Source of the DNA: Nitrospira sp.
Lineage (GTDB): Bacteria > Nitrospirota > Nitrospiria > Nitrospirales > Nitrospiraceae
Assembly (NCBI GenBank): GCA_029194535.1
Contig: JARFXR010000002.1
Location: 372,001 to 436,000 of the forward strand
Direction of reading: 5' to 3'
DNA: 64,000 nt
Below are positions 1-64,000 of this stretch, one piece after another (position 1 is the stretch's first letter; every line of letters begins with the position of its first letter). Both the position numbers and the translations under genes were made by a program. Under the pieces are notes generated by a model. That model saw nothing but the letters and a program-made list of their open reading frames with translations. It had not been told where the DNA came from and did not search any database.

Positions 1-257
1 CCCGCATATACGTTGCGTCGACTCGCGCCTCCGGTATCAGGAAACAGCTCACTGGTCGCAGAACACCTCCCTCCCGCCGTGGCCTTCATGCTGAGGTTGT
101 ACCGGGCCAGGAATGGATGTGTGGCCACCCGCGTCACGGTGACCACGAGGTCAAGGGACGGCATCTCGGCCACAGCGACCTCGGGAACATCGCTGTTGCA
201 TGCGGCAAGATAGCTCCAGGCCCACAGTATGATGGTCGCGTGGGCCAGCTGTCTCAC
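1..257 (-). CDS. putative secreted lipoprotein, truncated by the window edge
   Basis: This reading frame is open from a GTG at 257 to the window start, about 85 residues. Its N-terminus has a hydrophobic stretch followed by LAAC, a possible lipobox with Cys20, and then a mature part containing a VVTVTRVATHPF segment. I do not recognise the family. The start codon overlaps the stop of the upstream HbpS-like gene as GTGA (254-257), which is the usual sign of translational coupling, so the two are probably co-transcribed. The gene lacks a visible stop, so nothing can be said about its C-terminus. A real gene is likely from the coupling and signal sequence; its function is unknown. Confidence 0.5.
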   Translation of the reverse strand, partial: MRQLAHATIILWAWSYLAACNSDVPEVAVAEMPSLDLVVTVTRVATHPFLARYNLSMKATAGGRCSATSELFPDTGGASRRNVYA

Positions 258-802
258 TTTGGAGCAGGAACTTTCGGGGATGCGCCGATGGCGTCCAGTC
301 CGGCCTGAGCGCAGGCGTCGTCGAGATGCGCACCCGGGGCACCTCCCACGCCGATACCGCCCACAACCTCACCCCCGATCTCGATCGGCAATCCCCCGCC
401 CAAGATCAGCACGTTCTCATTCATGTCGCGCAACGCCTGCAAGGCTGGGACTTTACCGACCAGGTCGGCCAACTCGCTCGTGGGACGGCGCAAGCTGACG
501 GCCGTATAGGCCTTCTTTCTGCTGCTGTCTATCGTGTGCGGTCCGGCACCGTCTGCACGCCCCATGGCTCGTAGCTCGCCAGCACGGTCCACCACCGAAG
601 CGCTGACCTTATACCCGTCCTTCTTACAGGCCTCCACCGCCGCCTGTACGGCTTTGCTGGCCATCATCAGCGGCAATACCGACTCTTTGGGCAACTCCTC
701 AGCCGCGTGACCAACTCCCGAGAGCGCCAGACCAAACATCAGTACCACGCGCGCTGTTTTGCGCGAACCGCGCACACACACCGATCGTGCAATCGACGGC
801 AT
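254..802 (-). CDS. GlcG/HbpS-family (DUF336) heme-binding-like secreted protein
   Basis: The 182-residue product has an N-terminal hydrophobic signal sequence (about residues 15-33, cleavage likely after GHA) followed by a full GlcG/HbpS fold. Visible family features are the opening helix with AVQAAVEACKKDGYKVSASV, a VVDRAGELRAM strand and the glycine-rich LGGGLPIEIGGEVVGGIGV segment near the C-terminus. HbpS-type proteins bind heme or act as accessory sensors, while GlcG sits in glycolate loci; here only the fold is supported. It overlaps the downstream lipoprotein frame by four bases, suggesting a two-gene operon exported to the periplasm. Confidence 0.85.
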   Translation of the reverse strand: MPSIARSVCVRGSRKTARVVLMFGLALSGVGHAAEELPKESVLPLMMASKAVQAAVEACKKDGYKVSASVVDRAGELRAMGRADGAGPHTIDSSRKKAYTAVSLRRPTSELADLVGKVPALQALRDMNENVLILGGGLPIEIGGEVVGGIGVGGAPGAHLDDACAQAGLDAIGASPKVPAPK

Positions 803-918
803 AGGTAGCTCCTCCAGGAGTGAATGATAAGCCGATGGCGAATCTGTGGCAGCCTACGAAGGCAAGAACGGCCTGTCAAGGGGAGTTGCGAGGAAACGGA
901 TCACGAGGGAAGGAAGGT

Positions 919-1167
919 CTAGCTCCAGACAACTCGTTCTTGGTTCAGAAGATAGTCGATTACCTCGATGCTGTCGCGCATTTGCGTTTGTGCCCGCTCC
1001 GACATGGGGATGACGGCCCCAACAATCTTTCCCGGCTCGATATCATCGAGCGACGGAATTCCATCCCCGGATCGTTGCTCAAGTTCTTGTCGGTAACTTG
1101 CCAAACTGTCCTCCGACTTTCTGTGTTGATCCTTAGCTCTCTTCAACAGCGGCAATTCGAACAGCAA
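919..1167 (-). CDS. small hypothetical protein
   Basis: An 82-residue frame starting with TTG at 1167. The N-terminal half is a charged amphipathic helix (KRAKDQHRKSEDSLASYRQELEQR). The second half has a short DDIEPGKIVGAVIPMSERAQ segment and ends VVWS. I recognise no family. It stands alone between the HbpS operon and the beta-helix gene, and codon choice looks normal for the window. It could be a chance ORF, because the start is weak and no clear ribosome site is present. Confidence 0.35.
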   Translation of the reverse strand: MLFELPLLKRAKDQHRKSEDSLASYRQELEQRSGDGIPSLDDIEPGKIVGAVIPMSERAQTQMRDSIEVIDYLLNQERVVWS

Positions 1168-1283
1168 TTCACGCGCCAGGATCGCTCACAGTGCGTCTCA
1201 ATGTACTGTTAGCATAGCACATGGGCATGGGGGCGCAGGGAGTCTGCCGACAACCGTTTGATAACGCGGCTGTTTCTCCTGAC

Positions 1284-2303
1284 CTAGTGAGAAGATGTGG
1301 AGGTCGGAGGAAGTGCGCCGAGGAAGGGAAACGTGCCCACCTTGAGCAGAGGCGTGTCGCCTCTTAAGCGAAAATCGTCGTGTCCAGGGTCAACAAAGTG
1401 CGGATCGTCCGTAATATCCGATTGCGCTTTCAATTCGGGAGCCGGCTGATCGGGATTGCCGGCTCGGACATAGTCGTGATCGGAGTTATACAACGCGTTG
1501 TAGGAGGTGTGCGCCCGACTTGACGGCGCGATCAGGAAGCCTACGCGGTTCAACCCCACTACATTTCCAGTCACCTCGCTCTGAGACTGCCCAAGAAATG
1601 CCGCCCCGCCCCCGTTCTTTACGAGCGTGTTGCTGATGACCACGGCCTTCGCCTTGTCGTTCACGACCACGGCTTCGTAGAGGCTCCGAGTAATGACATT
1701 TCGCTCAATACGAACGTCGGACTTGCCGGCAACGTTGACTCCATGATCGTTGTCGTGGATGAAATTCCCCGCCAGCACCGCCTGGGTATCTGCGAACTGA
1801 ACTCCCGTGGTCTCGCTTCCGCCGATCATGCAATCCTCGATATGTGCATCCTGAACCTGCTGGCTGAACAGCATCCCGTTCACCGTCAGCCGTTTGAGCG
1901 TCACACCGCGCCCGTTGAACAGACCGACGGCATGTCCACCGTGCTCATTGATCGTCATATCGCTGATTTCCACATCCGTCGCTCCATACGGCCACTTTCC
2001 CACATGGAGCACTCCCACGATATCTTCCCGCCCAAGCAAGGTAACCTGATCTCTTCCCGCTCCAATCAACTTCACCCTTTCCTTGCTGTGAACCGTGACG
2101 TCCTGGTGGTATTGTCCCGGCCTCAAAAAGACGGTGTCCCCTTTCTTGGCGCTATCAACGGCCTCCTGGATAGACGTGAAATCGCCGGAACCATCGAGTG
2201 CAACGACGATGGTTCTGGTTTCATGGCCGACATCCTGAGGAGGCTCTGCAAAGCTGACGCCGGCGACGCCAAGGAATGTGATGAGGACGACAAGAATGCG
2301 CAT
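1284..2303 (-). CDS. secreted right-handed parallel beta-helix protein
   Basis: I chose the ATG at 2303 because it opens directly on a signal peptide (MRILVVLITFLGVAGVSFA), giving 339 residues; longer upstream frames would overlap coaE. The mature protein begins with a pectinesterase-like module (GSGDFTSIQEAVDSAKKGDT, then a VKLIGAGRDQVTL step). It then runs through repeated short strands typical of NosD/pectate-lyase-like beta-helices, such as VEISDMTI, VTLKRLTV, AHIEDCMI, VRIERNVI and AVVISNTLV. Such proteins usually bind or cleave polysaccharides, but I see no catalytic signature, so the substrate is unknown. It is divergent from coaE, with 84 bases between starts. Confidence 0.8.
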   Translation of the reverse strand: MRILVVLITFLGVAGVSFAEPPQDVGHETRTIVVALDGSGDFTSIQEAVDSAKKGDTVFLRPGQYHQDVTVHSKERVKLIGAGRDQVTLLGREDIVGVLHVGKWPYGATDVEISDMTINEHGGHAVGLFNGRGVTLKRLTVNGMLFSQQVQDAHIEDCMIGGSETTGVQFADTQAVLAGNFIHDNDHGVNVAGKSDVRIERNVITRSLYEAVVVNDKAKAVVISNTLVKNGGGAAFLGQSQSEVTGNVVGLNRVGFLIAPSSRAHTSYNALYNSDHDYVRAGNPDQPAPELKAQSDITDDPHFVDPGHDDFRLRGDTPLLKVGTFPFLGALPPTSTSSH

Positions 2304-2387
2304 CGGATAAGGTCTTACAGGCGCGCCCATCGAGAAGTCAATCGGCGTTTGTTGTTGGGACTCTAGCCACGTGCTATGCTCCGCGCG

Positions 2388-2990
2388 ATGATTCTCGTGG
2401 GGCTCACCGGCGGAGTCGCGACCGGCAAATCGACCGTGGCGCGGATGTTTGAGCAATGCGGAGCGACCGTGATCAGCGCCGACGTCTTAGCGCGAGAGGT
2501 GGTCGGGCCAGGAAAATCAGCCTGGCGAGAGATCGTCGCAGAGTTCGGCAGATCCATCCTCAAGCCCGACCGCACAGTCGATAGACAGGGGCTGGGCGAA
2601 ATCGTGTTCCGTAATCCGAGGAAGCGCCGCAAGCTCGAGCACATCATCCATCCCCGAGTCGCCCGTCTGCAGGCCGGGCTGACGCGAAGCGCCGCGAAGA
2701 AAAATCCTCATGCCGTGGTGGTCTATGAAGTGCCGCTCCTTTTCGAGGCGGGAGTGGACAGGCGGGTCGACCGGATCGTGGTGGTAACGGCTCCGCGCGC
2801 GACTCAAATAGTGCGGCTCAAGACCCGGGACGGCCTGCCGCGAAACGAGGCGCTTCGGCGAATCGACAGCCAGCTCCCATTGAACCGGAAAATTGCGCGG
2901 GCCGACGCGGTGCTCAACGGCGCAGTGCCTCTCCCCGCGCTTCGGGCCGAAGTTCAGAAGCTGTACCGTCACTTTCAACGGCTGGCCTAG
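2388..2990 (+). CDS. coaE: dephospho-CoA kinase
   Basis: The enzyme phosphorylates the 3'-hydroxyl of dephospho-CoA with ATP, the last step of coenzyme A synthesis in the cytoplasm. The P-loop GLTGGVATGKST lies at the N-terminus. Other family features are SADVLAREVV, the HPRVA segment and the conserved VPLLFEAGVDRRVDRIVVV stretch. The ATG at 2388 places the P-loop where the family has it; an in-frame ATG at 2376 adds four residues. The product is about 200 residues, the normal length. trxB follows 63 bases later on the same strand. Confidence 0.95.
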   Translation: MILVGLTGGVATGKSTVARMFEQCGATVISADVLAREVVGPGKSAWREIVAEFGRSILKPDRTVDRQGLGEIVFRNPRKRRKLEHIIHPRVARLQAGLTRSAAKKNPHAVVVYEVPLLFEAGVDRRVDRIVVVTAPRATQIVRLKTRDGLPRNEALRRIDSQLPLNRKIARADAVLNGAVPLPALRAEVQKLYRHFQRLA

Positions 2991-3053
2991 ACTCTCTTCA
3001 CCTTCGTCCCCGTTCTGTCATCCTCCAGTCCCCCTGTGCTACAGTGAATTCCT

Positions 3054-3974
3054 ATGCATAATCTCATCATCATCGGATCCGGTCCCGCTGGACTCACTGC
3101 TGCCATCTATGCCGCCCGGGCCAATCTGACGCCCTTATTGGTCGAAGGATGGCAGTCGGGCGGGCAACTCACAACAACGACCGTCGTGGAGAACTATCCG
3201 GGATTTCCTCGAGGCATTATGGGGCCGGATCTCATGAAAGAGATGCGTGCGCAGGCCGAGCGGTTCGGCGCCGTGTTTCAGACTGGCGACGTGACGTCGG
3301 TCAATTTCACGACCCGCCCTTTCTCCATCACGATCGACGGGGAGCGATCGTTCTACACCAAAGCGGTAATCATCGCGACCGGCGCCTCACCTCTTCAGTT
3401 GGGCCTCAAGAACGAATCTCGTCTCATCGGCCACGGCGTATCCACCTGCGCCACCTGCGACGGCTTTTTCTTTCGCGGCAAGGAGCTTATGGTCGTCGGA
3501 GGCGGAGACAGCGCCATTGAGGAGGCGCTATTCCTGACCAAATTTGCCACCAAGGTCTCCGTCGTCCACCGCCGGGACAAGCTGCGCGCCTCCAAGATCA
3601 TGCAAGATCGCGCCATGAAAAACGACAAGATCACTTTCTTATGGAACACCGTCGTCGAAGACATTCTCGGCGCCGACGTCGTGACAGCCATCAAGCTCAA
3701 GAACGTGGTCACGGGGCATTCGGCGGAAATTCCCTGCGCGGGTGTCTTTGTCGCCGTCGGCCACCGGCCCAATACGTCGCTCTTCTCAGGGCAACTGGAC
3801 ATGGATCCAAAGGGCTATCTCATCACCACGAAGGGCACCACCACAAGTGTCCCCGGTATCTTCGCCGCCGGCGACGTGCAGGACTCCATCTACCGGCAAG
3901 CCGTCACCGCGGCCGGTTCCGGGTGCATGGCCGCGATGGATGTCGAACGCTACCTGGAAGCTCTCGGCACGTGA
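3054..3974 (+). CDS. trxB: thioredoxin reductase (NADPH)
   Basis: This flavoprotein transfers electrons from NADPH through FAD to thioredoxin. The 306-residue product shows the FAD-binding GSGPAGLTAA near the N-terminus and the redox-active CATC pair (Cys132, Cys135). It also has the NAD(P)H-binding GGGDSAIEEALFLT with the downstream VHRRDKLRAS (the HRR that selects NADPH), and the C-terminal FAD motif GIFAAGDVQD. Length and motif order are standard for the low-molecular-weight type. It sits between coaE and thiI on the same strand, with a 67-base gap to thiI. Confidence 0.96.
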   Translation: MHNLIIIGSGPAGLTAAIYAARANLTPLLVEGWQSGGQLTTTTVVENYPGFPRGIMGPDLMKEMRAQAERFGAVFQTGDVTSVNFTTRPFSITIDGERSFYTKAVIIATGASPLQLGLKNESRLIGHGVSTCATCDGFFFRGKELMVVGGGDSAIEEALFLTKFATKVSVVHRRDKLRASKIMQDRAMKNDKITFLWNTVVEDILGADVVTAIKLKNVVTGHSAEIPCAGVFVAVGHRPNTSLFSGQLDMDPKGYLITTKGTTTSVPGIFAAGDVQDSIYRQAVTAAGSGCMAAMDVERYLEALGT

Positions 3975-4041
3975 CGAGGTGGACCGCACCTCATGCAGGC
4001 GCGCGACAGACGTATCGAGGTAAGCGGGGGCGATTCCTCCC

Positions 4042-5244
4042 ATGAAATACGTCGTCATCCACTACCATGAACTCGCGCTGAAGGGTCGTAATCGTGACTT
4101 CTTCGAACGGCGCCTGGTTCAGAACATTCGCTCCTCCCTTCGCGACCTTCGCATCAGCCGCGTGGAAAGCCTGCGCAGCCGTATCCGCATCGCCCTGCCG
4201 CCTGAAGCGAACGCTCTGCACGTGGCCGATCGCTTGCGGCGTGTGTTCGGCATCGCCAATTTTTCGCCCGCCGAGGCCGTAGAGTTGAAGCTGGCAAGCC
4301 CGAATCTCGCTGTCTTGGCCGGCAGGATCGGTGAGGCCGTTGTTCATCGTACGTTTGAAAGTTTTCGGGTGACGGCGAGACGCGCGGACAAGCGGCTGGT
4401 CCTGACGTCGATGGATGTGGAACGAGCGGTCGGAGCATACTTACATCAGACCACCGGCAAGAAGGTACAGCTCAAGAATCCCGATTTGACGGTCTATATC
4501 CACCTCTTGACCAAGGAGGCCTATTTTTCGCTGGACAAGATCGAGGGACCCGGAGGCATGCCGGTGGGCGTCAGCGGCACCGTGGCGTGCCTCATTTCAG
4601 GCGGCATCGACTCCCCTGTCGCCGCCTACCGCATGATGAAACGCGGCTGCAACGCCGTGTTCATCCATTTTTCCGGACGCCCGCTGGTCAGCCGCGCGTC
4701 TGAAGAAAAAGTCCGAGAGTTGGTTCAGACACTGACCGCGTATCAGTATCGCTCCAAACTGTATGTCGTCCCGTTCGGCACAATCCAACGCGAAATCGTG
4801 GCGCAGGCACCCGCACCCTACCGGGTGGTCCTCTATCGTCGTCTGATGGTCCGCGTCGCCGGTGAGTTGGCCCAACGCGAACAGTGCTGGGGGCTCGTGA
4901 CTGGAGACAGTCTAGGACAGGTCGCCTCTCAAACCCCGGAAAATCTGACGGTCGTCGAGGAAGCCGCGGAACTGCCGATCCTGCGCCCCTTGATCGGGAT
5001 GGATAAGACGGAAATCACGCGCCAGGCGGAACACATCGACACATTTACCACATCGATCGAGCCGGATGAGGACTGTTGCTCCCTCTTCACGCCGCCGCAT
5101 CCCAGCACGCGAACGAAGATCGATGATATTCGGCGCATCGAGCGAGGTTTCGATATCGGCGGGCTCGTCAAGCAGGGCGTGGACGCCGCGGAGCCGTCCG
5201 AGTTCACCTTTCCGCCGCGGCACGCTCCATCGCCTTCTTCTTGA
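4042..5244 (+). CDS. thiI: tRNA 4-thiouridine synthase ThiI without rhodanese domain
   Basis: ThiI adenylates U8 of tRNA and inserts sulfur, and in some bacteria also feeds sulfur to thiazole synthesis. The product has an N-terminal ferredoxin-like and THUMP region (about 1-165), then the PP-loop SGGIDS (186-191), and a Cys pair at about 345-346 that matches the conserved catalytic Cys of the AANH domain. At 400 residues it ends where the C-terminal rhodanese domain of the enterobacterial protein would begin, so sulfur must come from another carrier. The last 41 bases overlap the 3' end of a convergent gene. Confidence 0.93.
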   Translation: MKYVVIHYHELALKGRNRDFFERRLVQNIRSSLRDLRISRVESLRSRIRIALPPEANALHVADRLRRVFGIANFSPAEAVELKLASPNLAVLAGRIGEAVVHRTFESFRVTARRADKRLVLTSMDVERAVGAYLHQTTGKKVQLKNPDLTVYIHLLTKEAYFSLDKIEGPGGMPVGVSGTVACLISGGIDSPVAAYRMMKRGCNAVFIHFSGRPLVSRASEEKVRELVQTLTAYQYRSKLYVVPFGTIQREIVAQAPAPYRVVLYRRLMVRVAGELAQREQCWGLVTGDSLGQVASQTPENLTVVEEAAELPILRPLIGMDKTEITRQAEHIDTFTTSIEPDEDCCSLFTPPHPSTRTKIDDIRRIERGFDIGGLVKQGVDAAEPSEFTFPPRHAPSPSS

Positions 5245-5800
5245 CAATCCGGAAGTGCGATTCCAACTCGCGCCGCATGGCGAAGGCCACCAGCCAGTCA
5301 GGCACCATGGAGTCGATTGCGACGAGCAACTCAAACTCCGCGAGCGTATGGGCGCCGCCGTCCGCGGGGCTCAATCTCCAGGCACGATGGTACCGTTTGA
5401 AATCGCCCTGCACAAGATCGGTCACGATGCTGCGATCCGTCACTGTCCGTGAGTCCGTGACCAGACGCCGTTCTCCCGGCAACAGCGCATGCTCGATCCG
5501 AAGATCGGTCCGGGCAATCGCGCCATGCATCGTGAGGTCGACGAGCCTCATGCGCACCTCGAACAAGTCTGGCCAGTGCGCATAATCGGTCAGGATGGCG
5601 AACAGCACGCCGGGCTTGGCCTCGAAGACAAGCCTCGCCCTCGCTCGGATTCCACTATCCGGCTCGACTTTGACTTCCAGTTCATCGGTATCTGCGGCGA
5701 CAACGGCAGGAGGGGCGGCTGTTTCGAACAATCCGATCGCAAGCGTCAACGCCACATTGACCAGGACACGCGCGGGGTTCCAGCTACCCGATGATCGCAT
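5204..5800 (-). CDS. SRPBCC (START/cyclase-like) family protein with signal sequence
   Basis: From the ATG at 5800 the product is 198 residues. A hydrophobic signal or anchor (about 9-35) is followed by an SRPBCC-type fold. Indicators are EPDSGIRARARLVFEAKPGVLFAIL with the typical LTDYAHWPDLFEV, and the C-terminal helix DWLVAFAMRRELESHFRIVKKK. This fold binds hydrophobic ligands; no ligand can be named. The start overlaps the stop of the upstream DGQHR gene by about 17 bases, so the two are probably one transcript. The 3' end overlaps convergent thiI by 41 bases. Confidence 0.75.
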   Translation of the reverse strand: MRSSGSWNPARVLVNVALTLAIGLFETAAPPAVVAADTDELEVKVEPDSGIRARARLVFEAKPGVLFAILTDYAHWPDLFEVRMRLVDLTMHGAIARTDLRIEHALLPGERRLVTDSRTVTDRSIVTDLVQGDFKRYHRAWRLSPADGGAHTLAEFELLVAIDSMVPDWLVAFAMRRELESHFRIVKKKAMERAAAER

Positions 5801-6896
5801 CCAGGAGCCGCTGGTGGATCTTTCGCACGCGCTCCAGCTGGCCTTTTGCCGGAAACCGTTCATAGAACCCCTCGGCCCGGAATTCTTTCCCCAGCGCCGC
5901 CCACGGCCTCACGAGATCGGCGAATGGCCTGGCCGAGCGCTGCGCCTCCCAGTCGCTGATCAGCTTCCGATCGACCACGATATCGTCGAGCACCCGAATC
6001 AGCGCCTTCAGCGTGACATCCCGGGTAAACATGTACCGCTCGTTCTGCCCCCACACATCCTGCATAACGTCTTTGACGCCCCTGAGATAGTCCCGGACCA
6101 GCGCATAACAGCGCTCGGCCTTCATCCCCAAATGAGATTCCATCCATCGCTTGTGCGCCGTCACCACTTTGAGCAATTCGTTGAAGATCTCGGACTGCAG
6201 GATCCACTTTTCCTGCTTGCTTCGTCCGCCCAACCGATTGATCTTGTATTGCAGCGGAGAATCCGCTTCCTCATAGAGCAAGTTGACCACCTTGGCGGCG
6301 AATTTTTTCTCAGGACTTTCCCACGACACCTTCTCATAAAGATCCACAAGGTGCGATCGATTGATGCGCGTGTGTGTGCTGTTGATGATGACGAACATCT
6401 CGGTCGCGAACTCGCCGCTTCTGCCGTCGAAAAGAATGCATGGCACCTCCACCTTGTCGATCTGGTCCGGATGGCGTTGCTGAAAAAAGTGGAGGCCGGC
6501 GAGCCGATGCTGTCCGTCGATGATCAAATACTTCCCTTTCGGCTCGCTCAAATGGCCGACGGATTCATGTTCACCGGCGCGCTGAAAACGGAGTGTTTCA
6601 TCGGTGAAGAGCAGCACCGTCCCCGGGATCATGGGCTGCGCCACCACCGTTTCATAAAAATTCACGATCTGCTTGATTTTTTGTCGATTGAGCAAGCGTT
6701 GGAAGCCTTTTTCGCTCCGCTCGATCCCGGCGATGAACTGCGCCACGTCGTCATGCTCAGGGAGTCTCGCTTCTGAGATCTCCTCGCCTTCGAAATAATA
6801 GCGGCTGGTGAACCGCACCTTCGAGAGCAGATCGGCCGCGTTGTACCCGATGAAGTAAAACATGCCTTCCTTCTGACGAATCTGCGTGGCCAGCAT
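5784..6896 (-). CDS. DGQHR-domain protein, DndB-like
   Basis: The 370-residue product carries the DGQHR motif at 127-131 in the context KYLIIDGQHRLAGLHFF. A following FVIINSTHTRINRSHLVDLY block (about 168-187) is also typical of DGQHR proteins. DndB, the best studied relative, is a ParB-like regulator of phosphorothioate DNA modification and acts as a repressor. None of the DndACDE, DndFGH or SspBCD partners is nearby. It precedes and slightly overlaps the SRPBCC gene. The domain call is firm; the cellular role is open. Confidence 0.8.
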   Translation of the reverse strand: MLATQIRQKEGMFYFIGYNAADLLSKVRFTSRYYFEGEEISEARLPEHDDVAQFIAGIERSEKGFQRLLNRQKIKQIVNFYETVVAQPMIPGTVLLFTDETLRFQRAGEHESVGHLSEPKGKYLIIDGQHRLAGLHFFQQRHPDQIDKVEVPCILFDGRSGEFATEMFVIINSTHTRINRSHLVDLYEKVSWESPEKKFAAKVVNLLYEEADSPLQYKINRLGGRSKQEKWILQSEIFNELLKVVTAHKRWMESHLGMKAERCYALVRDYLRGVKDVMQDVWGQNERYMFTRDVTLKALIRVLDDIVVDRKLISDWEAQRSARPFADLVRPWAALGKEFRAEGFYERFPAKGQLERVRKIHQRLLDAIIG

Positions 6897-7184
6897 GGCT
6901 CCTCCCTCAAGGATTGTCTGTCGTCACCACACATGCGGAATACACAATCATTCAATCAAACGGACGCGGCGAGGCAGGCGTACGGTCGGCCTTGTCCACG
7001 CCGTCCTCGACCATGCTCCGACGATGGATAACGATACGGTCGATGCGCCTGATCTAGGCTCCTCGCGGCCTGCCGCGCGTACAGGGCACGAGAATGCCGT
7101 TGCGATTGTTCCGACGCCCGGGCGTGATTCTACGCAGAGTCGTCCATAGCCGCAAGCTCGGCCGCTGTGCTACCATGCGCGGGC

Positions 7185-7550
7185 ATGTACTCCTTGTACC
7201 GAATGCTGAGCGTCGCGCTGCTCATCTTATGGGCTTGCCCGCCCTCGGTCGCGACGGCTCAACGCCCGTCGGATTATATCGCCACAACGGAACAGTCTTG
7301 CAGCTTCGGGATGGCCAAGGGAGAATCTTCCCAGCATTGCCAGGTGCCGATACCGGCCGACTGCCTCGTCGCTCACATCCCCGGTACGACCAAGCCCTGG
7401 ACGACCATTTCCAAGGGCGGGAAGATGGCCTGCCAATTTGATGAGAAACGCACCGACTGGAAAACCAAGATTACCGGAGCCTGTGGGCGCTGCAGCACCG
7501 GGCATTGTTCCGTCCAATTCATCGTTCGATTCGACTGCACACAACGCTAA
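7185..7550 (+). CDS. small Cys-rich secreted hypothetical protein
   Basis: The frame begins with an export signal (MYSLYRMLSVALLILWACPP, cleavage likely after VATA). It continues with about 95 residues containing several Cys that could form disulfides (EQSCSFGM, SQHCQVPIPADC, MACQFDE, ITGACGRCSTGHCS, FDCTQ). In-frame ATGs at 7167 and 7203 are alternatives; 7185 gives a basic residue before the hydrophobic core. No family recognised. The stop is two bases before the queG start, so it may be co-transcribed with queG. Confidence 0.6.
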   Translation: MYSLYRMLSVALLILWACPPSVATAQRPSDYIATTEQSCSFGMAKGESSQHCQVPIPADCLVAHIPGTTKPWTTISKGGKMACQFDEKRTDWKTKITGACGRCSTGHCSVQFIVRFDCTQR

Positions 7551-7552
7551 CC

Positions 7553-8533
7553 ATGTCGCTCTCCGCGGTGATCCGGCAGGAAGCGATCGCCCTGGGCTTT
7601 GACGCGGTCGGAATCTCCACGGTCACTCGATCCCCCTCGGTAACCCTCCTCGATCGGCTGGAGGAGTGGCTCGCGCGCCATTATCACGGAACGATGGCCT
7701 GGCTGGCGCGCGATCCGTCTCGTCGCGCCGACCCGAGGGTGGTCTTGCCGGATTGCCGCTCCATCGTGTCTGTGGGTCTCAATTACGATACGGGACACCG
7801 GGCGACTGAGGGGCCCGGGTTGGGACGCATCGCTCGCTATGCATGGGGACGAGATTATCATCGTACCCTTGGAGATCGCCTCAGCCGGCTGGAGAGCCGG
7901 ATCAAGGCATTGGCGCCCGAGGCAGACACCCGCAGCTACGTCGACACCGGTCCCGTCATGGAGAAGGCTTGGGCCCAGCAGGCCGGCCTAGGATGGATCG
8001 GCAAGCATTCCAATCTGGTCTCAGCCGAGCACGGGTCTTGGCTGCTTCTCGGAGAAGTGTTGACTACGGTGGAACTCACACCGGACGAACCCGCGACCGA
8101 CCTCTGCGGCAGCTGTCGCCTATGCATTCAGGCCTGTCCGACGGGGGCGATCGTGGAGCCCTATGTCGTCGATGCGCGGCGTTGCATTTCTTACCTCACG
8201 ATCGAGTACCGCGGACCCGGAGACACGATTGCGAGCGAGCTGCGACAACGGATGGGCAACCATATTTTCGGGTGTGATGACTGTCTCGATGTCTGTCCGT
8301 TCAATCTGCAAGCCGCCGGGAAAGCGGATGCAGCGTTTTCGCCGTCGCCTGTCGCTCTGGCTCCCCGCCTGTCGGAGTTGGCCGGGCTGACCGAGACGGC
8401 ATTCGCGGAACAGTTCCGCGACAGCCCGATTCGCCGGGCCAAGCGGGACGGATTGCTGCGCAACGTCGTCATTGTTCAGGAGAACGAGACCCGTCATACG
8501 AAGAAATCCCCCCTTTCATCCCCAACCGAATAG
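7553..8533 (+). CDS. queG: epoxyqueuosine reductase
   Basis: QueG reduces epoxyqueuosine to queuosine in tRNA (position 34 of GUN-anticodon tRNAs), using a cobalamin cofactor and two [4Fe-4S] clusters. I used the ATG at 7553 (MSLSAVIRQEAIALGFD), which matches the family N-terminus. The two ferredoxin-like cysteine sets are visible as CGSCRLCIQACPTGAI and CDDCLDVCPFN. The catalytic-region VDTGPVMEKAWAQQAGLGW is intact. About 326 residues; the C-terminal HEAT-like extension of longer homologues is absent. Confidence 0.94.
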   Translation: MSLSAVIRQEAIALGFDAVGISTVTRSPSVTLLDRLEEWLARHYHGTMAWLARDPSRRADPRVVLPDCRSIVSVGLNYDTGHRATEGPGLGRIARYAWGRDYHRTLGDRLSRLESRIKALAPEADTRSYVDTGPVMEKAWAQQAGLGWIGKHSNLVSAEHGSWLLLGEVLTTVELTPDEPATDLCGSCRLCIQACPTGAIVEPYVVDARRCISYLTIEYRGPGDTIASELRQRMGNHIFGCDDCLDVCPFNLQAAGKADAAFSPSPVALAPRLSELAGLTETAFAEQFRDSPIRRAKRDGLLRNVVIVQENETRHTKKSPLSSPTE

Positions 8534-8586
8534 GAGTAGGCTCAACAACGCGACACAACGGCTGTCGATTACAACAGCGGTGCCTC

Positions 8587-9957
8587 ATGCCTCCTCTGCT
8601 CCTCGTGATTTCGACCGATTCTTCGACGAAGACCACCATCGAGCGAGCGGTCTCCAACCTGAACCTCATCCTCCAGTTCGCCGCCACATCGGAGGAAGGG
8701 ATCCATCTACTCGAGCAACAGGCCGGGTTCGACGGCATCATCCTTGATGAGAGCCGGCAGAGCCGGATATTGCCCCCCCTGGTGGCTCGGTTTCGAAACG
8801 TGGCTCCTTCGGTTCCGGTCGTGGTCGTGGGTGCCGAGGACTCGGCCCGGGCCGCGGTGGAGACACTGCGTCTGGGAGCGGCCGATTATCTCACCAAACC
8901 GTTGACAGAATCCGATGTCCGCGCGACGCTCCTTCGGATGCACATCGAGACCGCCACCAGCCAATCGGTTGCCAAAACGTCGTCAGGGTTCGATCGAATC
9001 GTCAGCATTTCTCCGCAAATGCGGCTGGTCAAGCACCTGGCGGCCGAAGTCGCCGGGACGGACGCGACGGTTCTGATTACGGGCGAAAGCGGAACGGGCA
9101 AGGAACTCTTCGCCCATGCCATTCACGCCTCGAGCCCGCGATCCAATGGACCGTTCGTCGCGCTGAACTGCGCGGGAATCCCTGAACATCTGATGGAATC
9201 GGAGTTGTTCGGGTACCAGCGAGGTGCCTTCACCGACGCCAAACAGCCCAAGCTCGGGCGTTTCCGGGCCGCCGAGGGAGGCACGTTGTTCCTGGACGAA
9301 ATCGGCGAAGTCAGTCCCATGGCACAGGCCAAGTTGCTGCGGGTTCTCGAAGACCACGTGATCAGTCCGCTGGGCGATACACGCGACGTCCCGATTGATA
9401 TTCGCGTCGTCGCCGCGACCAACGAAGATCTTCCGGCTCACATTAAAGCGGGAAAGTTTCGTCTCGATCTGTATTACCGGCTCAACGTGTATCAATTGAG
9501 GATTCCGCCCTTGCGCGAACGGCCCGACGATATCGAGCCGCTGGTCCGGCACTTCCTGGACTCGATTCGTTGCGACCGCGGTCGCCGCGTGCCGGATGTC
9601 AGTCCCGCAGCCATCGAGTTGCTGCGCCGACACGATTGGCCCGGCAATGTCCGGGAACTGCACAACGTCGTGGAAGGCTTGACGATCACCTGCAAGAGTC
9701 CGACAATCTTCCCCGAACACCTCCCGGCCTCCTTATCGAGCGACAGCACGCCGACGCTCCGCACCAACGGTGATTTCCCGGACCCTCAAGCCAAACCCTC
9801 GTTGTTGGCGTTCGGCCTCTCCCTGCAGGACATGGAGAAGAAAATGTTGATGGAGGCGCTGCACCAGGCGGGAGGGAACATTTCCGAAGCGAGTCGTCTT
9901 CTCAAACTGACGAGAAACACCTTACGTTATCGCATGGCCAAGTATCGTCTCTGCTGA
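8587..9957 (+). CDS. sigma-54-dependent response regulator (NtrC family)
   Basis: Domain order is receiver (about 1-120), AAA+ sigma-54 activator (about 138-370) and a Fis-type helix-turn-helix (about 415-454). The AAA+ part has Walker A GESGTGKE (166-173), the sigma-54-contacting loop as GAFTDA (213-218, normally GAFTGA) and Walker B GGTLFLDEI. In the receiver the acceptor Asp54 and Lys104 are present, but the usual N-terminal acidic pair is reduced (VISTDSS). Phosphorylation may therefore be weak or replaced by another signal. No histidine kinase is adjacent, so partner and targets are unknown. Confidence 0.9.
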   Translation: MPPLLLVISTDSSTKTTIERAVSNLNLILQFAATSEEGIHLLEQQAGFDGIILDESRQSRILPPLVARFRNVAPSVPVVVVGAEDSARAAVETLRLGAADYLTKPLTESDVRATLLRMHIETATSQSVAKTSSGFDRIVSISPQMRLVKHLAAEVAGTDATVLITGESGTGKELFAHAIHASSPRSNGPFVALNCAGIPEHLMESELFGYQRGAFTDAKQPKLGRFRAAEGGTLFLDEIGEVSPMAQAKLLRVLEDHVISPLGDTRDVPIDIRVVAATNEDLPAHIKAGKFRLDLYYRLNVYQLRIPPLRERPDDIEPLVRHFLDSIRCDRGRRVPDVSPAAIELLRRHDWPGNVRELHNVVEGLTITCKSPTIFPEHLPASLSSDSTPTLRTNGDFPDPQAKPSLLAFGLSLQDMEKKMLMEALHQAGGNISEASRLLKLTRNTLRYRMAKYRLC

Positions 9958-9999
9958 CCGCATCGCTGGTTGCTGCCGGTTCAACGTCCTCATCGCCGA

Positions 10000-12435
10000 T
10001 TATTCGCGCAGTCGGGCCATCGTCACTCCGTCTCCTCCTTCCGATCGATCTCCAGACCGGAACTCCTTGACGTAAGGCGAGCGACCGAGATAGTCCCGCA
10101 CGGCAGCCTTCAGACGGCCGGTTCCATGACCGTGGATGACCCGCACGAGAGGAGCCCCCGCCAGTGCCGCTCGATCCAAGGCCGCCACGACTTCCTCCAG
10201 CGCCTCGTCCACCATCTTACCCCGCACATCGACCACGGTCTGCTCGGAAGCATGATAGGCACGAGGCGGGGTCGTGACCGCCGGAGGGCCCGGAGGGGCG
10301 GGCGGAGGGTTCTTCGCGCCTCCGGCATCCGGAATCACCCCGATCAGCCCGGAACACAAGGCCGACACTTCCCCTTCTCCGACTCTCACACGCACGCGCT
10401 TCTTCCCGAACGGAGCTTCGAGCAGCATGCCGATCGTATTGAGTCCTCCGATTTCGACCAGATCGCCGACCTTCAGCTGCTCGATCGGGACTCGAATCCG
10501 CTCCGGCTCCAGGGCTTCTCGCGATTCCTGCTCCAGTTCGCCGAGCCGTCGTTGCGCCGCTCGCGCCGTCATCAGCTTCTGTTCTCTTTTCGCTTCGTCC
10601 ACCATCGCCTGCACCTCGGCTCTTGCGCGGCTGAACTGGTCCTGCAATTTTTTTCTGATGCTCTTCCTGGCCTCCCGCTCGGTCGATTCCAACCGCGCCA
10701 GCTCTCCCTTGGCCAGCCGAGCGGCTTCTTCCGCTTCGGCCCGTGATTCAGCCGCTCGAGCGAGATTCTCAGCCAATTGTCGCCGCTGCCCGTGTAGATC
10801 GTTCAACATCCGTTCGAGCGCATGGTCCTCCTGCCCCAACTTCTGTCTCGCGTCATCGAGCACGGCGTGATCCATACCCAGCCGACCGGCGATTTCGAGG
10901 GCGGAGGATCCACCCGGAACGCCGAGAAACAATTGATAGGTCGGCGAGAGGGTGGCCAGGTCGAACCCTACGCTGGCATTGGCGAATCCCTCCTTGGTCT
11001 GCGCCAATGCCTTGAGGGACCGGTAATGCGTCGTGGCCACGACCTTCATCCCCAGCCTCGCAAATCGACACAGCAGAGCTTCCGCCAAGGCAGCCCCTTC
11101 CGTCGGATCCGTCGACGTGACAGGCTCGTCGAGCAACACCAGCGCCTGTCCGACATGACACCTGGAGCTGGGATCGCCGTCTTGCTGCGCCTCGCGCAAC
11201 AACTCGATCATTTGCGTCATGTGGGCCGAAAAGCTGGACAAGTCGCGCGCCAGATCCTGCGCATCCCCGATATCCGCATAGACCGCCGAAAAGACCGCCA
11301 TGTCGGACTCCGCATCGCAAGGAAGCAGTAATCCCGCCCGTACCATCAAGGCGAACAGCCCGAGTATCTTGAGCGTGACCGTCTTCCCGCCTGTGTTCGG
11401 TCCGGAAATGATCAGGACCTGGACTGTCTCGTCCAACACAATGTCGTTGGCGACGACCTGATCTCTAGTCAGGACCAACAAGGGGTGTCTCGCTTGTCTC
11501 AAGCGAATCAGTCCATCGGCATTCAATGCCACAGGTTGAGCCCCTAAGCGGCGGCCCAAGGACGCCCGCGCGGCGATCTCGTCCAACTCGGCCAGCGCCT
11601 CAAGACCACATCCAATTCTTTCCGCTTGCGCGGCGAGCAGACCCGACAGTTCTCTGAGAATCCTCCGCGCCTCCCGATCGATTTCGAGTTCGGCAAGCTT
11701 GATGGCATTGTTCAGCTCCACCAACTCGCGCGGCTCGAAAAAAACGGTGGCTCCGCTCGACGAGACATCATGCACAATTCCCGAGACACGACCTTGCAAT
11801 CCGGCTTTGATCGGCAACACATAGCGTCCTTCGCGTTGATCGAAATACGGCTCCTGCAAGATCTCCTCATAGTGTCGCGAGCGAAGGAGGTCATCGAGTT
11901 GATGGCGGATCCTCTGCTTCAGATCGTTGGCCTGATGCGTCAACCGAAGCAGTGCAGGCGACGCGGACTCTTTCATCGATCCATCGAAGTGAACGGCCCC
12001 CTCCAGAGCCGCAATGATGACACCCAGTTCAGGAAGCGTTTCCAGAGAAGCTGCCGCAGCCGCCAGCGCCCGCGCTTCCTGCCCATGCCGCCGCACATAG
12101 CGGAGAACTTCGGACCACAGAACGAGGACGACCGCGTGATCGCGCAACTCATGAGTATCCAACGCCGCCCCTTTGCTTGCGCGGGACAGCGGTTCCCGGA
12201 TGTCAGGGAAGGAGAGGGTCGGCATCGGGTCAGGACTCGCCTGAAGCTGCACCATCTCCCAGGTTTCCTGTTGGCGTCGCCGGGCTGCTTGGATCTCGCT
12301 CGTCAGCATAAGGGTGCGACAACGGGCCGCACCCATTGGGGAGCGGGCATGCGTCGCAAGCGCCTCCAGGAGCACCCTCCATTCGAGCGCTCGAGTCGTG
12401 AGCTCGGCGAGATCGGACCGCGGAGATGGACTCAT
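10000..12435 (-). CDS. mutS2: endonuclease MutS2
   Basis: The 811-residue protein has the MutS2 architecture. It starts with a core lever/clamp region, then the ABC-type ATPase with Walker A GPNTGGKT (345-352) and the VLLDEPVTSTDP Walker B. A coiled-coil segment follows (about 515-640), and the C-terminal Smr nuclease domain carries VIHGHGTGRLK. MutS2 acts on branched or collided-ribosome substrates rather than in mismatch repair. Length is normal. The gene is transcribed away from gap, with 111 bases from its start to the gap promoter -35. Confidence 0.95.
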   Translation of the reverse strand: MSPSPRSDLAELTTRALEWRVLLEALATHARSPMGAARCRTLMLTSEIQAARRRQQETWEMVQLQASPDPMPTLSFPDIREPLSRASKGAALDTHELRDHAVVLVLWSEVLRYVRRHGQEARALAAAAASLETLPELGVIIAALEGAVHFDGSMKESASPALLRLTHQANDLKQRIRHQLDDLLRSRHYEEILQEPYFDQREGRYVLPIKAGLQGRVSGIVHDVSSSGATVFFEPRELVELNNAIKLAELEIDREARRILRELSGLLAAQAERIGCGLEALAELDEIAARASLGRRLGAQPVALNADGLIRLRQARHPLLVLTRDQVVANDIVLDETVQVLIISGPNTGGKTVTLKILGLFALMVRAGLLLPCDAESDMAVFSAVYADIGDAQDLARDLSSFSAHMTQMIELLREAQQDGDPSSRCHVGQALVLLDEPVTSTDPTEGAALAEALLCRFARLGMKVVATTHYRSLKALAQTKEGFANASVGFDLATLSPTYQLFLGVPGGSSALEIAGRLGMDHAVLDDARQKLGQEDHALERMLNDLHGQRRQLAENLARAAESRAEAEEAARLAKGELARLESTEREARKSIRKKLQDQFSRARAEVQAMVDEAKREQKLMTARAAQRRLGELEQESREALEPERIRVPIEQLKVGDLVEIGGLNTIGMLLEAPFGKKRVRVRVGEGEVSALCSGLIGVIPDAGGAKNPPPAPPGPPAVTTPPRAYHASEQTVVDVRGKMVDEALEEVVAALDRAALAGAPLVRVIHGHGTGRLKAAVRDYLGRSPYVKEFRSGDRSEGGDGVTMARLRE

Positions 12436-12512
12436 CAGCGACGGACTCTACCCATGGCTGCCGCACAGACGCAAGTCGCACCTAAACCCCTCAGGTGCAC
12501 CCCTTGAAATGA

Positions 12513-13649
<1,137 letters not shown>

Positions 13650-13717
13650 TGGCTGTGAACTGATTCCGTTCCACTCCTATTTTCCTTAGGACGCCGGACC
13701 CAAAGTAACGATCGACC

Positions 13718-14917
13718 ATGAATCTGCACAAGCAAACCATTGACGACCTCACGCTGAACGGCAAACGGGTGATCATCCGCGCGGACTTCAACGTTCCGCT
13801 CGACGACTCCCTCCAGATCACGGACGACACCCGAATCCGCTCGACCCTTCCCACCATCAATCGCGTCGTCGACGATGGAGGCAAGGTCATTTTGTGCTCG
13901 CATCTGGGCCGTCCGAAGAGCCGGTTCGACCCGAAATACAGCCTGGCGCCGATCGCGAAACGGCTGGGCCGGCTTCTGGGGAAGAACGTGACTTTTGCGC
14001 CGGACTGTATCGGCCCCGCTGTGGAGGGGCTCGTCGCGAAGATGAACCCCGGCGACGTCCTGCTCTTGGAAAATCTCCGCTTTCACGAGGGCGAGGAAAA
14101 GAACGACGAAAAATTTTCCAAGGCGCTGGCGTCACTGGGCGACGTGTATATCAACGACGCATTCGGCGCCGCCCACCGGGCCCATGCCTCCACGGTCGGC
14201 ATCACCAAGTTTATTCCCGCTTCGGCGGCCGGCTTCCTCCTGAAGAAGGAAATCGAGTATCTCGAAGGCGCGGTGGCCAATCCAGTCCGCCCTTTCGTCG
14301 CCATTCTCGGTGGCGCCAAAGTCTCAGGTAAAATCGGCGTCATCGAAAACCTGGGGAAGCGCGTCGACAAGGTCATCATCGGCGGAGGCATGGCCTTCAC
14401 GTTCCTCAAGGCCAAAGGGTTGGAGATCGGTAATTCGCTGGTCGAGAACGATATGTTGGATTTCGCCAAGGGGATCGAGGATCACGCGTTGTCGCGCGGG
14501 GTCAAGTTCTATCTGCCGGTGGATTGCGTGGTGGCGGCCAGCCGCGAGCCGGGTGCTGAAACAAAGATCGTGCCGGTCCAGGAAATTCCCAAGGGATGGT
14601 ACGCGCTCGATATCGGCCCCGCTTCGGTCAAACTGTTCCGGGAAGCGGTTCAAAACGCCAAGACGATCCTCTGGAACGGACCGATGGGCGTGTTCGAAAT
14701 CGATGCCTATGCCAGGGGTACGCTCTCCGTCGCTCACGCCGTCGCCGACGCCTATGCGCTCACGATCGTGGGCGGAGGCGAGACCGCCATGGCCGTACAC
14801 CGCGCGGGCGAATCGGAAAACATCTCCTTCATTTCCACAGGCGGTGGCGCCGCGCTCGAACTGCTGGAGGGAAAACAGCTTCCCGGCTTGACCGCCCTTC
14901 CCGAACGGAAAGATTGA
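13718..14917 (+). CDS. pgk: phosphoglycerate kinase
   Basis: Pgk transfers phosphate from 1,3-bisphosphoglycerate to ADP, making ATP, or runs in reverse for gluconeogenesis and CO2-fixation supply. The 399-residue product shows RADFNVPLDD near the N-terminus, CSHLGRPK, the hinge-region LGGAKVSGKIGVI and the C-terminal nucleotide-binding FISTGGGAALELLEGK. Full length. It lies 68 bases after gap and 42 bases before tpiA, in the same direction. Confidence 0.97.
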   Translation: MNLHKQTIDDLTLNGKRVIIRADFNVPLDDSLQITDDTRIRSTLPTINRVVDDGGKVILCSHLGRPKSRFDPKYSLAPIAKRLGRLLGKNVTFAPDCIGPAVEGLVAKMNPGDVLLLENLRFHEGEEKNDEKFSKALASLGDVYINDAFGAAHRAHASTVGITKFIPASAAGFLLKKEIEYLEGAVANPVRPFVAILGGAKVSGKIGVIENLGKRVDKVIIGGGMAFTFLKAKGLEIGNSLVENDMLDFAKGIEDHALSRGVKFYLPVDCVVAASREPGAETKIVPVQEIPKGWYALDIGPASVKLFREAVQNAKTILWNGPMGVFEIDAYARGTLSVAHAVADAYALTIVGGGETAMAVHRAGESENISFISTGGGAALELLEGKQLPGLTALPERKD

Positions 14918-14959
14918 CCGACCGCATCTGCTTGAACCGCCCCAACATCAGGACATCTC

Positions 14960-15733
14960 TTGCGAACACCGCTGATCGTCGGCAATTGGAAAATGAACAA
15001 GACGGCGTCGGAGGCCCGGACTTTCGTTCGTGAGTTCCGGCAATTATTCGAAACCTCCGCCGAGGCCGAAGTCGTCCTCGCTCCGCCGTTCACGGCGCTG
15101 GAATCAGTACGCTCGTCCCTTGGACCGACCTCTTGGATCGCGCTCGGCGCGCAGAATCTTCACTGGGAAGGGCACGGGGCCTTCACCGGTGAGATCTCCG
15201 GCACCATGCTTCTCGACCTGGGATGCCGCTATGTCATCGTGGGGCACTCGGAACGGCGCACGCTGTTTGGGGAGCGCAATGCGGACGTGCGGAAAAAAGT
15301 CCGCGCGGCGGTGACCTGCGGTCTTCGACCGATCCTCTGCGTCGGTGAATCGCTGACGGAGCGCGAGACGGGGCAAACGGAGAGGATCATCGCCGAGCAA
15401 CTCTCCTCCGGCCTGGATCAGCTCACGGCCGCAGACTTAAAGGCGGTGGCCATCGCCTATGAACCGGTGTGGGCGATCGGAACAGGACGCGCCGCGACGG
15501 TTGCTCAGGCCACCCTCGTTCACCGATCGATACGAGCGTTTTTGGCCAAAGGCTGGAATGACGACGCAGCAGCCACGATGCGGATCCTCTACGGCGGCAG
15601 TGTCACGGCTCAGAACGCCGCCTCGCTGCTCGACGGCTCCGACATCGACGGCGCGCTGGTCGGCGGGGCTTGTCTCAATCCAGACTCGTTTGCTAAGATC
15701 ATCGCCGCGGCGAAACGGAACCCGATCGGCTAA
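14960..15733 (+). CDS. tpiA: triose-phosphate isomerase
   Basis: TpiA interconverts dihydroxyacetone phosphate and glyceraldehyde-3-phosphate. The start is TTG at 14960, preceded by an AGGA-like ribosome site. It gives RTPLIVGNWKMNK, with Asn and Lys of the active site. The catalytic His is in VGHSERRTLFG, the Glu in AYEPVWAIGTG and the phosphate-gripping loop in YGGSV. Product 257 residues, normal. Third gene of the glycolytic run, 14 bases before secG. Confidence 0.96.
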   Translation: MRTPLIVGNWKMNKTASEARTFVREFRQLFETSAEAEVVLAPPFTALESVRSSLGPTSWIALGAQNLHWEGHGAFTGEISGTMLLDLGCRYVIVGHSERRTLFGERNADVRKKVRAAVTCGLRPILCVGESLTERETGQTERIIAEQLSSGLDQLTAADLKAVAIAYEPVWAIGTGRAATVAQATLVHRSIRAFLAKGWNDDAAATMRILYGGSVTAQNAASLLDGSDIDGALVGGACLNPDSFAKIIAAAKRNPIG

Positions 15734-15747
15734 AATTCTGGAGGCCC

Positions 15748-16089
15748 ATGCACACGTTGACCATCATCATTCATGTCCTTGCCTGTTTCCTGATGATCGG
15801 CGCTATTTTGCTTCAGTCCGGCAAGGGGGCGGAGATCGGCGCGGCGTTCGGGGGTTCGAGTCAGACGGTGTTCGGGAGTCGCGGCCCGGCTAACTTCTTG
15901 AGCAAATTCACGGTGGTGGTGGCGGCCGTATTCATGATCACCTCTCTCAGTCTTGCGATGTTGGTCAAAGAGCGGACGTTTTCTTCCACCGTTATCGATT
16001 TGAAGAAAAAGGAAGCTTCGCCGACCCAGGCCGACAAACCGGCGGGAGATTCCCACTCATCCGACGGTTCCTCATCATCCGGTCACTGA
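15748..16089 (+). CDS. secG: preprotein translocase subunit SecG
   Basis: SecG is the small SecYEG channel subunit that stimulates SecA-driven export. The 113-residue product has two membrane helices (about 3-22 and 52-72) separated by the conserved cytoplasmic loop SGKGAEIGAAFGGSSQTVFG, followed by a Ser/His-rich tail. Sitting directly after tpiA is a common arrangement for this gene. It starts 14 bases after the tpiA stop and ends the cluster. Confidence 0.93.
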   Translation: MHTLTIIIHVLACFLMIGAILLQSGKGAEIGAAFGGSSQTVFGSRGPANFLSKFTVVVAAVFMITSLSLAMLVKERTFSSTVIDLKKKEASPTQADKPAGDSHSSDGSSSSGH

Positions 16090-16104
16090 GCGGATCCTCG
16101 AAGT

Positions 16105-16174
16105 GACGCCGTGCACAACCACCCCGAGGCGGGATACGCAGACCGCCCTGGTGGGCTGGCCCTGTGACGGCGTC
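16105..16174. other. nested inverted repeats between convergent secG and ilvE
   Basis: Three perfect stems nest within 70 bases: GACGCCGT/ACGGCGTC (16105-16112, 16167-16174), CCACC/GGTGG (16119-16123, 16150-16154) and GGCGG/CCGCC (16128-16132, 16143-16147). The two flanking genes converge here, so a two-way transcript end is the simplest reading. There is no T-run on either side, so it is not a standard intrinsic terminator. Confidence 0.45.
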
Positions 16175-16199
16175 GCTGAGACAGACAGGAGAGTCCGAG

Positions 16200-17111
16200 C
16201 TAGATGCGCGTCAACCAGGATGCGTGGGCCGCATCCTCACCGCGCACGATGGAAAAGAAGGATTTCTGCAGACCCGTCGTAATCGGACCGGGTTTCCCGG
16301 TTCCGATTCGGCGGTTGTCAATTTCACGCACGGGGGTCAGTTCGGCGGCGGTTCCCGTGACGAACACCTCATCGGCAATATACATCTCGTCTCGAGTGAA
16401 TCGATCCTCCATCACGACGATGCCCTGCTCTCGCGCCAGTTCGATGACGGAATTCCGCGTGATCCCCTCAAGAATGGAGGTCAACGGCGTGGTCTTGATC
16501 CGTCCCTTGCGCACGATGAAGATATTTTCTCCCGTGCCTTCAGAGACGTAGCCTTCGGGGTCCAGCATGATGGCCTCGTCGTAGCCGTCGGCTTTGGCTT
16601 CCCGCTTCGCGAGGATGGAATTGACGTAGTAGCCTGAGATCTTGCCCCGCGTCATCGACACGTTGACGTGGTGGCGAGTGAACGACGACACCCGAGCCCG
16701 CATGCCGTTGGCCAACGCGTCCTCGCCCAAATACGCTCCCCATTTCCATGCGGCAATGGCCAATTTGATCGGATTGTCACCGGGATACACCCCCATCGCG
16801 CCATATCCGATATAGACCAGCGGACGGATGTAACAGGCCTCCACCTGATTGATCCGCACGGTCTCGACGATCGCCTCCGCAACCTGCTTCTTGTCGTAGG
16901 GAATCGTCATCATACCGATATGCGCCGACTCGAAGAGCCGATCGACGTGCTCGTGCAGCCGAAAAATGGCGGAGCCTGACTTGCCTCGATAGCACCTCAA
17001 TCCTTCAAATGCCGCCAGCCCGTAATGAAGAGAATGCGTGAGGACATGGATGTTGGCATCCGCCCAATCGACAAACGCTCCATCCATCCAGATCTTGCCT
17101 TGGGGTTCCAT
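16200..17111 (-). CDS. ilvE: branched-chain amino acid aminotransferase
   Basis: IlvE is a PLP enzyme that transaminates leucine, isoleucine and valine with glutamate/2-oxoglutarate. The product has fold-type IV features: WMDGAFVDWADANIHVLTHSLHYG at the N-terminus (split here only for length), the PLP Lys in MTRGKISGYYVNSILAK, and SEGTGENIFIV plus TSILEGITRNSVIELA for cofactor phosphate and substrate contacts. Product 303 residues, the usual length. It converges with secG. Confidence 0.94.
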   Translation of the reverse strand: MEPQGKIWMDGAFVDWADANIHVLTHSLHYGLAAFEGLRCYRGKSGSAIFRLHEHVDRLFESAHIGMMTIPYDKKQVAEAIVETVRINQVEACYIRPLVYIGYGAMGVYPGDNPIKLAIAAWKWGAYLGEDALANGMRARVSSFTRHHVNVSMTRGKISGYYVNSILAKREAKADGYDEAIMLDPEGYVSEGTGENIFIVRKGRIKTTPLTSILEGITRNSVIELAREQGIVVMEDRFTRDEMYIADEVFVTGTAAELTPVREIDNRRIGTGKPGPITTGLQKSFFSIVRGEDAAHASWLTRI

Positions 17112-17185
17112 GATGGAAACGGACTATAGCAGCGGGCCGGAAGAAGCGTCAAGAATCCGCGGCCCACGACTCCGGTCGAGTGCGA

Positions 17186-17557
17186 TTACCAGCCATTGAG
17201 GCCGGTGCGGGCCTGGCGGTTCAGCACCTCCGCGATGCGTCCGGCCGCCGCGGCGGTCTGATCGTCGATCCGCAACCCGAATTCATATTCACGTACCCAC
17301 CGCACCGTGGCGCGGGTGATCTCGATGGGTGGCTGGTCTTCCTCAAGTTGGAACCGAACGCACAAATCAGTCCCGGCCTTGAGCGCATGATCCCCCAGCA
17401 TCCGCATACCGCTACGCGACAAGTTCGTCACGACTCCCTTCCCGATCGCGGCTCCGCTTAGGTAGTAGGAGGCGCACCATGTCGGGATTCGCCGGTAGGT
17501 TCTGAGAACGAATGTTCTTGGGATCGGTCGGTTTGAGTGCCTTGCCCAAGTCTCCAT
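17186..17557 (-). CDS. PilZ-domain protein
   Basis: I chose the ATG at 17557, preceded by a strong CGGAGGATC ribosome site, giving 123 residues. A single PilZ domain is visible. The c-di-GMP-binding RxxxR-type stretch is RTYRRIPTWCASYY, followed by the second motif as NLSRSGMRMLG (the D/NxSxxG motif). PilZ proteins bind cyclic di-GMP and adjust motility, adhesion or polysaccharide export. The fused effector part is absent, so it must act on a partner protein. It is divergent from rplU. Confidence 0.85.
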   Translation of the reverse strand: METWARHSNRPIPRTFVLRTYRRIPTWCASYYLSGAAIGKGVVTNLSRSGMRMLGDHALKAGTDLCVRFQLEEDQPPIEITRATVRWVREYEFGLRIDDQTAAAAGRIAEVLNRQARTGLNGW

Positions 17558-17677
17558 GGCGTGCGATCCTCCGTGGTTGGATCTTATTCGCCGCCGGACT
17601 GGGCTTGAAAGCCCTCGAAAGGGGGAAGGAGCGGTCCTACGCCCCGCAACGCGCGAGGCTGCGGCCGCACCATTACC

Positions 17678-17707
17678 TTGACACTTTTCTCCGTGCTGTG
17701 ATAGATA
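17678..17707 (+). promoter_or_regulatory. extended -10 promoter of rplU-rpmA
   Basis: TTGACA is followed after 18 bases by TAGATA, with TG one base before the -10 (TGATAGATA), an extended -10 arrangement that tolerates the longer spacer. The -10 ends about 30 bases before the rplU ATG, whose ribosome site is GGAGGGTAGGG. Confidence 0.55.
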
Positions 17708-17736
17708 CCTGTGTTTTGTCACGGAGGGTAGGGTTC

Positions 17737-18051
17737 ATGTACGCTATCGTAGAAACAGGCGGCAAACAGTACCGGGTGGAACACGGCAGCCTTGTCCAAG
17801 TCGAGAGCCTTCCCGGTGAAGTGGGCGGCACCGTGGAACTCGACCACGTTCGACTCGTTCACGGGGACAAGGGGGTCGTCATCGGGCAACCCCTGGTCAC
17901 GGGGGCCAAAGTCACAGCGGAGATCGTCAATCAGGGCCGGACCCGATCCATGATCGTGTTCAAGAAGCAACGGCGCAAGAACTACCGTCGCACAAAAGGC
18001 CACCGGCAGGGCTTTACCAAACTTCGGATCACTGGCATCCACACGGCCTAA
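17737..18051 (+). CDS. rplU: 50S ribosomal protein L21
   Basis: L21 binds 23S rRNA in the large subunit. The ATG at 17737 gives the family N-terminus [18 protein letters not shown]. It continues through [35 protein letters not shown] and a C-terminal FTKLRITGI. Product 104 residues, the usual length. An upstream extension of the frame is not coding. rpmA follows 19 bases later, the universal rplU-rpmA order. Confidence 0.97.
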
Positions 18052-18070
18052 TCGTAAAGGATGATGCTTC

Positions 18071-18334
18071 ATGGCGACGAATAAAGGCGGCGGATCATCG
18101 AGAAATGGACGGGACAGCAATCCGCAATATTTGGGCGTGAAGGCGTATGGTGGCGAAACGGTGAAGGCTGGTGCCATAATCGTACGCCAACGCGGCACCA
18201 AGTTTTTCCCGGGCTTCAATGTGGGCCTCGGCAAAGACCACACCCTCTTCGCACGTGTAACGGGCACCGTCAAATTCGAGGGCGGTCGCGCGCGGCAGAA
18301 GGTCAGCGTCTACCCCATACCGACGACCTCATAG
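18071..18334 (+). CDS. rpmA: 50S ribosomal protein L27
   Basis: L27 reaches the peptidyl-transferase centre with its flexible N-terminus. The 87-residue product reads [20 protein letters not shown] at the start and contains [18 protein letters not shown] and the [10 protein letters not shown] block. No N-terminal Firmicutes-type prepeptide is present. It is 19 bases after rplU and 120 bases before obgE, the conserved rplU-rpmA-obgE order. Confidence 0.97.
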
Positions 18335-18454
18335 CCGGCGCCCCTCCTTTTCACCACTACCGTCTCACTCGTCCAACAACGTCAAGGGGGCCTCGCGCCC
18401 CATGTGAGGTCTCCGGGCAGAACTGACCGGACACATTCCTGCGGATAGGCTCAG

Positions 18455-19480
18455 ATGTTTGTCGATGAAGTCAGCATCGTGGTCAAGGCCGGACGAGGCG
18501 GCGACGGAGTGTGCAGCTTCCGGCGCGAGATGTTCGTCCCCCGCGGGGGCCCGGACGGAGGAGACGGCGGGAATGGGGGACACGTCATTTTCACGGCGTC
18601 ACAACGCCTCACGACACTGCTCGACCTCCGATACCAACGGCACTACGAGGCGGAGGGCGGCCGGCCCGGCAGCGGATCCAATTGCACCGGCCGGACAGGA
18701 CATGACGTGGTGGTCGCTGTCCCCGTGGGAACGGTCGTCTCTGACGAACACACCGGGGACGTGCTTGCCGACCTGACCGCAGACGGAGAGACGGTCACCA
18801 TTGCGCACGGCGGAAGGGGCGGCCGCGGCAACAGTCATTTCGCCACCTCGACCAACCGGGTGCCGACGCGCTTTGAGCACGGCACCCAAGGGGAAGAGCG
18901 CGAACTCAGACTGAAGCTGAAACTGCTGGCCGACGTCGGGCTGGTCGGGTATCCGAACGCCGGGAAATCCACGCTCATTGCGGCCATCTCCGCGGCGCGC
19001 CCCAAGATCGCGGAGTATCCATTCACGACGTTGGTCCCGAACCTTGGAGTGGTGCGCTGGGGATCTGATCGCAGCTTTGTCGTCGCGGACATCCCCGGTC
19101 TGATCGCGGGTGCCCACGAAGGCAAGGGACTTGGGTTTCAGTTCTTACGCCATATTGAGCGGACATCCTTCCTGCTTCATCTGATCGATATATCCGAATG
19201 GTCGGCGGATGACCCCGTGACGAGCTTCGACGTCATGCGCAAAGAGTTGGAATCCTACGACGCCTCCCTGTCTGCGCGCCCCTTTGCGGTGGTCCCCACC
19301 AAACTCGATGCCGCCGGCGACCGGAGCAAATTGAAGGCGTTGCAGGCGTACTGCAAGCGCCGGAAGTACCAGTGTCTCCCCATCTCGGCCGCCACGAGAG
19401 AAGGGTTGTCGGAACTCGTCTCCTTCGTCGGACAACAGGTCGAGCACCTTCGGACCGTCGGATGCGCGACGAAATTCTGA
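18455..19480 (+). CDS. obgE: Obg-family GTPase
   Basis: Obg is a ribosome-associated GTPase acting in 50S assembly and stress responses. The glycine-rich Obg fold occupies about 1-158 (MFVDEVSIVVKAGRGGDG, RPGSGSNCTGRTG). The GTPase domain follows with G1 GYPNAGKST and G3 DIPGLI; VPTKLD provides the base-recognition step in place of NKxD. The C-terminal OCT extension of longer relatives is absent (341 residues). Its 3' end overlaps proB by 19 bases. Confidence 0.95.
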   Translation: MFVDEVSIVVKAGRGGDGVCSFRREMFVPRGGPDGGDGGNGGHVIFTASQRLTTLLDLRYQRHYEAEGGRPGSGSNCTGRTGHDVVVAVPVGTVVSDEHTGDVLADLTADGETVTIAHGGRGGRGNSHFATSTNRVPTRFEHGTQGEERELRLKLKLLADVGLVGYPNAGKSTLIAAISAARPKIAEYPFTTLVPNLGVVRWGSDRSFVVADIPGLIAGAHEGKGLGFQFLRHIERTSFLLHLIDISEWSADDPVTSFDVMRKELESYDASLSARPFAVVPTKLDAAGDRSKLKALQAYCKRRKYQCLPISAATREGLSELVSFVGQQVEHLRTVGCATKF

Positions 19481-20583
19481 GAACCGCCAAGCGGGTCGTG
19501 GTGAAGATCGGCAGCAGTCTGGTCTCCTCCAAAGACGCGGGACTCCATCCCGATCGGATCGACCGGCTGGCCGACGAGATCGCGATGCTCCGCGCCGACG
19601 GGCGCGAGGTCCTGCTGGTCTCGTCAGGCGCCATCGTCTCCGGCATCAAGAAACTGGCGTTGAAAGAATACCCGAGGAGCCTGCCGGTCAAACAGGCAGC
19701 CGCGGCCGTCGGACAGAGTCGCTTGATGTGGGCTTATGAGAAATCCTTTGAACGGCTCGGCGCCCAGGTCGCTCAAATTCTCCTGACGCATCAGGACCTC
19801 GCCGATCGACGACGATTCCTGAATGCCCGCCATACGCTGGCGGCCCTGATCGGATTCGGGGTGGTACCCGTCATCAACGAGAACGATACGGTGGCCGTGG
19901 ACGAAATTCGGGTCGGCGACAATGATTCCTTGGCTGCGGACGTGGCTCACCTCGTGGACGCGGATCTGCTGGTCATCCTCTCCGATATCGACGGCCTCTT
20001 CACCCAAGATCCGAGGAAGAATCCGGACGCGGCGCTGATCCCGCTGATCCCTGAAATTACGGAGGACATCGAGCAACGAGCCGGCGTGTCTACCACGTTT
20101 GAAGGAACGGGGGGCATGGCCACAAAGGTTCGAGCGGCGAAAAAAGTCGGCGAATACGGCGTAGCGACGCTCATTCTCAATGGGCAACAGGCCGGCCTTC
20201 TGCCCTCCGTCCTAGCGGGTGGCGATGGGGGCAGTCTGTTCCTGCCCAGAGGGCGCCGGATGACGAGCCGCAAGCTGTGGATCGCCTTCACACTTCGGGC
20301 CCAGGGGCAACTGCTTCTTGATGCCGGAGCCGTGGCGGCGCTCGCGGAACGCGGGAAGAGCCTGTTGGCCTCCGGAATCATCGACGTCAAGGGTTCGTTC
20401 GAGGCAGGAGATCCGGTCAGTTGCCTCACTCAGGACGGAAAGGAATTCGCCAAAGGCCTGGTCAATTTCTCCTCCGACATGATCGCCCGCATGAAAGGCC
20501 TGAAGACGGCCGAAATCCAACAGCGGCTTGGTCCGCGGGAATATGACGAGATTATCCACCGGGACAATCTCGTCATCCTATAA
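19462..20583 (+). CDS. proB: glutamate 5-kinase
   Basis: ProB phosphorylates glutamate in the first step of proline synthesis. The ATG at 19462, inside the obgE end, gives MRDEILRTAKRVVVKIGSSLVS. The amino-acid kinase domain contains VLLVSSGAI, NENDTVAVDEIRVGDND and GGMATKVRAAKK. A C-terminal PUA domain (about 280-373) is present. Product 373 residues. Translational coupling to obgE through the 19-base overlap is likely; proA is not in the window. Confidence 0.95.
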   Translation: MRDEILRTAKRVVVKIGSSLVSSKDAGLHPDRIDRLADEIAMLRADGREVLLVSSGAIVSGIKKLALKEYPRSLPVKQAAAAVGQSRLMWAYEKSFERLGAQVAQILLTHQDLADRRRFLNARHTLAALIGFGVVPVINENDTVAVDEIRVGDNDSLAADVAHLVDADLLVILSDIDGLFTQDPRKNPDAALIPLIPEITEDIEQRAGVSTTFEGTGGMATKVRAAKKVGEYGVATLILNGQQAGLLPSVLAGGDGGSLFLPRGRRMTSRKLWIAFTLRAQGQLLLDAGAVAALAERGKSLLASGIIDVKGSFEAGDPVSCLTQDGKEFAKGLVNFSSDMIARMKGLKTAEIQQRLGPREYDEIIHRDNLVIL

Positions 20584-20616
20584 ATTAAACATGACGACGT
20601 TAATCACAGCAGTGCC

Positions 20617-20681
20617 TGTCATTCCCGCGAAAGCGGGAATCCAGGTCAGGACTGGATTCCGGGTCCAGCCCGGAATAACGA
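20617..20681. repeat. REP-like palindromic intergenic element, copy 1
   Basis: Two perfect hairpins lie in tandem between proB and nadD: ATTCCCGC-gaaa-GCGGGAAT (20621-20640) and ATTCCGGG-tccag-CCCGGAAT (20656-20676). The opening TGTCATTCCCGCG.AAGCGGGAATCCAG is repeated almost exactly at 44577-44604. Elements of this look occur in many proteobacterial and other genomes as short non-autonomous repeats. Confidence 0.75.
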
Positions 20682-20725
20682 ACAGGGCAGAACTTCTGTC
20701 GTTATGTAGCGTTGAATTGTAAGTT

Positions 20726-21448
20726 ATGAATCAGTCCGATCCGGCATCAACGAGCTCGGCGCTCAACACGAACACTTCAAAACTCGACCGGCGATTGTGT
20801 CTATTCGGCGGAACATTCAACCCCGTTCACTACGGCCATCTGACGATAGCGCGGCACATTCGGCATGCCCTCGACTTCGATCGCATACTCTTCATTCCGA
20901 CGTGCGACCCCCCTCACAAATCGGGCAAGGACCTCGCATCCGCCAAGGATCGTCATGAAATGGTCCGCCTGGCCATCGCTTCAGAAACCGGCCTTGCGAT
21001 TTCCGACGTCGAACTCCGCCGGCCTGGGAAATCGTATACCGTCGACACCGTTCGGCTCCTCCGCGAAGAATACGGCTCCCAGACGGACTTGTTCTTTCTG
21101 ATCGGACTGGATGCGTTCCTCGAATTTCCGACTTGGCGGGAATCGGACACGCTGTTGAAGCTCTGTTCATTCGTCGTGATGAATCGACCGGGGACCTCGT
21201 TTCAGGATTTAACTCGGGTGAATCCTTTTCAGACGCTTTCCAGAGAGTCCTTCGCGGCCTTGGATGCCGGCCAGATCTCACAATTGGACATTCCCCTCGG
21301 AGACCGACGGCTTGTGTGCCTGCATCTCACCCCCAGCGAGATTTCGGCTTCGGACATCAGGAGAAGGGTCCGGACGGGATTTTCGGTGGCAAATCTATTG
21401 CCGCCCACCGTGGAATCCTATATACTTCAGCATCACTTGTACGAATAA
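20726..21448 (+). CDS. nadD: nicotinate-nucleotide adenylyltransferase
   Basis: NadD adenylates nicotinic acid mononucleotide in NAD synthesis. After a Ser/Thr-rich N-terminal extension of about 22 residues, the nucleotidyltransferase motif appears as LFGGTFNPVHYGHL. The family features FIPTCDPPHK, FLIGLDAFLEFPTW and the C-terminal SASDIRRRV follow. Product 240 residues. nadA lies elsewhere in the window (43.3-44.5 kb). It is followed by rsfS with a very short gap, as in many bacteria. Confidence 0.94.
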   Translation: MNQSDPASTSSALNTNTSKLDRRLCLFGGTFNPVHYGHLTIARHIRHALDFDRILFIPTCDPPHKSGKDLASAKDRHEMVRLAIASETGLAISDVELRRPGKSYTVDTVRLLREEYGSQTDLFFLIGLDAFLEFPTWRESDTLLKLCSFVVMNRPGTSFQDLTRVNPFQTLSRESFAALDAGQISQLDIPLGDRRLVCLHLTPSEISASDIRRRVRTGFSVANLLPPTVESYILQHHLYE

Positions 21449-21458
21449 GAGGAATCCG

Positions 21459-21875
21459 ATCGCACGAACACCGAAGGCCACGGCCCTTGCCATCGCGAAG
21501 GCCATGTACGACAAAAAGGCCACGGATATCGTCGTCCTGCACGTCGCCAAACTGACCTCGATCGCCGACTACTTGGTGTTGGCATCGGCGGATTCCGATC
21601 GACAGACCAGAGCGGTCGCCGATCATGTCGACGGGGTCCTCTCTCAAACCGGTTCCAATCCCCTCAGTATCGAAGGCAAGGCCTCATCGCAATGGGTGTT
21701 GATGGACTATGGGGACGTCGTTGTTCACATCTTCCGGCATGACGCCCGTCAGCACTACGGGCTTGAGCGTCTCTGGGCTGATGCCAAGCGTATCCCGGTA
21801 GAGGAAGGGACGTCAGATTCAGCGGCGGCAAAGCCCGCCCGCACCAAGCGGATGGCCATATCCAGACAGGCCTAG
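21459..21875 (+). CDS. rsfS: ribosomal silencing factor RsfS
   Basis: RsfS binds L14 and blocks 30S-50S joining during starvation. The body is clear (DIVVLHVAKLTSIADYLVLASADSDRQTRAVADHV ends the core, with WVLMDYGDVVVHIF and YGLERLWADAKRIP). The start is unusual: the first in-frame ATG (21504) removes the N-terminal helix that the family has. An ATC at 21459 lies five bases after AAGAGGA and restores it. No ATG, GTG or TTG is in frame between. I chose ATC; 21504 is the conventional alternative. A short basic tail follows the fold. Confidence 0.85.
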   Translation: MARTPKATALAIAKAMYDKKATDIVVLHVAKLTSIADYLVLASADSDRQTRAVADHVDGVLSQTGSNPLSIEGKASSQWVLMDYGDVVVHIFRHDARQHYGLERLWADAKRIPVEEGTSDSAAAKPARTKRMAISRQA

Positions 21876-21878
21876 ACC

Positions 21879-23276
21879 ATGCTCAGGCTGCTCACCAGCA
21901 TTTTTCTCATCAGCGCGGGTATTTTCGTCTACAGTTATTTCCGTGAGTTGAATCCCGGCACGCTGACCATCCATACGGGTCCTTCCTCGCAGTTCGACTT
22001 GAGCCCCGTCACGCTGGTGATCTTTTCCACGGCCGTCGGAGCGGTGTTGGTGGCCCTGGCGGTCGGCATGCGGCAAACTGTGCACGCCATCGGGACGTGG
22101 AGGAGTACACGTTTACAACGCCGGAAAGAGAAACTCGACGCGCTCCATCGCGAGGGCACGCACGCATTCATGTCCAAGCGCATCAGCGAAGCCATCGGAC
22201 TGTTTGAAAAGGCCCTGGCAATCGATCCCAACCGGGTCGATTCCCTGCTCTGGCTGGGCAATATCTATCGCTCGGAGAACAATTTCTCGGAGGCGATCCG
22301 GCTGCATCAGTATGCCAATCGTATCGACGACCGCAACATCGAAATCCTCCTGGAGTTGGCCAAAGATTTGGAAGCCGCCAAGCGATACGAGGATTCTCTC
22401 CAGACCCTGCAGAAGATTCTACGCATCGAACCGGACAACCTGACGGCCCTGATACGCAAGCGGGACTTGTCCATCCGTCTCGAAAAATGGAGCGAAGCGC
22501 TGGAAATCCAGCATCGACTCCTGAAAGCCAGCCTGCCCGAATCCGAACGCCGCGCGGAGACGTTGTTGCTGACGGGGTGCATGTACGAGGTCGGACGCCA
22601 GCTGCTGGAGCGGGGGCATCCAGACAAGGCTAGGCGATACTTCCGCGGCGCGATTAAGAAGGACCGAACGTTTCTCCCGGCCTATATCGGCATCGGAGAA
22701 ATCCTGATACAGGAAGGCAAGACCAAACAAGCCGTCGAAATTCTTAAAAAGGTCTACGCGAAGACGCACAACGTGATCATCCTACATCGCCTGGAAGAGC
22801 TGTTCCTCGAACAGGGCGAGCCGAGCGAAATCATCCGCACGTATCAAGACGCGCTCCAGCAGAACCCCAATGACTCCGTGCTGCAGTTCTATTTGGGCAA
22901 ACTGTACTATCGGCTCGAAATGGTCGACGAAGCGTTCGACATTCTTTCGACGATCGAAGGGCCTCAGGATCAACTGGTCGACTACCACAAGATCATGGCC
23001 AACCTCTTTTTGCGCAAGCAACACATGGAGCAGGCGGTGGTGGAATTGAAGAAAGCGCTGCAGTTCAAGAAGCGCGTCGTCGTCCCGTACGTCTGCACTG
23101 CCTGCCAGCAGGAAACCGCCGAATGGGCCGGCCGCTGCCGGCGTTGCGGAAGCTGGAACAGCCTCGTGGCCCTTCCCTGGCTCGATGGGGATGTGGTATC
23201 CGCGGGAAAAGAGTCTCCCCTCCCGGTCCGCGCGGTTCCGTATCCGGGCATTGCTTCTCCGTTTGAAACCGTGTAG
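21879..23276 (+). CDS. lapB: LapA-LapB fusion: membrane-anchored TPR protein with C-terminal rubredoxin-like zinc site
   Basis: The first part has two membrane helices (about 3-20 and 45-66) separated by a short loop, like LapA (DUF1049). About eight TPR units follow (from about 88 to 395), then the LapB zinc site with Cys406, Cys409, Cys420 and Cys423 (VCTACQQETAEWAGRCRRCG). In E. coli LapA and LapB are separate adjacent proteins that regulate LpxC turnover and LPS assembly; LapB has one helix and 389 residues. Here one 465-residue chain carries both. A role in envelope or LPS balance is inferred. Confidence 0.85.
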   Translation: MLRLLTSIFLISAGIFVYSYFRELNPGTLTIHTGPSSQFDLSPVTLVIFSTAVGAVLVALAVGMRQTVHAIGTWRSTRLQRRKEKLDALHREGTHAFMSKRISEAIGLFEKALAIDPNRVDSLLWLGNIYRSENNFSEAIRLHQYANRIDDRNIEILLELAKDLEAAKRYEDSLQTLQKILRIEPDNLTALIRKRDLSIRLEKWSEALEIQHRLLKASLPESERRAETLLLTGCMYEVGRQLLERGHPDKARRYFRGAIKKDRTFLPAYIGIGEILIQEGKTKQAVEILKKVYAKTHNVIILHRLEELFLEQGEPSEIIRTYQDALQQNPNDSVLQFYLGKLYYRLEMVDEAFDILSTIEGPQDQLVDYHKIMANLFLRKQHMEQAVVELKKALQFKKRVVVPYVCTACQQETAEWAGRCRRCGSWNSLVALPWLDGDVVSAGKESPLPVRAVPYPGIASPFETV

Positions 23277-23347
23277 TTTTCTTCCGTTTCGACCTTCCGA
23301 GCCATCGACCCAGAGCACGAATCTCGCTGAAATTGAAAGGTCTCTGT

Positions 23348-24391
23348 ATGACGGATTATTCGACCCTGGCCGCAAAAGCTCTTGACGATCAACCCCTGAC
23401 GAGACCGGAAGCTCTCTCCGTCCTCACCGCACCGGACGACGAACTTCTCGCCCTACTTCACGCAGCATTCCAGGTGCGGGCCAGATATTTCGGCCGAACG
23501 GTCCGCCTGCAGATGCTCCAGAACGCGAAGAGCGGCGCTTGCCAGGAAGACTGTCATTATTGTTCCCAATCTTCCATCTCAACCGCTCCGATCGAACGAT
23601 ACAGTCTGCTCCCACAGAACCGCATGATCGAGGGTGCGCGAGAGGCCGCCGCTTCAAAGGCTCAACGGTACTGTATCGTCATCAGCGGCAGAAGCCCGCT
23701 GGACCGTGAGATCGACGAGATCGCCGGAGCCGTCCGTGCCATCAAGCAGGAAAATCCGATCCAGATCTGTTGCTCACTGGGGCTCATGAACGAACAGCAG
23801 GCGAAGCGGTTAAAGGCGGCGGGCGTGGATCGCGTGAATCACAATTTGAACACGAGCGAAGCGTTTCACGCCTCGATCTGCACGACCCACACGTTCCAAG
23901 ACCGCCTCGCAACAATCAGGAATGCCCGGGCGGCAGGATTGGAAATTTGCTCGGGCGGAATCGTCGGCATGGGCGAACAGGACGAGGACCTCATCGATCT
24001 CGCCATGGCCTTGCGCGAGGTCAAGCCGGATTCCATTCCGCTCAACACGCTGCACCCGGTGGCAGGCACTCCGTTGGAGCATTGCGACAATCTCACGCCG
24101 CAACGCTGTCTGAAAGTCCTCTGCCTGTTCCGCTTTCTCCATCCACGCACCGAGATACGTATCGCCGGCGGCCGCGAACACAACCTCCGCAGCCTGCAGC
24201 CGCTCGCCCTCTATCCAGCCGATTCGGTGTTCGTGAACGGCTACCTGACAACCCCAGGCGCACCGGCTCCAGAGGTCTGGGGCATGATCGAAGATCTGGG
24301 ATTCACGATCGAGGTGGACTACCAATCGGCTGCTGAAAAAGGCCCTCAGCTGCGTTCTCAGTCGCTCGAACCCCTCAACGTGCGGCACTGA
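23348..24391 (+). CDS. bioB: biotin synthase
   Basis: BioB is a radical-SAM enzyme inserting sulfur into dethiobiotin. The ATG at 23348 gives 347 residues. The SAM-cluster cysteines are Cys65, Cys69 and Cys72 (CQEDCHYC). Other family features are YCIVISGR, VNHNLNTSE, CSGGIVGMGE, LNTLHPVAGTPLE and RIAGGREHNLRSLQ. An upstream ATG at 23333 adds five residues. The last 20 or so codons lie inside a palindromic repeat (24328-24448), so the C-terminal tail AAEKGPQLRSQSLEPLNVRH is repeat-derived. No other bio genes are nearby. Confidence 0.95.
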   Translation: MTDYSTLAAKALDDQPLTRPEALSVLTAPDDELLALLHAAFQVRARYFGRTVRLQMLQNAKSGACQEDCHYCSQSSISTAPIERYSLLPQNRMIEGAREAAASKAQRYCIVISGRSPLDREIDEIAGAVRAIKQENPIQICCSLGLMNEQQAKRLKAAGVDRVNHNLNTSEAFHASICTTHTFQDRLATIRNARAAGLEICSGGIVGMGEQDEDLIDLAMALREVKPDSIPLNTLHPVAGTPLEHCDNLTPQRCLKVLCLFRFLHPRTEIRIAGGREHNLRSLQPLALYPADSVFVNGYLTTPGAPAPEVWGMIEDLGFTIEVDYQSAAEKGPQLRSQSLEPLNVRH

Positions 24392-24448
24392 GCACGCCTC
24401 GGGGGCCTCACTCCCTGCGGCCTTGCCGAGAACCTTTTTGAGCAGCCT
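24328..24448 (-). repeat. long palindromic repeat, copy A (overlaps 3' end of bioB)
   Basis: Read on the minus strand this element starts GGCTGCTCAAAAAGG and ends CCTTTTTCAGCAGCC, near-perfect inverted ends. In between it shares the blocks GCAAGGCCGCAGGGAGTG, CACGTTGAGGGG and CGACTGAGAACGCAGC with the copies at 46925-47040 and 47864-47965. The bioB stop (24389-24391) is inside it. I remember similar elements between genes of Nitrospira genomes. Confidence 0.8.
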
Positions 24449-24480
24449 CCGCAGCCGGTGGCAGGCTGATACGACGTCCT

Positions 24481-25017
24481 GTGGGCAGGAGAATCAGAAG
24501 ACCTCGACCTCCACGCTGCATTGTCATCGCCGGTCCCAGTGGCGCGGGAAAGACGACTTTCGCGAAGGAATTCCTCCTACGCGAAGAAGAAGTCGTCCAT
24601 TTTGGGCATGCCGACTTAATTGCCGGTGGCCTCTCACCTATCCGTCCGGAACTAGCGACTCGACAGGCAGAGCGCCTCGTGCTCTTGGAGCTGTCTCGAT
24701 TGGCGAAGGCCAGGAAGAAGTTCGCGTTTGAAAGCACGCTGAGCGGCCGAACGTATCCTCGACTGCTGAAGAAGTGGAATACCGCTGGATACCGAATAGA
24801 GATCGTGTTCTTATCCCTGTCGTGAGTCCACCTGGCACCTCAACGAATCGCGCCCCGCGTTCGCCAAGGCGGTCATGATGTGCCTCGCGCAGATGTCATC
24901 AGACGCTTTCAGAGGAGTTGGAACAACTTCCGGAAACTCTATCGACCGTTAGCCGATAAGTGGTCCGTCTACGACAATTCCACGAACGTTCCGCTGTTGA
25001 GCGAGCAAACACGATGA
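24481..25017 (+). pseudogene. zeta-toxin-like P-loop kinase, interrupted by one in-frame TGA
   Basis: From a GTG at 24481 the frame has Walker A GPSGAGKTTF (residues 18-27) and continues through FGHADLIAGGLSP and FAFESTLSG to VFLSLS, then a TGA at 24823-24825. The same frame continues VHLAPQRIAPRVRQGGHDVP and IRRFQRSWNNFRKLYRPLADKW to a TGA at 25015-25017, which is the expected C-terminal half of zeta-type or AAA kinases of this group. One base change (for example TCA to TGA) explains the break. The true stop overlaps the next ATG as ATGA. Confidence 0.8.
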
Positions 25018-25634
25018 AGCCGCCGAGACGAAAAATCACCCCAAATGCCTTTTCCCGCGCGGTTGGCCGTGCGCTCCGCAGAGCGGCGAAGGCAGCTCGC
25101 AAGACAGCCAACAAGAAACTCAAGTATTCTCCCGCCACGTCGTATGCCTCCACCGAGCATGGCGCAGTCACGGTGGCAAGATTCCTCAATTCGAGGCGAG
25201 CCGTTGAGGTGAGCATCTATGTGGTCCGAGCATTCATGAAACTCCGCGAGATGCTGGGCACGCACAGCGCCCTGGCTCAGAAACTCGCCAAACTGGAGCG
25301 TACCGTGGCAAGCCATGACGGACACACCAGGACGCTCTTTGAAGCTATCCGCCGCCTCACCTCACTCACTGCCTTGGACGGAGGAGCGGGCATGGAGAGA
25401 TCTAACATAGCGGGCGCGCCAAACAGACGGCCGACGACGTGCCGCCGTGCGACAGCATTTCGACGCTTCGTCGAAGCTTTCGAGGAGCACGCGGCCAACA
25501 GTACGAATCGGATAGCCGTGCCTGATCATCGCATGATGGCGGAACTTGAATGCCCGCTCTTCCGACGTCGAGGCTATTCCTATCTAATACCCTCCGCAAT
25601 GCTCTGTCTCGCAGTCCATCGGGCCGGAAGGTGA
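25014..25634 (+). pseudogene. chimeric ORF: zeta-partner N-terminus fused to ORF6N-type C-terminus
   Basis: The ATG at 25014 overlaps the zeta-like gene's stop (ATGA), as in an intact toxin pair. Residues 1-35 (KPPRRKITPNAFSRAVGRAL, then a basic RRAAKAARKTAN) resemble the small basic protein that commonly follows this toxin group. Residues about 50-125 instead resemble the C-terminal half of ORF6N-domain proteins (TEHGAVTVARFLNSRRAVEV, VVRAFMKLREML, AKLERTVASHDGHTRTLFEA). The remainder reads antisense through a permease-gene remnant. It looks like a deletion-fusion scar rather than a working gene. Confidence 0.6.
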
Positions 25635-25716
25635 CCCGCAATCCATGCCGCAGCTACCTCTATGGTTACCGCTTGCAAAAGTACCTCGATCGGCACGATC
25701 ATACGAATCGTCCAGC
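25573..25716 (-). repeat. duplicated 3' end of the FtsX-type permease gene (remnant copy)
   Basis: This stretch matches 27035-27177 over about 143 bases with roughly a dozen mismatches, in the same orientation. On the minus strand it still reads TIRMIVPIEVLLQAVTIEVA and WIAGHLPARWTARQSIAEGI, the last residues of the permease with several amino-acid changes, then an early stop where the intact gene has CAG. It is therefore a decayed second copy of the gene end, left of the Fic segment. Confidence 0.75.
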
Positions 25717-25743
25717 GATGCTTCTTTCATCGATGATGACACT

Positions 25744-26748
25744 TCAAGTCAGCATGTAGCGGCCGGATTTCTTGGTGCCGCTGCGTTGAACCAGCCCCGC
25801 TTCCAGAAGCGGATGCAACAGATCCATGGTTCCTTGTTTGGAGACTCGCAGGCTCTCGCGGATTTCTTTGGGCGTCATCGACCGGCGGTTCATGAGTAAC
25901 CGCAGCAACTGTTCTTGTCGCGGACGCAGCACCACCTTCGTCCGTGTGGCCCCGGCCCCCAGATGCTGAATGCGTGTCCAGACCCGATCGAGTGTGACCT
26001 GTAGCGCTCGTGCAGCGTACTCGATCCATTCCGTGAGGTCGTTCCCCTGTTTCCGCACATTCGCCAATGCGCCGTAATAGGCGGGACGGTCCTCGCTATA
26101 GACTTCGTCGACCGAAAAGATTTGGTGCGTATCGAATCCCCGGCGGCAGAGATCCCAGAGTGCCAGGGCTCGCCCCGTGCGCCCATTGCCGTCAGCGAAT
26201 GGATGAATGTCCTCGAATTGATAATGGAGAACTGCGGAGGAGATCACCGGCGACAAGGCCCCGGCATCCCTGTTCCACCACGCCAGAAGTTCAGCCATCA
26301 ATCCGCCCACGAGCTGCGGCGCTGGGGGCGTATACGGTCCCACATAGACCTGAATGTCTCGATACCGACCCGCGTCGCCTTGGTCCATCACTCAGGTGGC
26401 GAGAATCTTGTGTAGCGCGAGAATATCCTGGTGGGTAATCCGTTTTTTGTCCGCATGACGCTCAATATGGCGGAGCCCTGCAAGGTAATTCAGGACTTCT
26501 CGTCGTGCGCGCGGCGCTTCGGTAGGCAGTTCATGCCCCTCTTCGATGAGCCAGACCTGCTCCAGCGTCAAGGGATTGCCTTCGATCGCCGTCGAGCCAT
26601 GGGTATGTCTGACGCGCGCCTCGTGTTGGAGAGCAGGTATCCATGGGACTTGGACTGTCGCAGCGAGGATTCTCTCCCGCAGTACCGCGATCGCCTCGAG
26701 TTCGCCGACGAGTCGTGCGGAGACGGTGAATTTCGGCTGAAAGGACAT
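25744..26748 (-). pseudogene. Fic/DOC-family AMP-transferase, interrupted by one in-frame TGA
   Basis: The N-terminal part (ATG at 26748, MSFQPKFTVSARLVGELEAI) includes the inhibitory-helix motif STAIEGN and runs to HKILAT, then TGA (26392-26394). The same frame continues VMDQGDAGRYRDIQVYVGPY to the catalytic HPFADGNGRTGR and a C-terminal winged-helix segment. In relatives the TGA position is Gly (GGA), so one substitution explains it. Intact Fic proteins AMPylate targets and are held off by the inhibitory Glu. A GTG at 26391 could still express the catalytic half without its inhibitory helix. Confidence 0.8.
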
Positions 26749-27035
26749 GCTCACAGGGTATGTATGAGTCAAGTTATGGGTCAACCCTGCACGCGTCGAA
26801 CGAGCACCGCGTTTCTCATATCCACTGTGGTCTGGCAGAGCGCGGAGCAACTTCACCGTAGGAGCGGGGACCCGCCGAGACTCAGCCGAGAAGGAAAGCT
26901 GGAACTGACTGAGATCCTGCGGTCGCTGACCGCAGTCGATGGAATTCCAGAAGGGCGCGAAGCGCAGATTCCGCTCGGCTGAGTCCGGAAGAGTCGCTCC
27001 GAGAGGTGAGGAAGCGACTGCGCTCCGCCAGGCCG

Positions 27036-29660
27036 CTATTCCTGCCTAATACCCTCCGCAATGCTCTGTCTCGCAGCCCATCGCGCCGGAAGGTAACCCG
27101 CAATCCATGCCGCGGCCACTCCTATGGTTACCGCTTGTAAAGGTACCTCGATCGGCACGATCATGCGAATCGTCCAACCGAAGGACTGTTTGTTGATCAC
27201 GGTGACGAGAATCCAGGCCAAGCCAAGCCCTCCCATCACACCCAACACCGCGCCGATCACACCAAGATAGACCGCTTCCCACAGGACCAATCGTTCGACT
27301 TGCTTCCGACTCGCCCCGATCGCCTGCAGCGTGGCAAGTTCACGCCGTCGCTCCAGGACGGCGGTCACCAGCGTGTTCACGATACCGAGCACCGCCACCA
27401 GGACCGCGATCAGCTCCAGCACATAGGTCAGGACGAATGTGCGGTCGAAGATGTCGAGGATTTCCTCCCGCAGCTCCTTGTTCTTGATCACCATCGGCGG
27501 CAAGGCGCCATCCTGTCGTCCGGCAAAGGTCCGGACCATCGCGGCCCGGACGGTCTCGCTATCGGCTCCGGGTTTGAGATAGACGGCGAACACCGTCACG
27601 GCGTGGTCGCGCCAGAGCCTCTGGTAGACGGCGCGGTCCATGACCATCTTGCCGCCGTCCGTGGCGTAATCGTAAAAGATCCCTTCCACCGGCACGCTCT
27701 GTGGCCCCTGCGGACTCTGAATACTCACGCGGCCGCCCGCTTGCACTCCCAGTCGGTTGGCCAGCACTTCAGAGATAAGAACTCCTCCCGATTCGGCAGC
27801 CCGGGTCAGTGCGGCCGTCGAATCGCCCCGCACGAGAAGATAGCGACTCCGTTGGGCATGCAGCCGCATATCCCGTGACACCAGCATGGCAGGTCGGCCT
27901 TCGGCCTCCACCTGCACGTTCCGATAGGTGTCGACCGCCGCCACACCTTCGAAGGAAGCGAGATCTGAAACCAGCGAATCGGGAAGCGCACGGGCCGCAT
28001 GACCGACCTGTTGCCCTTGCAGCCAGCCGAACGGCGCCACAATCAAGTCGGCCATGACCGTTTCATTCACCCAGGTCTCCACGGTTTCGCGAAAGCTGCG
28101 AACCATAACCACGACCCCGATCATGATGGCAAGTCCGACCATCAAGGCCGAAACGGTCACCGCATTGCGGCCCGGATGTCGCGCGGCATGCTCAGCAGCC
28201 ATCCGACGCAGCCCGCCCTCCAGTGCGAGGGACGCATTGTCCTGGGAAACCCTGTCGCGTCCCAACGCCTGGATACAGACCGGCGACAGAGCCACCAGCG
28301 ATCCAAGAAGGCAGAGGGTTGCCAGATATCCGAACACGGGAAGACCGTTGATCGGTCCCGGCATCGACAGCACACCGGCACAGACCAGTAACAGCACGCT
28401 GACCGCCAGAAAGCGACGGCTCCGGACTCGCTGAGTCTCTTCGTAATCTCCCGGCGCCAGGGCACGAACCGCCACGGTTCGCGAGGCCTCCAGGCTCGGA
28501 GCCAACGCGCCCACCATCGCAACCATCGTCCCGAACACCGTGCCGTTCAGCATGGCCATGCCGGTTTGCGCGTCCAACCAGGACGTCGGATCCCCCGTCC
28601 CGAGCGGAACGTAGAGGTCTGAGATGGTGCGGCTAACCAGCGCCATGAGCGCCCGTGACACCCAGACACCGCCGATCCCTCCCAGCATGCCGCCAATGAA
28701 ACCCAGCATCCCTCCTTCAAGAAGAAACAGCAGCGCGATCCGGCGTTCCGGCATTCCAAGGGCGCGATAGATGCCGATCTCGCGCCGCCGCTGGGTCACG
28801 GCGAAGGCCATCGTGTTGTAAATGAGGAACGTTCCGACGAGGAGCCCGACCCAGCTCAATACCGTCAAATTGAGCTGGAACGAGCGCACCATATTCTCCA
28901 CCTGTTGCGACCGTTGGGCGGGCCGTTGTACGACAAGGTGCGGCGGAAGGACGGCACGGACGGAGGCCGCGACGTCATCCACATTCCATCCCGCCTCCGT
29001 GACGATATCGATCCGATCCAACCGGCCGATCGCGGCGAAGTTCACTTGCGCCGCGGCGATGTCCATGGCAGCCGATCGGTCCCAGAGCGATCGAGAACCC
29101 TCCGTCCCTTGAATCAGTCCTGCCACCCTCAGGCGGAGGTTGCCTCCGCCGCCTTGCACGTCCAAGAGACTGCCGACATGGAGTTTCCATGAATCGGCCA
29201 GCGATCGACCGAGATAGACGGCATCGGCCGAGACGACATCCTCGAGCGTCCGTTCTCGATGTTCCTGAGTGACCAGGAATCTTTCGCTTGGGGAACCCAA
29301 CTCGGCTAAGAGGTCGATGCCGAAGATCTGCAGCACCTCGCCTCGGTGCTCTCCGGTTTGCACCACAACGCCCTGCTCCAGAAACGGAGCGGCGCTCTCC
29401 ACCCCAGGAACATGGCGTACGGACCTGATCACTGTCTCGTCCACTCCAAGGTCGTGACCGATGACTTCCAGCGTTGCCGCTCCGGAGACGGCTCGGACCG
29501 ATCGATCGAAGGATTGAAGCACTCGCACGTTGGCCGTGCCGATCGACACGGACGCCATCACGCCGAGTGCGACCCCGACGACGCTGAGCACGTTTCGGAC
29601 CGGCCGTTCGCGAAAATGGGCCAGAATCAGCGATGCAGGCACTGACCAACGGACTGGCAT
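27036..29660 (-). CDS. ABC transporter permease with two FtsX/MacB domains
   Basis: The 874-residue protein begins with a membrane helix (RNVLSVVGVALGVMASVSIG) and a periplasmic MacB-like region. Three helices follow at about 275-405 with the FtsX-type RRREIGIYRALGMPERRI, then a second half repeating the plan and ending with a helix cluster that includes ERRRELATLQAIGASRKQVE. Such proteins pair with a LolD-type ATPase to move lipids or lipoproteins or to power envelope remodelling. No ATPase is adjacent; the orphan LolD-like ATPase at 31126-31827 is the likely partner. Substrate unknown. Confidence 0.88.
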   Translation of the reverse strand: MPVRWSVPASLILAHFRERPVRNVLSVVGVALGVMASVSIGTANVRVLQSFDRSVRAVSGAATLEVIGHDLGVDETVIRSVRHVPGVESAAPFLEQGVVVQTGEHRGEVLQIFGIDLLAELGSPSERFLVTQEHRERTLEDVVSADAVYLGRSLADSWKLHVGSLLDVQGGGGNLRLRVAGLIQGTEGSRSLWDRSAAMDIAAAQVNFAAIGRLDRIDIVTEAGWNVDDVAASVRAVLPPHLVVQRPAQRSQQVENMVRSFQLNLTVLSWVGLLVGTFLIYNTMAFAVTQRRREIGIYRALGMPERRIALLFLLEGGMLGFIGGMLGGIGGVWVSRALMALVSRTISDLYVPLGTGDPTSWLDAQTGMAMLNGTVFGTMVAMVGALAPSLEASRTVAVRALAPGDYEETQRVRSRRFLAVSVLLLVCAGVLSMPGPINGLPVFGYLATLCLLGSLVALSPVCIQALGRDRVSQDNASLALEGGLRRMAAEHAARHPGRNAVTVSALMVGLAIMIGVVVMVRSFRETVETWVNETVMADLIVAPFGWLQGQQVGHAARALPDSLVSDLASFEGVAAVDTYRNVQVEAEGRPAMLVSRDMRLHAQRSRYLLVRGDSTAALTRAAESGGVLISEVLANRLGVQAGGRVSIQSPQGPQSVPVEGIFYDYATDGGKMVMDRAVYQRLWRDHAVTVFAVYLKPGADSETVRAAMVRTFAGRQDGALPPMVIKNKELREEILDIFDRTFVLTYVLELIAVLVAVLGIVNTLVTAVLERRRELATLQAIGASRKQVERLVLWEAVYLGVIGAVLGVMGGLGLAWILVTVINKQSFGWTIRMIVPIEVPLQAVTIGVAAAWIAGYLPARWAARQSIAEGIRQE

Positions 29661-29765
29661 TCCAGCCGACTCCTCGTCGCTGAGGTGAGCAACCGATGAC
29701 TCTCGATACGCTGCGGATCAGACCACAGGAGGACGGGCCTGCAGGTGCGGGATTTAGTAGTTTCG

Positions 29766-29794
29766 TTTACAGGGTTTCCCGCCTTTGTTAGACT
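29766..29794 (+). promoter_or_regulatory. promoter candidate for the LuxR-type gene
   Basis: TTTACA (29766-29771) and TAGACT (29789-29794) are separated by 17 bases. Transcription would begin near 29801, about 30 bases before the ATG at 29832. Confidence 0.45.
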
Positions 29795-29831
29795 CGCTTC
29801 AACACATCACGAGATCGAAGGTGAGAGCCGC

Positions 29832-30095
29832 ATGAAAAGTGTGTTGCGTCGTAAAGTCGAGCCGGTCGCAGAAGAGATCGATCTCGGAATGCTCACTCCG
29901 CGTCAGCGGGACATACTTCGGCTGGTTTCCGTCGGTCATACCAATCGTGAAATCGCCTCCGTGCTGCGGATCAGCGTCCGCACCGTCGAAGTTCACCGAT
30001 TCAATCTGATGCGCCGCCTGAACGTCAGAAACGTCGCCCAACTTCTCAGACGAGCGCTCCAACTCGGCTTGCTCTCCAAGTCGTTCGGCAAATAA
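29832..30095 (+). CDS. small LuxR-type DNA-binding regulator
   Basis: From the ATG at 29832 the product is 87 residues, consisting almost only of a LuxR/GerE helix-turn-helix (LTPRQRDILRLVSVGHTNRE, then IASVLRISVRTVEVHRFNLM). There is no receiver or sensor domain, so it resembles stand-alone GerE-type regulators. It is encoded between two minus-strand transport/pyrimidine genes and faces away from the permease. Targets unknown. Confidence 0.8.
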   Translation: MKSVLRRKVEPVAEEIDLGMLTPRQRDILRLVSVGHTNREIASVLRISVRTVEVHRFNLMRRLNVRNVAQLLRRALQLGLLSKSFGK

Positions 30096-30194
30096 CGTCA
30101 CACAGGCATCCTCCTCCTGAACTCTTCCGGCGCTCAGCTACGTGACCCAGAACCGTCCCGTGACGAACCCGGCAATACGGGGCCGAACTTCCTT

Positions 30195-31121
30195 TCAAAG
30201 TTCCTTGAGTCTTCCGCGGCACTCCGCTATCGACTGATAGCCCTTATCGCGAAGGGCGGCCGCGAGTTCCTTCTCCAAGCGTGCGAACACGTCGATGCCT
30301 TCATCGACCAACACGGTGCCGACTTGCACGGCCGAGGCGCCGCAGAGCAGGTGCTCGAACGCATCCCTCCCGTTCATGATGCCGCCCGTGCCGATGATCG
30401 GCATGCGTCCGTTGAAATGCTTCCAGAAGGCCCGGACGTTCGCCAGCGCAACCGGTTTGATAATGGCGCCGCCTAACCCTCCGAACCCGCCCTTCGGCTT
30501 GATGACGACGGTTTCGGTCTCGGCATCGACGACGAGCCCGTTCCCGACTGAATTGATGAGATTCAGAAAATCCACGCCGCAACGACCGATCACGTTTCCC
30601 ATCAGCATATGATGCGCCGGATCGAAATACGGGGGCAGTTTCACCCCCATCGGAACCGTCACAATCTTTCTCACGCGCTTCATCAAACGCTCGGACGCCT
30701 CGGCGTCGTAGCCGATCTGCGGTTTACCCGGGATATTCGGACAGGACAGATTCACTTCGATCAAATCCGGCCCGGCGGCATTGATGACCTCTGCGATGAT
30801 TGGGAAGTCGTCTTCGGCCAGACCTGCCACGCTGGCGATGACCGGCTTGCCGAACCGCTTCAAGTCCGGAATCAACTCGGCATAGGCGCGATAGCCGAGA
30901 TTGGGCAGCCCCATTGAATTGATCGAACCGCCCGGGAACCCGTAATACCGCGGCGACGGGTTGCCCTGGCGAGGCTCCACCGTCATAGATTTTGTGACGA
31001 TCGCCCCGGCGTGCGACCGTCCCAACGCCGACAATTCCTCCCGCGTCACGCATAACGCACCGGATGCGTTCATGAAGCAACCGGCAAACTTGATCCCCGC
31101 AATCGTCGTCGACAAATCCAT
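30195..31121 (-). CDS. pyrD: dihydroorotate dehydrogenase, class 1A-like
   Basis: This FMN enzyme oxidises dihydroorotate to orotate in pyrimidine synthesis. The 308-residue product has the class 1 active-site Cys127 in VNLSCPNIPGKPQIGYD, a string characteristic of the fumarate-linked class 1A subgroup. It also has the substrate-binding NSMGLPNLG and the C-terminal FMN phosphate site IGTGGIMNGRDA. Class 2 enzymes have Ser at the active site and a membrane-binding N-terminus, both absent. It starts four bases after the ABC ATPase gene, so the two share a transcript. Confidence 0.9.
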   Translation of the reverse strand: MDLSTTIAGIKFAGCFMNASGALCVTREELSALGRSHAGAIVTKSMTVEPRQGNPSPRYYGFPGGSINSMGLPNLGYRAYAELIPDLKRFGKPVIASVAGLAEDDFPIIAEVINAAGPDLIEVNLSCPNIPGKPQIGYDAEASERLMKRVRKIVTVPMGVKLPPYFDPAHHMLMGNVIGRCGVDFLNLINSVGNGLVVDAETETVVIKPKGGFGGLGGAIIKPVALANVRAFWKHFNGRMPIIGTGGIMNGRDAFEHLLCGASAVQVGTVLVDEGIDVFARLEKELAAALRDKGYQSIAECRGRLKEL

Positions 31122-31125
31122 CGAC

Positions 31126-31827
31126 CTACCGCCCCAAGAGAAGGAGGTTCGGCGCGGTCCGCTCGACCAGACGGCCGTCCCTCATGATCCACACATAGTC
31201 CGCCGCGCCCGCGGCCTCGCGACTGTGGGTCGCCAGAAGGACGGTCCGGCGATCCTGATCGGCCAGCGTCCTGAGGAGATCGACGACGGCCGCCCCCTGC
31301 TGCGAATCCAGATTGCCCGTCGGCTCATCAGCCATAACCAGCTTGGGGCCATGCACGACGGCTCGTGCAATGGCGATGCGCTGCTGCTCTCCTCCGGACA
31401 ATTCCCCGGGACGGTGGCGGCGACGATGGCTCATTCCGACGAGACTGAGCACCTCTTCAACACGCTTTCGCATCGTTCCGCCCCGCTCGCCTCTCAACAG
31501 CAGCGGAAAGGCCACGTTCTCTTCGGCGGACAGTCCAGGAATCAGATGAAATGCTTGGAAGACAATTCCAATCTCCTCCCGCCTGACCTTCGTCCAATCA
31601 TCGGATGAAAAACGTCCGGTCGCTCGCCCGTTCAGAATGATCTCCCCAAGCGTAGGGCAGTCCAGACCGGCAACCAGGTTGAGCAACGTGCTTTTACCGC
31701 ACCCGCTCGGTCCGATGAACGCGCAAAATTCTCCCGCCGCCACCTCCAAGCTGACCCGATTCACCCCGGTGATGGAGGTGGATCCGCGCTGATAGATCTT
31801 CGAAACCTGATCAAGCCTGAGCATCAT
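31126..31827 (-). CDS. LolD-like ABC transporter ATP-binding protein
   Basis: I used the ATG at 31827 (MMLRLDQVSKIYQRGSTSI), giving 233 residues. Walker A is GPSGCGKST, the ABC signature LSGGEQQRIAIARA and Walker [13 protein letters not shown], followed by the switch His in VLLATHSREA. The sequence is closest to the LolD/MacB/FtsE group, which works with FtsX-type permeases. Its own permease is not adjacent; the 874-residue permease downstream on the same strand is the obvious candidate. It precedes pyrD by four bases. Confidence 0.88.
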   Translation of the reverse strand: MMLRLDQVSKIYQRGSTSITGVNRVSLEVAAGEFCAFIGPSGCGKSTLLNLVAGLDCPTLGEIILNGRATGRFSSDDWTKVRREEIGIVFQAFHLIPGLSAEENVAFPLLLRGERGGTMRKRVEEVLSLVGMSHRRRHRPGELSGGEQQRIAIARAVVHGPKLVMADEPTGNLDSQQGAAVVDLLRTLADQDRRTVLLATHSREAAGAADYVWIMRDGRLVERTAPNLLLLGR

Positions 31828-31911
31828 GGGTATCGGATCACTTCCGTATAACACAACCATTTGAAGGGCAACAACTTGACAGGCGCCGTGTTTTTTTCTA
31901 GAAGAAACGGC

Positions 31912-32721
31912 ATGTTCCGAACCGGCTTCCTCAGCCTCTGCCGCCAGGCGGTGCGGTTCATCGTTCCGGTCGATTGCCTGACTTGCGGCGCACGTTTGCA
32001 GGGCGATCCCGTCCCGGAATTCTGTCGGCACTGTTGGGAGTTGATCGTACCATTGAAAGGGCCGAGCTGCGCTCTCTGTAACCAGCCCTTCGTCTCGCAG
32101 GCCGCCGTCTCATTCTCGCCGGATCATCACTGCCAAGACTGTCTGGATTACCGACCCGCCTTCACGAGGGCCTGGACGCTCTATCCCTACCTTCCTCCGC
32201 TGCGGGAAGCCATTTGCGCATTCAAGTATCGAGGGAAAGTCGGATTGGCCAAGCCCTTGGCGCGTCTGATGATCGACGCCCTACCCTCGGGTCTCGAGGT
32301 CGATCTCATTCTGCCGGTCCCCTTGCATCCGAGCCGGTTGCGAAGCCGGGAATTCAATCAATCCTTGCTCCTTGCGGACCAACTGGCACGGCATCTCAAT
32401 CTGCCGGTATCGATCGGCGGACTCACGCGGGTGCAGGCCACCGACCCTCAAACCACGTTGCCTCGGAATATGCGACTGAAGAATGTGCGGCGCGCGTTTT
32501 CGGTACCCAGGCCCCACATGGTCGCCGGTCGCCGAATCCTGCTGATCGACGATGTCTTTACGACCGGCGCGACGCTCCACGAATGTGCGGCAGTCCTGTC
32601 GGCGTCCGGAGCGCAATCCGTCCTCGCTCTGACGCTTGCCCGCACGATTGGTCCGTTGTTCGTTCCGGATCGCCGCTTCGTGGAGGAGCCGGCTCAACCT
32701 TTCTCGGTTCTGGGACTGTAG
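31912..32721 (+). CDS. comF: ComF-family phosphoribosyltransferase-like protein
   Basis: The product (269 residues from the ATG at 31912) has an N-terminal zinc-binding set (CLTCGARL, FCRHCWE, CALCNQPF, CQDCLDYRP) and a C-terminal PRTase fold with the PRPP loop ILLIDDVFTTGATLHEC. ComF proteins help bring single-stranded DNA into competent cells or recycle nucleobases. The conserved FKYRGKVGLAKPLARL and LPVPLHPSRLRSREFNQS segments are both intact. fmdB-type gene follows three bases later. Confidence 0.9.
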   Translation: MFRTGFLSLCRQAVRFIVPVDCLTCGARLQGDPVPEFCRHCWELIVPLKGPSCALCNQPFVSQAAVSFSPDHHCQDCLDYRPAFTRAWTLYPYLPPLREAICAFKYRGKVGLAKPLARLMIDALPSGLEVDLILPVPLHPSRLRSREFNQSLLLADQLARHLNLPVSIGGLTRVQATDPQTTLPRNMRLKNVRRAFSVPRPHMVAGRRILLIDDVFTTGATLHECAAVLSASGAQSVLALTLARTIGPLFVPDRRFVEEPAQPFSVLGL

Positions 32722-32724
32722 CAC

Positions 32725-33069
32725 ATGCCGTTGTACGAATATCTGTGCCTCGACTGCCGGCGTCGCACCACCGTGCTTCAACTGAGCATCACCAATCCTA
32801 GACCGGTCTCGTGCGATTCTTGCGGGAGCGCCAGGCTCTCGCGTCTGATGTCCCGTTTTGCGTCACCGAAATCCGAGGAGGCCAGGCTCGAATCCCTTGC
32901 GGACCCGAATACCTTAGGCGACCTTGACGAAAGCGACCCCGAGAGCATGCAGCGGTTCATGAAGAAGATGGGCGACGAAATGGGTGAGGATTTCGGAGAG
33001 GATCCGTCGGGTGCCCTGGAAGCTGCCGATGAATCCTCGCCGAATCTGGACGATATTGGCGGGCAATGA
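32725..33069 (+). CDS. FmdB-family zinc-ribbon protein
   Basis: The 114-residue product starts with the FmdB ribbon: MPLYEYLCLDC and, 20 residues on, CDSCGSARLSRLMSRFASPK, two CxxC pairs. The rest is acidic (ESDPESMQRFMKKMGDEMGE). FmdB proteins are small putative regulators, first seen in an amidase/formamidase locus; their role elsewhere is uncertain. It starts three bases after comF, so the two are co-transcribed. Confidence 0.85.
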   Translation: MPLYEYLCLDCRRRTTVLQLSITNPRPVSCDSCGSARLSRLMSRFASPKSEEARLESLADPNTLGDLDESDPESMQRFMKKMGDEMGEDFGEDPSGALEAADESSPNLDDIGGQ

Positions 33070-33176
33070 CCGTCATTGTCATATGTTTTCACTTGACACG
33101 CTCGCGACTCTCGCATACCCTGATGCCACACTAGAGGCGGTCTGCTCTATGGTTCCTTTTCCATCCTGGACGGTGA

Positions 33177-33374
33177 ATGGCTGGGAGTTCCAAGAGCGAG
33201 TTGATGACGGCGGAAGAGACCTGCCGATATCTCAAGATCACCCAGCGAACGCTCTATCGCTACCTCCAGAGCCGTCGGATTCCCGCCTTCAAGCTGGGCA
33301 ACCAGTGGCGATTCGTACGGTCCGATCTCGAACAGTGGATTCGGAGTCGAGTCAGAACGCCGTTCAACGACTAA
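33177..33374 (+). CDS. small excisionase/MerR-type helix-turn-helix protein
   Basis: The 65-residue product is a single winged-helix DNA-binding domain of the excisionase/BldC type. It carries LMTAEETCRYLKITQRTLYR, RRIPAFKLGNQWRFVRSDLE and a QWIRSR tail. Such proteins bind DNA as phage excisionases or as chromosomal regulators. In-frame starts at 33177 and 33204 are both possible. It precedes mraZ by 16 bases and is probably co-transcribed with it. Confidence 0.8.
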   Translation: MAGSSKSELMTAEETCRYLKITQRTLYRYLQSRRIPAFKLGNQWRFVRSDLEQWIRSRVRTPFND

Positions 33375-33390
33375 GCCCAAGGTGGCATTG

Positions 33391-33831
33391 ATGTTTGCCG
33401 GCGAGTACCTCTGTAAAGTCGACGAGAAGGGTCGGTTCATCGTCCCCTCGCCCATCCGGGAACAGGTTGAATCCGAGGGGCGCGCCGTCGTCTTTATGAA
33501 GGGCCCGGAGCAGTCGATCCTGATCTATTCCATTAAGGAATGGGAGAAGGTGCTTGAGCGGAGCAAGGCCACGCTCGATGAAGACCAGAGCCGGCTGTTC
33601 ATGCACTTCGTGGTTTCGGAAGCGGGAACCTCGGAGATCGACAAGACCGGTCGGATTCTGATCCCCGGTCGACTGAGAAAACTGGTTCCGCTCGACGAGG
33701 ACCAGGAGATCATCCTCGTCGGCCTGTACCACCGCATGGAAGTCTGGAACCCCAGCGAATGGCGAAGATACCTCAGCCGATCCGAAGACCGGTATGAACA
33801 AGACATGGCGAAGATTCTGAATCTCCTGTAG
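33391..33831 (+). CDS. mraZ: MraZ-type transcriptional regulator
   Basis: MraZ forms rings of AbrB-like folds and represses the division/cell-wall gene cluster. I chose the ATG at 33391 (MFAGEYLCKVDEKGRFIVPS) behind AAGGTGG; a GTG at 33382 adds three residues. Two AbrB-like halves are visible, the first with DEKGRFIVPSPIREQ and the second with DKTGRILIPGRLRKLVPL. Product 146 residues. It is not followed by mraW/ftsL or other dcw genes but by a RusA-like nuclease, so it may be a second or relocated copy. Confidence 0.85.
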   Translation: MFAGEYLCKVDEKGRFIVPSPIREQVESEGRAVVFMKGPEQSILIYSIKEWEKVLERSKATLDEDQSRLFMHFVVSEAGTSEIDKTGRILIPGRLRKLVPLDEDQEIILVGLYHRMEVWNPSEWRRYLSRSEDRYEQDMAKILNLL

Positions 33832-33938
33832 CCCTCCGCATGCCCATCGCCCGTCGCGCCACACCCCTCATCAGTTCTCGGCTCCCGGTTCGCGTGGTTT
33901 GCCGACGGCCGGCTACGAGACTCCTTGCAGGGACCCGC

Positions 33939-34415
33939 ATGGCTCCATCCGCGAAACTGCGCTTCGGAGTGATCTCCGCGGCAGCGTGCCGCGAGGCCGA
34001 CGGCGTGGCACTTGTGCTGCCTGTACCTCCCAGCGTGAACCATCAGTATGCCACCGTGCGTGGCCGTCGCCTCCTTTCCGCGGCAGGACGCACATACAAG
34101 GCCCAAGTCGGAGACCTTGTGCTGCTCATGCTCTCCAAGCGCTCCAACCGTGCGGCACTGCTGTCGCGGCTTCAATCGAATACGCTCGTTCTTTCGATAC
34201 GGTTTTACTTTAGGTCGCCGTTACGTCGTGACGTCGACGGCGGGTTGAAAATCGCTCAAGACGCGCTGTGCGAGGGGCTCGGCATCAACGACAACCGTAT
34301 CGTCGAAACTCATCTCTACAAAGACGTCGACAAGCTCAACCCGCGAATCGAGGTGTCGCTGACCGCCGCCGCACCGACCGGCAGCTCGCTCGATCCCGTC
34401 ACAAGCTACTCGTAG
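33939..34415 (+). CDS. rusA: RusA-family Holliday junction resolvase
   Basis: RusA cleaves Holliday junctions symmetrically and is usually prophage-borne. The catalytic acidic set is visible: Asp98 and Asp100 in RRDVDGGLKIAQDAL and Asp118 in GINDNRIVE, with the N-terminal LPVPPSVNHQY fold start. I used the ATG at 33939 with AGGGA upstream; an ATG at 33840 would add a basic low-complexity stretch. No phage genes surround it. The 3' end overlaps the convergent permease gene by ten bases. Confidence 0.8.
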   Translation: MAPSAKLRFGVISAAACREADGVALVLPVPPSVNHQYATVRGRRLLSAAGRTYKAQVGDLVLLMLSKRSNRAALLSRLQSNTLVLSIRFYFRSPLRRDVDGGLKIAQDALCEGLGINDNRIVETHLYKDVDKLNPRIEVSLTAAAPTGSSLDPVTSYS

Positions 34416-35641
34416 CGCAACGCGTCGATCGGATTCAAACGCGCGGCCTTGACGGCAGGATAGAGGCCGAAAAACAATCCGATGACGAGCGAAAACACAA
34501 ACGCGACCCCTATCACGGACCCGGACACGATGGTCGGCCATCCGGCGATCACCGTAGTCAATTTCGCCCCCGTCACCCCGAACACGATCCCCAGCGCGCC
34601 GCCGAGCAGGCTCAACGTCATGGCTTCGATCAAGAACTGCCCGACGATGTGGCGCCGTGTGGCGCCGACCGCCATGCGCACGCCGATTTCCCTGGTTCGT
34701 TCGGTCACCGAAACCAGTAGGATGTTCATGATGCCGATCCCTCCGACCAGAAGGGAAACGGACGCGATGGCGAACAACATCACCGTCAGCGTTTGGCTCG
34801 TCCCCTGTTGGACCTTTCCAATGTCCACCTGCGTGCGGATCGTGAAATCGTCGGCCTGTTCGCCCTGTATGCGATGGCGCATGCGGATGACTTCACGAAT
34901 CTCTTCGACCGCCTCCGGAAGATCATCGACCCGCTCGGTGGACGCGAAGATTCCTCCCACCGAGCCCAGAAACAGCGTGCCGAACACCTTCCGCTCCGCC
35001 GTCGTGAACGGGATGAAGATCACATCGTCTTGATCCGAACCCTGGGCAGATTGTCCCTTCGACGCAAGCACGCCGATCACCCGAAACGGCACGTTCTTGA
35101 TGCGGATGACGGCGCCGACCGGCTCCTCTCCCGGATCAAAGAGATTTTCCGCCACCGTCCGCCCGATCAGCGCCACCCGAGCCGCGCTGTCGAGGTCGGC
35201 CTGCGTAAACGGCCCGCCGCTGGTAAACGACCAGTCTCTGATGGTCAGATAGCTCGGGGACACGCCGTTGATGGAGCCGTTCCAATTCCGGTTGCCGTTG
35301 ACGATCTGCATCACGTCCCGTTTGGCCCACGCCGTATCCGACAGCAACGGGATTTTCTTCTTGAGATCCAGGGCATCCGCCACCGTCAGGGTGACGGCAC
35401 CCCCTTGGCTTCCCCTCACACCGCTAACCGTCGTAACCCCGGGCCAGATGATGATGACGTTCGTGCCCATCGTGGCGATCTGTCTCTGGACCGCACGCCG
35501 GGCTCCATCCCCGATGCTGACCATGGCGATGACCGCCCCCACTCCGATCACGATTCCCAGCATGGTCAAGGCCGTCCGCAGGCGATTTCGCCTCAGGACT
35601 CTCAGCGCCGTCAGAATCGTTAACCAGATGAATGCCGACAT
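34406..35641 (-). CDS. macB: MacB-type ABC transporter permease
   Basis: Product 411 residues from the ATG at 35641. One membrane helix near the N-terminus (LTMLGIVIGVGAVIAMVSIG) is followed by a large periplasmic domain and three C-terminal helices with TERTREIGVRMAVGATRRHI. Unlike E. coli MacB, the ATPase is a separate protein encoded one base upstream. With the adaptor at 36410-37663 it forms a MacAB-type efflux machine for macrolides, siderophores or peptides; the substrate here is unknown. Confidence 0.9.
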   Translation of the reverse strand: MSAFIWLTILTALRVLRRNRLRTALTMLGIVIGVGAVIAMVSIGDGARRAVQRQIATMGTNVIIIWPGVTTVSGVRGSQGGAVTLTVADALDLKKKIPLLSDTAWAKRDVMQIVNGNRNWNGSINGVSPSYLTIRDWSFTSGGPFTQADLDSAARVALIGRTVAENLFDPGEEPVGAVIRIKNVPFRVIGVLASKGQSAQGSDQDDVIFIPFTTAERKVFGTLFLGSVGGIFASTERVDDLPEAVEEIREVIRMRHRIQGEQADDFTIRTQVDIGKVQQGTSQTLTVMLFAIASVSLLVGGIGIMNILLVSVTERTREIGVRMAVGATRRHIVGQFLIEAMTLSLLGGALGIVFGVTGAKLTTVIAGWPTIVSGSVIGVAFVFSLVIGLFFGLYPAVKAARLNPIDALRYE

Positions 35642-35642
35642 G

Positions 35643-36353
35643 CTAAAGCCCCATGATCGGCGCCTGCGTTCGCCTCGTTCGGTCACTCACGACCCGGCCG
35701 TCCGTCATGACGATCTCCCGAGACGCATGAGCCGCGATGTCCGGTTCATGGGTCACCACGACGACCGTCATGCCCTCGCGATTGAGCCCCTGCAGAATCG
35801 CCATGATCTCCTCGCTGGATTGGGTGTCGAGGTTGCCCGTCGGCTCATCGGCCAGCAGAAGGGCCGGTGACGTCACCAGCGCCCGCGCGATGGCGACCCG
35901 CTGCTGTTGGCCACCGGAGAGTTGAGTCGGAAAGTGGTGCTCCCGCCCGCTTAACCCGACCCGCCGAAGCGCTTCCGCAGCCTGTCGGCGCTGCTCCTTG
36001 AGCGGGAGTCCTCGATAAAACAACGGCAGCTGAGCGTTTTCCAGGGAACTGGTTCTCGGTATAAGATTGAAACTTTGGAAGACGAATCCGATCTGTCGGT
36101 TGCGGATCTCAGCCAACCGGTCCTGACGCAGGTGTGCGACTTCGGCGCCGTCGAACGCATAACTGCCGTTCGTCGGCTGATCGAGGCAACCCAGAATGTT
36201 CATGAGCGTGGACTTACCCGATCCGGACGAGCCCATGACGGCGACGAATTCGCCGCGCTCGATCGTGAGGTCCACGCCACGAAGCGCCTCGACCTGGACC
36301 TCGCCGACCCGGTACACCTTCCAGATGTCGCGGCAGGTGATCAGTGGAGTCAT
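35643..36353 (-). CDS. MacB-type ABC transporter ATP-binding protein
   Basis: The ATG at 36353 gives a 236-residue ATPase beginning [20 protein letters not shown]. Walker A is GSSGSGKST, the signature [15 protein letters not shown] and Walker [12 protein letters not shown], then [10 protein letters not shown] with the switch His. It is closest to the MacB/LolD group. The stop lies one base before the permease start, and the adaptor gene precedes it by 57 bases, so the three form one operon transcribed right to left. Confidence 0.92.
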
Positions 36354-36409
36354 CGAGGGAGAGCTTAGGTTCAGGTTGAGACGCAGTGGAGGCTCGGCCT
36401 TGGGCTTGC

Positions 36410-37663
36410 CTACATGCCTCGTTCGCGAGACTGGCGACGCTGCGGAGGGCCGAACCCCGGCGGCAGATCGCTGACCTGCCGGTCTCCGCGGGGCTGCTCG
36501 ATCCCGACGATCACTGCCTCCCCTTCGGCAAGGTCTCCTGAGATGAGTTCCGTCCACAGGCCGTCCGATATGCCGCCCTGGACCGGGACCGAGGCCAGCT
36601 CGCCGTTTTCACGCTCCTGCCAGATGAACCGGGAAGGCCTGCCCCCCGCACCTCCTGCGGCTGCGACTCGGCCGCCGCCGGTCACCGGACCGCTGGTCGC
36701 CAGTTCCGATTTCGGAGGCATGAACCGGAGCGCCGCGTTCGGGATCTTGAGCACATTTTCACGTTGAGCTACGACGATCGACACGTTCGCCGTCATCCCG
36801 GGTTTGAGCCGCAAATCCTTGTTGTCCACGCCGACCACGACGTTGTAGGTGACGACGTTCTGCACGTTGATCGGCGCGATGCGCACCTGCCTGATGGTGC
36901 CGGAAAAGGGAACGCTCGGATACGCATCGACGGTGAACGTCGCGTCTTTTCCTTCCGTGATGCCGCCGATATCCGACTCGCTCACGTTCGTGTCCACCTC
37001 CATCTGCGTCAGGTCGAGGGCGATCAAAAACAGGTTCGGCGTGGCGAAACTCGCGGCAACGGTCTGGCCGACTTCGACATTTCTGGCCACAACGACGCCG
37101 TTGACCGGTGATCGGATGACCGTGTACTTGAGATCCAGTTCCGCGGCATTGAGCGCGGCTTCTGCCTGCTTCACTTGCGCCGTTGCGACACTCACCTGGG
37201 CATCGGCTCCCTGCGCGTTCGTCAGCGCGACGTCCACATCGTTCTGCGACACGAATTGCTGGGCCAGCAACGATTTCGTCCGGTCCAACTCGCGGCGACG
37301 CTGCGCCTGCTCCGTCCTCGCTCGCGCGATGGTCGCTCTCGCCATTTCAAGATTGCTGGCGGCCTGATCCCGACGGGCTCGAAACGGTTCGGGATCGATC
37401 ACCGCCACGATGTCCCCGGCCTTGACCACGGAATTGAAATCGGCGTGCAGGCTTTTGATCATGCCGGATACCTGTGTGCCGACTTGAACCGACACGACCG
37501 GGGCGATCGTTCCAGTAGCGGTGACCAGCGAGACGACCGTTCCTCGCTCAACCGACGCTGCACGGTACCGAATAGGCGGCTTGCGCTCACCGTTGAAGAA
37601 CACATAGCCGCCGATGACCAGCCCGACGGCCAATACTGCGGCAATCAGAACAAGCCGGCGCAT
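36410..37663 (-). CDS. macA: MacA/HlyD-type periplasmic adaptor
   Basis: From the ATG at 37663 the product is 417 residues with an N-terminal membrane anchor (MRRLVLIAAVLAVGLVIGGY). A barrel-sandwich hybrid follows (VSVQVGTQVSGMIKSLHADF), then a long coiled-coil hairpin (about 100-185) and beta-barrel repeats. A Gly/Ala-rich insert (VTGGGRVAAAGGAGG) occurs near residue 340. MacA links the inner-membrane MacB pump to a TolC-type channel. First gene of the efflux operon. Confidence 0.9.
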   Translation of the reverse strand: MRRLVLIAAVLAVGLVIGGYVFFNGERKPPIRYRAASVERGTVVSLVTATGTIAPVVSVQVGTQVSGMIKSLHADFNSVVKAGDIVAVIDPEPFRARRDQAASNLEMARATIARARTEQAQRRRELDRTKSLLAQQFVSQNDVDVALTNAQGADAQVSVATAQVKQAEAALNAAELDLKYTVIRSPVNGVVVARNVEVGQTVAASFATPNLFLIALDLTQMEVDTNVSESDIGGITEGKDATFTVDAYPSVPFSGTIRQVRIAPINVQNVVTYNVVVGVDNKDLRLKPGMTANVSIVVAQRENVLKIPNAALRFMPPKSELATSGPVTGGGRVAAAGGAGGRPSRFIWQERENGELASVPVQGGISDGLWTELISGDLAEGEAVIVGIEQPRGDRQVSDLPPGFGPPQRRQSRERGM

Positions 37664-37740
37664 GACGAGAGCCGTTCCTCCCCAAGCTGTGCCGTGCCAT
37701 TCTAGCAAGACGGACGAATGAGAATCATCCTCCGGCCTCA

Positions 37741-37781
37741 AAAGCAGGACAGGCCATCCATGTGCATGGATGGCCTGTCCG
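37741..37781 (-). terminator. intrinsic terminator after the HhH lipoprotein gene
   Basis: GGACAGGCCATCCAT (37748-37762) and its exact complement (37767-37781) form a perfect 15-bp stem with a GTGC loop. Read on the minus strand the stem is followed by TGCTTTT. It lies between the lipoprotein gene stop (37887) and the macA start and should stop that upstream transcript. The stem extends well beyond what termination needs. Confidence 0.7.
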
Positions 37782-37886
37782 GGAATTGCCCTCTGTTGTT
37801 TGTGCCTCGCCTCGCGCTAAGCCTTTAAGAACCGCCGAGGTGAGGCGCCTGTTTGCGATTCACGCTTCACGAGATACGCTTCAGGT

Positions 37887-38588
37887 CTAGGGGCTGACGC
37901 TGATACGCTCCCTGATCGAATCGAAGGTTTCCTTCGGTACGACGTTCTTCGCGACTAACTCGCCCTTGACCTTGTAGGGACGATTCATGACGATTCGGTC
38001 GGCCATCTCCTTCGAAATGCCCAGCACCAGCACCATATCACCCGCCGACGCCTTATTGACGTTCATCAGCCCTGTCCCGGCCGACGGGATCGCAGCGGCG
38101 GATGGCGGCATCGGAGCCGGAACCATTGCCGGCGACGTGGCGGCAGAGGGTGCCAAGGAGCTGGTGACGCTCCGTTCCTTGAGCTCCTTCTGATAGCGTG
38201 CGACCAAGGACTTCAACGTTTCATTGTGCCGCTTGGCGTCCTCATATTCCGATTTCATAGCCCGATTCTGGGCGGTCAACTGCTTGACGCGGTCCTCGAG
38301 CTCCTTGGTCCGCGCTTCGATGCTTCCCCGTTCCTTGTCCCGGCTGTGCTGTATGCGCTCCAATTCGTCGTGGGCGGCCTGGGCTTCGTTGCCGAATTTG
38401 ACGTTCAATTCCTTCAGCGTCTTGACCTGTTGCTCCAACGCGCTCTTCTGCGTTCGCATCGTGGCCAATTCAGTCTTAGCGGCATCGCCTTCGGCCACCG
38501 CCTCCTGGTACTTGCGGTCGCTGACGACACAGCCCATAATCGAGAACGCCCCCGCTGCGACAATCGCCGTCATCCACACTGACCTCAT
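37887..38588 (-). CDS. coiled-coil lipoprotein with C-terminal helix-hairpin-helix
   Basis: I chose the ATG at 38588, giving 233 residues with a lipobox ending at Cys20 (AFSIMGC). A coiled coil spans about 30-130 (TQKSALEQQVKTLKELNVKF, RTKELEDRVKQLTAQNRAMK). A Pro/Ala-rich linker leads to a C-terminal module MNVNKASAGDMVLVLGISKE that resembles the ComEA/T2SS-type helix-hairpin-helix. It is probably anchored in the outer or inner membrane facing the periplasm; whether the hairpin binds DNA there is unknown. Confidence 0.75.
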   Translation of the reverse strand: MRSVWMTAIVAAGAFSIMGCVVSDRKYQEAVAEGDAAKTELATMRTQKSALEQQVKTLKELNVKFGNEAQAAHDELERIQHSRDKERGSIEARTKELEDRVKQLTAQNRAMKSEYEDAKRHNETLKSLVARYQKELKERSVTSSLAPSAATSPAMVPAPMPPSAAAIPSAGTGLMNVNKASAGDMVLVLGISKEMADRIVMNRPYKVKGELVAKNVVPKETFDSIRERISVSP

Positions 38589-38670
38589 GCGAACCTCCCC
38601 TTGTCCTGATCGCCGTCCCTGCGCGGCGCGGCTGTAGGCTTCACCACCGCGTCTTTTCGCACCCCTCCAC

Positions 38671-38699
38671 TGTGTATGCCAAGCCTCAGTCTTTGTCAA
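38671..38699 (-). promoter_or_regulatory. promoter candidate of the HhH lipoprotein gene
   Basis: On the minus strand TTGACA (38699-38694) is followed after 17 bases by TACACA (38676-38671), about 80 bases before the ATG at 38588. The -35 is perfect and the -10 weak. Confidence 0.35.
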
Positions 38700-38757
38700 C
38701 AAGTTTGACGCCCTGCCGCCGCCTTTGGATTTCCGATCATCGGTTTCTCGCGTCTGC

Positions 38758-38786
38758 TTGACGGGAGGCGGACACTTTGTGATTAT
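38758..38786 (+). promoter_or_regulatory. promoter candidate of uppP
   Basis: TTGACG (38758-38763) and GATTAT (38781-38786) are separated by 17 bases, placing the start of transcription about 35 bases before the uppP ATG at 38828. Confidence 0.45.
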
Positions 38787-38827
38787 GCAGAGACCTCTCG
38801 TCACAAACCTCACCAAAAGGAACGCCG

Positions 38828-39703
38828 ATGAATGAATGGGGTCCCGCCCTGGCGGTGATTCTCGGTATTGTCGAAGGGCTCACGGAGTTTCTCCCGGTCT
38901 CCTCGACCGGCCATCTCATTCTCGTGGGGCATGCGCTGGGATTTACCGGCGACCTGGCGGCCAACGCGGAGATTTCCATCCAGTTGGGCGCCATCCTCGC
39001 CGTCGTGGCATACGAGCGTGAAAAACTCAAGCTGCTGGTCACGCGCGCGTTCGAGGAACAAGCCGATCTTCGGCAGCGGATGGTCGGTGGCATATCGGAT
39101 CAAGCCCTGCGGATCTCAACGTCGATGACTACGCATCCGCATTTGTGGTTTCTTATCGGCCTGGGTGCCGCCTTCCTGCCGGCGGGCCTTGCCGGCTTTA
39201 TCACGCACGGATGGATCAAGGCTAATTTGTTCAGCCCCCAAACGGTCGGCATCACGTCGATCCTGGGAGGACTGATCATTCTCGTCGTGGAGTCGCGCTC
39301 CAAGCCGGCAGCCGTTCACCAATTGGAGAAAGTCGGCCTGCGCGACGCCGTCTTCGTTGGATTGGCTCAGTGTGCCTCGCTCGTTCCCGGCATGTCGCGC
39401 TCGGGTTCGACGATCATCGGAGGTTTGCTCGTAGGCCTTGACCGTAAGGTCGCTACGGAGTACTCGTTTTTTCTGGCGCTCCCGACGTTGATCGTCGCGA
39501 CCTGCTATCAGATCTGGAAATCACGAGGAGTCTTTCATCAAGAGGACTACGTCGCCTTGGCGATCGGGCTCGCCGTTTCTTTCCTGGTTGCCTGGATCGT
39601 GATCGCGGCCTTTCTCTCCTTCGTCAAGCACCATACGCTGCGCCCGTTTGCCTATTACAGAATCGTCATGGGACTCGTCGTCCTCTACATCTTTGGTCTG
39701 TAA
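38828..39703 (+). CDS. uppP: undecaprenyl-diphosphatase
   Basis: UppP recycles the lipid carrier for peptidoglycan and confers bacitracin tolerance. The 291-residue membrane protein has the conserved ILGIVEGLTEFLPVSSTGHLIL at the N-terminus (broken here only for length) and GMSRSGSTIIGGLLVGL in the second half, the two active-site motifs. About eight helices are predicted from hydrophobicity. It is divergent from the HhH lipoprotein gene and followed 14 bases later by the DUF2024 gene. Confidence 0.95.
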   Translation: MNEWGPALAVILGIVEGLTEFLPVSSTGHLILVGHALGFTGDLAANAEISIQLGAILAVVAYEREKLKLLVTRAFEEQADLRQRMVGGISDQALRISTSMTTHPHLWFLIGLGAAFLPAGLAGFITHGWIKANLFSPQTVGITSILGGLIILVVESRSKPAAVHQLEKVGLRDAVFVGLAQCASLVPGMSRSGSTIIGGLLVGLDRKVATEYSFFLALPTLIVATCYQIWKSRGVFHQEDYVALAIGLAVSFLVAWIVIAAFLSFVKHHTLRPFAYYRIVMGLVVLYIFGL

Positions 39704-39717
39704 TCTGGGGAACCCCG

Positions 39718-39975
39718 ATGACGGATACGGTCCACGTGTTCGACGCCAAAGTGCGCGGAAAGCAGGGCCCCCTCCATTTCGACGTCATGACGACCGACGA
39801 GTCGGCCGCACTCAGGCTGGCAAAGCGCTATCTGGAGGAATTGGGAGAGGGAGACGTCTCGGTGACGGTGAATGAGTGCCGGTTCTGCCACAGCGAGCCG
39901 CTGCTCATGTTTTCAACGGAACAGCAGCGCCAGTTTCACGAACAGGGCGGATTCATCGTCCCCCTTACGGAATAG
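39718..39975 (+). CDS. DUF2024-family protein
   Basis: This 85-residue product matches the small DUF2024 family as I remember it: HVFDAKVRGKQGPLHFDVMT at the start, a central helix RLAKRYLEELGEGDVSVT, and the ECRFCHSEPLLM segment with a CxxCH that may bind metal. Function is unknown. It is 14 bases after uppP and may be co-transcribed. It converges with lspA, five bases apart. Confidence 0.75.
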   Translation: MTDTVHVFDAKVRGKQGPLHFDVMTTDESAALRLAKRYLEELGEGDVSVTVNECRFCHSEPLLMFSTEQQRQFHEQGGFIVPLTE

Positions 39976-39980
39976 GACGG

Positions 39981-40514
39981 CTAGGAGGACAGGGAGGTCG
40001 GAGGAGGATCAGGCGCGGGCAGCGGCGTCTCTTTTCGCTCGAACGCAAAATGCATGATCAAGCAGATAACCCCGATGCTGATGGCGGAATCGGCCACGTT
40101 GAACGCCGGCCAATGGTACATCTCGACATACACGTCCAGAAAGTCGATCACCTCGCCGAACCGTAGCCGATCGATCAAATTTCCGATCGCCCCTCCGAGA
40201 ATCCCCGCGATGCTCACCTGTCCGATCCAATCTTTCTCGGGCAGCCGGGCCAGAATCGTCCCCAGCAGCCCCAACGCAAACAGGGACGTTACCCCGAAGA
40301 AGACCATGCGAAACGCGTTGCTGCTGCTGGCCAGCAAGCCGAACGCGGCCCCCGGATTTCGAATGTAGGTAATGCTGAACAGGTTGGGAATGACCACGAT
40401 GGATTCGTGCAACCGCATGGACTGCATAATCCAATATTTCGTCACCTGATCGACCAGTACGATCACGAATCCGAGCAGACCCAGCCCTCCGTACCGGAGC
40501 GCGGTTGAGTTCAC
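39981..40514 (-). CDS. lspA: lipoprotein signal peptidase (signal peptidase II)
   Basis: LspA cleaves prolipoprotein signals at the lipobox Cys. The 177-residue product has four membrane helices, the conserved [36 protein letters not shown] and [12 protein letters not shown]; Asp in NLIDR and in FNVADS are the catalytic pair. A short Pro/Ser-rich tail is present. It starts inside the last codon of ileS (four-base overlap), the classic ileS-lspA order. Confidence 0.95.
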
Positions 40515-43315
40515 TGGACCGCCTCCACACAGCGGTCGCAGAGGGTGGGATGGCGCTCATCCTTTCCGACTGCCGCCCGGTAATTCCAGCAGCGCTCACA
40601 TTTGCCGAAGGGCGACTTCGCCGCTGAAACGGACAGCCGACTGCCGGCCGCGCCGGCAACCAGCCTCACCTCGGACACGATGAAGAGCGTCGGGAGGTCT
40701 TGGACGTAGGTCGCGAGGAACGCGTAGTCCTCCTGATTGGCCTGTAGTTCCACCGTCGCCTCCAGGGAAGATCCGATGACTTTCTCCCGCCGGCTTCCTT
40801 CCAACACACTTTGGACCAGCTCCCGATAGCCCAACAGCCGCTCCCATCGTTGAGCAAGCCCGGCATCCTTCCACCGCGGCTCGGCTTCCGGAAACCGACT
40901 CATGTGGACGCTCTTCGTCTCCGGTTCCAAGGCCGAGTGCGCGTTGATCGTCCGCCAAATCTCCTCCGCCGTAAAACTGAGCACCGGCGCCATCAGCTTG
41001 GTCATCGTCAGAATGATTTCATAGAGGACGGTCTGCGATCCTCGTCGCAACGGCGAGTCCTTGCAAAACGTGTACAGCCGATCTTTCAGAATATCCAGAT
41101 AGACGGCGCTCAAATCCACTGAGCAGAAGTTGTTCAACGCATGATAGATCGCGTGAAATTCAAACTCGTCATAGGCCGTGCGGACCTTTCCCTTCAGATC
41201 CTCGAGCCGCAACAGCGCCCATTGGTCGAGCTCGGGCAACCGCTCGTACGGCACTCGATCCTTCGAGGGATCGAAATCGTACAGATTGCTCAGCAGGAAC
41301 CGACAGGTATTCCTGATTTTTCGATAGGCTTCGACCAATTGCGTCAGGATGGCCGGGGAAATGCGCACGTCGTCCTGATAATTCTGCGCAGACACCCACA
41401 AACGGAGGATTTCGGCGCCGTACTGCTTAATGATCTCGTGAGGCGCCACGCCGTTCCACGCGGACTTCGACATCTTCTTGCCCTGATCGTCGACGACGAA
41501 TCCGTGGGTCAGAACGGCCTTGTAGGGGGCGCGCCGATCGGTGATCACCCCGGCGAGCAATGAGCTATGGAACCAGCCTCGATGCTGGTCCGAGCCTTCG
41601 AGATACAAGTCCGCCGGCCACCACCTGCGCGGCTTGAGAACGGCGGCATAGCTCACGCCCGATTCGAACCAGACGTCGAGAATGTCATGTTCCTTTTCAA
41701 ATGTGCTCCCGCCGCACTGCCCACAGGTGGTACCGGGAGGCAGCAGCTCCGACGCCGACCGTTCGAACCAAATATCGGACCCTCCGGATTCCATCAACAC
41801 GGCAAGGTATTCGATGAGAACCGGCTCGGCCATCACTCTGCGGCAGCCAACGCAGGTAAACCCCGGGATGGGCACGCCCCAGACCCGCTGGCGCGACAAA
41901 CACCAGTCAGGTCGATTGGTGATCATGCCGGTGATCCGATCCTGGCCCCAGGGAGGAACCCATTGCACGCGATTGATTTCGGCCAGGGTCTCCTGACGCA
42001 AATCGTTCGTCTCCATGGACACGAACCACTGTTCCGTCGCCCGGAAGATGACCGGACTCTTGCATCGCCAGCAATGGGGATAGGAGTGGCTCAGCGAGCC
42101 ATACCCCAGCAACTTCCCCGTCGCCTTGAGCCGTTCCACGATGCCGGGGTTGGCTTTGAAGACATGTTGCCCTGCAAAATCTCCCACCGCTTTGGTGAAT
42201 CGTCCGGCGTCGTCGAGCGGGGCAAGGATCTCGAGCCGCTCGCCCGGCGACGCTTTGGCGTTGTACTCCTGGACCAGGATGTAGTCCTCAATGCCGTGTC
42301 CCGGCGCGATATGCACGCAACCGGTGCCTTGGTCGAGCGTGACGAAATCTCCCAAGAGGACGGGCGACAATCCTGTGGTCATCGGCCGTTGAGTCTCAAG
42401 CCCCTCGAACCCGTCTCCCCCCTTCTTCACGCCCAGAACGCGGGCCTCTTTCAATTCGCAGGCCTTGGCCACGCGCTCCACCAGCTTGTCTGCGATGATC
42501 AAGATCTCGTCGCCGACCCGCACGAACGCGTAGTCGATATCAGGGTGGAGGCAGACCGCCTGATTGGCCGGAAGCGTCCAGGGGGTGGTGGTCCAAATCA
42601 CGATCGCGTACGACGCTCGATCGGCGGGAATACCGTCCGGTCGTCCGGGGAACGACTGAGGCGGATTGACGATCGGAAACTTGACGTAAATCGACGGCGA
42701 GGTGTGGTCTTCATATTCCACTTCCGCCTCGGCGAGTGCCGTCTGATCCTGCGTACACCAGAGCACCGGTTTCAGTCCCTTGTAGACCCCCCCCCGTTCC
42801 ACGAACTTGCCGAACTCCCGCACGATCGTCGCCTCGTAGGCCGGGTTCATGGTGAGATACGGATGTTGCCAATCACCGAACGTGCCCAGGCGTTGAAATT
42901 CTTCGCGCTGAATGTCGCGGAACTTCTCGGCATATTCCCGACAGAGCCGGCGGATCGTCATTGCATCGAGTGTTTTCTTCTTTTCACCGAGATCTTTCAG
43001 CACCTGATGCTCGATCGGCAACCCATGGCAATCCCAGCCCGGGACATACGGCACGTGAAATCCTGCCATGGTTTTCGACTTGACGATGATGTCCTTGAGG
43101 ATCTTGTTCAGGGCGTGGCCGATGTGGATACGGCCGTTGGCATAGGGAGGGCCGTCATGCAGCACATAACGGGGCCGACCTTCTCCGGCTTGCTGGATCT
43201 CCTCGTATAACCGCTCTTTTTCCCACCAAGCCAAGAGTTCGGGCTCCCGCTGCGGCAGATTCGCCTTCATGGGAAAATCGGTCTTGGGCAGATTGAGCGT
43301 TGCTTTGTAGTCCAT
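40511..43315 (-). CDS. ileS: isoleucyl-tRNA synthetase
   Basis: IleS charges tRNA-Ile and proofreads valine. The 934-residue product has the class I HIGH motif in [15 protein letters not shown] and KMSKS in [10 protein letters not shown]. It has the CP1 editing insertion ([12 protein letters not shown]), the anticodon-binding domain and the C-terminal zinc site [20 protein letters not shown] with a following CDRC. It belongs to the bacterial type with the C-terminal zinc finger. Overlaps lspA by four bases. Confidence 0.97.
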
Positions 43316-43351
43316 GGAAATCTGGGCGTGGAGTGTTAACTGCTTGCGGGG

Positions 43352-44455
43352 TTAGCTAATGGCCATCATGCGATCGAGGGCGATTCGTGCCCACCGCTTG
43401 TCGTCTTCAGGAACCACGATATGGTTAACGACGTGGCCGTCGGCGAGATTCTCCATGGCCCAGCACAGATGCGCGCCGTCGATCCTGAACATCGTCGCGC
43501 ACTGACAGACGGTGGACGACAGAAAGAAGACCTTCTTGTCGATCATGTCGCGCTTCAATCGGTTGACGAGATTGAGTTCGGTGCCCACCGCCCAGGTCGT
43601 GCCGGGAGGGGCCGCGGTGACCGTCTTGATGATGAATTCGGTGGATCCGGACACATCCGCCTTGTTGACCACGTCCTCGTGACACTCCGGATGAACGATC
43701 ACCTTACCGTCCGGATACTGCTTCCTGAAATTGTCGATATGCACCGGTTGAAACATCTGATGGACGCTGCAATGTCCCTTCCAGAGAATCAGTTTCGCCC
43801 GCTTGATGGCCTCTCGGCTGTTGCCGCCGTTCGGCTGATAGGGATCCCACACGATCATCTGTTCGCGCGGCAGGCCCATCTTGTTCGCCGTATTCCGGCC
43901 CAAGTGCTCATCGGGGAAAAAGAGAATCTTTTCACGTCTCGCCCAGCACCATTCGATCACGGCTCTCGCGTTGGACGAAGTACAGGTGATGCCGCCGTGC
44001 TCGCCGCAAAAGGCCTTCAAGACCGCCGCGGAATTCACATAGACGGCCGGCATGACGGTTTCTTCGACCGGGAGCATGCGCCCTAAGGCTTCCCAACACT
44101 GGTCGACCTGCTCGATCGCCGCCATGTCCGCCATAGAACAGCCCGCCGCCAGGTCCGGCAGAATGACGGTTTGATTTGAACGGCTCAGAATGTCCGCCGT
44201 CTCGGCCATGAAATGCACGCCGCAAAAGACCACGTAGGGCCGCTCCGAACGCTCGGCTGCGAGCTTGGACAGCAGGAGCGAATCGCCACGAAAATCGGCA
44301 TGTTCGATCACTTCGTCGCGCTGATAGTTATGGCCGAGGATCATGACCCGGTCGCCTAGCGTACGCTTCGCTTGCGCAGTTCGCCGGAACAGTTCCTCGC
44401 CCTCAAGGCCCTGATACTCGGTAATCGGCTTGGGTTTGGGTAATGTGGCCAGCAT
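43352..44455 (-). CDS. nadA: quinolinate synthase A
   Basis: NadA condenses iminoaspartate with dihydroxyacetone phosphate to quinolinate using a [4Fe-4S] cluster. The 367-residue product shows the three cluster-ligand regions: VFCGVHFMAE, NSAAVLKAFCGEHGGITCTS and HPECHEDVVNKADVSGSTEF; CQCATMF occurs near the end. GHNYQRDEVIEHADFRGDSL at the N-terminus is typical. nadB and nadC are not in the window; nadD is at 20.7 kb. Encoded upstream of ileS on the same strand, 36 bases away. Confidence 0.95.
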   Translation of the reverse strand: MLATLPKPKPITEYQGLEGEELFRRTAQAKRTLGDRVMILGHNYQRDEVIEHADFRGDSLLLSKLAAERSERPYVVFCGVHFMAETADILSRSNQTVILPDLAAGCSMADMAAIEQVDQCWEALGRMLPVEETVMPAVYVNSAAVLKAFCGEHGGITCTSSNARAVIEWCWARREKILFFPDEHLGRNTANKMGLPREQMIVWDPYQPNGGNSREAIKRAKLILWKGHCSVHQMFQPVHIDNFRKQYPDGKVIVHPECHEDVVNKADVSGSTEFIIKTVTAAPPGTTWAVGTELNLVNRLKRDMIDKKVFFLSSTVCQCATMFRIDGAHLCWAMENLADGHVVNHIVVPEDDKRWARIALDRMMAIS

Positions 44456-44578
44456 GTCCGAACTGTGCTCACCTATTCATATAAAGAACCCTGATTGTAC
44501 GACACGCGTTCTCCCACAATCAATGAAACCGCCCCGGCGGCAGTGGGTCAGTTTGCCATCCAGACGCACTGAAGTCTG

Positions 44579-44670
44579 TCATTCCCGCGGAAGCGGGAAT
44601 CCAGACAAGACCTTCTCTTCAGCAGTTAGCCGTGATCGAGGAGTGGATGCCCGCCTTCGCGGGCATGACG
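44579..44670. repeat. REP-like palindromic intergenic element, copy 2
   Basis: The element starts GTCATTCCCGCGGAAGCGGG and ends GCGGGCATGACG. Each end is a perfect hairpin (ATTCCCGC/GCGGGAAT at 44581-44600, ATGCCCGC/GCGGGCAT at 44647-44666), and the ends are inverted copies of each other. The first 28 bases match the copy between proB and nadD. It lies between nadA and the thiC leader. Confidence 0.75.
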
Positions 44671-44767
44671 CAAGAGGAGACGGACCCACTACCGCCCGGC
44701 TTCCGACAGGCCTTGTATCACGCAGTCGGAGGATAAATGGATCCCGTCCTATGGGTCTAATAGCACG

Positions 44768-44796
44768 TTGACTTCCCACTCGGCACAGACTACGAT
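44768..44796 (+). promoter_or_regulatory. promoter of the thiC riboswitch transcript
   Basis: TTGACT (44768-44773) and TACGAT (44791-44796) are separated by 17 bases. The start point would be near 44803, just at the beginning of the TPP aptamer. Confidence 0.6.
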
Positions 44797-44805
44797 TTGA
44801 CGTTA

Positions 44806-44901
44806 TAAGCTAGGGGTGCCAGAAGGCTGAGAGTCCGCCGGAAGATCTTGGACGGACGACCCTCACAACCTGACCTGGGTAATACCAGCGTAGGGAAGCG
44901 G
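44806..44901 (+). promoter_or_regulatory. TPP riboswitch (THI element)
   Basis: The conserved aptamer segments appear in order: CTAGGGGTGCC, GGCTGAGAG, a variable stem (CCGCCGGAAGATCTTGGACGG), then ACCCTCACAACCTGACCTGG, GTAATACCAGCGTAGGGAAGC. TPP binding to such aptamers reduces expression of thiamin genes. The aptamer lies between a promoter and an intrinsic terminator upstream of thiC, so control is probably by premature termination. Confidence 0.95.
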
Positions 44902-44925
44902 AACAGCAAAAGACGCTGAGGTCTG

Positions 44926-44958
44926 AGCCGCTCCCTAATCTACCAGGGGCGGCTTTTT
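44926..44958 (+). terminator. riboswitch-associated intrinsic terminator
   Basis: AGCCGCTCCCT (44926-44936) pairs with AGGGGCGGCT (44945-44954) with one bulged T, followed by TTTTT (44954-44958). It is about 25 bases after the TPP aptamer and 58 before the thiC ATG, the position expected of the expression platform. Confidence 0.8.
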
Positions 44959-44970
44959 AGTTTGCAGTGA

Positions 44971-46905
<1,935 letters not shown>

Positions 46906-46924
46906 CATGAGATCCGAATACGAA

Positions 46925-47040
46925 TGCTCAAAACAGCCTTCCAACAAGGCCGCAGGGAGCGAGGGCCCCAAGACGTACTGTTGTTAGGTACGTTGAGGGG
47001 AACGAGCGACCGAGAACGCAGTTGGAGGCTGTTTTCAGCA
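46925..47040 (+). repeat. long palindromic repeat, copy B (between thiC and thi4)
   Basis: The element begins TGCTCAAAACAGCCTTCCAAC and ends GTTGGAGGCTGTTTTCAGCA (each shown to 20 bases or just above the pairing length), so its ends are inverted. Internal blocks AACAAGGCCGCAGGGAGCG, GGTACGTTGAGGGG and CGACCGAGAACGCAG are shared with copies A and C. The terminal helix plus TTTT could end or attenuate the thiC transcript before thi4. Confidence 0.8.
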
Positions 47041-47060
47041 TTCGCTGAAGGGAGCGTACG

Positions 47061-47861
47061 ATGGGTAAGCCGAAGCCGGCCCCGCTGAGAGAACGAGACA
47101 TCACGAGACAGATCGCACGCGAGTACTACAAGGAATTCGATCAGCTCATCGAGAGCGACGTCATCATCGTCGGCGCCGGACCGTCCGGATTGATCTGCGC
47201 ACACGACCTGGCCGACATGGGATTCAAGACGGTCATCGTCGAGCAGAACCTCGCGCTCGGCGGCGGGTTCTGGCACGGCGGGTACCTGATGAACAAGGCT
47301 ACGATCTGTGCCCCGGCGCACAAGATACTCGCGGAGATCGGCGTGCCCTGCAAGAAGATCAAGGACTGCGACGGCATGTACATCGTGGATCCGCCTCACG
47401 CCACGGGTGCGCTGATCGCCGCGGCCTATCGCGGCGGCGCGAGAATCTTGAATCTTACCCGGGTCGTTGATCTGGTGCTCCGCCATGACGGGGCCTTGGA
47501 GGGAGTGGTCGTCAACAACACGACCGCCGAAATGGCCGGCCATGATCTCATCCACGTCGATCCGATCGCCTTGGAAAGCAAGGTCGTCGTCGATGCCACC
47601 GGCCACGATGCGGTCGTCGTCACCTTGTTGCATAAACGAAGCCTCTACACGGAGGTGCCGGGCAACGGTGCCATGTGGGTCGCCCGTTCGGAAGAGGACG
47701 TCATGGACCATACCGGCGAGGTCTATCCCAATTGTTTCGTCATCGGCCTGGCCGTCTCGGCCGTCCATGGCACCCCCCGCATGGGTCCGGCCTTCGGATC
47801 TATGTTACTATCCGGTCGGTACGGAGCGGAGTTGATCAAAAAGAAACTGAAGAATGAATGA
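47061..47861 (+). CDS. thi4: Thi4-family thiazole synthase (sulfide-dependent type)
   Basis: Thi4 proteins build the thiazole of thiamin from NAD and glycine. The 266-residue product has the FAD/NAD-binding GAGPSGLICAHDL (about 39-51), the GGGFWHGGYLMN loop and the C-terminal GTPRMGPAFGSMLLSG. At the position of the sulfur-donating Cys of yeast Thi4 it has His165 (LIHVDP), as in the archaeal enzyme that uses free sulfide catalytically. It follows thiC, so the pair supplies both thiamin halves, and it is flanked by two repeats. Confidence 0.9.
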   Translation: MGKPKPAPLRERDITRQIAREYYKEFDQLIESDVIIVGAGPSGLICAHDLADMGFKTVIVEQNLALGGGFWHGGYLMNKATICAPAHKILAEIGVPCKKIKDCDGMYIVDPPHATGALIAAAYRGGARILNLTRVVDLVLRHDGALEGVVVNNTTAEMAGHDLIHVDPIALESKVVVDATGHDAVVVTLLHKRSLYTEVPGNGAMWVARSEEDVMDHTGEVYPNCFVIGLAVSAVHGTPRMGPAFGSMLLSGRYGAELIKKKLKNE

Positions 47862-47863
47862 AG

Positions 47864-47965
47864 GTCTCCAGCAAGGCCGCAGGGAGTGCGGATCGGAGGC
47901 GTACGTCTGAGAGTGTTGGGGAGTTCGTACGACTGAGAACGACGCTGGAGGCGTTTTTCAGAAGC
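47864..47965 (+). repeat. long palindromic repeat, copy C (after thi4)
   Basis: Starting at the thi4 stop, AGGTCTCCAGCAAGGCCGC and AGGGAGTG match copies A and B. GAGGCGTACG, TTCGTACGACTGAGAACG and GCTGGAGGCGTTTTTCAG complete the element. The arms CTCCAGC and GCTGGAG pair across about 80 bases. Its left end is less conserved than in the other copies and may run into the thi4 C-terminus. Confidence 0.7.
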
Positions 47966-47981
47966 TGCATCATCGCATCAT

Positions 47982-48497
47982 ATGGATGTTCAAGATTTTC
48001 TAGTACAAGGCGACGGCCGAGAAGAGGACAAACGGGAAGCCTGGGGTCTCTTCCAGCAGGCGTACGAGCGGCAGATGAAAGGCGAATTGGAAGAGGCCGT
48101 GTCGCTCTACCGACAATCCTTGTCCGCACATCCCACGGCGGAGGCGCACACGTTCCTGGGTTGGACCTACAGCTTCATGGGTCGGCTCGACGACGCCATC
48201 GACGAGTGCCACATGGCCATTGCGCGAGACCCGGAGTTCGGCAACCCCTACAACGACATCGGCGCCTATTTGATCGAGAAGGGTCAGTTCGAGGAGGCGA
48301 TCCCCTGGTTTCAGAAGGCGATGCAGGCGAAACGCTACGAGAGCCCGGCTTTTCCTCACTTGAACCTTGGAAGAGTCTACGAGAAGAAAGGTCAGTGGAC
48401 CGACGCAATCGAATCCTACAAGCAGGCCCTCCTTCTCAATCCGGACTACGTCTTAGCTAAGAAGTCGCTCGGACGACTGATCAGTTCATTGAATTGA
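47982..48497 (+). CDS. tetratricopeptide-repeat protein
   Basis: The 171-residue product is almost entirely TPR: about four units (AYERQMKGELEEAVSLYRQS, LGWTYSFMGRLDDAIDECHM, IGAYLIEKGQFEEAIPWFQK, LGRVYEKKGQWTDAIESYKQ). There is no signal peptide or membrane helix, so it should be a cytoplasmic adaptor. It is followed 46 bases later by a pseudo-receiver protein. No specific partner can be named. Confidence 0.85.
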   Translation: MDVQDFLVQGDGREEDKREAWGLFQQAYERQMKGELEEAVSLYRQSLSAHPTAEAHTFLGWTYSFMGRLDDAIDECHMAIARDPEFGNPYNDIGAYLIEKGQFEEAIPWFQKAMQAKRYESPAFPHLNLGRVYEKKGQWTDAIESYKQALLLNPDYVLAKKSLGRLISSLN

Positions 48498-48543
48498 AAC
48501 CGCCCGCGCTTCGCACTCACGATTCGGCAATGAGCTATTCCAG

Positions 48544-48936
48544 ATGACTCAGACCGACCATGCAACCGAGCCGACGATTCTGGTCGCGGTGACCGATATC
48601 TTCTTTTATACGAAGGTCCGCGATGCCCTGCGACCCAAAGGCTTTCGACTCGAACGTGCCCGCTCGCAGCAAGATATCGAGGGAATCTCATCGACCGGTT
48701 CGCCGGCCGCAGTCATTCTGAACATGAACGACGATGTCCTGAACGCGTTCCAAGCCCTCGAAACCTTGAAGGCCGCTGCTCGGACGAAGGTGGTCCCCAT
48801 CCTGGCGTTTGCCAATCATGAAGAAGTCGATACCTGGAATCGCGCCAAGTCGATGGGCGTGACGAAGATCGTCTCACGAAACGAGTTCTCGGCTCGTACA
48901 AAAGATCTCGTTGAGGAAATACTGTCGAACGTTTGA
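48544..48936 (+). CDS. pseudo-receiver domain protein (Asn at acceptor site)
   Basis: The 130-residue product has the fold of a stand-alone CheY-like receiver, but the acceptor position is Asn60 (AAVILNMNDD) and the N-terminal acidic pair is absent (ILVAVTDIFF). The C-terminal Lys position reads IVSRNEFS. It should not be phosphorylated by a histidine kinase. Such domains often act as protein-protein modules. It is encoded after the TPR gene on the same strand. Confidence 0.75.
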   Translation: MTQTDHATEPTILVAVTDIFFYTKVRDALRPKGFRLERARSQQDIEGISSTGSPAAVILNMNDDVLNAFQALETLKAAARTKVVPILAFANHEEVDTWNRAKSMGVTKIVSRNEFSARTKDLVEEILSNV

Positions 48937-49007
48937 TGCTGAATTTTGAGCTGGTTTCAATTCAGCGGTAATCGTGCAACATTAAACATTCACGACCGGA
49001 TATTTGT

Positions 49008-50102
49008 ATGCTGAAACAATCCCGCCTGTACGATCACCATACCGGCCTCGGCGCGACCTTTGAGGAAGTTACCGGTTGGAGCGTGCCCGCGCACTACGGC
49101 GACCCTCTCGCGGAACACCGGGCGGTACGGGAATTCGTGGGGCTGACTGACCTGTCGCACCGCGGCAAACTTCGGGTGACCGGCGACGACCGGATCAAGT
49201 GGCTGCAGAGCGTCATCAGCAACGATATCCTGTCTCTCCAACAGGGTCAGGGGCGCTACTCGAGCTTCCTGTCCCACAAGGGGAAAATGCTCACCTACTT
49301 CCGTGTGTATATGCAGACCGACGCCGTCATGCTGGAGGACGTCGGCGAGATCGGTGAGACGACGTACAGCGCGCTGCGGAAATTTCTGCTCTACGGCACC
49401 AAGGCCAAGATGGAAAACTGCGCGGAGAGTTGGGGGCTGTTGCTCGTGAGCGGTCCAAAAGCCGCGTCGACGGTGAGGGCCGCCTTTGGAACGGACGTGG
49501 CGGATCTAAAGCCCGTGAACTTTGTCTCCTCGATGATCGGCGGACAGTCCGCGCTGATCGTACGGACGGAGGAAACGGGTGAAGAGGATTATGAGATTCT
49601 ATTGCCCGCGGGCGGACTGATCACGGCCTGGGAGCGGTTGATGGAGGCCGGTCAGGCCTATGGGATCACGCCCATAGGCAGCCAGGCCCGTGAAGCGCTC
49701 CGCATCGAGGCAGGGATCCCGAAAGCCGGACCGGACTTGAACGATGAGATAGTCCCGCCCGAGGCGAACCTCGAAGGCAAAGCCTTCAGTCTCACCAAAG
49801 GATGCTACCCCGGCCAGGAAGTCGTCGCCCGCATGGACACCTACGGCAACGTCCGTCGCCATTTGGTCGGCCTGGTCGTCAAGGGTTCTGTGGTCCCGCC
49901 GCAGGGAGCCAAGCTCTTCAGCGGCGATCGCGAAGTGGGCTGGATCAGCAGCGCGACGCGATCCTCGCAGATCAAGGCCGTCATTGCGCTCGGATTTCCG
50001 CTTCGGGATTTCAGCACAGCCGACACCGTGCTCTCGGTCGAGATCGGCGGAACCCGCCTCGAGGCCACCGTTACCAGCCTCCCGTTCTACACAAAGGGAT
50101 AA
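49008..50102 (+). CDS. ygfZ: YgfZ/GcvT-type folate-binding protein
   Basis: The 364-residue product has the GcvT/YgfZ fold and the YgfZ hallmark KGCYPGQE (about residues 263-270), plus the N-terminal LTDLSHRGKLRVTGDD. YgfZ assists iron-sulfur cluster enzymes through folate. T-protein of glycine cleavage lacks the Cys-containing motif. No gcvH/gcvP genes are nearby, which supports the YgfZ reading. Confidence 0.85.
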   Translation: MLKQSRLYDHHTGLGATFEEVTGWSVPAHYGDPLAEHRAVREFVGLTDLSHRGKLRVTGDDRIKWLQSVISNDILSLQQGQGRYSSFLSHKGKMLTYFRVYMQTDAVMLEDVGEIGETTYSALRKFLLYGTKAKMENCAESWGLLLVSGPKAASTVRAAFGTDVADLKPVNFVSSMIGGQSALIVRTEETGEEDYEILLPAGGLITAWERLMEAGQAYGITPIGSQAREALRIEAGIPKAGPDLNDEIVPPEANLEGKAFSLTKGCYPGQEVVARMDTYGNVRRHLVGLVVKGSVVPPQGAKLFSGDREVGWISSATRSSQIKAVIALGFPLRDFSTADTVLSVEIGGTRLEATVTSLPFYTKG

Positions 50103-50496
50103 CCGTCCAACTGCGCAGCACAATCTCTTCCTGTTCCTTAGCGCACGCCTGTGGCCGGTTGGCCGGATATCCTGTGGGCTGATCACCGGATAGAAGGCAG
50201 GATTCGCAGCGTATCCAGCGGAGGTGCCAAACAGGTTCTGGCCCGGTTGTTCCGACACTCCTTTTAGTACCTTCCCGGATTCGAAGCTATACGCTTACCC
50301 CCGTTCCGGAGACCTCACCGGATCCGGCCAGGCATTGTGGCAATCCAGCCTTGACAGAACTCCTGAACACTTTGATACTTGCGGCGTTTGCGACAGCAAC
50401 TGCGTCGAGCAGGATCGTGCTATACCACCGCCAATCGATTCAGGGGCCAAGCGGTTCACGGTCTAGTTATGCATCTCACACCCGGAAGGTCGAGCT
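50103..50496. other. 394-base non-coding stretch left of the cassette-like region
   Basis: No convincing gene. A promoter candidate TTGACA (50351-50356) - 17 bases - GATACT (50374-50379) points toward the TIR-like gene and would give a leader of about 110 bases. Near 50104-50160 a GTCCAAC...GTTGGCC pair with little internal symmetry resembles an attC end only weakly. Confidence 0.4.
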
Positions 50497-51138
50497 ATGA
50501 ATGAGCTGAACGTGTTCGTCAGCGTCGGAGGGACCGCCACGGAGAAGCAGGAGACGTTTGTCCGGGCGGTGGAAGACCGGCTTCGGAGTGAAGGCTTGGT
50601 TCCGCATACGGTCGGCAGGAATACATTCAGTGCTGATGCGCCACTGAGGACTGTTACCGAGTTGTTGGACAGGTGTTCTGGAACCGTGGTCATCGCCCTC
50701 GAGCGTACGTACTTTGCCGCAGGAATTGAGAAGCGTGGTGGTGCGAAAGAGAGCGCCCTCACTGAGGTTAAGCTGCCCACACCATGGAATCATATCGAGG
50801 CTGCGATGTCCTACGCCCGCGGCCTCCCGCTCATGGTCATCGTCGAAGCTGGTCTGAAGAGCGAAGGACTGCTTGAGCGCGGTTATGACTGGTATGTGCA
50901 GTGGGTGACCCTCGAACCTACGTCGTTGACTTCCAACGAGTTCAACGGGGTTCTTGCCAGCTGGAAGCAGAAGATGTTGGGCGCGCCGAAGAAGGCAGTG
51001 TCGTCCAAGGCAGCGGCCGACATGACGGTTGCAGAACTGCTGGGCGGCTTGAAGCCCGTCCAACTGTGGTCCGTCCTCGGTGCGCTGGCAGCATTAGTCG
51101 CGGGCGCATTCGCTCTGGGTGGAAAACTATTTGGGTAA
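50497..51138 (+). CDS. TIR/deoxyribosyltransferase-like protein with C-terminal membrane helix
   Basis: The first 140 residues look like a Rossmann-type N-glycosidase fold. A VFVSVGG start and a DRCSGTVVIAL strand lead to WNHIEAAMSYARGLPLMVIV, which parallels the Glu-containing motif of nucleoside deoxyribosyltransferases and TIR-like NADases, here Glu101. Residues 189-208 form one hydrophobic helix (LWSVLGALAALVAGAFALGG). An NAD-cleaving or nucleotide-binding domain tethered to the membrane would suit a defence effector, but this is inference. No close family was recognised. Confidence 0.55.
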   Translation: MNELNVFVSVGGTATEKQETFVRAVEDRLRSEGLVPHTVGRNTFSADAPLRTVTELLDRCSGTVVIALERTYFAAGIEKRGGAKESALTEVKLPTPWNHIEAAMSYARGLPLMVIVEAGLKSEGLLERGYDWYVQWVTLEPTSLTSNEFNGVLASWKQKMLGAPKKAVSSKAAADMTVAELLGGLKPVQLWSVLGALAALVAGAFALGGKLFG

Positions 51139-51391
51139 TTCATTTTTGATGAACCGTCGCCTTCGGGAATCGAGATCTGGCATTCCGAATCGGGAGATGT
51201 CGCGAGAAAAGCAGTGACCGAAATTGATACGCCTGGGCTATTGACGGAAAGAAACTTGATTCTGAGTAAAATTCGCTGCTACCGGCTCACCAGTGGAGCC
51301 ATGGTAGTATTCCTTGCACCGAACCTGCGCATTAAGCCACTCAGGCCGGTGAATTCAGACGTTATGCGGCACACATACGAGGAGGTGTCTT
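51139..51391. other. non-coding stretch between the TIR-like gene and the broken coiled-coil gene
   Basis: No supported gene. It contains a strong GAGGAGG (51379-51385) and a GTTATGCG (51361-51368) whose exact complement CGCATAAC occurs at 51413-51420, a loose inverted pair around the start of the next gene. Confidence 0.35.
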
Positions 51392-52039
51392 ATCCGGTCC
51401 ACCACCGAGGAACGCATAACACTTATTGCAGCTGTTATCGCAGCCGCCGCGAGCATTACGTCAGCTGCTCTGACTAGCGGGACGGACCGCTCAGTCGCAT
51501 AGTTCACCGCGGTAGCTGCGGTTGAACGGGAAAGGGAGAGCTTCCGCCGCACACAGATTGATAGGCTCGTCAGCTCAGCTCTGGAGGCTGCTGTTCACCT
51601 GCACACGCAGTATGACGCTTCCCATAACGTTGCGTGGATCGCCGCTAATCCGGAACCGCCACTTGCCTCCCAAGCGTTTCAAAGCATCGAACAGATCCGG
51701 TTCGCCCTAGCGAGCTTGGTGGCCATGGGCGTAGTCCCTAAAGAGAAGTTAGATAGCGCCGATCGCTTGCTTTCGTCCCTCCGACTGGACTGGCATACGT
51801 TCTCCTCCACCCGCGCCGCGTACCGCGATGCGCTGAGGGCCGGGACAATAAAGATGTCAGGCCAAGCATCAGAAAAGGCCCGCGCGATCGACGAGCGCTA
51901 CTCGGAAAGTGCCAAGAAGTACGAGGGTCATTTGAGATCGTTGCGCGAACTTACCACGAGCATTAATGGTGCGATAGGGGGCTCTACTGCCGCCCAACTC
52001 AGCACTGGAGGAGCCACGCCGCAAGCCGCGCTCCCCTGA
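51392..52039 (+). pseudogene. membrane-anchored coiled-coil protein gene with non-ATG start and in-frame TAG
   Basis: One frame runs from an ATC six bases after GAGGAGG, reads RSTTEERITLIAAVIAAAAS (a membrane helix) and TSGTDRSVA, then TAG at 51500-51502. It continues FTAVAAVERERESFRRTQID, a helical region through about 52000 and stops at 52039. CAG to TAG is the likely change. Either the start (ATG to ATC) and the TAG are both mutations, or expression begins at a later GTG (51716). No family recognised. Confidence 0.6.
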
Positions 52040-52054
52040 GCTTTGGCGTTGGGG
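51992..52054 (+). other. attC-like recombination site, candidate 1
   Basis: GCCCAAC (51992-51998, fitting RYYYAAC) and GTTGGGG (52048-52054) form the outer complementary pair. CTCAG/CTGAG and GGAG/CTCC pair inside. Length 63 bases, at the 3' end of the broken gene, as in integron cassettes. The structure is imperfect and no integrase is in the window. Confidence 0.4.
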
Positions 52055-52233
52055 GGCAGAGCGGATATCATCGAGCGGCCGGAGTTACGGGGTCGGACCT
52101 TTCAGTCCGCAGGCGATCGACGATGCGCAGACAAGAGAGAGCGCCAAGCGTTCAAACGAACCGGTATTGACAGCAGCCTGCACAACCCGCATTCTTGCGC
52201 CGCGGGCGACTCTCACCTTCTGAAACACGCGTC

Positions 52234-52581
52234 ATGGAGCTCATCATCGTTCGAACGAGTGTGACAAAGGCCGATCTGAACGCCATGGCTCAGCAGCAGT
52301 TCGGCGATATGGTCAAGGCCGTTGTGGATATCGATCAGGTGATTATGCCCATCGGCGGGGAACTGCATTCCAACGAGGAAGCCATGCTCCTAGAGCAAGG
52401 CTCGCTGCAAAGACACCTGTGGGGCATCAATCTCTACCCTGAAAGGTCGGGCTCCGAATGGATTGAATTTGACTCGATGATCAATGTGCGCCCCTCCGGG
52501 GGAAACCGTTCTCGATACGTCGAGCGCGCGGAGACTCGCGACGCGGTCAGGGCCATCGTCAATCGCTTGGTACAAGGTTAA
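52234..52581 (+). CDS. DUF5674-family protein
   Basis: From the ATG at 52234 the product is 115 residues and matches a conserved small family I remember as DUF5674: MELIIVRTSVTKADLNAMAQ, FGDMVKAVVDIDQVIMPIGG, ELHSNEEAMLLEQGS, LWGINLYPERSGSEWIEF and INVRPSGGNRSRYVE. No function is established. It is followed eight bases later by a helical-bundle protein, an association I believe recurs elsewhere. Confidence 0.75.
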   Translation: MELIIVRTSVTKADLNAMAQQQFGDMVKAVVDIDQVIMPIGGELHSNEEAMLLEQGSLQRHLWGINLYPERSGSEWIEFDSMINVRPSGGNRSRYVERAETRDAVRAIVNRLVQG

Positions 52582-52589
52582 CACTCAGC

Positions 52590-52919
52590 ATGGCGCCCAT
52601 TCACGAGCAACTCGCCGCAGGACGCTGGCACACGCTGTCGCTCGTGGAGCAACTGGCCCATGTCCGCAGCGACGTGGCGCGAGCTGCGCGTTGGCATGGA
52701 AAGGATCAGCAGCGTTGCGAACGGGCCTTCGATCGAGCCCTGGAACTGCTGGATTTGACGATCGCGGACGAGCGGTGGAAAGGCCGGCGCAAAGAACTGA
52801 CCCGTGCGCGCAAACTGCTGTGCGATGCCATGTTCGGCGGGACCACCTACGGCAGTGATCTCGCCTCGCTTGACCGGTATTTTTTCCACTTCGCCATGGC
52901 GGCCAGAGCTGGTCGGTGA
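52590..52919 (+). CDS. small all-helical protein paired with DUF5674
   Basis: The 109-residue product is predicted from its heptad-like pattern to be a four-helix bundle: LSLVEQLAHVRSDVARAARW, CERAFDRALELLDLTIADER, RRKELTRARKLLCDAMFG and LASLDRYFFHFAMAARAGR. I do not know a named family. The tight spacing with the DUF5674 gene suggests a two-protein module. The following metallo-hydrolase starts 10 bases later. Confidence 0.65.
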   Translation: MAPIHEQLAAGRWHTLSLVEQLAHVRSDVARAARWHGKDQQRCERAFDRALELLDLTIADERWKGRRKELTRARKLLCDAMFGGTTYGSDLASLDRYFFHFAMAARAGR

Positions 52920-52929
52920 GGAGACCGAA

Positions 52930-53655
52930 ATGACGATCACGAACAAGCAATCCGGGACCAATATTCAGGAAGTTGCGGACGGGATCTACCGCATCAGTAC
53001 GCCGGTGATCATGTCGGGCAGCGGCTTTTCATTCAACCAGTATCTCATCGTGGACGACGAGCCACTGATTTTTCACACAGGGCCGCGGAAGCTGTTTCCG
53101 CTCGTGCACGAGGCGGTTACACGCGTGCTTCCGCCCCCACGACTTCGTCACATTGCCTTCTCACACGTCGAGGCTGACGAGTGCGGATCGCTCAATGAGT
53201 GGCTGGCCGCCGCCCCGCGGTCCGCGCCCCTATGCGGAACCGTTGCGGCGCTGGTCTCCATCAACGACCTTGCGGACCGACCGCCTCGAGCGCTCGCTGA
53301 CGGCGAGTTGCTCTCACTGGGAAAACACTCCGTCCGGTGGTTTGACACCCCTCACCTGCCGCACGCGTGGGAATGCGGCTTCCTAATGGAAGAAACGACC
53401 GGGACGCTTCTGTGCGGTGACCTCTTCACTCAGGGCGGCGCCGACAATCCGGCCATGACCGAGTCGGACATCCTCGGGCCGAGCGAGGCGTTCCGCCACG
53501 GAATGGACTATTTCTCGCATACAAAGCATGCGCGCCACATGCTGGAGCGATTGGCGTCCACTCGCCCAACAACACTCGCCTGCATGCACGGCAGCGCATG
53601 GCGCGGCGACGGCGCGAAGCTCTTGCGCGCGCTGGCTGCTGCGATCTGTATGTGA
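52930..53655 (+). CDS. metallo-beta-lactamase-fold di-iron (ODP-type) protein
   Basis: From the ATG at 52930 the 241-residue product has the HxExD metal motif of flavodiiron/ODP proteins (SHVEADEC, His79, Glu81, Asp83). It also has DTPHLPHAWECG with the next His, LLCGDLFTQGG with the bridging Asp and MHGSAWRGDG with the last His. It has no flavodoxin domain, so it fits stand-alone oxygen-binding di-iron proteins, which sense or reduce O2 or related molecules. Third gene of the cassette-like trio, followed by an attC-like dyad. Confidence 0.8.
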   Translation: MTITNKQSGTNIQEVADGIYRISTPVIMSGSGFSFNQYLIVDDEPLIFHTGPRKLFPLVHEAVTRVLPPPRLRHIAFSHVEADECGSLNEWLAAAPRSAPLCGTVAALVSINDLADRPPRALADGELLSLGKHSVRWFDTPHLPHAWECGFLMEETTGTLLCGDLFTQGGADNPAMTESDILGPSEAFRHGMDYFSHTKHARHMLERLASTRPTTLACMHGSAWRGDGAKLLRALAAAICM

Positions 53656-53660
53656 ACGAC

Positions 53661-53757
53661 GCCCAACAACGGGTTCCAGTAGACGCCCTTGCGCTGCTCG
53701 CTCGGGTGCCCGTGGCCGCTCCGCGGCCTCGGCGCGGCTGAACGCAGGCCTTGGTCC
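53661..53757 (+). other. attC-like recombination site, candidate 2 (degenerate)
   Basis: GCCCAACAACGGGTTCCAGT opens like a classical attC (RYYYAAC then GTTC.AG). The right side GGCGCGGCTGAACGCAGG then CTTGGTC resembles ...CTTAACTCAAGC GTTRRRY with two changes in the terminal heptamer. GTTCcAGtagaCGCC pairs roughly with GGCGCGGCTGAAC. It directly follows the MBL-fold gene. Confidence 0.45.
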
Positions 53758-53784
53758 TCCCTGTTTCCAGGATCGTCCGAGTGC

Positions 53785-54267
53785 TCAGCGTTCTGGGTTA
53801 CGTGCAGCGGAAACGGCCCGGGCAAACGCCAGCAAGCTCTTGCGCTCGTCTTCATCTAACGCCAATAGGAGATGCGTTTCCTCGGCGTGCATCAGGCGCA
53901 GGCTCAGAAACGGCTCTTCGCGGCGCTTTTCCCGGTTATCCCACATCGCGTCGATCACTTGGACCTTATCGAGCTGCCCGACGGACAGCACGTCGTAGCG
54001 AAAATAGGAGTCCCCGATGACGATGTCGAAGACAACGTTGCCGGCCGTAAGCAGGATGAGATTGAAGCGCCCCTGTTCTTCATAACCCTCCGGCAGAAAC
54101 TTGTTGATGTGACACAGCGCCACTTTGCGGTCTCCCAATGCAGCGCGAACCTTTTCCTTGAGCGCCGGGTAGTCGATCTGCAAGGCTTTCTCATCGGGGC
54201 TTGTGGCTGCCACCGCCGCCGCCTGTGCTTTTTCGAAAATTTCATCCGCCGACATCAACCCTGCCAT
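53785..54267 (-). CDS. conserved-looking hypothetical protein
   Basis: A 160-residue soluble protein with no signal or membrane segment. It has an N-terminal helix, then strands KVALCHINKFLPEGYEEQGR, FNLILLTAGNVVFDIVIGDS and YFRYDVLSVGQLDKVQV, ending in a helical SLLAFARAVSAARNPE. The strand-rich middle resembles a PH-like or small beta-barrel fold, but I cannot name a family. A 36-base gap precedes it downstream of the small membrane protein gene on the same strand. Confidence 0.7.
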   Translation of the reverse strand: MAGLMSADEIFEKAQAAAVAATSPDEKALQIDYPALKEKVRAALGDRKVALCHINKFLPEGYEEQGRFNLILLTAGNVVFDIVIGDSYFRYDVLSVGQLDKVQVIDAMWDNREKRREEPFLSLRLMHAEETHLLLALDEDERKSLLAFARAVSAARNPER

Positions 54268-54302
54268 AAATTATTCTCCTCTTTTCTTTGCTCTATGAGT
54301 TG

Positions 54303-54551
54303 TCACTGATGCTGCTGCCGCGCGCGCACCGCTCGAATCACTCCAAGAATTCCCAAGGCGGCCCATGCGAACTCCAACAGAATGAAACCGGCCCGGCCGT
54401 CGGCGATCGCGACCACTCCCAAGAGCAGCGATCCCACGATGTTCAGGGTGAGGTAGCCGGAATGGAGCTCGCGCCAAATTCCGCTCTGATTGAGTCCGTA
54501 CGCCGCCAACACCATCAGCGCCCCGACCACCGAAATGAACTGTAGCAGCAT
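54303..54551 (-). CDS. small membrane protein of the CBU_0592 type
   Basis: The 82-residue product has three hydrophobic helices: FISVVGALMVLAAYGLNQSG, GYLTLNIVGSLLLGVVAIAD and FILLEFAWAALGILGVIRAV. The pattern with YGLNQ and the small polar loop matches the CBU_0592-like family of unknown function. It is transcribed just before the 53785-54267 gene and shares its strand. Confidence 0.75.
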   Translation of the reverse strand: MLLQFISVVGALMVLAAYGLNQSGIWRELHSGYLTLNIVGSLLLGVVAIADGRAGFILLEFAWAALGILGVIRAVRARQQHQ

Positions 54552-54631
54552 GAATGAACGATATGGCCCTTCACGGGTCGGTAAAGGTGGTTACCGTAAC
54601 CGGTTGGCCGCCGGGAATGCAAGGGTCTTGG

Positions 54632-56134
54632 TTAGCGAGCTTGCACGCGGTGGGAGAAGCGAGTCGTACCGGTGTCGTCAACAAACGACACCTCAAACGC
54701 CTCGGCGGTGACTCGGACGAGTCCGAAATTGGAGTACCCCCCGTCGTTGAGCAGGACGGTCGGGTGCAGGCCGGGGTTCGGCGGCGTCAGGCGACCAAAT
54801 CGCGCCGACAGCGGCCCCGCCACGAACTCGTGGAAATCGACGCGGCCGTCTCCGTCCGGATCGTAGGCGTTGGCTTGCACATAGTGGACGTCGCCCGCAA
54901 GGAACACGACGTTCTTGATCTGGTCCGCCAGGATCCGATCGACGAGGACCTGCCGTTCCCGCTCGAAACCGGTCCCGTCTGATCCCCTGGCGGCTCCGCC
55001 GGGGGGTCCGCCTGCCCACCCGTCATAGCCGGGTGAGGCCGCGCCGCCGCCTTTGGGAATCGAAAGCGGCACGCTCGTCACTACGGCTTTCCACGTCGCC
55101 GTAGACGTGCGTAGCCCATCGACCAGCCAAGCCAACTGAGTCGGCCCCAGCATCGTCTTGGTCGGCCCGTCCGGGTCGGAATTCCTGCTGCGATACTGTC
55201 GCGTATCGAGGATGAAAATCTCGAGATCCGCACCGTACCGGACGCTGCGATACATTCGATCTGGATCGCCGGCCTGGACCGCCATCGGCCAATATTCCCG
55301 CAGGGCCTGACGCCCAGCGGCCATCTTGGGCTCGTAAGGGCCGGCAAAATTGTCCTGTACTTCATGATCGTCCCAGATCACGTATAGTGGCACGCGGCTC
55401 AGCAGTCTGCGCAATGCCGGAGCACCTCGTTGGTATCGATGCCGCAGCCGATATTCCGGCAAATTCGTGGCTATGAAACCCGCTCCCGGTTCGTTGGGAG
55501 GAGCCGAACAGATTCCGTCGGCATAGATGGTGTCGCCGAGAAAGATAAAGAAATCTGGACGCTGCGCGCCGATCACGTCGAATATCGGATAGCCGGCCTC
55601 CCCCTGTCGGCACCGTTCCTGACCTCCCAAATCCCCGCTCCACGCGAACGTCAGCGGCACGGACCGCGCCGGTTCCGGCAGCGTCGTCACCTCACCGGTT
55701 GCGGCAAGGGAGCCGGGCATCGGGCCCGATGCGTGATCGACGGAATCGACGAGAACACGGTATCGGTACCGGGTGGCAGGAGTCAGATGTTCGAGCGGCA
55801 CGGACAGGGTGAAGTCGGTGTCTGCAGTCGTGACCTGCGTCGGAGTCTGCGATACGACCGGTCGTAGCGACGCCATCGCGCCCGTCTTCTCCCAGTCGTC
55901 AAGCGGCGCCCACAGAATCTGGACGGCTTTCGGGCCGTCCGTGCGCAGCCACAGCACCGCCGACCGGCTGGTCACATCACCGACCGCCAGCCCTTCGGGC
56001 AACAGCTTGTCTCTGAACGCCGTCGTCTCTGGAAAGGGGCTGTCCGGAGGGAGCGCTTCACGGGAGGCCGACGTGCACGCGGTCAACACCGCGAGTGCCA
56101 GAACACACAACGCCAAGGTTGAAAAGCCGGTCAT
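54632..56134 (-). CDS. phoD: PhoD-like alkaline phosphatase lipoprotein
   Basis: The ATG at 56134 gives 500 residues with a lipobox ending at Cys20 (AVLTAC). A PhoD N-terminal Ig-like domain (about 40-140, VTSRSAVLWLRTDGPKAVQI) precedes the metallophosphatase domain with FAWSGDLGGQ, FFIFLGDTIYADG, VIWDDHEVQDNFAG, VTSVPLSIP and VVFLAGDVHY. These supply the Ca/Fe ligands. PhoD hydrolyses phosphate mono- and diesters outside the cytoplasm. No pho box could be seen upstream. Confidence 0.9.
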   Translation of the reverse strand: MTGFSTLALCVLALAVLTACTSASREALPPDSPFPETTAFRDKLLPEGLAVGDVTSRSAVLWLRTDGPKAVQILWAPLDDWEKTGAMASLRPVVSQTPTQVTTADTDFTLSVPLEHLTPATRYRYRVLVDSVDHASGPMPGSLAATGEVTTLPEPARSVPLTFAWSGDLGGQERCRQGEAGYPIFDVIGAQRPDFFIFLGDTIYADGICSAPPNEPGAGFIATNLPEYRLRHRYQRGAPALRRLLSRVPLYVIWDDHEVQDNFAGPYEPKMAAGRQALREYWPMAVQAGDPDRMYRSVRYGADLEIFILDTRQYRSRNSDPDGPTKTMLGPTQLAWLVDGLRTSTATWKAVVTSVPLSIPKGGGAASPGYDGWAGGPPGGAARGSDGTGFERERQVLVDRILADQIKNVVFLAGDVHYVQANAYDPDGDGRVDFHEFVAGPLSARFGRLTPPNPGLHPTVLLNDGGYSNFGLVRVTAEAFEVSFVDDTGTTRFSHRVQAR

Positions 56135-56170
56135 CGGTCGTGCATACTGTCGAATCTGAAGGGGGACCAC

Positions 56171-56410
56171 GTGAACCAATTTCACTGTATCATCCAAGGC
56201 TGCCAAGGGAAGGTCTACGCTCCAGCCGGTACACACAACGTCTGCAAGGAACATTTTCTCCATTATCTCACGTGGCGCCGCCGCAAGGGCCCTCAGATGT
56301 TTTTGACCTATGCCGGCATGACGATGGACCAACGCGACGTGATCGTCGCGGAATGGCAACAGACCGTCCGCGCCGTCGAACCCTCGCCTGCTTCCGCTCC
56401 GAAGCCTTGA
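56171..56410 (+). CDS. small hypothetical protein with Cys/His cluster
   Basis: The start is GTG at 56171. The 79-residue product has a possible zinc site near the N-terminus (QFHCIIQGCQGKVY, then HNVCKEHFLHYLTW), followed by RRRKGPQMFLTYAGMTMDQR and a Pro-rich tail. It is divergent from the PhoD gene with 36 bases between starts. No family name known; the Cys/His spacing argues that it is a real protein. Confidence 0.55.
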   Translation: MNQFHCIIQGCQGKVYAPAGTHNVCKEHFLHYLTWRRRKGPQMFLTYAGMTMDQRDVIVAEWQQTVRAVEPSPASAPKP

Positions 56411-56545
56411 CCCCATCGCTCCCTGCATTGATTCTCTACTCCGCGCACGCACATCCATCGAGCTGACGAGTCGCAATGTAGGTCAGATTGCTGCGGTATT
56501 TCATTCGGCGAGCGCACACGTGCGGCTCGTGATTCCTCGCCTCGT

Positions 56546-56938
56546 TCACCCCATCACCGTACTTCCGTGATGATGAATCATCAGCCACTCATCCCCGATT
56601 CGCTCGAACAGATTCGTTGCCAGCACGTGCGCCTGTTGGGGCTCATCCGACTGCTGGCTCGTGATGTTCTCGACACAGATGACCCAGGCGATGTCGCCCG
56701 CCACCTGCACCGTGATTTCGGTCAGCTCGAACTTCATCGAGAAGGTGTTGTTGAAAATCAGCACCCAGGAGTCGCGCACCGAAGGCCAATCTGAACGGAG
56801 CGTCCAGCCCGGATGAATGCAGGTGACATATTCGAGGTGCGCCCATACCTCGTCCATTTTGGCGATGTCGAGCGATTCGAACGCATCGTAAAATCGCTGA
56901 TTGGCTCTGGTGACTTCTTCAATGCGCTGTTCGATCAC
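56546..56938 (-). CDS. SnoaL/NTF2-like protein
   Basis: The 130-residue product has the cone-shaped NTF2 fold pattern: an N-terminal helix QRIEEVTRANQRFYDAFESL, the DIAKMDEVWAH turn, HPGWTLRSDWPSVRDSW and the strands FELTEITVQVAGDIAWVICV and WLMIHHHGSTV. Members of this group are small isomerase-like or ligand-binding proteins, often annotated as ketosteroid-isomerase-like. The physiological substrate is not known. Confidence 0.85.
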   Translation of the reverse strand: MIEQRIEEVTRANQRFYDAFESLDIAKMDEVWAHLEYVTCIHPGWTLRSDWPSVRDSWVLIFNNTFSMKFELTEITVQVAGDIAWVICVENITSQQSDEPQQAHVLATNLFERIGDEWLMIHHHGSTVMG

Positions 56939-57007
56939 AGGTCTCCCCCGTCCGAGCGGAGTATCATACTGGAAACTGCCTAGGAGGGCGAGAACGAAAC
57001 GTCCGGA

Positions 57008-57913
57008 TCAGGCACGGGCGAGGGTCGAGGTTTGGTGATGAACCAGCCAGACGCCGGCTAGGATCAGCGTGACTCCCGCCACCTCGATCATCCCGACTGA
57101 TTCGCCGAGGATCACGGCGGACAGGGCTACGGCCGCGACCGGAGTCAGATTTCCCAGCACGGTCGCGCGGGACGGTCCGATACCCTTCACCCCGTACAGC
57201 CATGCCTGCTGCGCCATCGCAGTGGCGAATACGATCAGATATCCGAGCGCCACCCAGTCACTGGCGCCGACGGAGGCCCATCCCGCCTGGGATGCTTTGC
57301 GATCCGTCCAGAGCAACGGAATCTGAAGCCCTGTCGCGACCAGCAGCGTCGTCCAATTGACGGTCAAGGCCGACACCCGCTCCATGATGGCGCGACTGCC
57401 GATGCTGTACAACGCCCAACTGACGACTCCCAGGAAAACCAGCAGACTACCGAGGAGCGGCTGCTCTCCTACAGCCTGAAAACCTGCCACGGAGACGAGC
57501 GCGACTCCCATGAACGACAATAGGCTTCCGCCCCACACCATTCGCAAGGGCACGTCTTGAATCAAGACCGCCGACAAGAGCGCGGTCACAACCGGCGCGG
57601 ACCCGATGATGACGCCAGCCACGGCGCCGCTGACGTAGTTGAGGCCCATCAGAATCAGGAGATGATTGCCGAGCACACCCAGCCCGAGCCCAAACAGGAT
57701 ACGGAGGTCTCCTGCCATCAATCCCGCCACTGAGCGCTCCTGCCATGCCCAGGTAACCAGCAGGATGACAAGCCCTCCCATGTCGCGCAGCACGGAGGCT
57801 TCGACTGCGGAGAACCCGCTCAGCGCCAGCTTTTGTGCGACGATGGATCCCCCCCAGAGTATGGCGGCGGTCACGATCGCTCCATAGGCGAAACTGTTGG
57901 ACTGCTGTGACAT
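57008..57913 (-). CDS. EamA/DMT-family transporter
   Basis: From the ATG at 57913 the product is 301 residues with ten hydrophobic helices in two EamA repeats. The first repeat has AILWGGSIVAQKLALSGF and the second VVSWALYSIGSRAIME; each repeat ends in a short loop before a final helix (YVSGAVAGVIIGSAPVVTAL, VTLILAGVWLVHHQ). DMT transporters export small metabolites or amino acids; the substrate cannot be predicted. It is divergent from the histidine kinase gene. Confidence 0.9.
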   Translation of the reverse strand: MSQQSNSFAYGAIVTAAILWGGSIVAQKLALSGFSAVEASVLRDMGGLVILLVTWAWQERSVAGLMAGDLRILFGLGLGVLGNHLLILMGLNYVSGAVAGVIIGSAPVVTALLSAVLIQDVPLRMVWGGSLLSFMGVALVSVAGFQAVGEQPLLGSLLVFLGVVSWALYSIGSRAIMERVSALTVNWTTLLVATGLQIPLLWTDRKASQAGWASVGASDWVALGYLIVFATAMAQQAWLYGVKGIGPSRATVLGNLTPVAAVALSAVILGESVGMIEVAGVTLILAGVWLVHHQTSTLARA

Positions 57914-58074
57914 GGTTATGGTTAAGGGGATACAATCCTTCACGGCCACCGTCAAGCAGTATTCCTCATCCTTCGTCATCGTGTCCGCGCCCGTCTCGAT
58001 TCATCGCTGGAGCAGCCAGCTTGCACCTCCGGACCTGAAAGGATCATAATTTTCGGCCATCACGAGCCGATTGC

Positions 58075-59589
58075 ATGTCCTCCATCGACAAAGAATGGTT
58101 GCGCGGCGGCGCGTTGGTGCTGCTCCTCTCGGGACTCTTCGTCCTGGACATCCATACGCCGCTGAGTCTTGCCAACCATATTCTCTACGCCGTTGCCATC
58201 GTGATCGCGATCGGTTCCCGCTTTCCATGGATCCCGGGACTGGTCGCGACGATCTGCACCGCTCTCACGATCATCGGCACATTCCTCAGTCCCCAGCTTC
58301 CCAATCAGCCGCTGTGGATTCCGATCGCCAACCGGACCTTCACAATTCTCATCCTGTGGGTCCTGGTCTGGTTCGCGCTGAAGCGCCGGCAGGCGGAAAC
58401 AGCGTTGCAGAAGGTCAATGAAGGACTTGAGGAGAGGATCGCCGACCGGACCAGGCAGCTCGCCGGCGTCAACGAAGCATTGGTCTCCGAGGTCACCGAG
58501 CGCATGCAGACTGAACGGGCCTTTCGCCTCTCGGAGGGGCGGCTCGCCGGGATTCTGGATATTGCCGAGGACGCCATCATCCTGATCGAAGAAGACCGAT
58601 CCATCTCGCTTTTCAATCAGGGCGCATCGAGATTGTTCGGCTACAGGCCGGAAGAAGTCCTGGGGAAACCGATCGAACTGCTGCTGCCCACGCGCCACCG
58701 GCTCCATCACACCGCCAATATCCAAGCCTTTGCGCTCGGCTCCGAATCGGCGCGCCGTATGGCTGAAAGCCGGGGAGTCTTTGGTCTGAGAAAAGATGGA
58801 AAGGAATTTCCTGCCGAGGCCAGCATTTCGAAACTTACCGTCGGCGAGAAGACGACCTTCACGGTGATCTTGCGGGATATCAGCGACCGCCTGCAAGCCG
58901 AGGGGCAACTGCAGTCGCTGACCGCACAGCTGATGACGGCGCAGGAAGAAGAGCGCCGGCGGATCTCCCGCGAATTGCACGACGACATCAATCAACGGTT
59001 GGCCATCGTCGTCATCGAACTGGGCAACATGGAGACGGACCCCTCACTGTCCGATGGGCGGGCTCGTCATGCGATCCAATCGCTGGCCCAGCGTCTGGCG
59101 ACCATTTCCGACGATGTCCGCCGCATCGCCTACGAATTCCATTCCTCAATCCTGGACGATCTGGGGCTTCCGGCTGCCCTCACGCGTCTGACCGATGAAT
59201 TTTCTTCGCGGACCGGCGTGAAAACCATCGTGGTCCAGGAGGAGCTGACACCTTCGTTTCCACGGGACATCGCGTCCTGCCTGTACCGGATCGCACAAGA
59301 GAGCCTGACGAACGTGACCCGACACGCCAAAGCTTCGCGGGTCGAGCTTGAATTGACGTGCGACGGTTCCGCAGTTACCCTATCGATTCAGGACAATGGG
59401 ACGGGATTCGATCCAGAGCCATACCGCCACCAACAAGGGTTGGGATTGATTAACATGCGAGAGCGGGTCCGGGCCGTCCACGGCCGGCTGGACATCCATT
59501 CAGGACCCGGCCTCGGCACCCGGATCTCCGTGCTCGTTCCTCTTCCTGGAGCCTATGCCAATGAAGAAGCCGCGAATCCTGCTGGCTGA
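58075..59589 (+). CDS. membrane sensor histidine kinase (HisKA_3/NarX type) with PAS
   Basis: The 504-residue protein has about four N-terminal helices (to residue 100), a short coiled linker (105-145), a PAS domain (about 150-270) and a HisKA_3 dimerisation helix with phospho-His302 (RRISRELHDDINQRLA). A HATPase_c domain with DNGTGFD and GLGLINMRERV ends it. It overlaps the NarL-type regulator gene by 35 bases, so the two form a pair. The signal is unknown; PAS suggests small-molecule or redox input. Confidence 0.93.
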   Translation: MSSIDKEWLRGGALVLLLSGLFVLDIHTPLSLANHILYAVAIVIAIGSRFPWIPGLVATICTALTIIGTFLSPQLPNQPLWIPIANRTFTILILWVLVWFALKRRQAETALQKVNEGLEERIADRTRQLAGVNEALVSEVTERMQTERAFRLSEGRLAGILDIAEDAIILIEEDRSISLFNQGASRLFGYRPEEVLGKPIELLLPTRHRLHHTANIQAFALGSESARRMAESRGVFGLRKDGKEFPAEASISKLTVGEKTTFTVILRDISDRLQAEGQLQSLTAQLMTAQEEERRRISRELHDDINQRLAIVVIELGNMETDPSLSDGRARHAIQSLAQRLATISDDVRRIAYEFHSSILDDLGLPAALTRLTDEFSSRTGVKTIVVQEELTPSFPRDIASCLYRIAQESLTNVTRHAKASRVELELTCDGSAVTLSIQDNGTGFDPEPYRHQQGLGLINMRERVRAVHGRLDIHSGPGLGTRISVLVPLPGAYANEEAANPAG

Positions 59590-60205
59590 CGACCATACCC
59601 TCGTCCTCGAGGGATTCAAGAAACTGCTCGAAGAGCACTGCGAACTCGCCGGGACCGTCGAGGACGGGCGCGCGCTTGTCGAAGCCGCGGAACGTGTTCA
59701 TCCCGACCTGATCCTGCTCGATATCACGATGCCCAGACTCAACGGCATTGACGCAGCCAAGAAGCTGAAACGCTTGCTTCCCGACGTGAAACTCATCTTC
59801 GTGACCATGCATGCGGATACGGCATACATCACCGAGGCCTTCAAGGCGGGTGCGTCCGGTTATCTCCTCAAGCGGTCGGCTGGGAAGGAATTGGTCCAAG
59901 CGATTCAGTGCGTGATGGGAGGGAACTACTACGTCACCCCGCTTATTACGAAAGATGTGATCAGCTCCTTTCTCAGCCCCGGCCAACCCCGAATCGCCGC
60001 GGCCGACGACCTGACCATGAGGCAACGCGAGATCTTGCAACTCGTCGCTGAGGGTTTTTCGGCCAAAGAGATCGCCGCGCAGCTGAAGGTCTCCCATCGA
60101 ACCGTCGAATTCCATAAAGCCAAGATCATGGAATTGCTGGACTTGCACACGACCGCCGACTTGGTTAAATACGCAGTTGCGCACGGCTTGGTTTCCAGCT
60201 CGTGA
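59561..60205 (+). CDS. NarL/FixJ-type response regulator
   Basis: From the ATG at 59561 (MKKPRILLADDHTLVLEGF) the 214-residue product has a full receiver: acidic pair Asp10-Asp11, acceptor Asp54 in LILLDITMP and the conserved Lys in GYLLKRS. A LuxR-type HTH follows (LTMRQREILQLVAEGFSAKE, VSHRTVEFHKAKIM). It overlaps the kinase gene by 29 bases or more (an ATG at 59555 is also in frame), so it is the cognate regulator. Confidence 0.93.
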   Translation: MKKPRILLADDHTLVLEGFKKLLEEHCELAGTVEDGRALVEAAERVHPDLILLDITMPRLNGIDAAKKLKRLLPDVKLIFVTMHADTAYITEAFKAGASGYLLKRSAGKELVQAIQCVMGGNYYVTPLITKDVISSFLSPGQPRIAAADDLTMRQREILQLVAEGFSAKEIAAQLKVSHRTVEFHKAKIMELLDLHTTADLVKYAVAHGLVSSS

Positions 60206-60364
60206 TCACGTACCGAACGGTTCTCTCGTAATTCTCGCCGCGGAAGCCGGTAGTTTTCCAGATAGGCTCCGGTAACATTCCACTCCTCGTTTGAACGGCG
60301 CATCGGGTAGACTCCTTCGTGGCGATTTATGCGCGGTGCCGGCACTACAGATGACGAAGTCGTG

Positions 60365-60814
60365 ATGGGACGCGTGCGGATCCTATTGGCCGACGATCAG
60401 GCCCAGACGGTTGCCCTGCTCCGGCTTCGATTGGAGTCGGAGTACGACATCGTCGGAGCGGCGGAGAACGGATTGACGGCCATCGAAGCCGCCAGAACCT
60501 TCCGTCCCGATGTGTTCCTGACGAATGTTGAGATGCCGATCTTGAACGGAATTGCCGCAGCGCGAGAAATTCATGAGTTCTTGCCCGACTGTCGGGTCAT
60601 CTTCTATAGTTCGTGCGGAGATCCCGACACGATGGCTGCGGCATTTGAAGCCGGAGCTTCGGGGTATCTTATCAACGATACAGCCCGCTCGCTGCTTTCC
60701 TCTATCCGAGCCGTCGTACAGTACATATGGCGCCGGGAACCATATGTTACATCGGACTTCCCTCCCCCGGATTCCCCGCGAGGTCAGACGTTGACGCAGT
60801 ACGGAGCCTGCTAG
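60365..60814 (+). CDS. stand-alone receiver with Asn at the acceptor position
   Basis: Start ATG at 60365 (a possible earlier start at 60329). The product has a receiver fold with the acidic pair (ILLADDQ), but the acceptor is Asn54 (VFLTNVEMP), the Thr/Ser position reads YSSCGD, and the Lys position reads YLINDT. It cannot be phosphorylated in the normal way. A C-terminal tail of about 35 residues has no recognised domain. It lies between a canonical regulator and a Glu-bearing receiver, on one strand. Confidence 0.75.
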   Translation: MGRVRILLADDQAQTVALLRLRLESEYDIVGAAENGLTAIEAARTFRPDVFLTNVEMPILNGIAAAREIHEFLPDCRVIFYSSCGDPDTMAAAFEAGASGYLINDTARSLLSSIRAVVQYIWRREPYVTSDFPPPDSPRGQTLTQYGAC

Positions 60815-60888
60815 GTCAATGGGTTGGGTCCTCAGGGCAACGCTCCGCATCTCCATGGCTCTGCCCTGTGCATGAAAAGGTGGACGCG

Positions 60889-61338
60889 GTGAATACTGAC
60901 GCTTCATCCTCCGCAACTGGATCTTCGGCCGCTGCGCCTTCCACAAGGAACGCTCCCGGACGGCGCATCCTCGTGATCGACGGCGACGACGATGTCCGCC
61001 GGATTCTCCGTGATCGACTCGGCGCGCTCGGTTTTGATGTGACCGCAGAAGCGGACGGCGCCTCGGGGCTGTCACGCATCGCCAATGATCAGCCGACAAA
61101 TCCCTTTCATGGGGTGCTCATTGAACTGTATCTGCCGGGACTCGATGGCCTTGCGGTCCTCCGAGAGGTGCGCACCCGTTTCCCGTCAATCCCCATTGTG
61201 GTCATGGCGGACTCCATGCACGTGGCGAATCTTCGGCAAGCCATGAATGTCGGAGCGACGGAGTACATCGTCAAACCTTTCGACTCTGAACTGTTTCGGC
61301 GCAAGTGCTTGAGCGTATTCTTCGAGGGAAAGGATTAG
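60889..61338 (+). CDS. stand-alone receiver with Glu at the acceptor position
   Basis: I used the GTG at 60889, with AAGGTGG upstream; the frame is open further up but without family support. After a Ser/Ala-rich stretch (about 1-24) the receiver has the acidic residues (VIDGDDD), Glu79 in place of the acceptor Asp (VLIELYLPG), and the conserved Lys129 (YIVKPF). Glu often mimics phospho-Asp, so the domain may be locked in an active-like state. No output domain is attached. Confidence 0.75.
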   Translation: MNTDASSSATGSSAAAPSTRNAPGRRILVIDGDDDVRRILRDRLGALGFDVTAEADGASGLSRIANDQPTNPFHGVLIELYLPGLDGLAVLREVRTRFPSIPIVVMADSMHVANLRQAMNVGATEYIVKPFDSELFRRKCLSVFFEGKD

Positions 61339-61473
61339 GCGCAACAGCACCGCACCCAATTGCTCCCCAATCTTGCTCGACTATGTTGCGACGGCGTGGT
61401 ATGCGCGACTTGCCACATCGGTCTGAACTCGCGTAGCCTCAGGACGAACACCCGGTCAAAAGGGGGACGACAT

Positions 61474-62760
61474 ATGACACACCGACGGATTTCTTTGCTC
61501 ATTTGCCTGACCTCGGCGCTCCAGATCGGCGCCGTACCCCTTCGATCCCAAGCGACTGAATTGTCAGGAGCACCGGTCTACCAACTCGGCACCATAATCG
61601 AGATGGCGCTTGCCAGAAACCCCGTGGTGTCCTCCGCCGAGGGGCACATCGACCACCAGCGAGGCCAGCAGACAGCGGCGGGTGCCTATCCCAATCCGCA
61701 CATCTTAGGCAACGCGGGCTACGGTGAGATTCGGGATGCCGGCCGCGCCGACATCGCGCAATCGCTTGCTCGTCAGTCGATCGTGGAATACAACATGGTC
61801 ATTGGACAGCCGCTGGAATGGCCGGCCATGCGCTCCGCCCGCCAGCGGGTTGCGGACGCAGGTCTGGCCACGGCAAACGCGGGCATGTCCGAAACACGAT
61901 TGAATTTGACCACACAGGTCAAGGTCGCGTTTTATGATCTGTTGCTCGCCCAGCAGGACGCGGCGCTGGCCCAGCAGAACCTTGAAATCGTCGAAGGGGT
62001 CGGCAGGATCGTCAAGGCCAGAGTCAAGTCAGGAGAAGCGCCGCAATTCGAACTGATCAAAGCGGAGGTGGAAGTCCTAAAGGCCAAGCAGGTCCTCGTT
62101 CGCGCCGAGAATGTGGTGCGGGTGAATCGGGTGATCGTGGACACCCTCACCGGTGGCGGACTCGGGCCCTCGTACATGGTTCAGGGAGATTTCCTGAACA
62201 TGTCCAAGGAATTGCGTATCGATAAGCTCATGGCACGTATGGCCCAAGACCACCCGACCATTCAGCGTCTCCTGCAATCCGTCGAGCAATCGGATTGGCG
62301 GATTGAGTTCGAGCGGCAGTCGAGAGTGCCCCAGGTCACTGTCAACGGGAGTTATTGGCGCGAGATCGGCCGCGAAGCCGTGCAAGGCGGCCTGTCTCTA
62401 CCGGTCCCGGTTTGGTACCGACGCCAGGGAGAGATCGCGGCATCATTGGGCACCAAGCGGCGAGAGGAGGCCGAATTGTTGCGCGCGCGCAACGAACTGG
62501 CCCGGGCGATCCACCAACACTATCAGGATGCCAGAACAACGGCCGAGCTCATCGACGTGTTCGACAAGGGTCTCCTGAAACAGGCTCAGGAAGCCCTCCG
62601 ACTGGCCCAGTTCAGTTTTCAGCAGGGTGCATCCAGCCTCTTGGAGGTCTTCGACGCCCAACGGGTCCAACGACAGATCCAGATGGACTACGCCCAAGCT
62701 CGATATGACTTATCCGTCGCCTTGGCACGACTTGAGCGGGCGGTCGGCGGAGCGCTATGA
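61474..62760 (+). CDS. outer-membrane efflux channel of the TolC/CusC type
   Basis: The ATG at 61474 opens on a signal peptide (ISLLICLTSALQIGAVPLRS). The 428-residue mature-type protein shows the two internally repeated TolC domains: an N-terminal ALARNPVVSSAEGHIDHQRG region and a second repeat with RMAQDHPTIQRLLQSVEQSD. Long coiled helices and a C-terminal FQQGASSLLEVFDAQRVQRQ complete it. It is closest to channels of heavy-metal RND pumps. The stop overlaps the adaptor gene as ATGA. Confidence 0.9.
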   Translation: MTHRRISLLICLTSALQIGAVPLRSQATELSGAPVYQLGTIIEMALARNPVVSSAEGHIDHQRGQQTAAGAYPNPHILGNAGYGEIRDAGRADIAQSLARQSIVEYNMVIGQPLEWPAMRSARQRVADAGLATANAGMSETRLNLTTQVKVAFYDLLLAQQDAALAQQNLEIVEGVGRIVKARVKSGEAPQFELIKAEVEVLKAKQVLVRAENVVRVNRVIVDTLTGGGLGPSYMVQGDFLNMSKELRIDKLMARMAQDHPTIQRLLQSVEQSDWRIEFERQSRVPQVTVNGSYWREIGREAVQGGLSLPVPVWYRRQGEIAASLGTKRREEAELLRARNELARAIHQHYQDARTTAELIDVFDKGLLKQAQEALRLAQFSFQQGASSLLEVFDAQRVQRQIQMDYAQARYDLSVALARLERAVGGAL

Positions 62761-63983
62761 TATCGACTGGATCGAGGCGATCGACTGACATGCGCGCTCA
62801 ATCCCGGCATGGCGTTCTCCCTTTGCTCGGCTGGGTGCTTGCGGGCCTGATGGTTTCGTCCATAGGTTGCGACAGTACGCCCAGCGACGCGGTCAGGTTC
62901 AAACCGCCCGTCGGCTCGGCCGCGGGGGTTGTGGTCCTGTCTCCGGAGGATTCCTCGCGGGTCGGTCTGGTCGTCCAACCGGTCGCCCGTAGCGAGTTTC
63001 GAACTCATCGTGACTTCCCGGCCATCGTGCAGCCCAACCAACGGGCCGTGGCCGACATTACCACGCTCGTTCGGGGTCGTGTTGTCGACGTCTATACGGA
63101 CCTCGGCCAGCAAGTCGAAGCTAACGCACTCCTCGCCATCTTGTACAGCAGCGAACTGGGGTTGGCCCAGTCCGCCTATCTGAAGTCGCAAGCGAAGCTG
63201 CATGTGGCCGAGCAGGCCTATGCCCGAGCGAAATTTCTGTTGCAGGAAAAAGTGATCGGTGAAGCAGAGGCGCAACGACGCAAGGCCGAACTGCTCAGTA
63301 TGCAGGCGGAAGCGCACGAAGCGCGCGACCACCTGAAGCTGCTGGGCATGAACGATGAGGAATTTCGCCGTCTCGACCAAACCCGGACCATTCGCTCCCA
63401 TGTTCCGATTGTGGCCCCGTTTGCGGGACGGATCATCGGACGCAACCTGACGCGAGGGGAAGTCGTCGAAACCACCGAGAAGCTCTTTGTGGTGGCCGAC
63501 CTGTCTGAGGTGTGGGTCCGCGCCAACATTCCCGAAAAGGACATTCCCTTCGTGCACTTGGTGCATGCGGCCGGTGGCACGCAAGCCGACGTACGCGTCA
63601 ACGCCTATCCGAATGAAGTCTTCAAAGGTACCATCACTTATGTCGGCGACGTGCTGGATCCGGCGACGCGAACCATGCAACTTCGGCTCGAGCTGCCAAA
63701 TCCCGAAGGCCGATTGAAGCCTGAGATGTTCGCGACGATCCGTCTGTACTCGGAACCGCAGCCGGACAGGTTGGCCCTGCCGGAATCCGCCCTGCAGCGA
63801 GATCATGATCGGACGTTCGTCTTCGTGCGGCGCAACGAAAATGAATACGAAGCCCGTGACGTCCAGATCGGCGAATCCAACGGTGCGCTCACCACGATTC
63901 TCGGCGGCCTCAGCGAGGGCGATCCCGTCGTCACGCAAGGCGCGTTCGTCCTGAAGTCCGAGCTCCTCAAGAAGCAGGTCTGA
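62757..63983 (+). CDS. RND efflux periplasmic adaptor lipoprotein (CusB/CzcB type)
   Basis: The 408-residue product carries a lipobox (MVSSIGC, Cys38 from the ATG at 62757). It has the barrel-sandwich hybrid (VVDVYTDLGQQVEANALLAI), a short helical hairpin with AEQAYARAKFLLQEKVIGEA, and beta-barrel parts (AGRIIGRNLTRGEVVETTEK, VWVRANIPEKDI). Its length and KDIPFVHLV step match metal-export adaptors. Four-base overlaps with the channel gene and the next gene indicate one transcript. Confidence 0.9.
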   Translation: MISTGSRRSTDMRAQSRHGVLPLLGWVLAGLMVSSIGCDSTPSDAVRFKPPVGSAAGVVVLSPEDSSRVGLVVQPVARSEFRTHRDFPAIVQPNQRAVADITTLVRGRVVDVYTDLGQQVEANALLAILYSSELGLAQSAYLKSQAKLHVAEQAYARAKFLLQEKVIGEAEAQRRKAELLSMQAEAHEARDHLKLLGMNDEEFRRLDQTRTIRSHVPIVAPFAGRIIGRNLTRGEVVETTEKLFVVADLSEVWVRANIPEKDIPFVHLVHAAGGTQADVRVNAYPNEVFKGTITYVGDVLDPATRTMQLRLELPNPEGRLKPEMFATIRLYSEPQPDRLALPESALQRDHDRTFVFVRRNENEYEARDVQIGESNGALTTILGGLSEGDPVVTQGAFVLKSELLKKQV

Positions 63984-64000
63984 TGGTCGCTCGGCTCCTC
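63983..64000 (+). CDS. start of the RND inner-membrane pump gene (window edge)
   Basis: An ATG at 63983 overlaps the adaptor's stop as TGATG. Only six residues (MVARLL) are inside the window. From gene order the CusA/CzcA-type pump is expected here; the identity cannot be confirmed from 18 bases. Confidence 0.4.

Follow-up and report, generated by a model that had tools for sequence, protein, structure and literature searches.

Organization of the thi4 and bioB regions

The window, a 64,000-nucleotide stretch of Nitrospira sp. contig JARFXR010000002.1 (positions 372,001 to 436,000), contains three copies (A, B and C) of a palindromic repeat, two of them flanking thi4 and the third at the 3′ end of bioB. 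The features are as follows.

23348..24391 (+): bioB, whose last residues (about 330–347) are read from copy A
24325-24450 (−): copy A, hairpin-only element, 126 nt; fold z −4.2; covariance model R1, 113.6 bits
24411..24426 (−): conserved 5′ core of copy A, GCAAGGCCGCAGGGAG
44802..44913 (+): TPP riboswitch upstream of thiC; Rfam RF00059, 64.9 bits
45016..46905 (+): thiC, open reading frame, upstream neighbour of thi4
46921..47044 (+): copy B, hairpin-only element in the thiC/thi4 spacer; fold z −8.24; model R1, 112.7 bits
46944..46959 (+): conserved 5′ core of copy B, ACAAGGCCGCAGGGAG
47012..47018 (+): conserved 3′ core of copy B, GAGAACG; columns 0.89–0.99 conserved over 166 copies
47061..47861 (+): thi4, open reading frame of 266 aa between copies B and C; neighbours conserved in relatives
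47849..47969 (+): copy C, decayed hairpin-only element, left outer arm lost, overlapping the thi4 3′ end; model R1, 60 bits
47871..47886 (+): conserved 5′ core of copy C, GCAAGGCCGCAGGGAG

All three copies lie where the initial annotation had placed them, and copies A and B are near-perfect hairpins (−66.4 kcal/mol each) with no equally stable shuffle; the structure of copy C as it stands is not significant (z −1.75). The sequence blocks that had been listed as shared are real, but copy B carries CGACCGAGAACG and not CGACTGAGAACG. Copy C starts within the final codons of thi4, and copy A extends into the bioB reading frame at its 3′ end. Neither a YTAR duplication nor the terminal inverted repeat (TIR) of the long-form copies described below is recognisable in copies A, B or C, so that their mobility rests on family membership, and all three are old, hairpin-only members of the family.

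Copies B and C do bracket thi4 in the same orientation, both on the plus strand, one before and one after the gene, and it had been proposed from this arrangement that recombination between copies could have moved the thi4 unit. However, two patterns speak against thi4 being a mobile unit of this kind. First, the order thiC–thi4–TPR is constant in 16/16 relatives inspected, element-free ones included, and this synteny rules out a mobile thi4 cassette. Secondly, the two sites are occupied in different sets of species, as expected of separate insertions: the B site in the window's own genome, G001, G014, G019 and G023, with the orthologous copy absent from G003, and the C site in the own genome, G002, G003, G004, G005, G010, G019 and G038, with better preserved copies in G003, G010, G002 and G005. 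Across the 16 relatives the two thi4 spacers contain 0, 1 or 2 elements, always in the same orientation. Movement of thi4 through copies B and C is thus exceedingly improbable, and the bracket is best read, from these comparisons, as two old, independent insertions. We note that the thi4 3′ spacer of element-free relatives (L209, L212, L218, L222, L223) often contains other, unrelated palindromic repeats, for example of the TAGCTGATTGCTG and GCGTATAGC types.

At bioB an empty site is available, since G001, G003 and G010 read GACTACCA^GCAGCCGG where the own genome has the 126-nt copy A, and homology to the G001 BioB protein ends at residue 329. The G019 tail at this position resembles a decayed copy, and the insertion may therefore be older than the empty sites suggest. 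The BioB C-terminal residues encoded at 24336-24391 come from the copy A antisense strand, the element having replaced the C-terminus, which in relatives terminates DYQQPVAG or similar. The segment of about 2.6 kb 3′ of copy A (24451-27033) is missing from the syntenic position in G001; by eye only, its open reading frames suggest a P-loop kinase (zeta-toxin-like) and a Fic-type protein.

Size and distribution of the repeat family

A search with the 16-mer core, allowing up to two mismatches, gave 41 genome matches against 4 for the reversed control. The covariance model scan proposed in the initial annotation was carried out with model R1, built from 21 own-genome copies, and gave 61 own-genome matches at E≤0.1, matches in 41/41 Nitrospirales genomes sampled (1–87 per genome), and matches in 51/118 genomes across the phylum Nitrospirota. 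The family is neither confined to the three copies first seen nor without covariation in its stems. A 20-mer scan of GTDB contigs recovered Nitrospirota records almost exclusively, the exceptions being two records, labelled Pseudomonadota and Nitrosospira respectively, that may be mislabelled contigs or contaminants. Spread by plasmids or phages was considered and set aside, the consensus having no match in plasmid and phage records; a viral IMG/VR contig of 4.7 kb contains a single copy (L396:473-594; 87 bits) whose ends are of the CAGGCTGTTGAAAAAC type.

Within the window Rfam at its gathering score matched the TPP riboswitch only, leaving the hairpin unmatched, and six related loci searched at E≤0.5 gave weak unrelated matches only; a known RNA family was accordingly ruled out. 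The core sequences searched for were not found in the literature, nor was a description of a Nitrospira MITE. Several copies (L005, L007, L008, L017, L024) are enlarged by 30–60 or more bases around the hairpin loop, and a number of these loop-extended copies share a CACCC-rich stretch and a small hairpin (e.g. GAGTTGC...AACTC), which gives the impression of a second small repeat inserting at this point. Intergenic sequences of Salmonella (ffh/rpsP, L397:1197-1238) and Klebsiella (dnaN/recF, L398:1201-1231) match the apical 30 nt of one distant element (GCGGAGCGTACACG-AGTACGTGAGCAT), with weak model scores only.

Ends and target duplications

Members of the family are non-coding, multicopy (1–87 per genome) and 122–205 bp in length. 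Alignment of the flanks of 166 distinct copies shows that conservation stops at a YTAG just beyond the right end, and that about half of the copies contain an extra left module beginning YTAGCAGGCTGTTGAAAAAC; the boundary and the module together define a full element of about 200 bp with TIRs. The young, long-form copies of this size consist of a left TIR, a variable module of about 60 nt, and then the 122-nt hairpin. The TIRs are 16 bp long, of the CAGGCTGTTGAAAAAC type on the left and CTTTTTCAACATCCTG on the right in long-form copies, and the right TIR sits in the 3′ arm of the hairpin.

The target duplication is a 4-bp YTAR. In 31 of 75 long-form copies the left and right 4-mers agree, against 14 expected (permutation p<1e-4), and 30/39 of those with YTAR on both sides have identical ones. 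In G093 a burst has left five nearly identical copies, whose duplications are all matched (5/5: CTAG/CTAG, CTAA/CTAA, CTAG/CTAG, CTAA/CTAA and CTAA/CTAA), and further empty sites were found at L146/L145, L198/L142, L049/L179 and L120/L090. Many copies are hairpin-only, and independent movement is clear for few of these (L120/L090). The earlier suggestion of a mobile non-coding repeat is supported by the TIRs, the matched 4-bp duplications, the empty sites and the matching autonomous insertion sequences (ISs) described below.

A hairpin with a strand-specific fold, together with a copy A that shows no visible target duplication, could also suggest a palindrome of the REP kind, mobilised as single-stranded DNA by an HUH/Y1 transposase of the RAYT or IS200/IS605 type, and an IS200/REP model was considered for copy A; it was dropped after the young copies gave matched YTAR duplications. 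REPs are 20–40 bp long, carry GTAG or CGTC tags and are associated with Y1 transposases (PMC3733652). The Nitrospira repeat resembles REP/BIME sequences with RAYTs in consisting of extragenic palindromes, tens of copies of which lie near gene 3′ ends, but it differs in its length of about 120–205 nt, and in having TIRs and matched 4-bp duplications in common with a DDE-transposase IS, which are not HUH features. We consider an HUH-type origin very unlikely.

A partner insertion sequence

An autonomous element between inverted MITE ends was looked for in the first locus set and rejected, as the open reading frames there are ordinary genes. The partner was instead sought among PF01609 (DDE_Tnp_1) transposases in twelve genomes, followed by a family protein search, and proved to be IS5/IS1182-like elements of 1.31–1.38 kb that agree with the MITEs in TIR subtype and in the YTAR-type duplication. 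The G093 IS is 1316 bp long with the target duplication TTAG and the perfect TIR CAGGCTGCGGAAAAAC, and has an early TGA in that copy; the IS in the own genome (G000:C1:164509-165875) has the TIR CAGGCTGTTGACAAAC and an open transposase gene, with the flanking 4-mers CTAG and TTAG. Where the ends of further ISs could be recognised, the TIRs are of the CAG type and both flanks are YTAR 4-mers, in most cases identical to each other. Each of three TIR subtypes, TTGACAAAC, GCGGAAAAAC and TTGAAAAAC, is present in both ISs and MITEs, with GCGGAAAAAC common to the IS and the MITEs of G093 and TTGACAAAC common to the IS and the young MITEs of the own genome. The transposases match the NCBIfam IS5_4 and IS1182 models (NF033581/NF033551) and the Pfam domains DUF772 and DDE_Tnp_1.

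The MITE thus has its TIR and YTAR duplication in common with IS5/IS1182-type elements, but it lacks a transposase and shows little homology to the IS outside the TIR. A hairpin was looked for within the partner ISs and not found, so that the folded core is not needed by the IS itself. In distant families a partner IS was not found, and for family f12 a search for a partner with GTTGACGCTGAAAAAT ends gave only short-spaced pairs (up to ~440 nt) among the matches listed.

Bacterial MITEs are 70–300 bp long, intergenic, bounded by TIRs and a target duplication, mobilised by ISs in trans, and able to fold as RNA (PMC3733652, PMC10969869). The Nitrospira element is like Correia/NEMIS, RUP, Nezha and QMITE in being short and non-coding, with TIRs, a target duplication and an IS with the same TIR. 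It differs from them in that its hairpin core is absent from the partner IS, contains invariant tandem G.A mismatches and is common to elements with other ends throughout the phylum, and in its strong preference for stop codons. The multicopy intergenic sequences of Geobacter metallireducens (PMC2700814) may also be among the closest known systems. On the strength of its ends, duplications and matching ISs, we regard the repeat as very probably a MITE, a small non-autonomous transposon with a conserved hairpin, that an IS5/IS1182-like transposase would mobilise in trans. The class itself is known, and the partner is now identified at the sequence level.

Placement at gene ends

Placement was counted with a home-made gene caller. 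Copies whose right end is a YTAR abut a gene stop codon exactly in 51/84 cases, while stop codons account for 90/484 (18.6%) of the YTAR sites outside genes, an excess of about threefold over available sites (p about 1e-17). The YTAR condition itself favours stops in short-form copies, and the figure for long-form copies alone (29/56 at stop-codon sites, p 2e-8) is therefore the safer one. Insertion at a YTAR containing TAA or TAG leaves an intact stop codon on the gene side; the stop codon then lies in the target duplication and the gene remains whole, which partly accounts for the crowding of copies at gene 3′ ends. Such stop-sparing insertion, together with selection against hits in promoters and coding sequence, may be enough to explain the neat flanking of genes.

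Copies within 300 nt of genes lie between convergent pairs in 34 cases and divergent pairs in 7 (p 2.5e-5), and this preference for gene 3′ ends would also be expected of a bidirectional intrinsic terminator or 3′-end stabiliser that was spread or kept for ending transcripts, with the transposon ends incidental. The GC-rich inner stem is flanked by A- and T-tracts in most lineages and the stem pairs covary, both of which fit such a role, as does the locus G000:C2:38484 (L014/L039 vs L268), where in G001 a short hairpin resembling a terminator shares the outer stem. However, lineages that have no T-tracts (G046, G117) retain the core, and between co-directional genes neither orientation is favoured (49:63, p 0.22). 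Copy B lies inside the thiC–thi4 unit, where termination would cut off thi4, and a simple terminator scan flags none of copies A, B and C; the T-tract of the copies is present and paired into the outer stem. Nor do the TIRs, target duplications and partner IS need a terminator. Judged on these sequence features, a terminator or stabiliser role as the reason for the repeat is rather doubtful. In the G001 hairpin (L268) the outer-stem bases are compensated and the core is absent, as if a terminator-like stem had either lost or acquired a core.

A conserved, strand-specific hairpin core

The hairpin core consists of AAGGCCGCAG and GAGAACG, with tandem G.A mismatches and G.U pairs at the apex. Among the 21 own-genome copies double changes occur in 23/33 pairs, against 10.2 in shuffled data and far lower values in slid controls. 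Of the 166 copies, 153, 123 and 120 retain the three tandem GA/GA mismatches, respectively, and GAGAACG is 0.89–0.99 conserved in the 3′ arm, which was not used for fetching loci. Because 118 loci were fetched by a 20-mer, conservation of the 5′ core in that set is partly by construction. Cells with G.U outnumber those with A.C by 206:117 outside the two apical wobble pairs and by 233:15 in the apical helix, which suggests that the sense strand is the folding one.

In other Nitrospirota families the core recurs as GCAAGG ... GAGGCGTAC / GTACGTTGAGG ... AACGnnGC, and the outer arms differ widely among those families (TGACGCTCAAAAAT, CAAGTCGCAGTCAG, GGTAGTTGCATTC, CCGTGACAAGAACCG). The deep alignment contains 316 covarying cells vs 97, with a covariation score of 0.62 against 0.17 for shuffled data, a score somewhat inflated by the fitting of the alignment to the model. 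Of the roles first suggested for the repeat, that of a structured RNA thus stands at the level of a strand-specific, covarying fold, which could be formed by RNA or by single-stranded DNA.

Template switching between palindrome arms would act on any DNA palindrome and would couple both arms, and could produce covariation by repairing mismatches, with no selection on the fold. It should, however, erase internal mismatches, and yet few positions are as conserved as those of the tandem G.A pairs and the AAGGCC/GAGAACG loop; moreover, the apical G.U is kept as a wobble, with 137 G.U and 0 A.C at one pair. A purely mutational origin of the covariation is thus improbable.

The maintenance of the core would be accounted for by recognition of a fold that one strand adopts, either as RNA or as single-stranded DNA. 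The lack of orientation bias noted above argues against a general cis role in host transcripts and is in keeping with one in the life of the element itself. The novelty lies in a strand-specific core that is conserved among elements with different ends. We tentatively suggest that this core, as RNA or single-stranded DNA, could be a structured module in its own right, representing a new family, that has been carried between different transposon ends across the Nitrospirota; a fixed core with changing arms would imply that some conserved activity or binding partner favours the carrier element's spread or its tolerance.

Together these observations explain a large palindromic intergenic repeat family of nitrifying bacteria, name the transposon that probably moves it, and demonstrate gene sparing for insertion at YTAR stop codons. 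They also raise the question of why a MITE keeps a hairpin that its parent IS is without, and expose a deeply conserved, strand-specific fold for which the transposase has no need.
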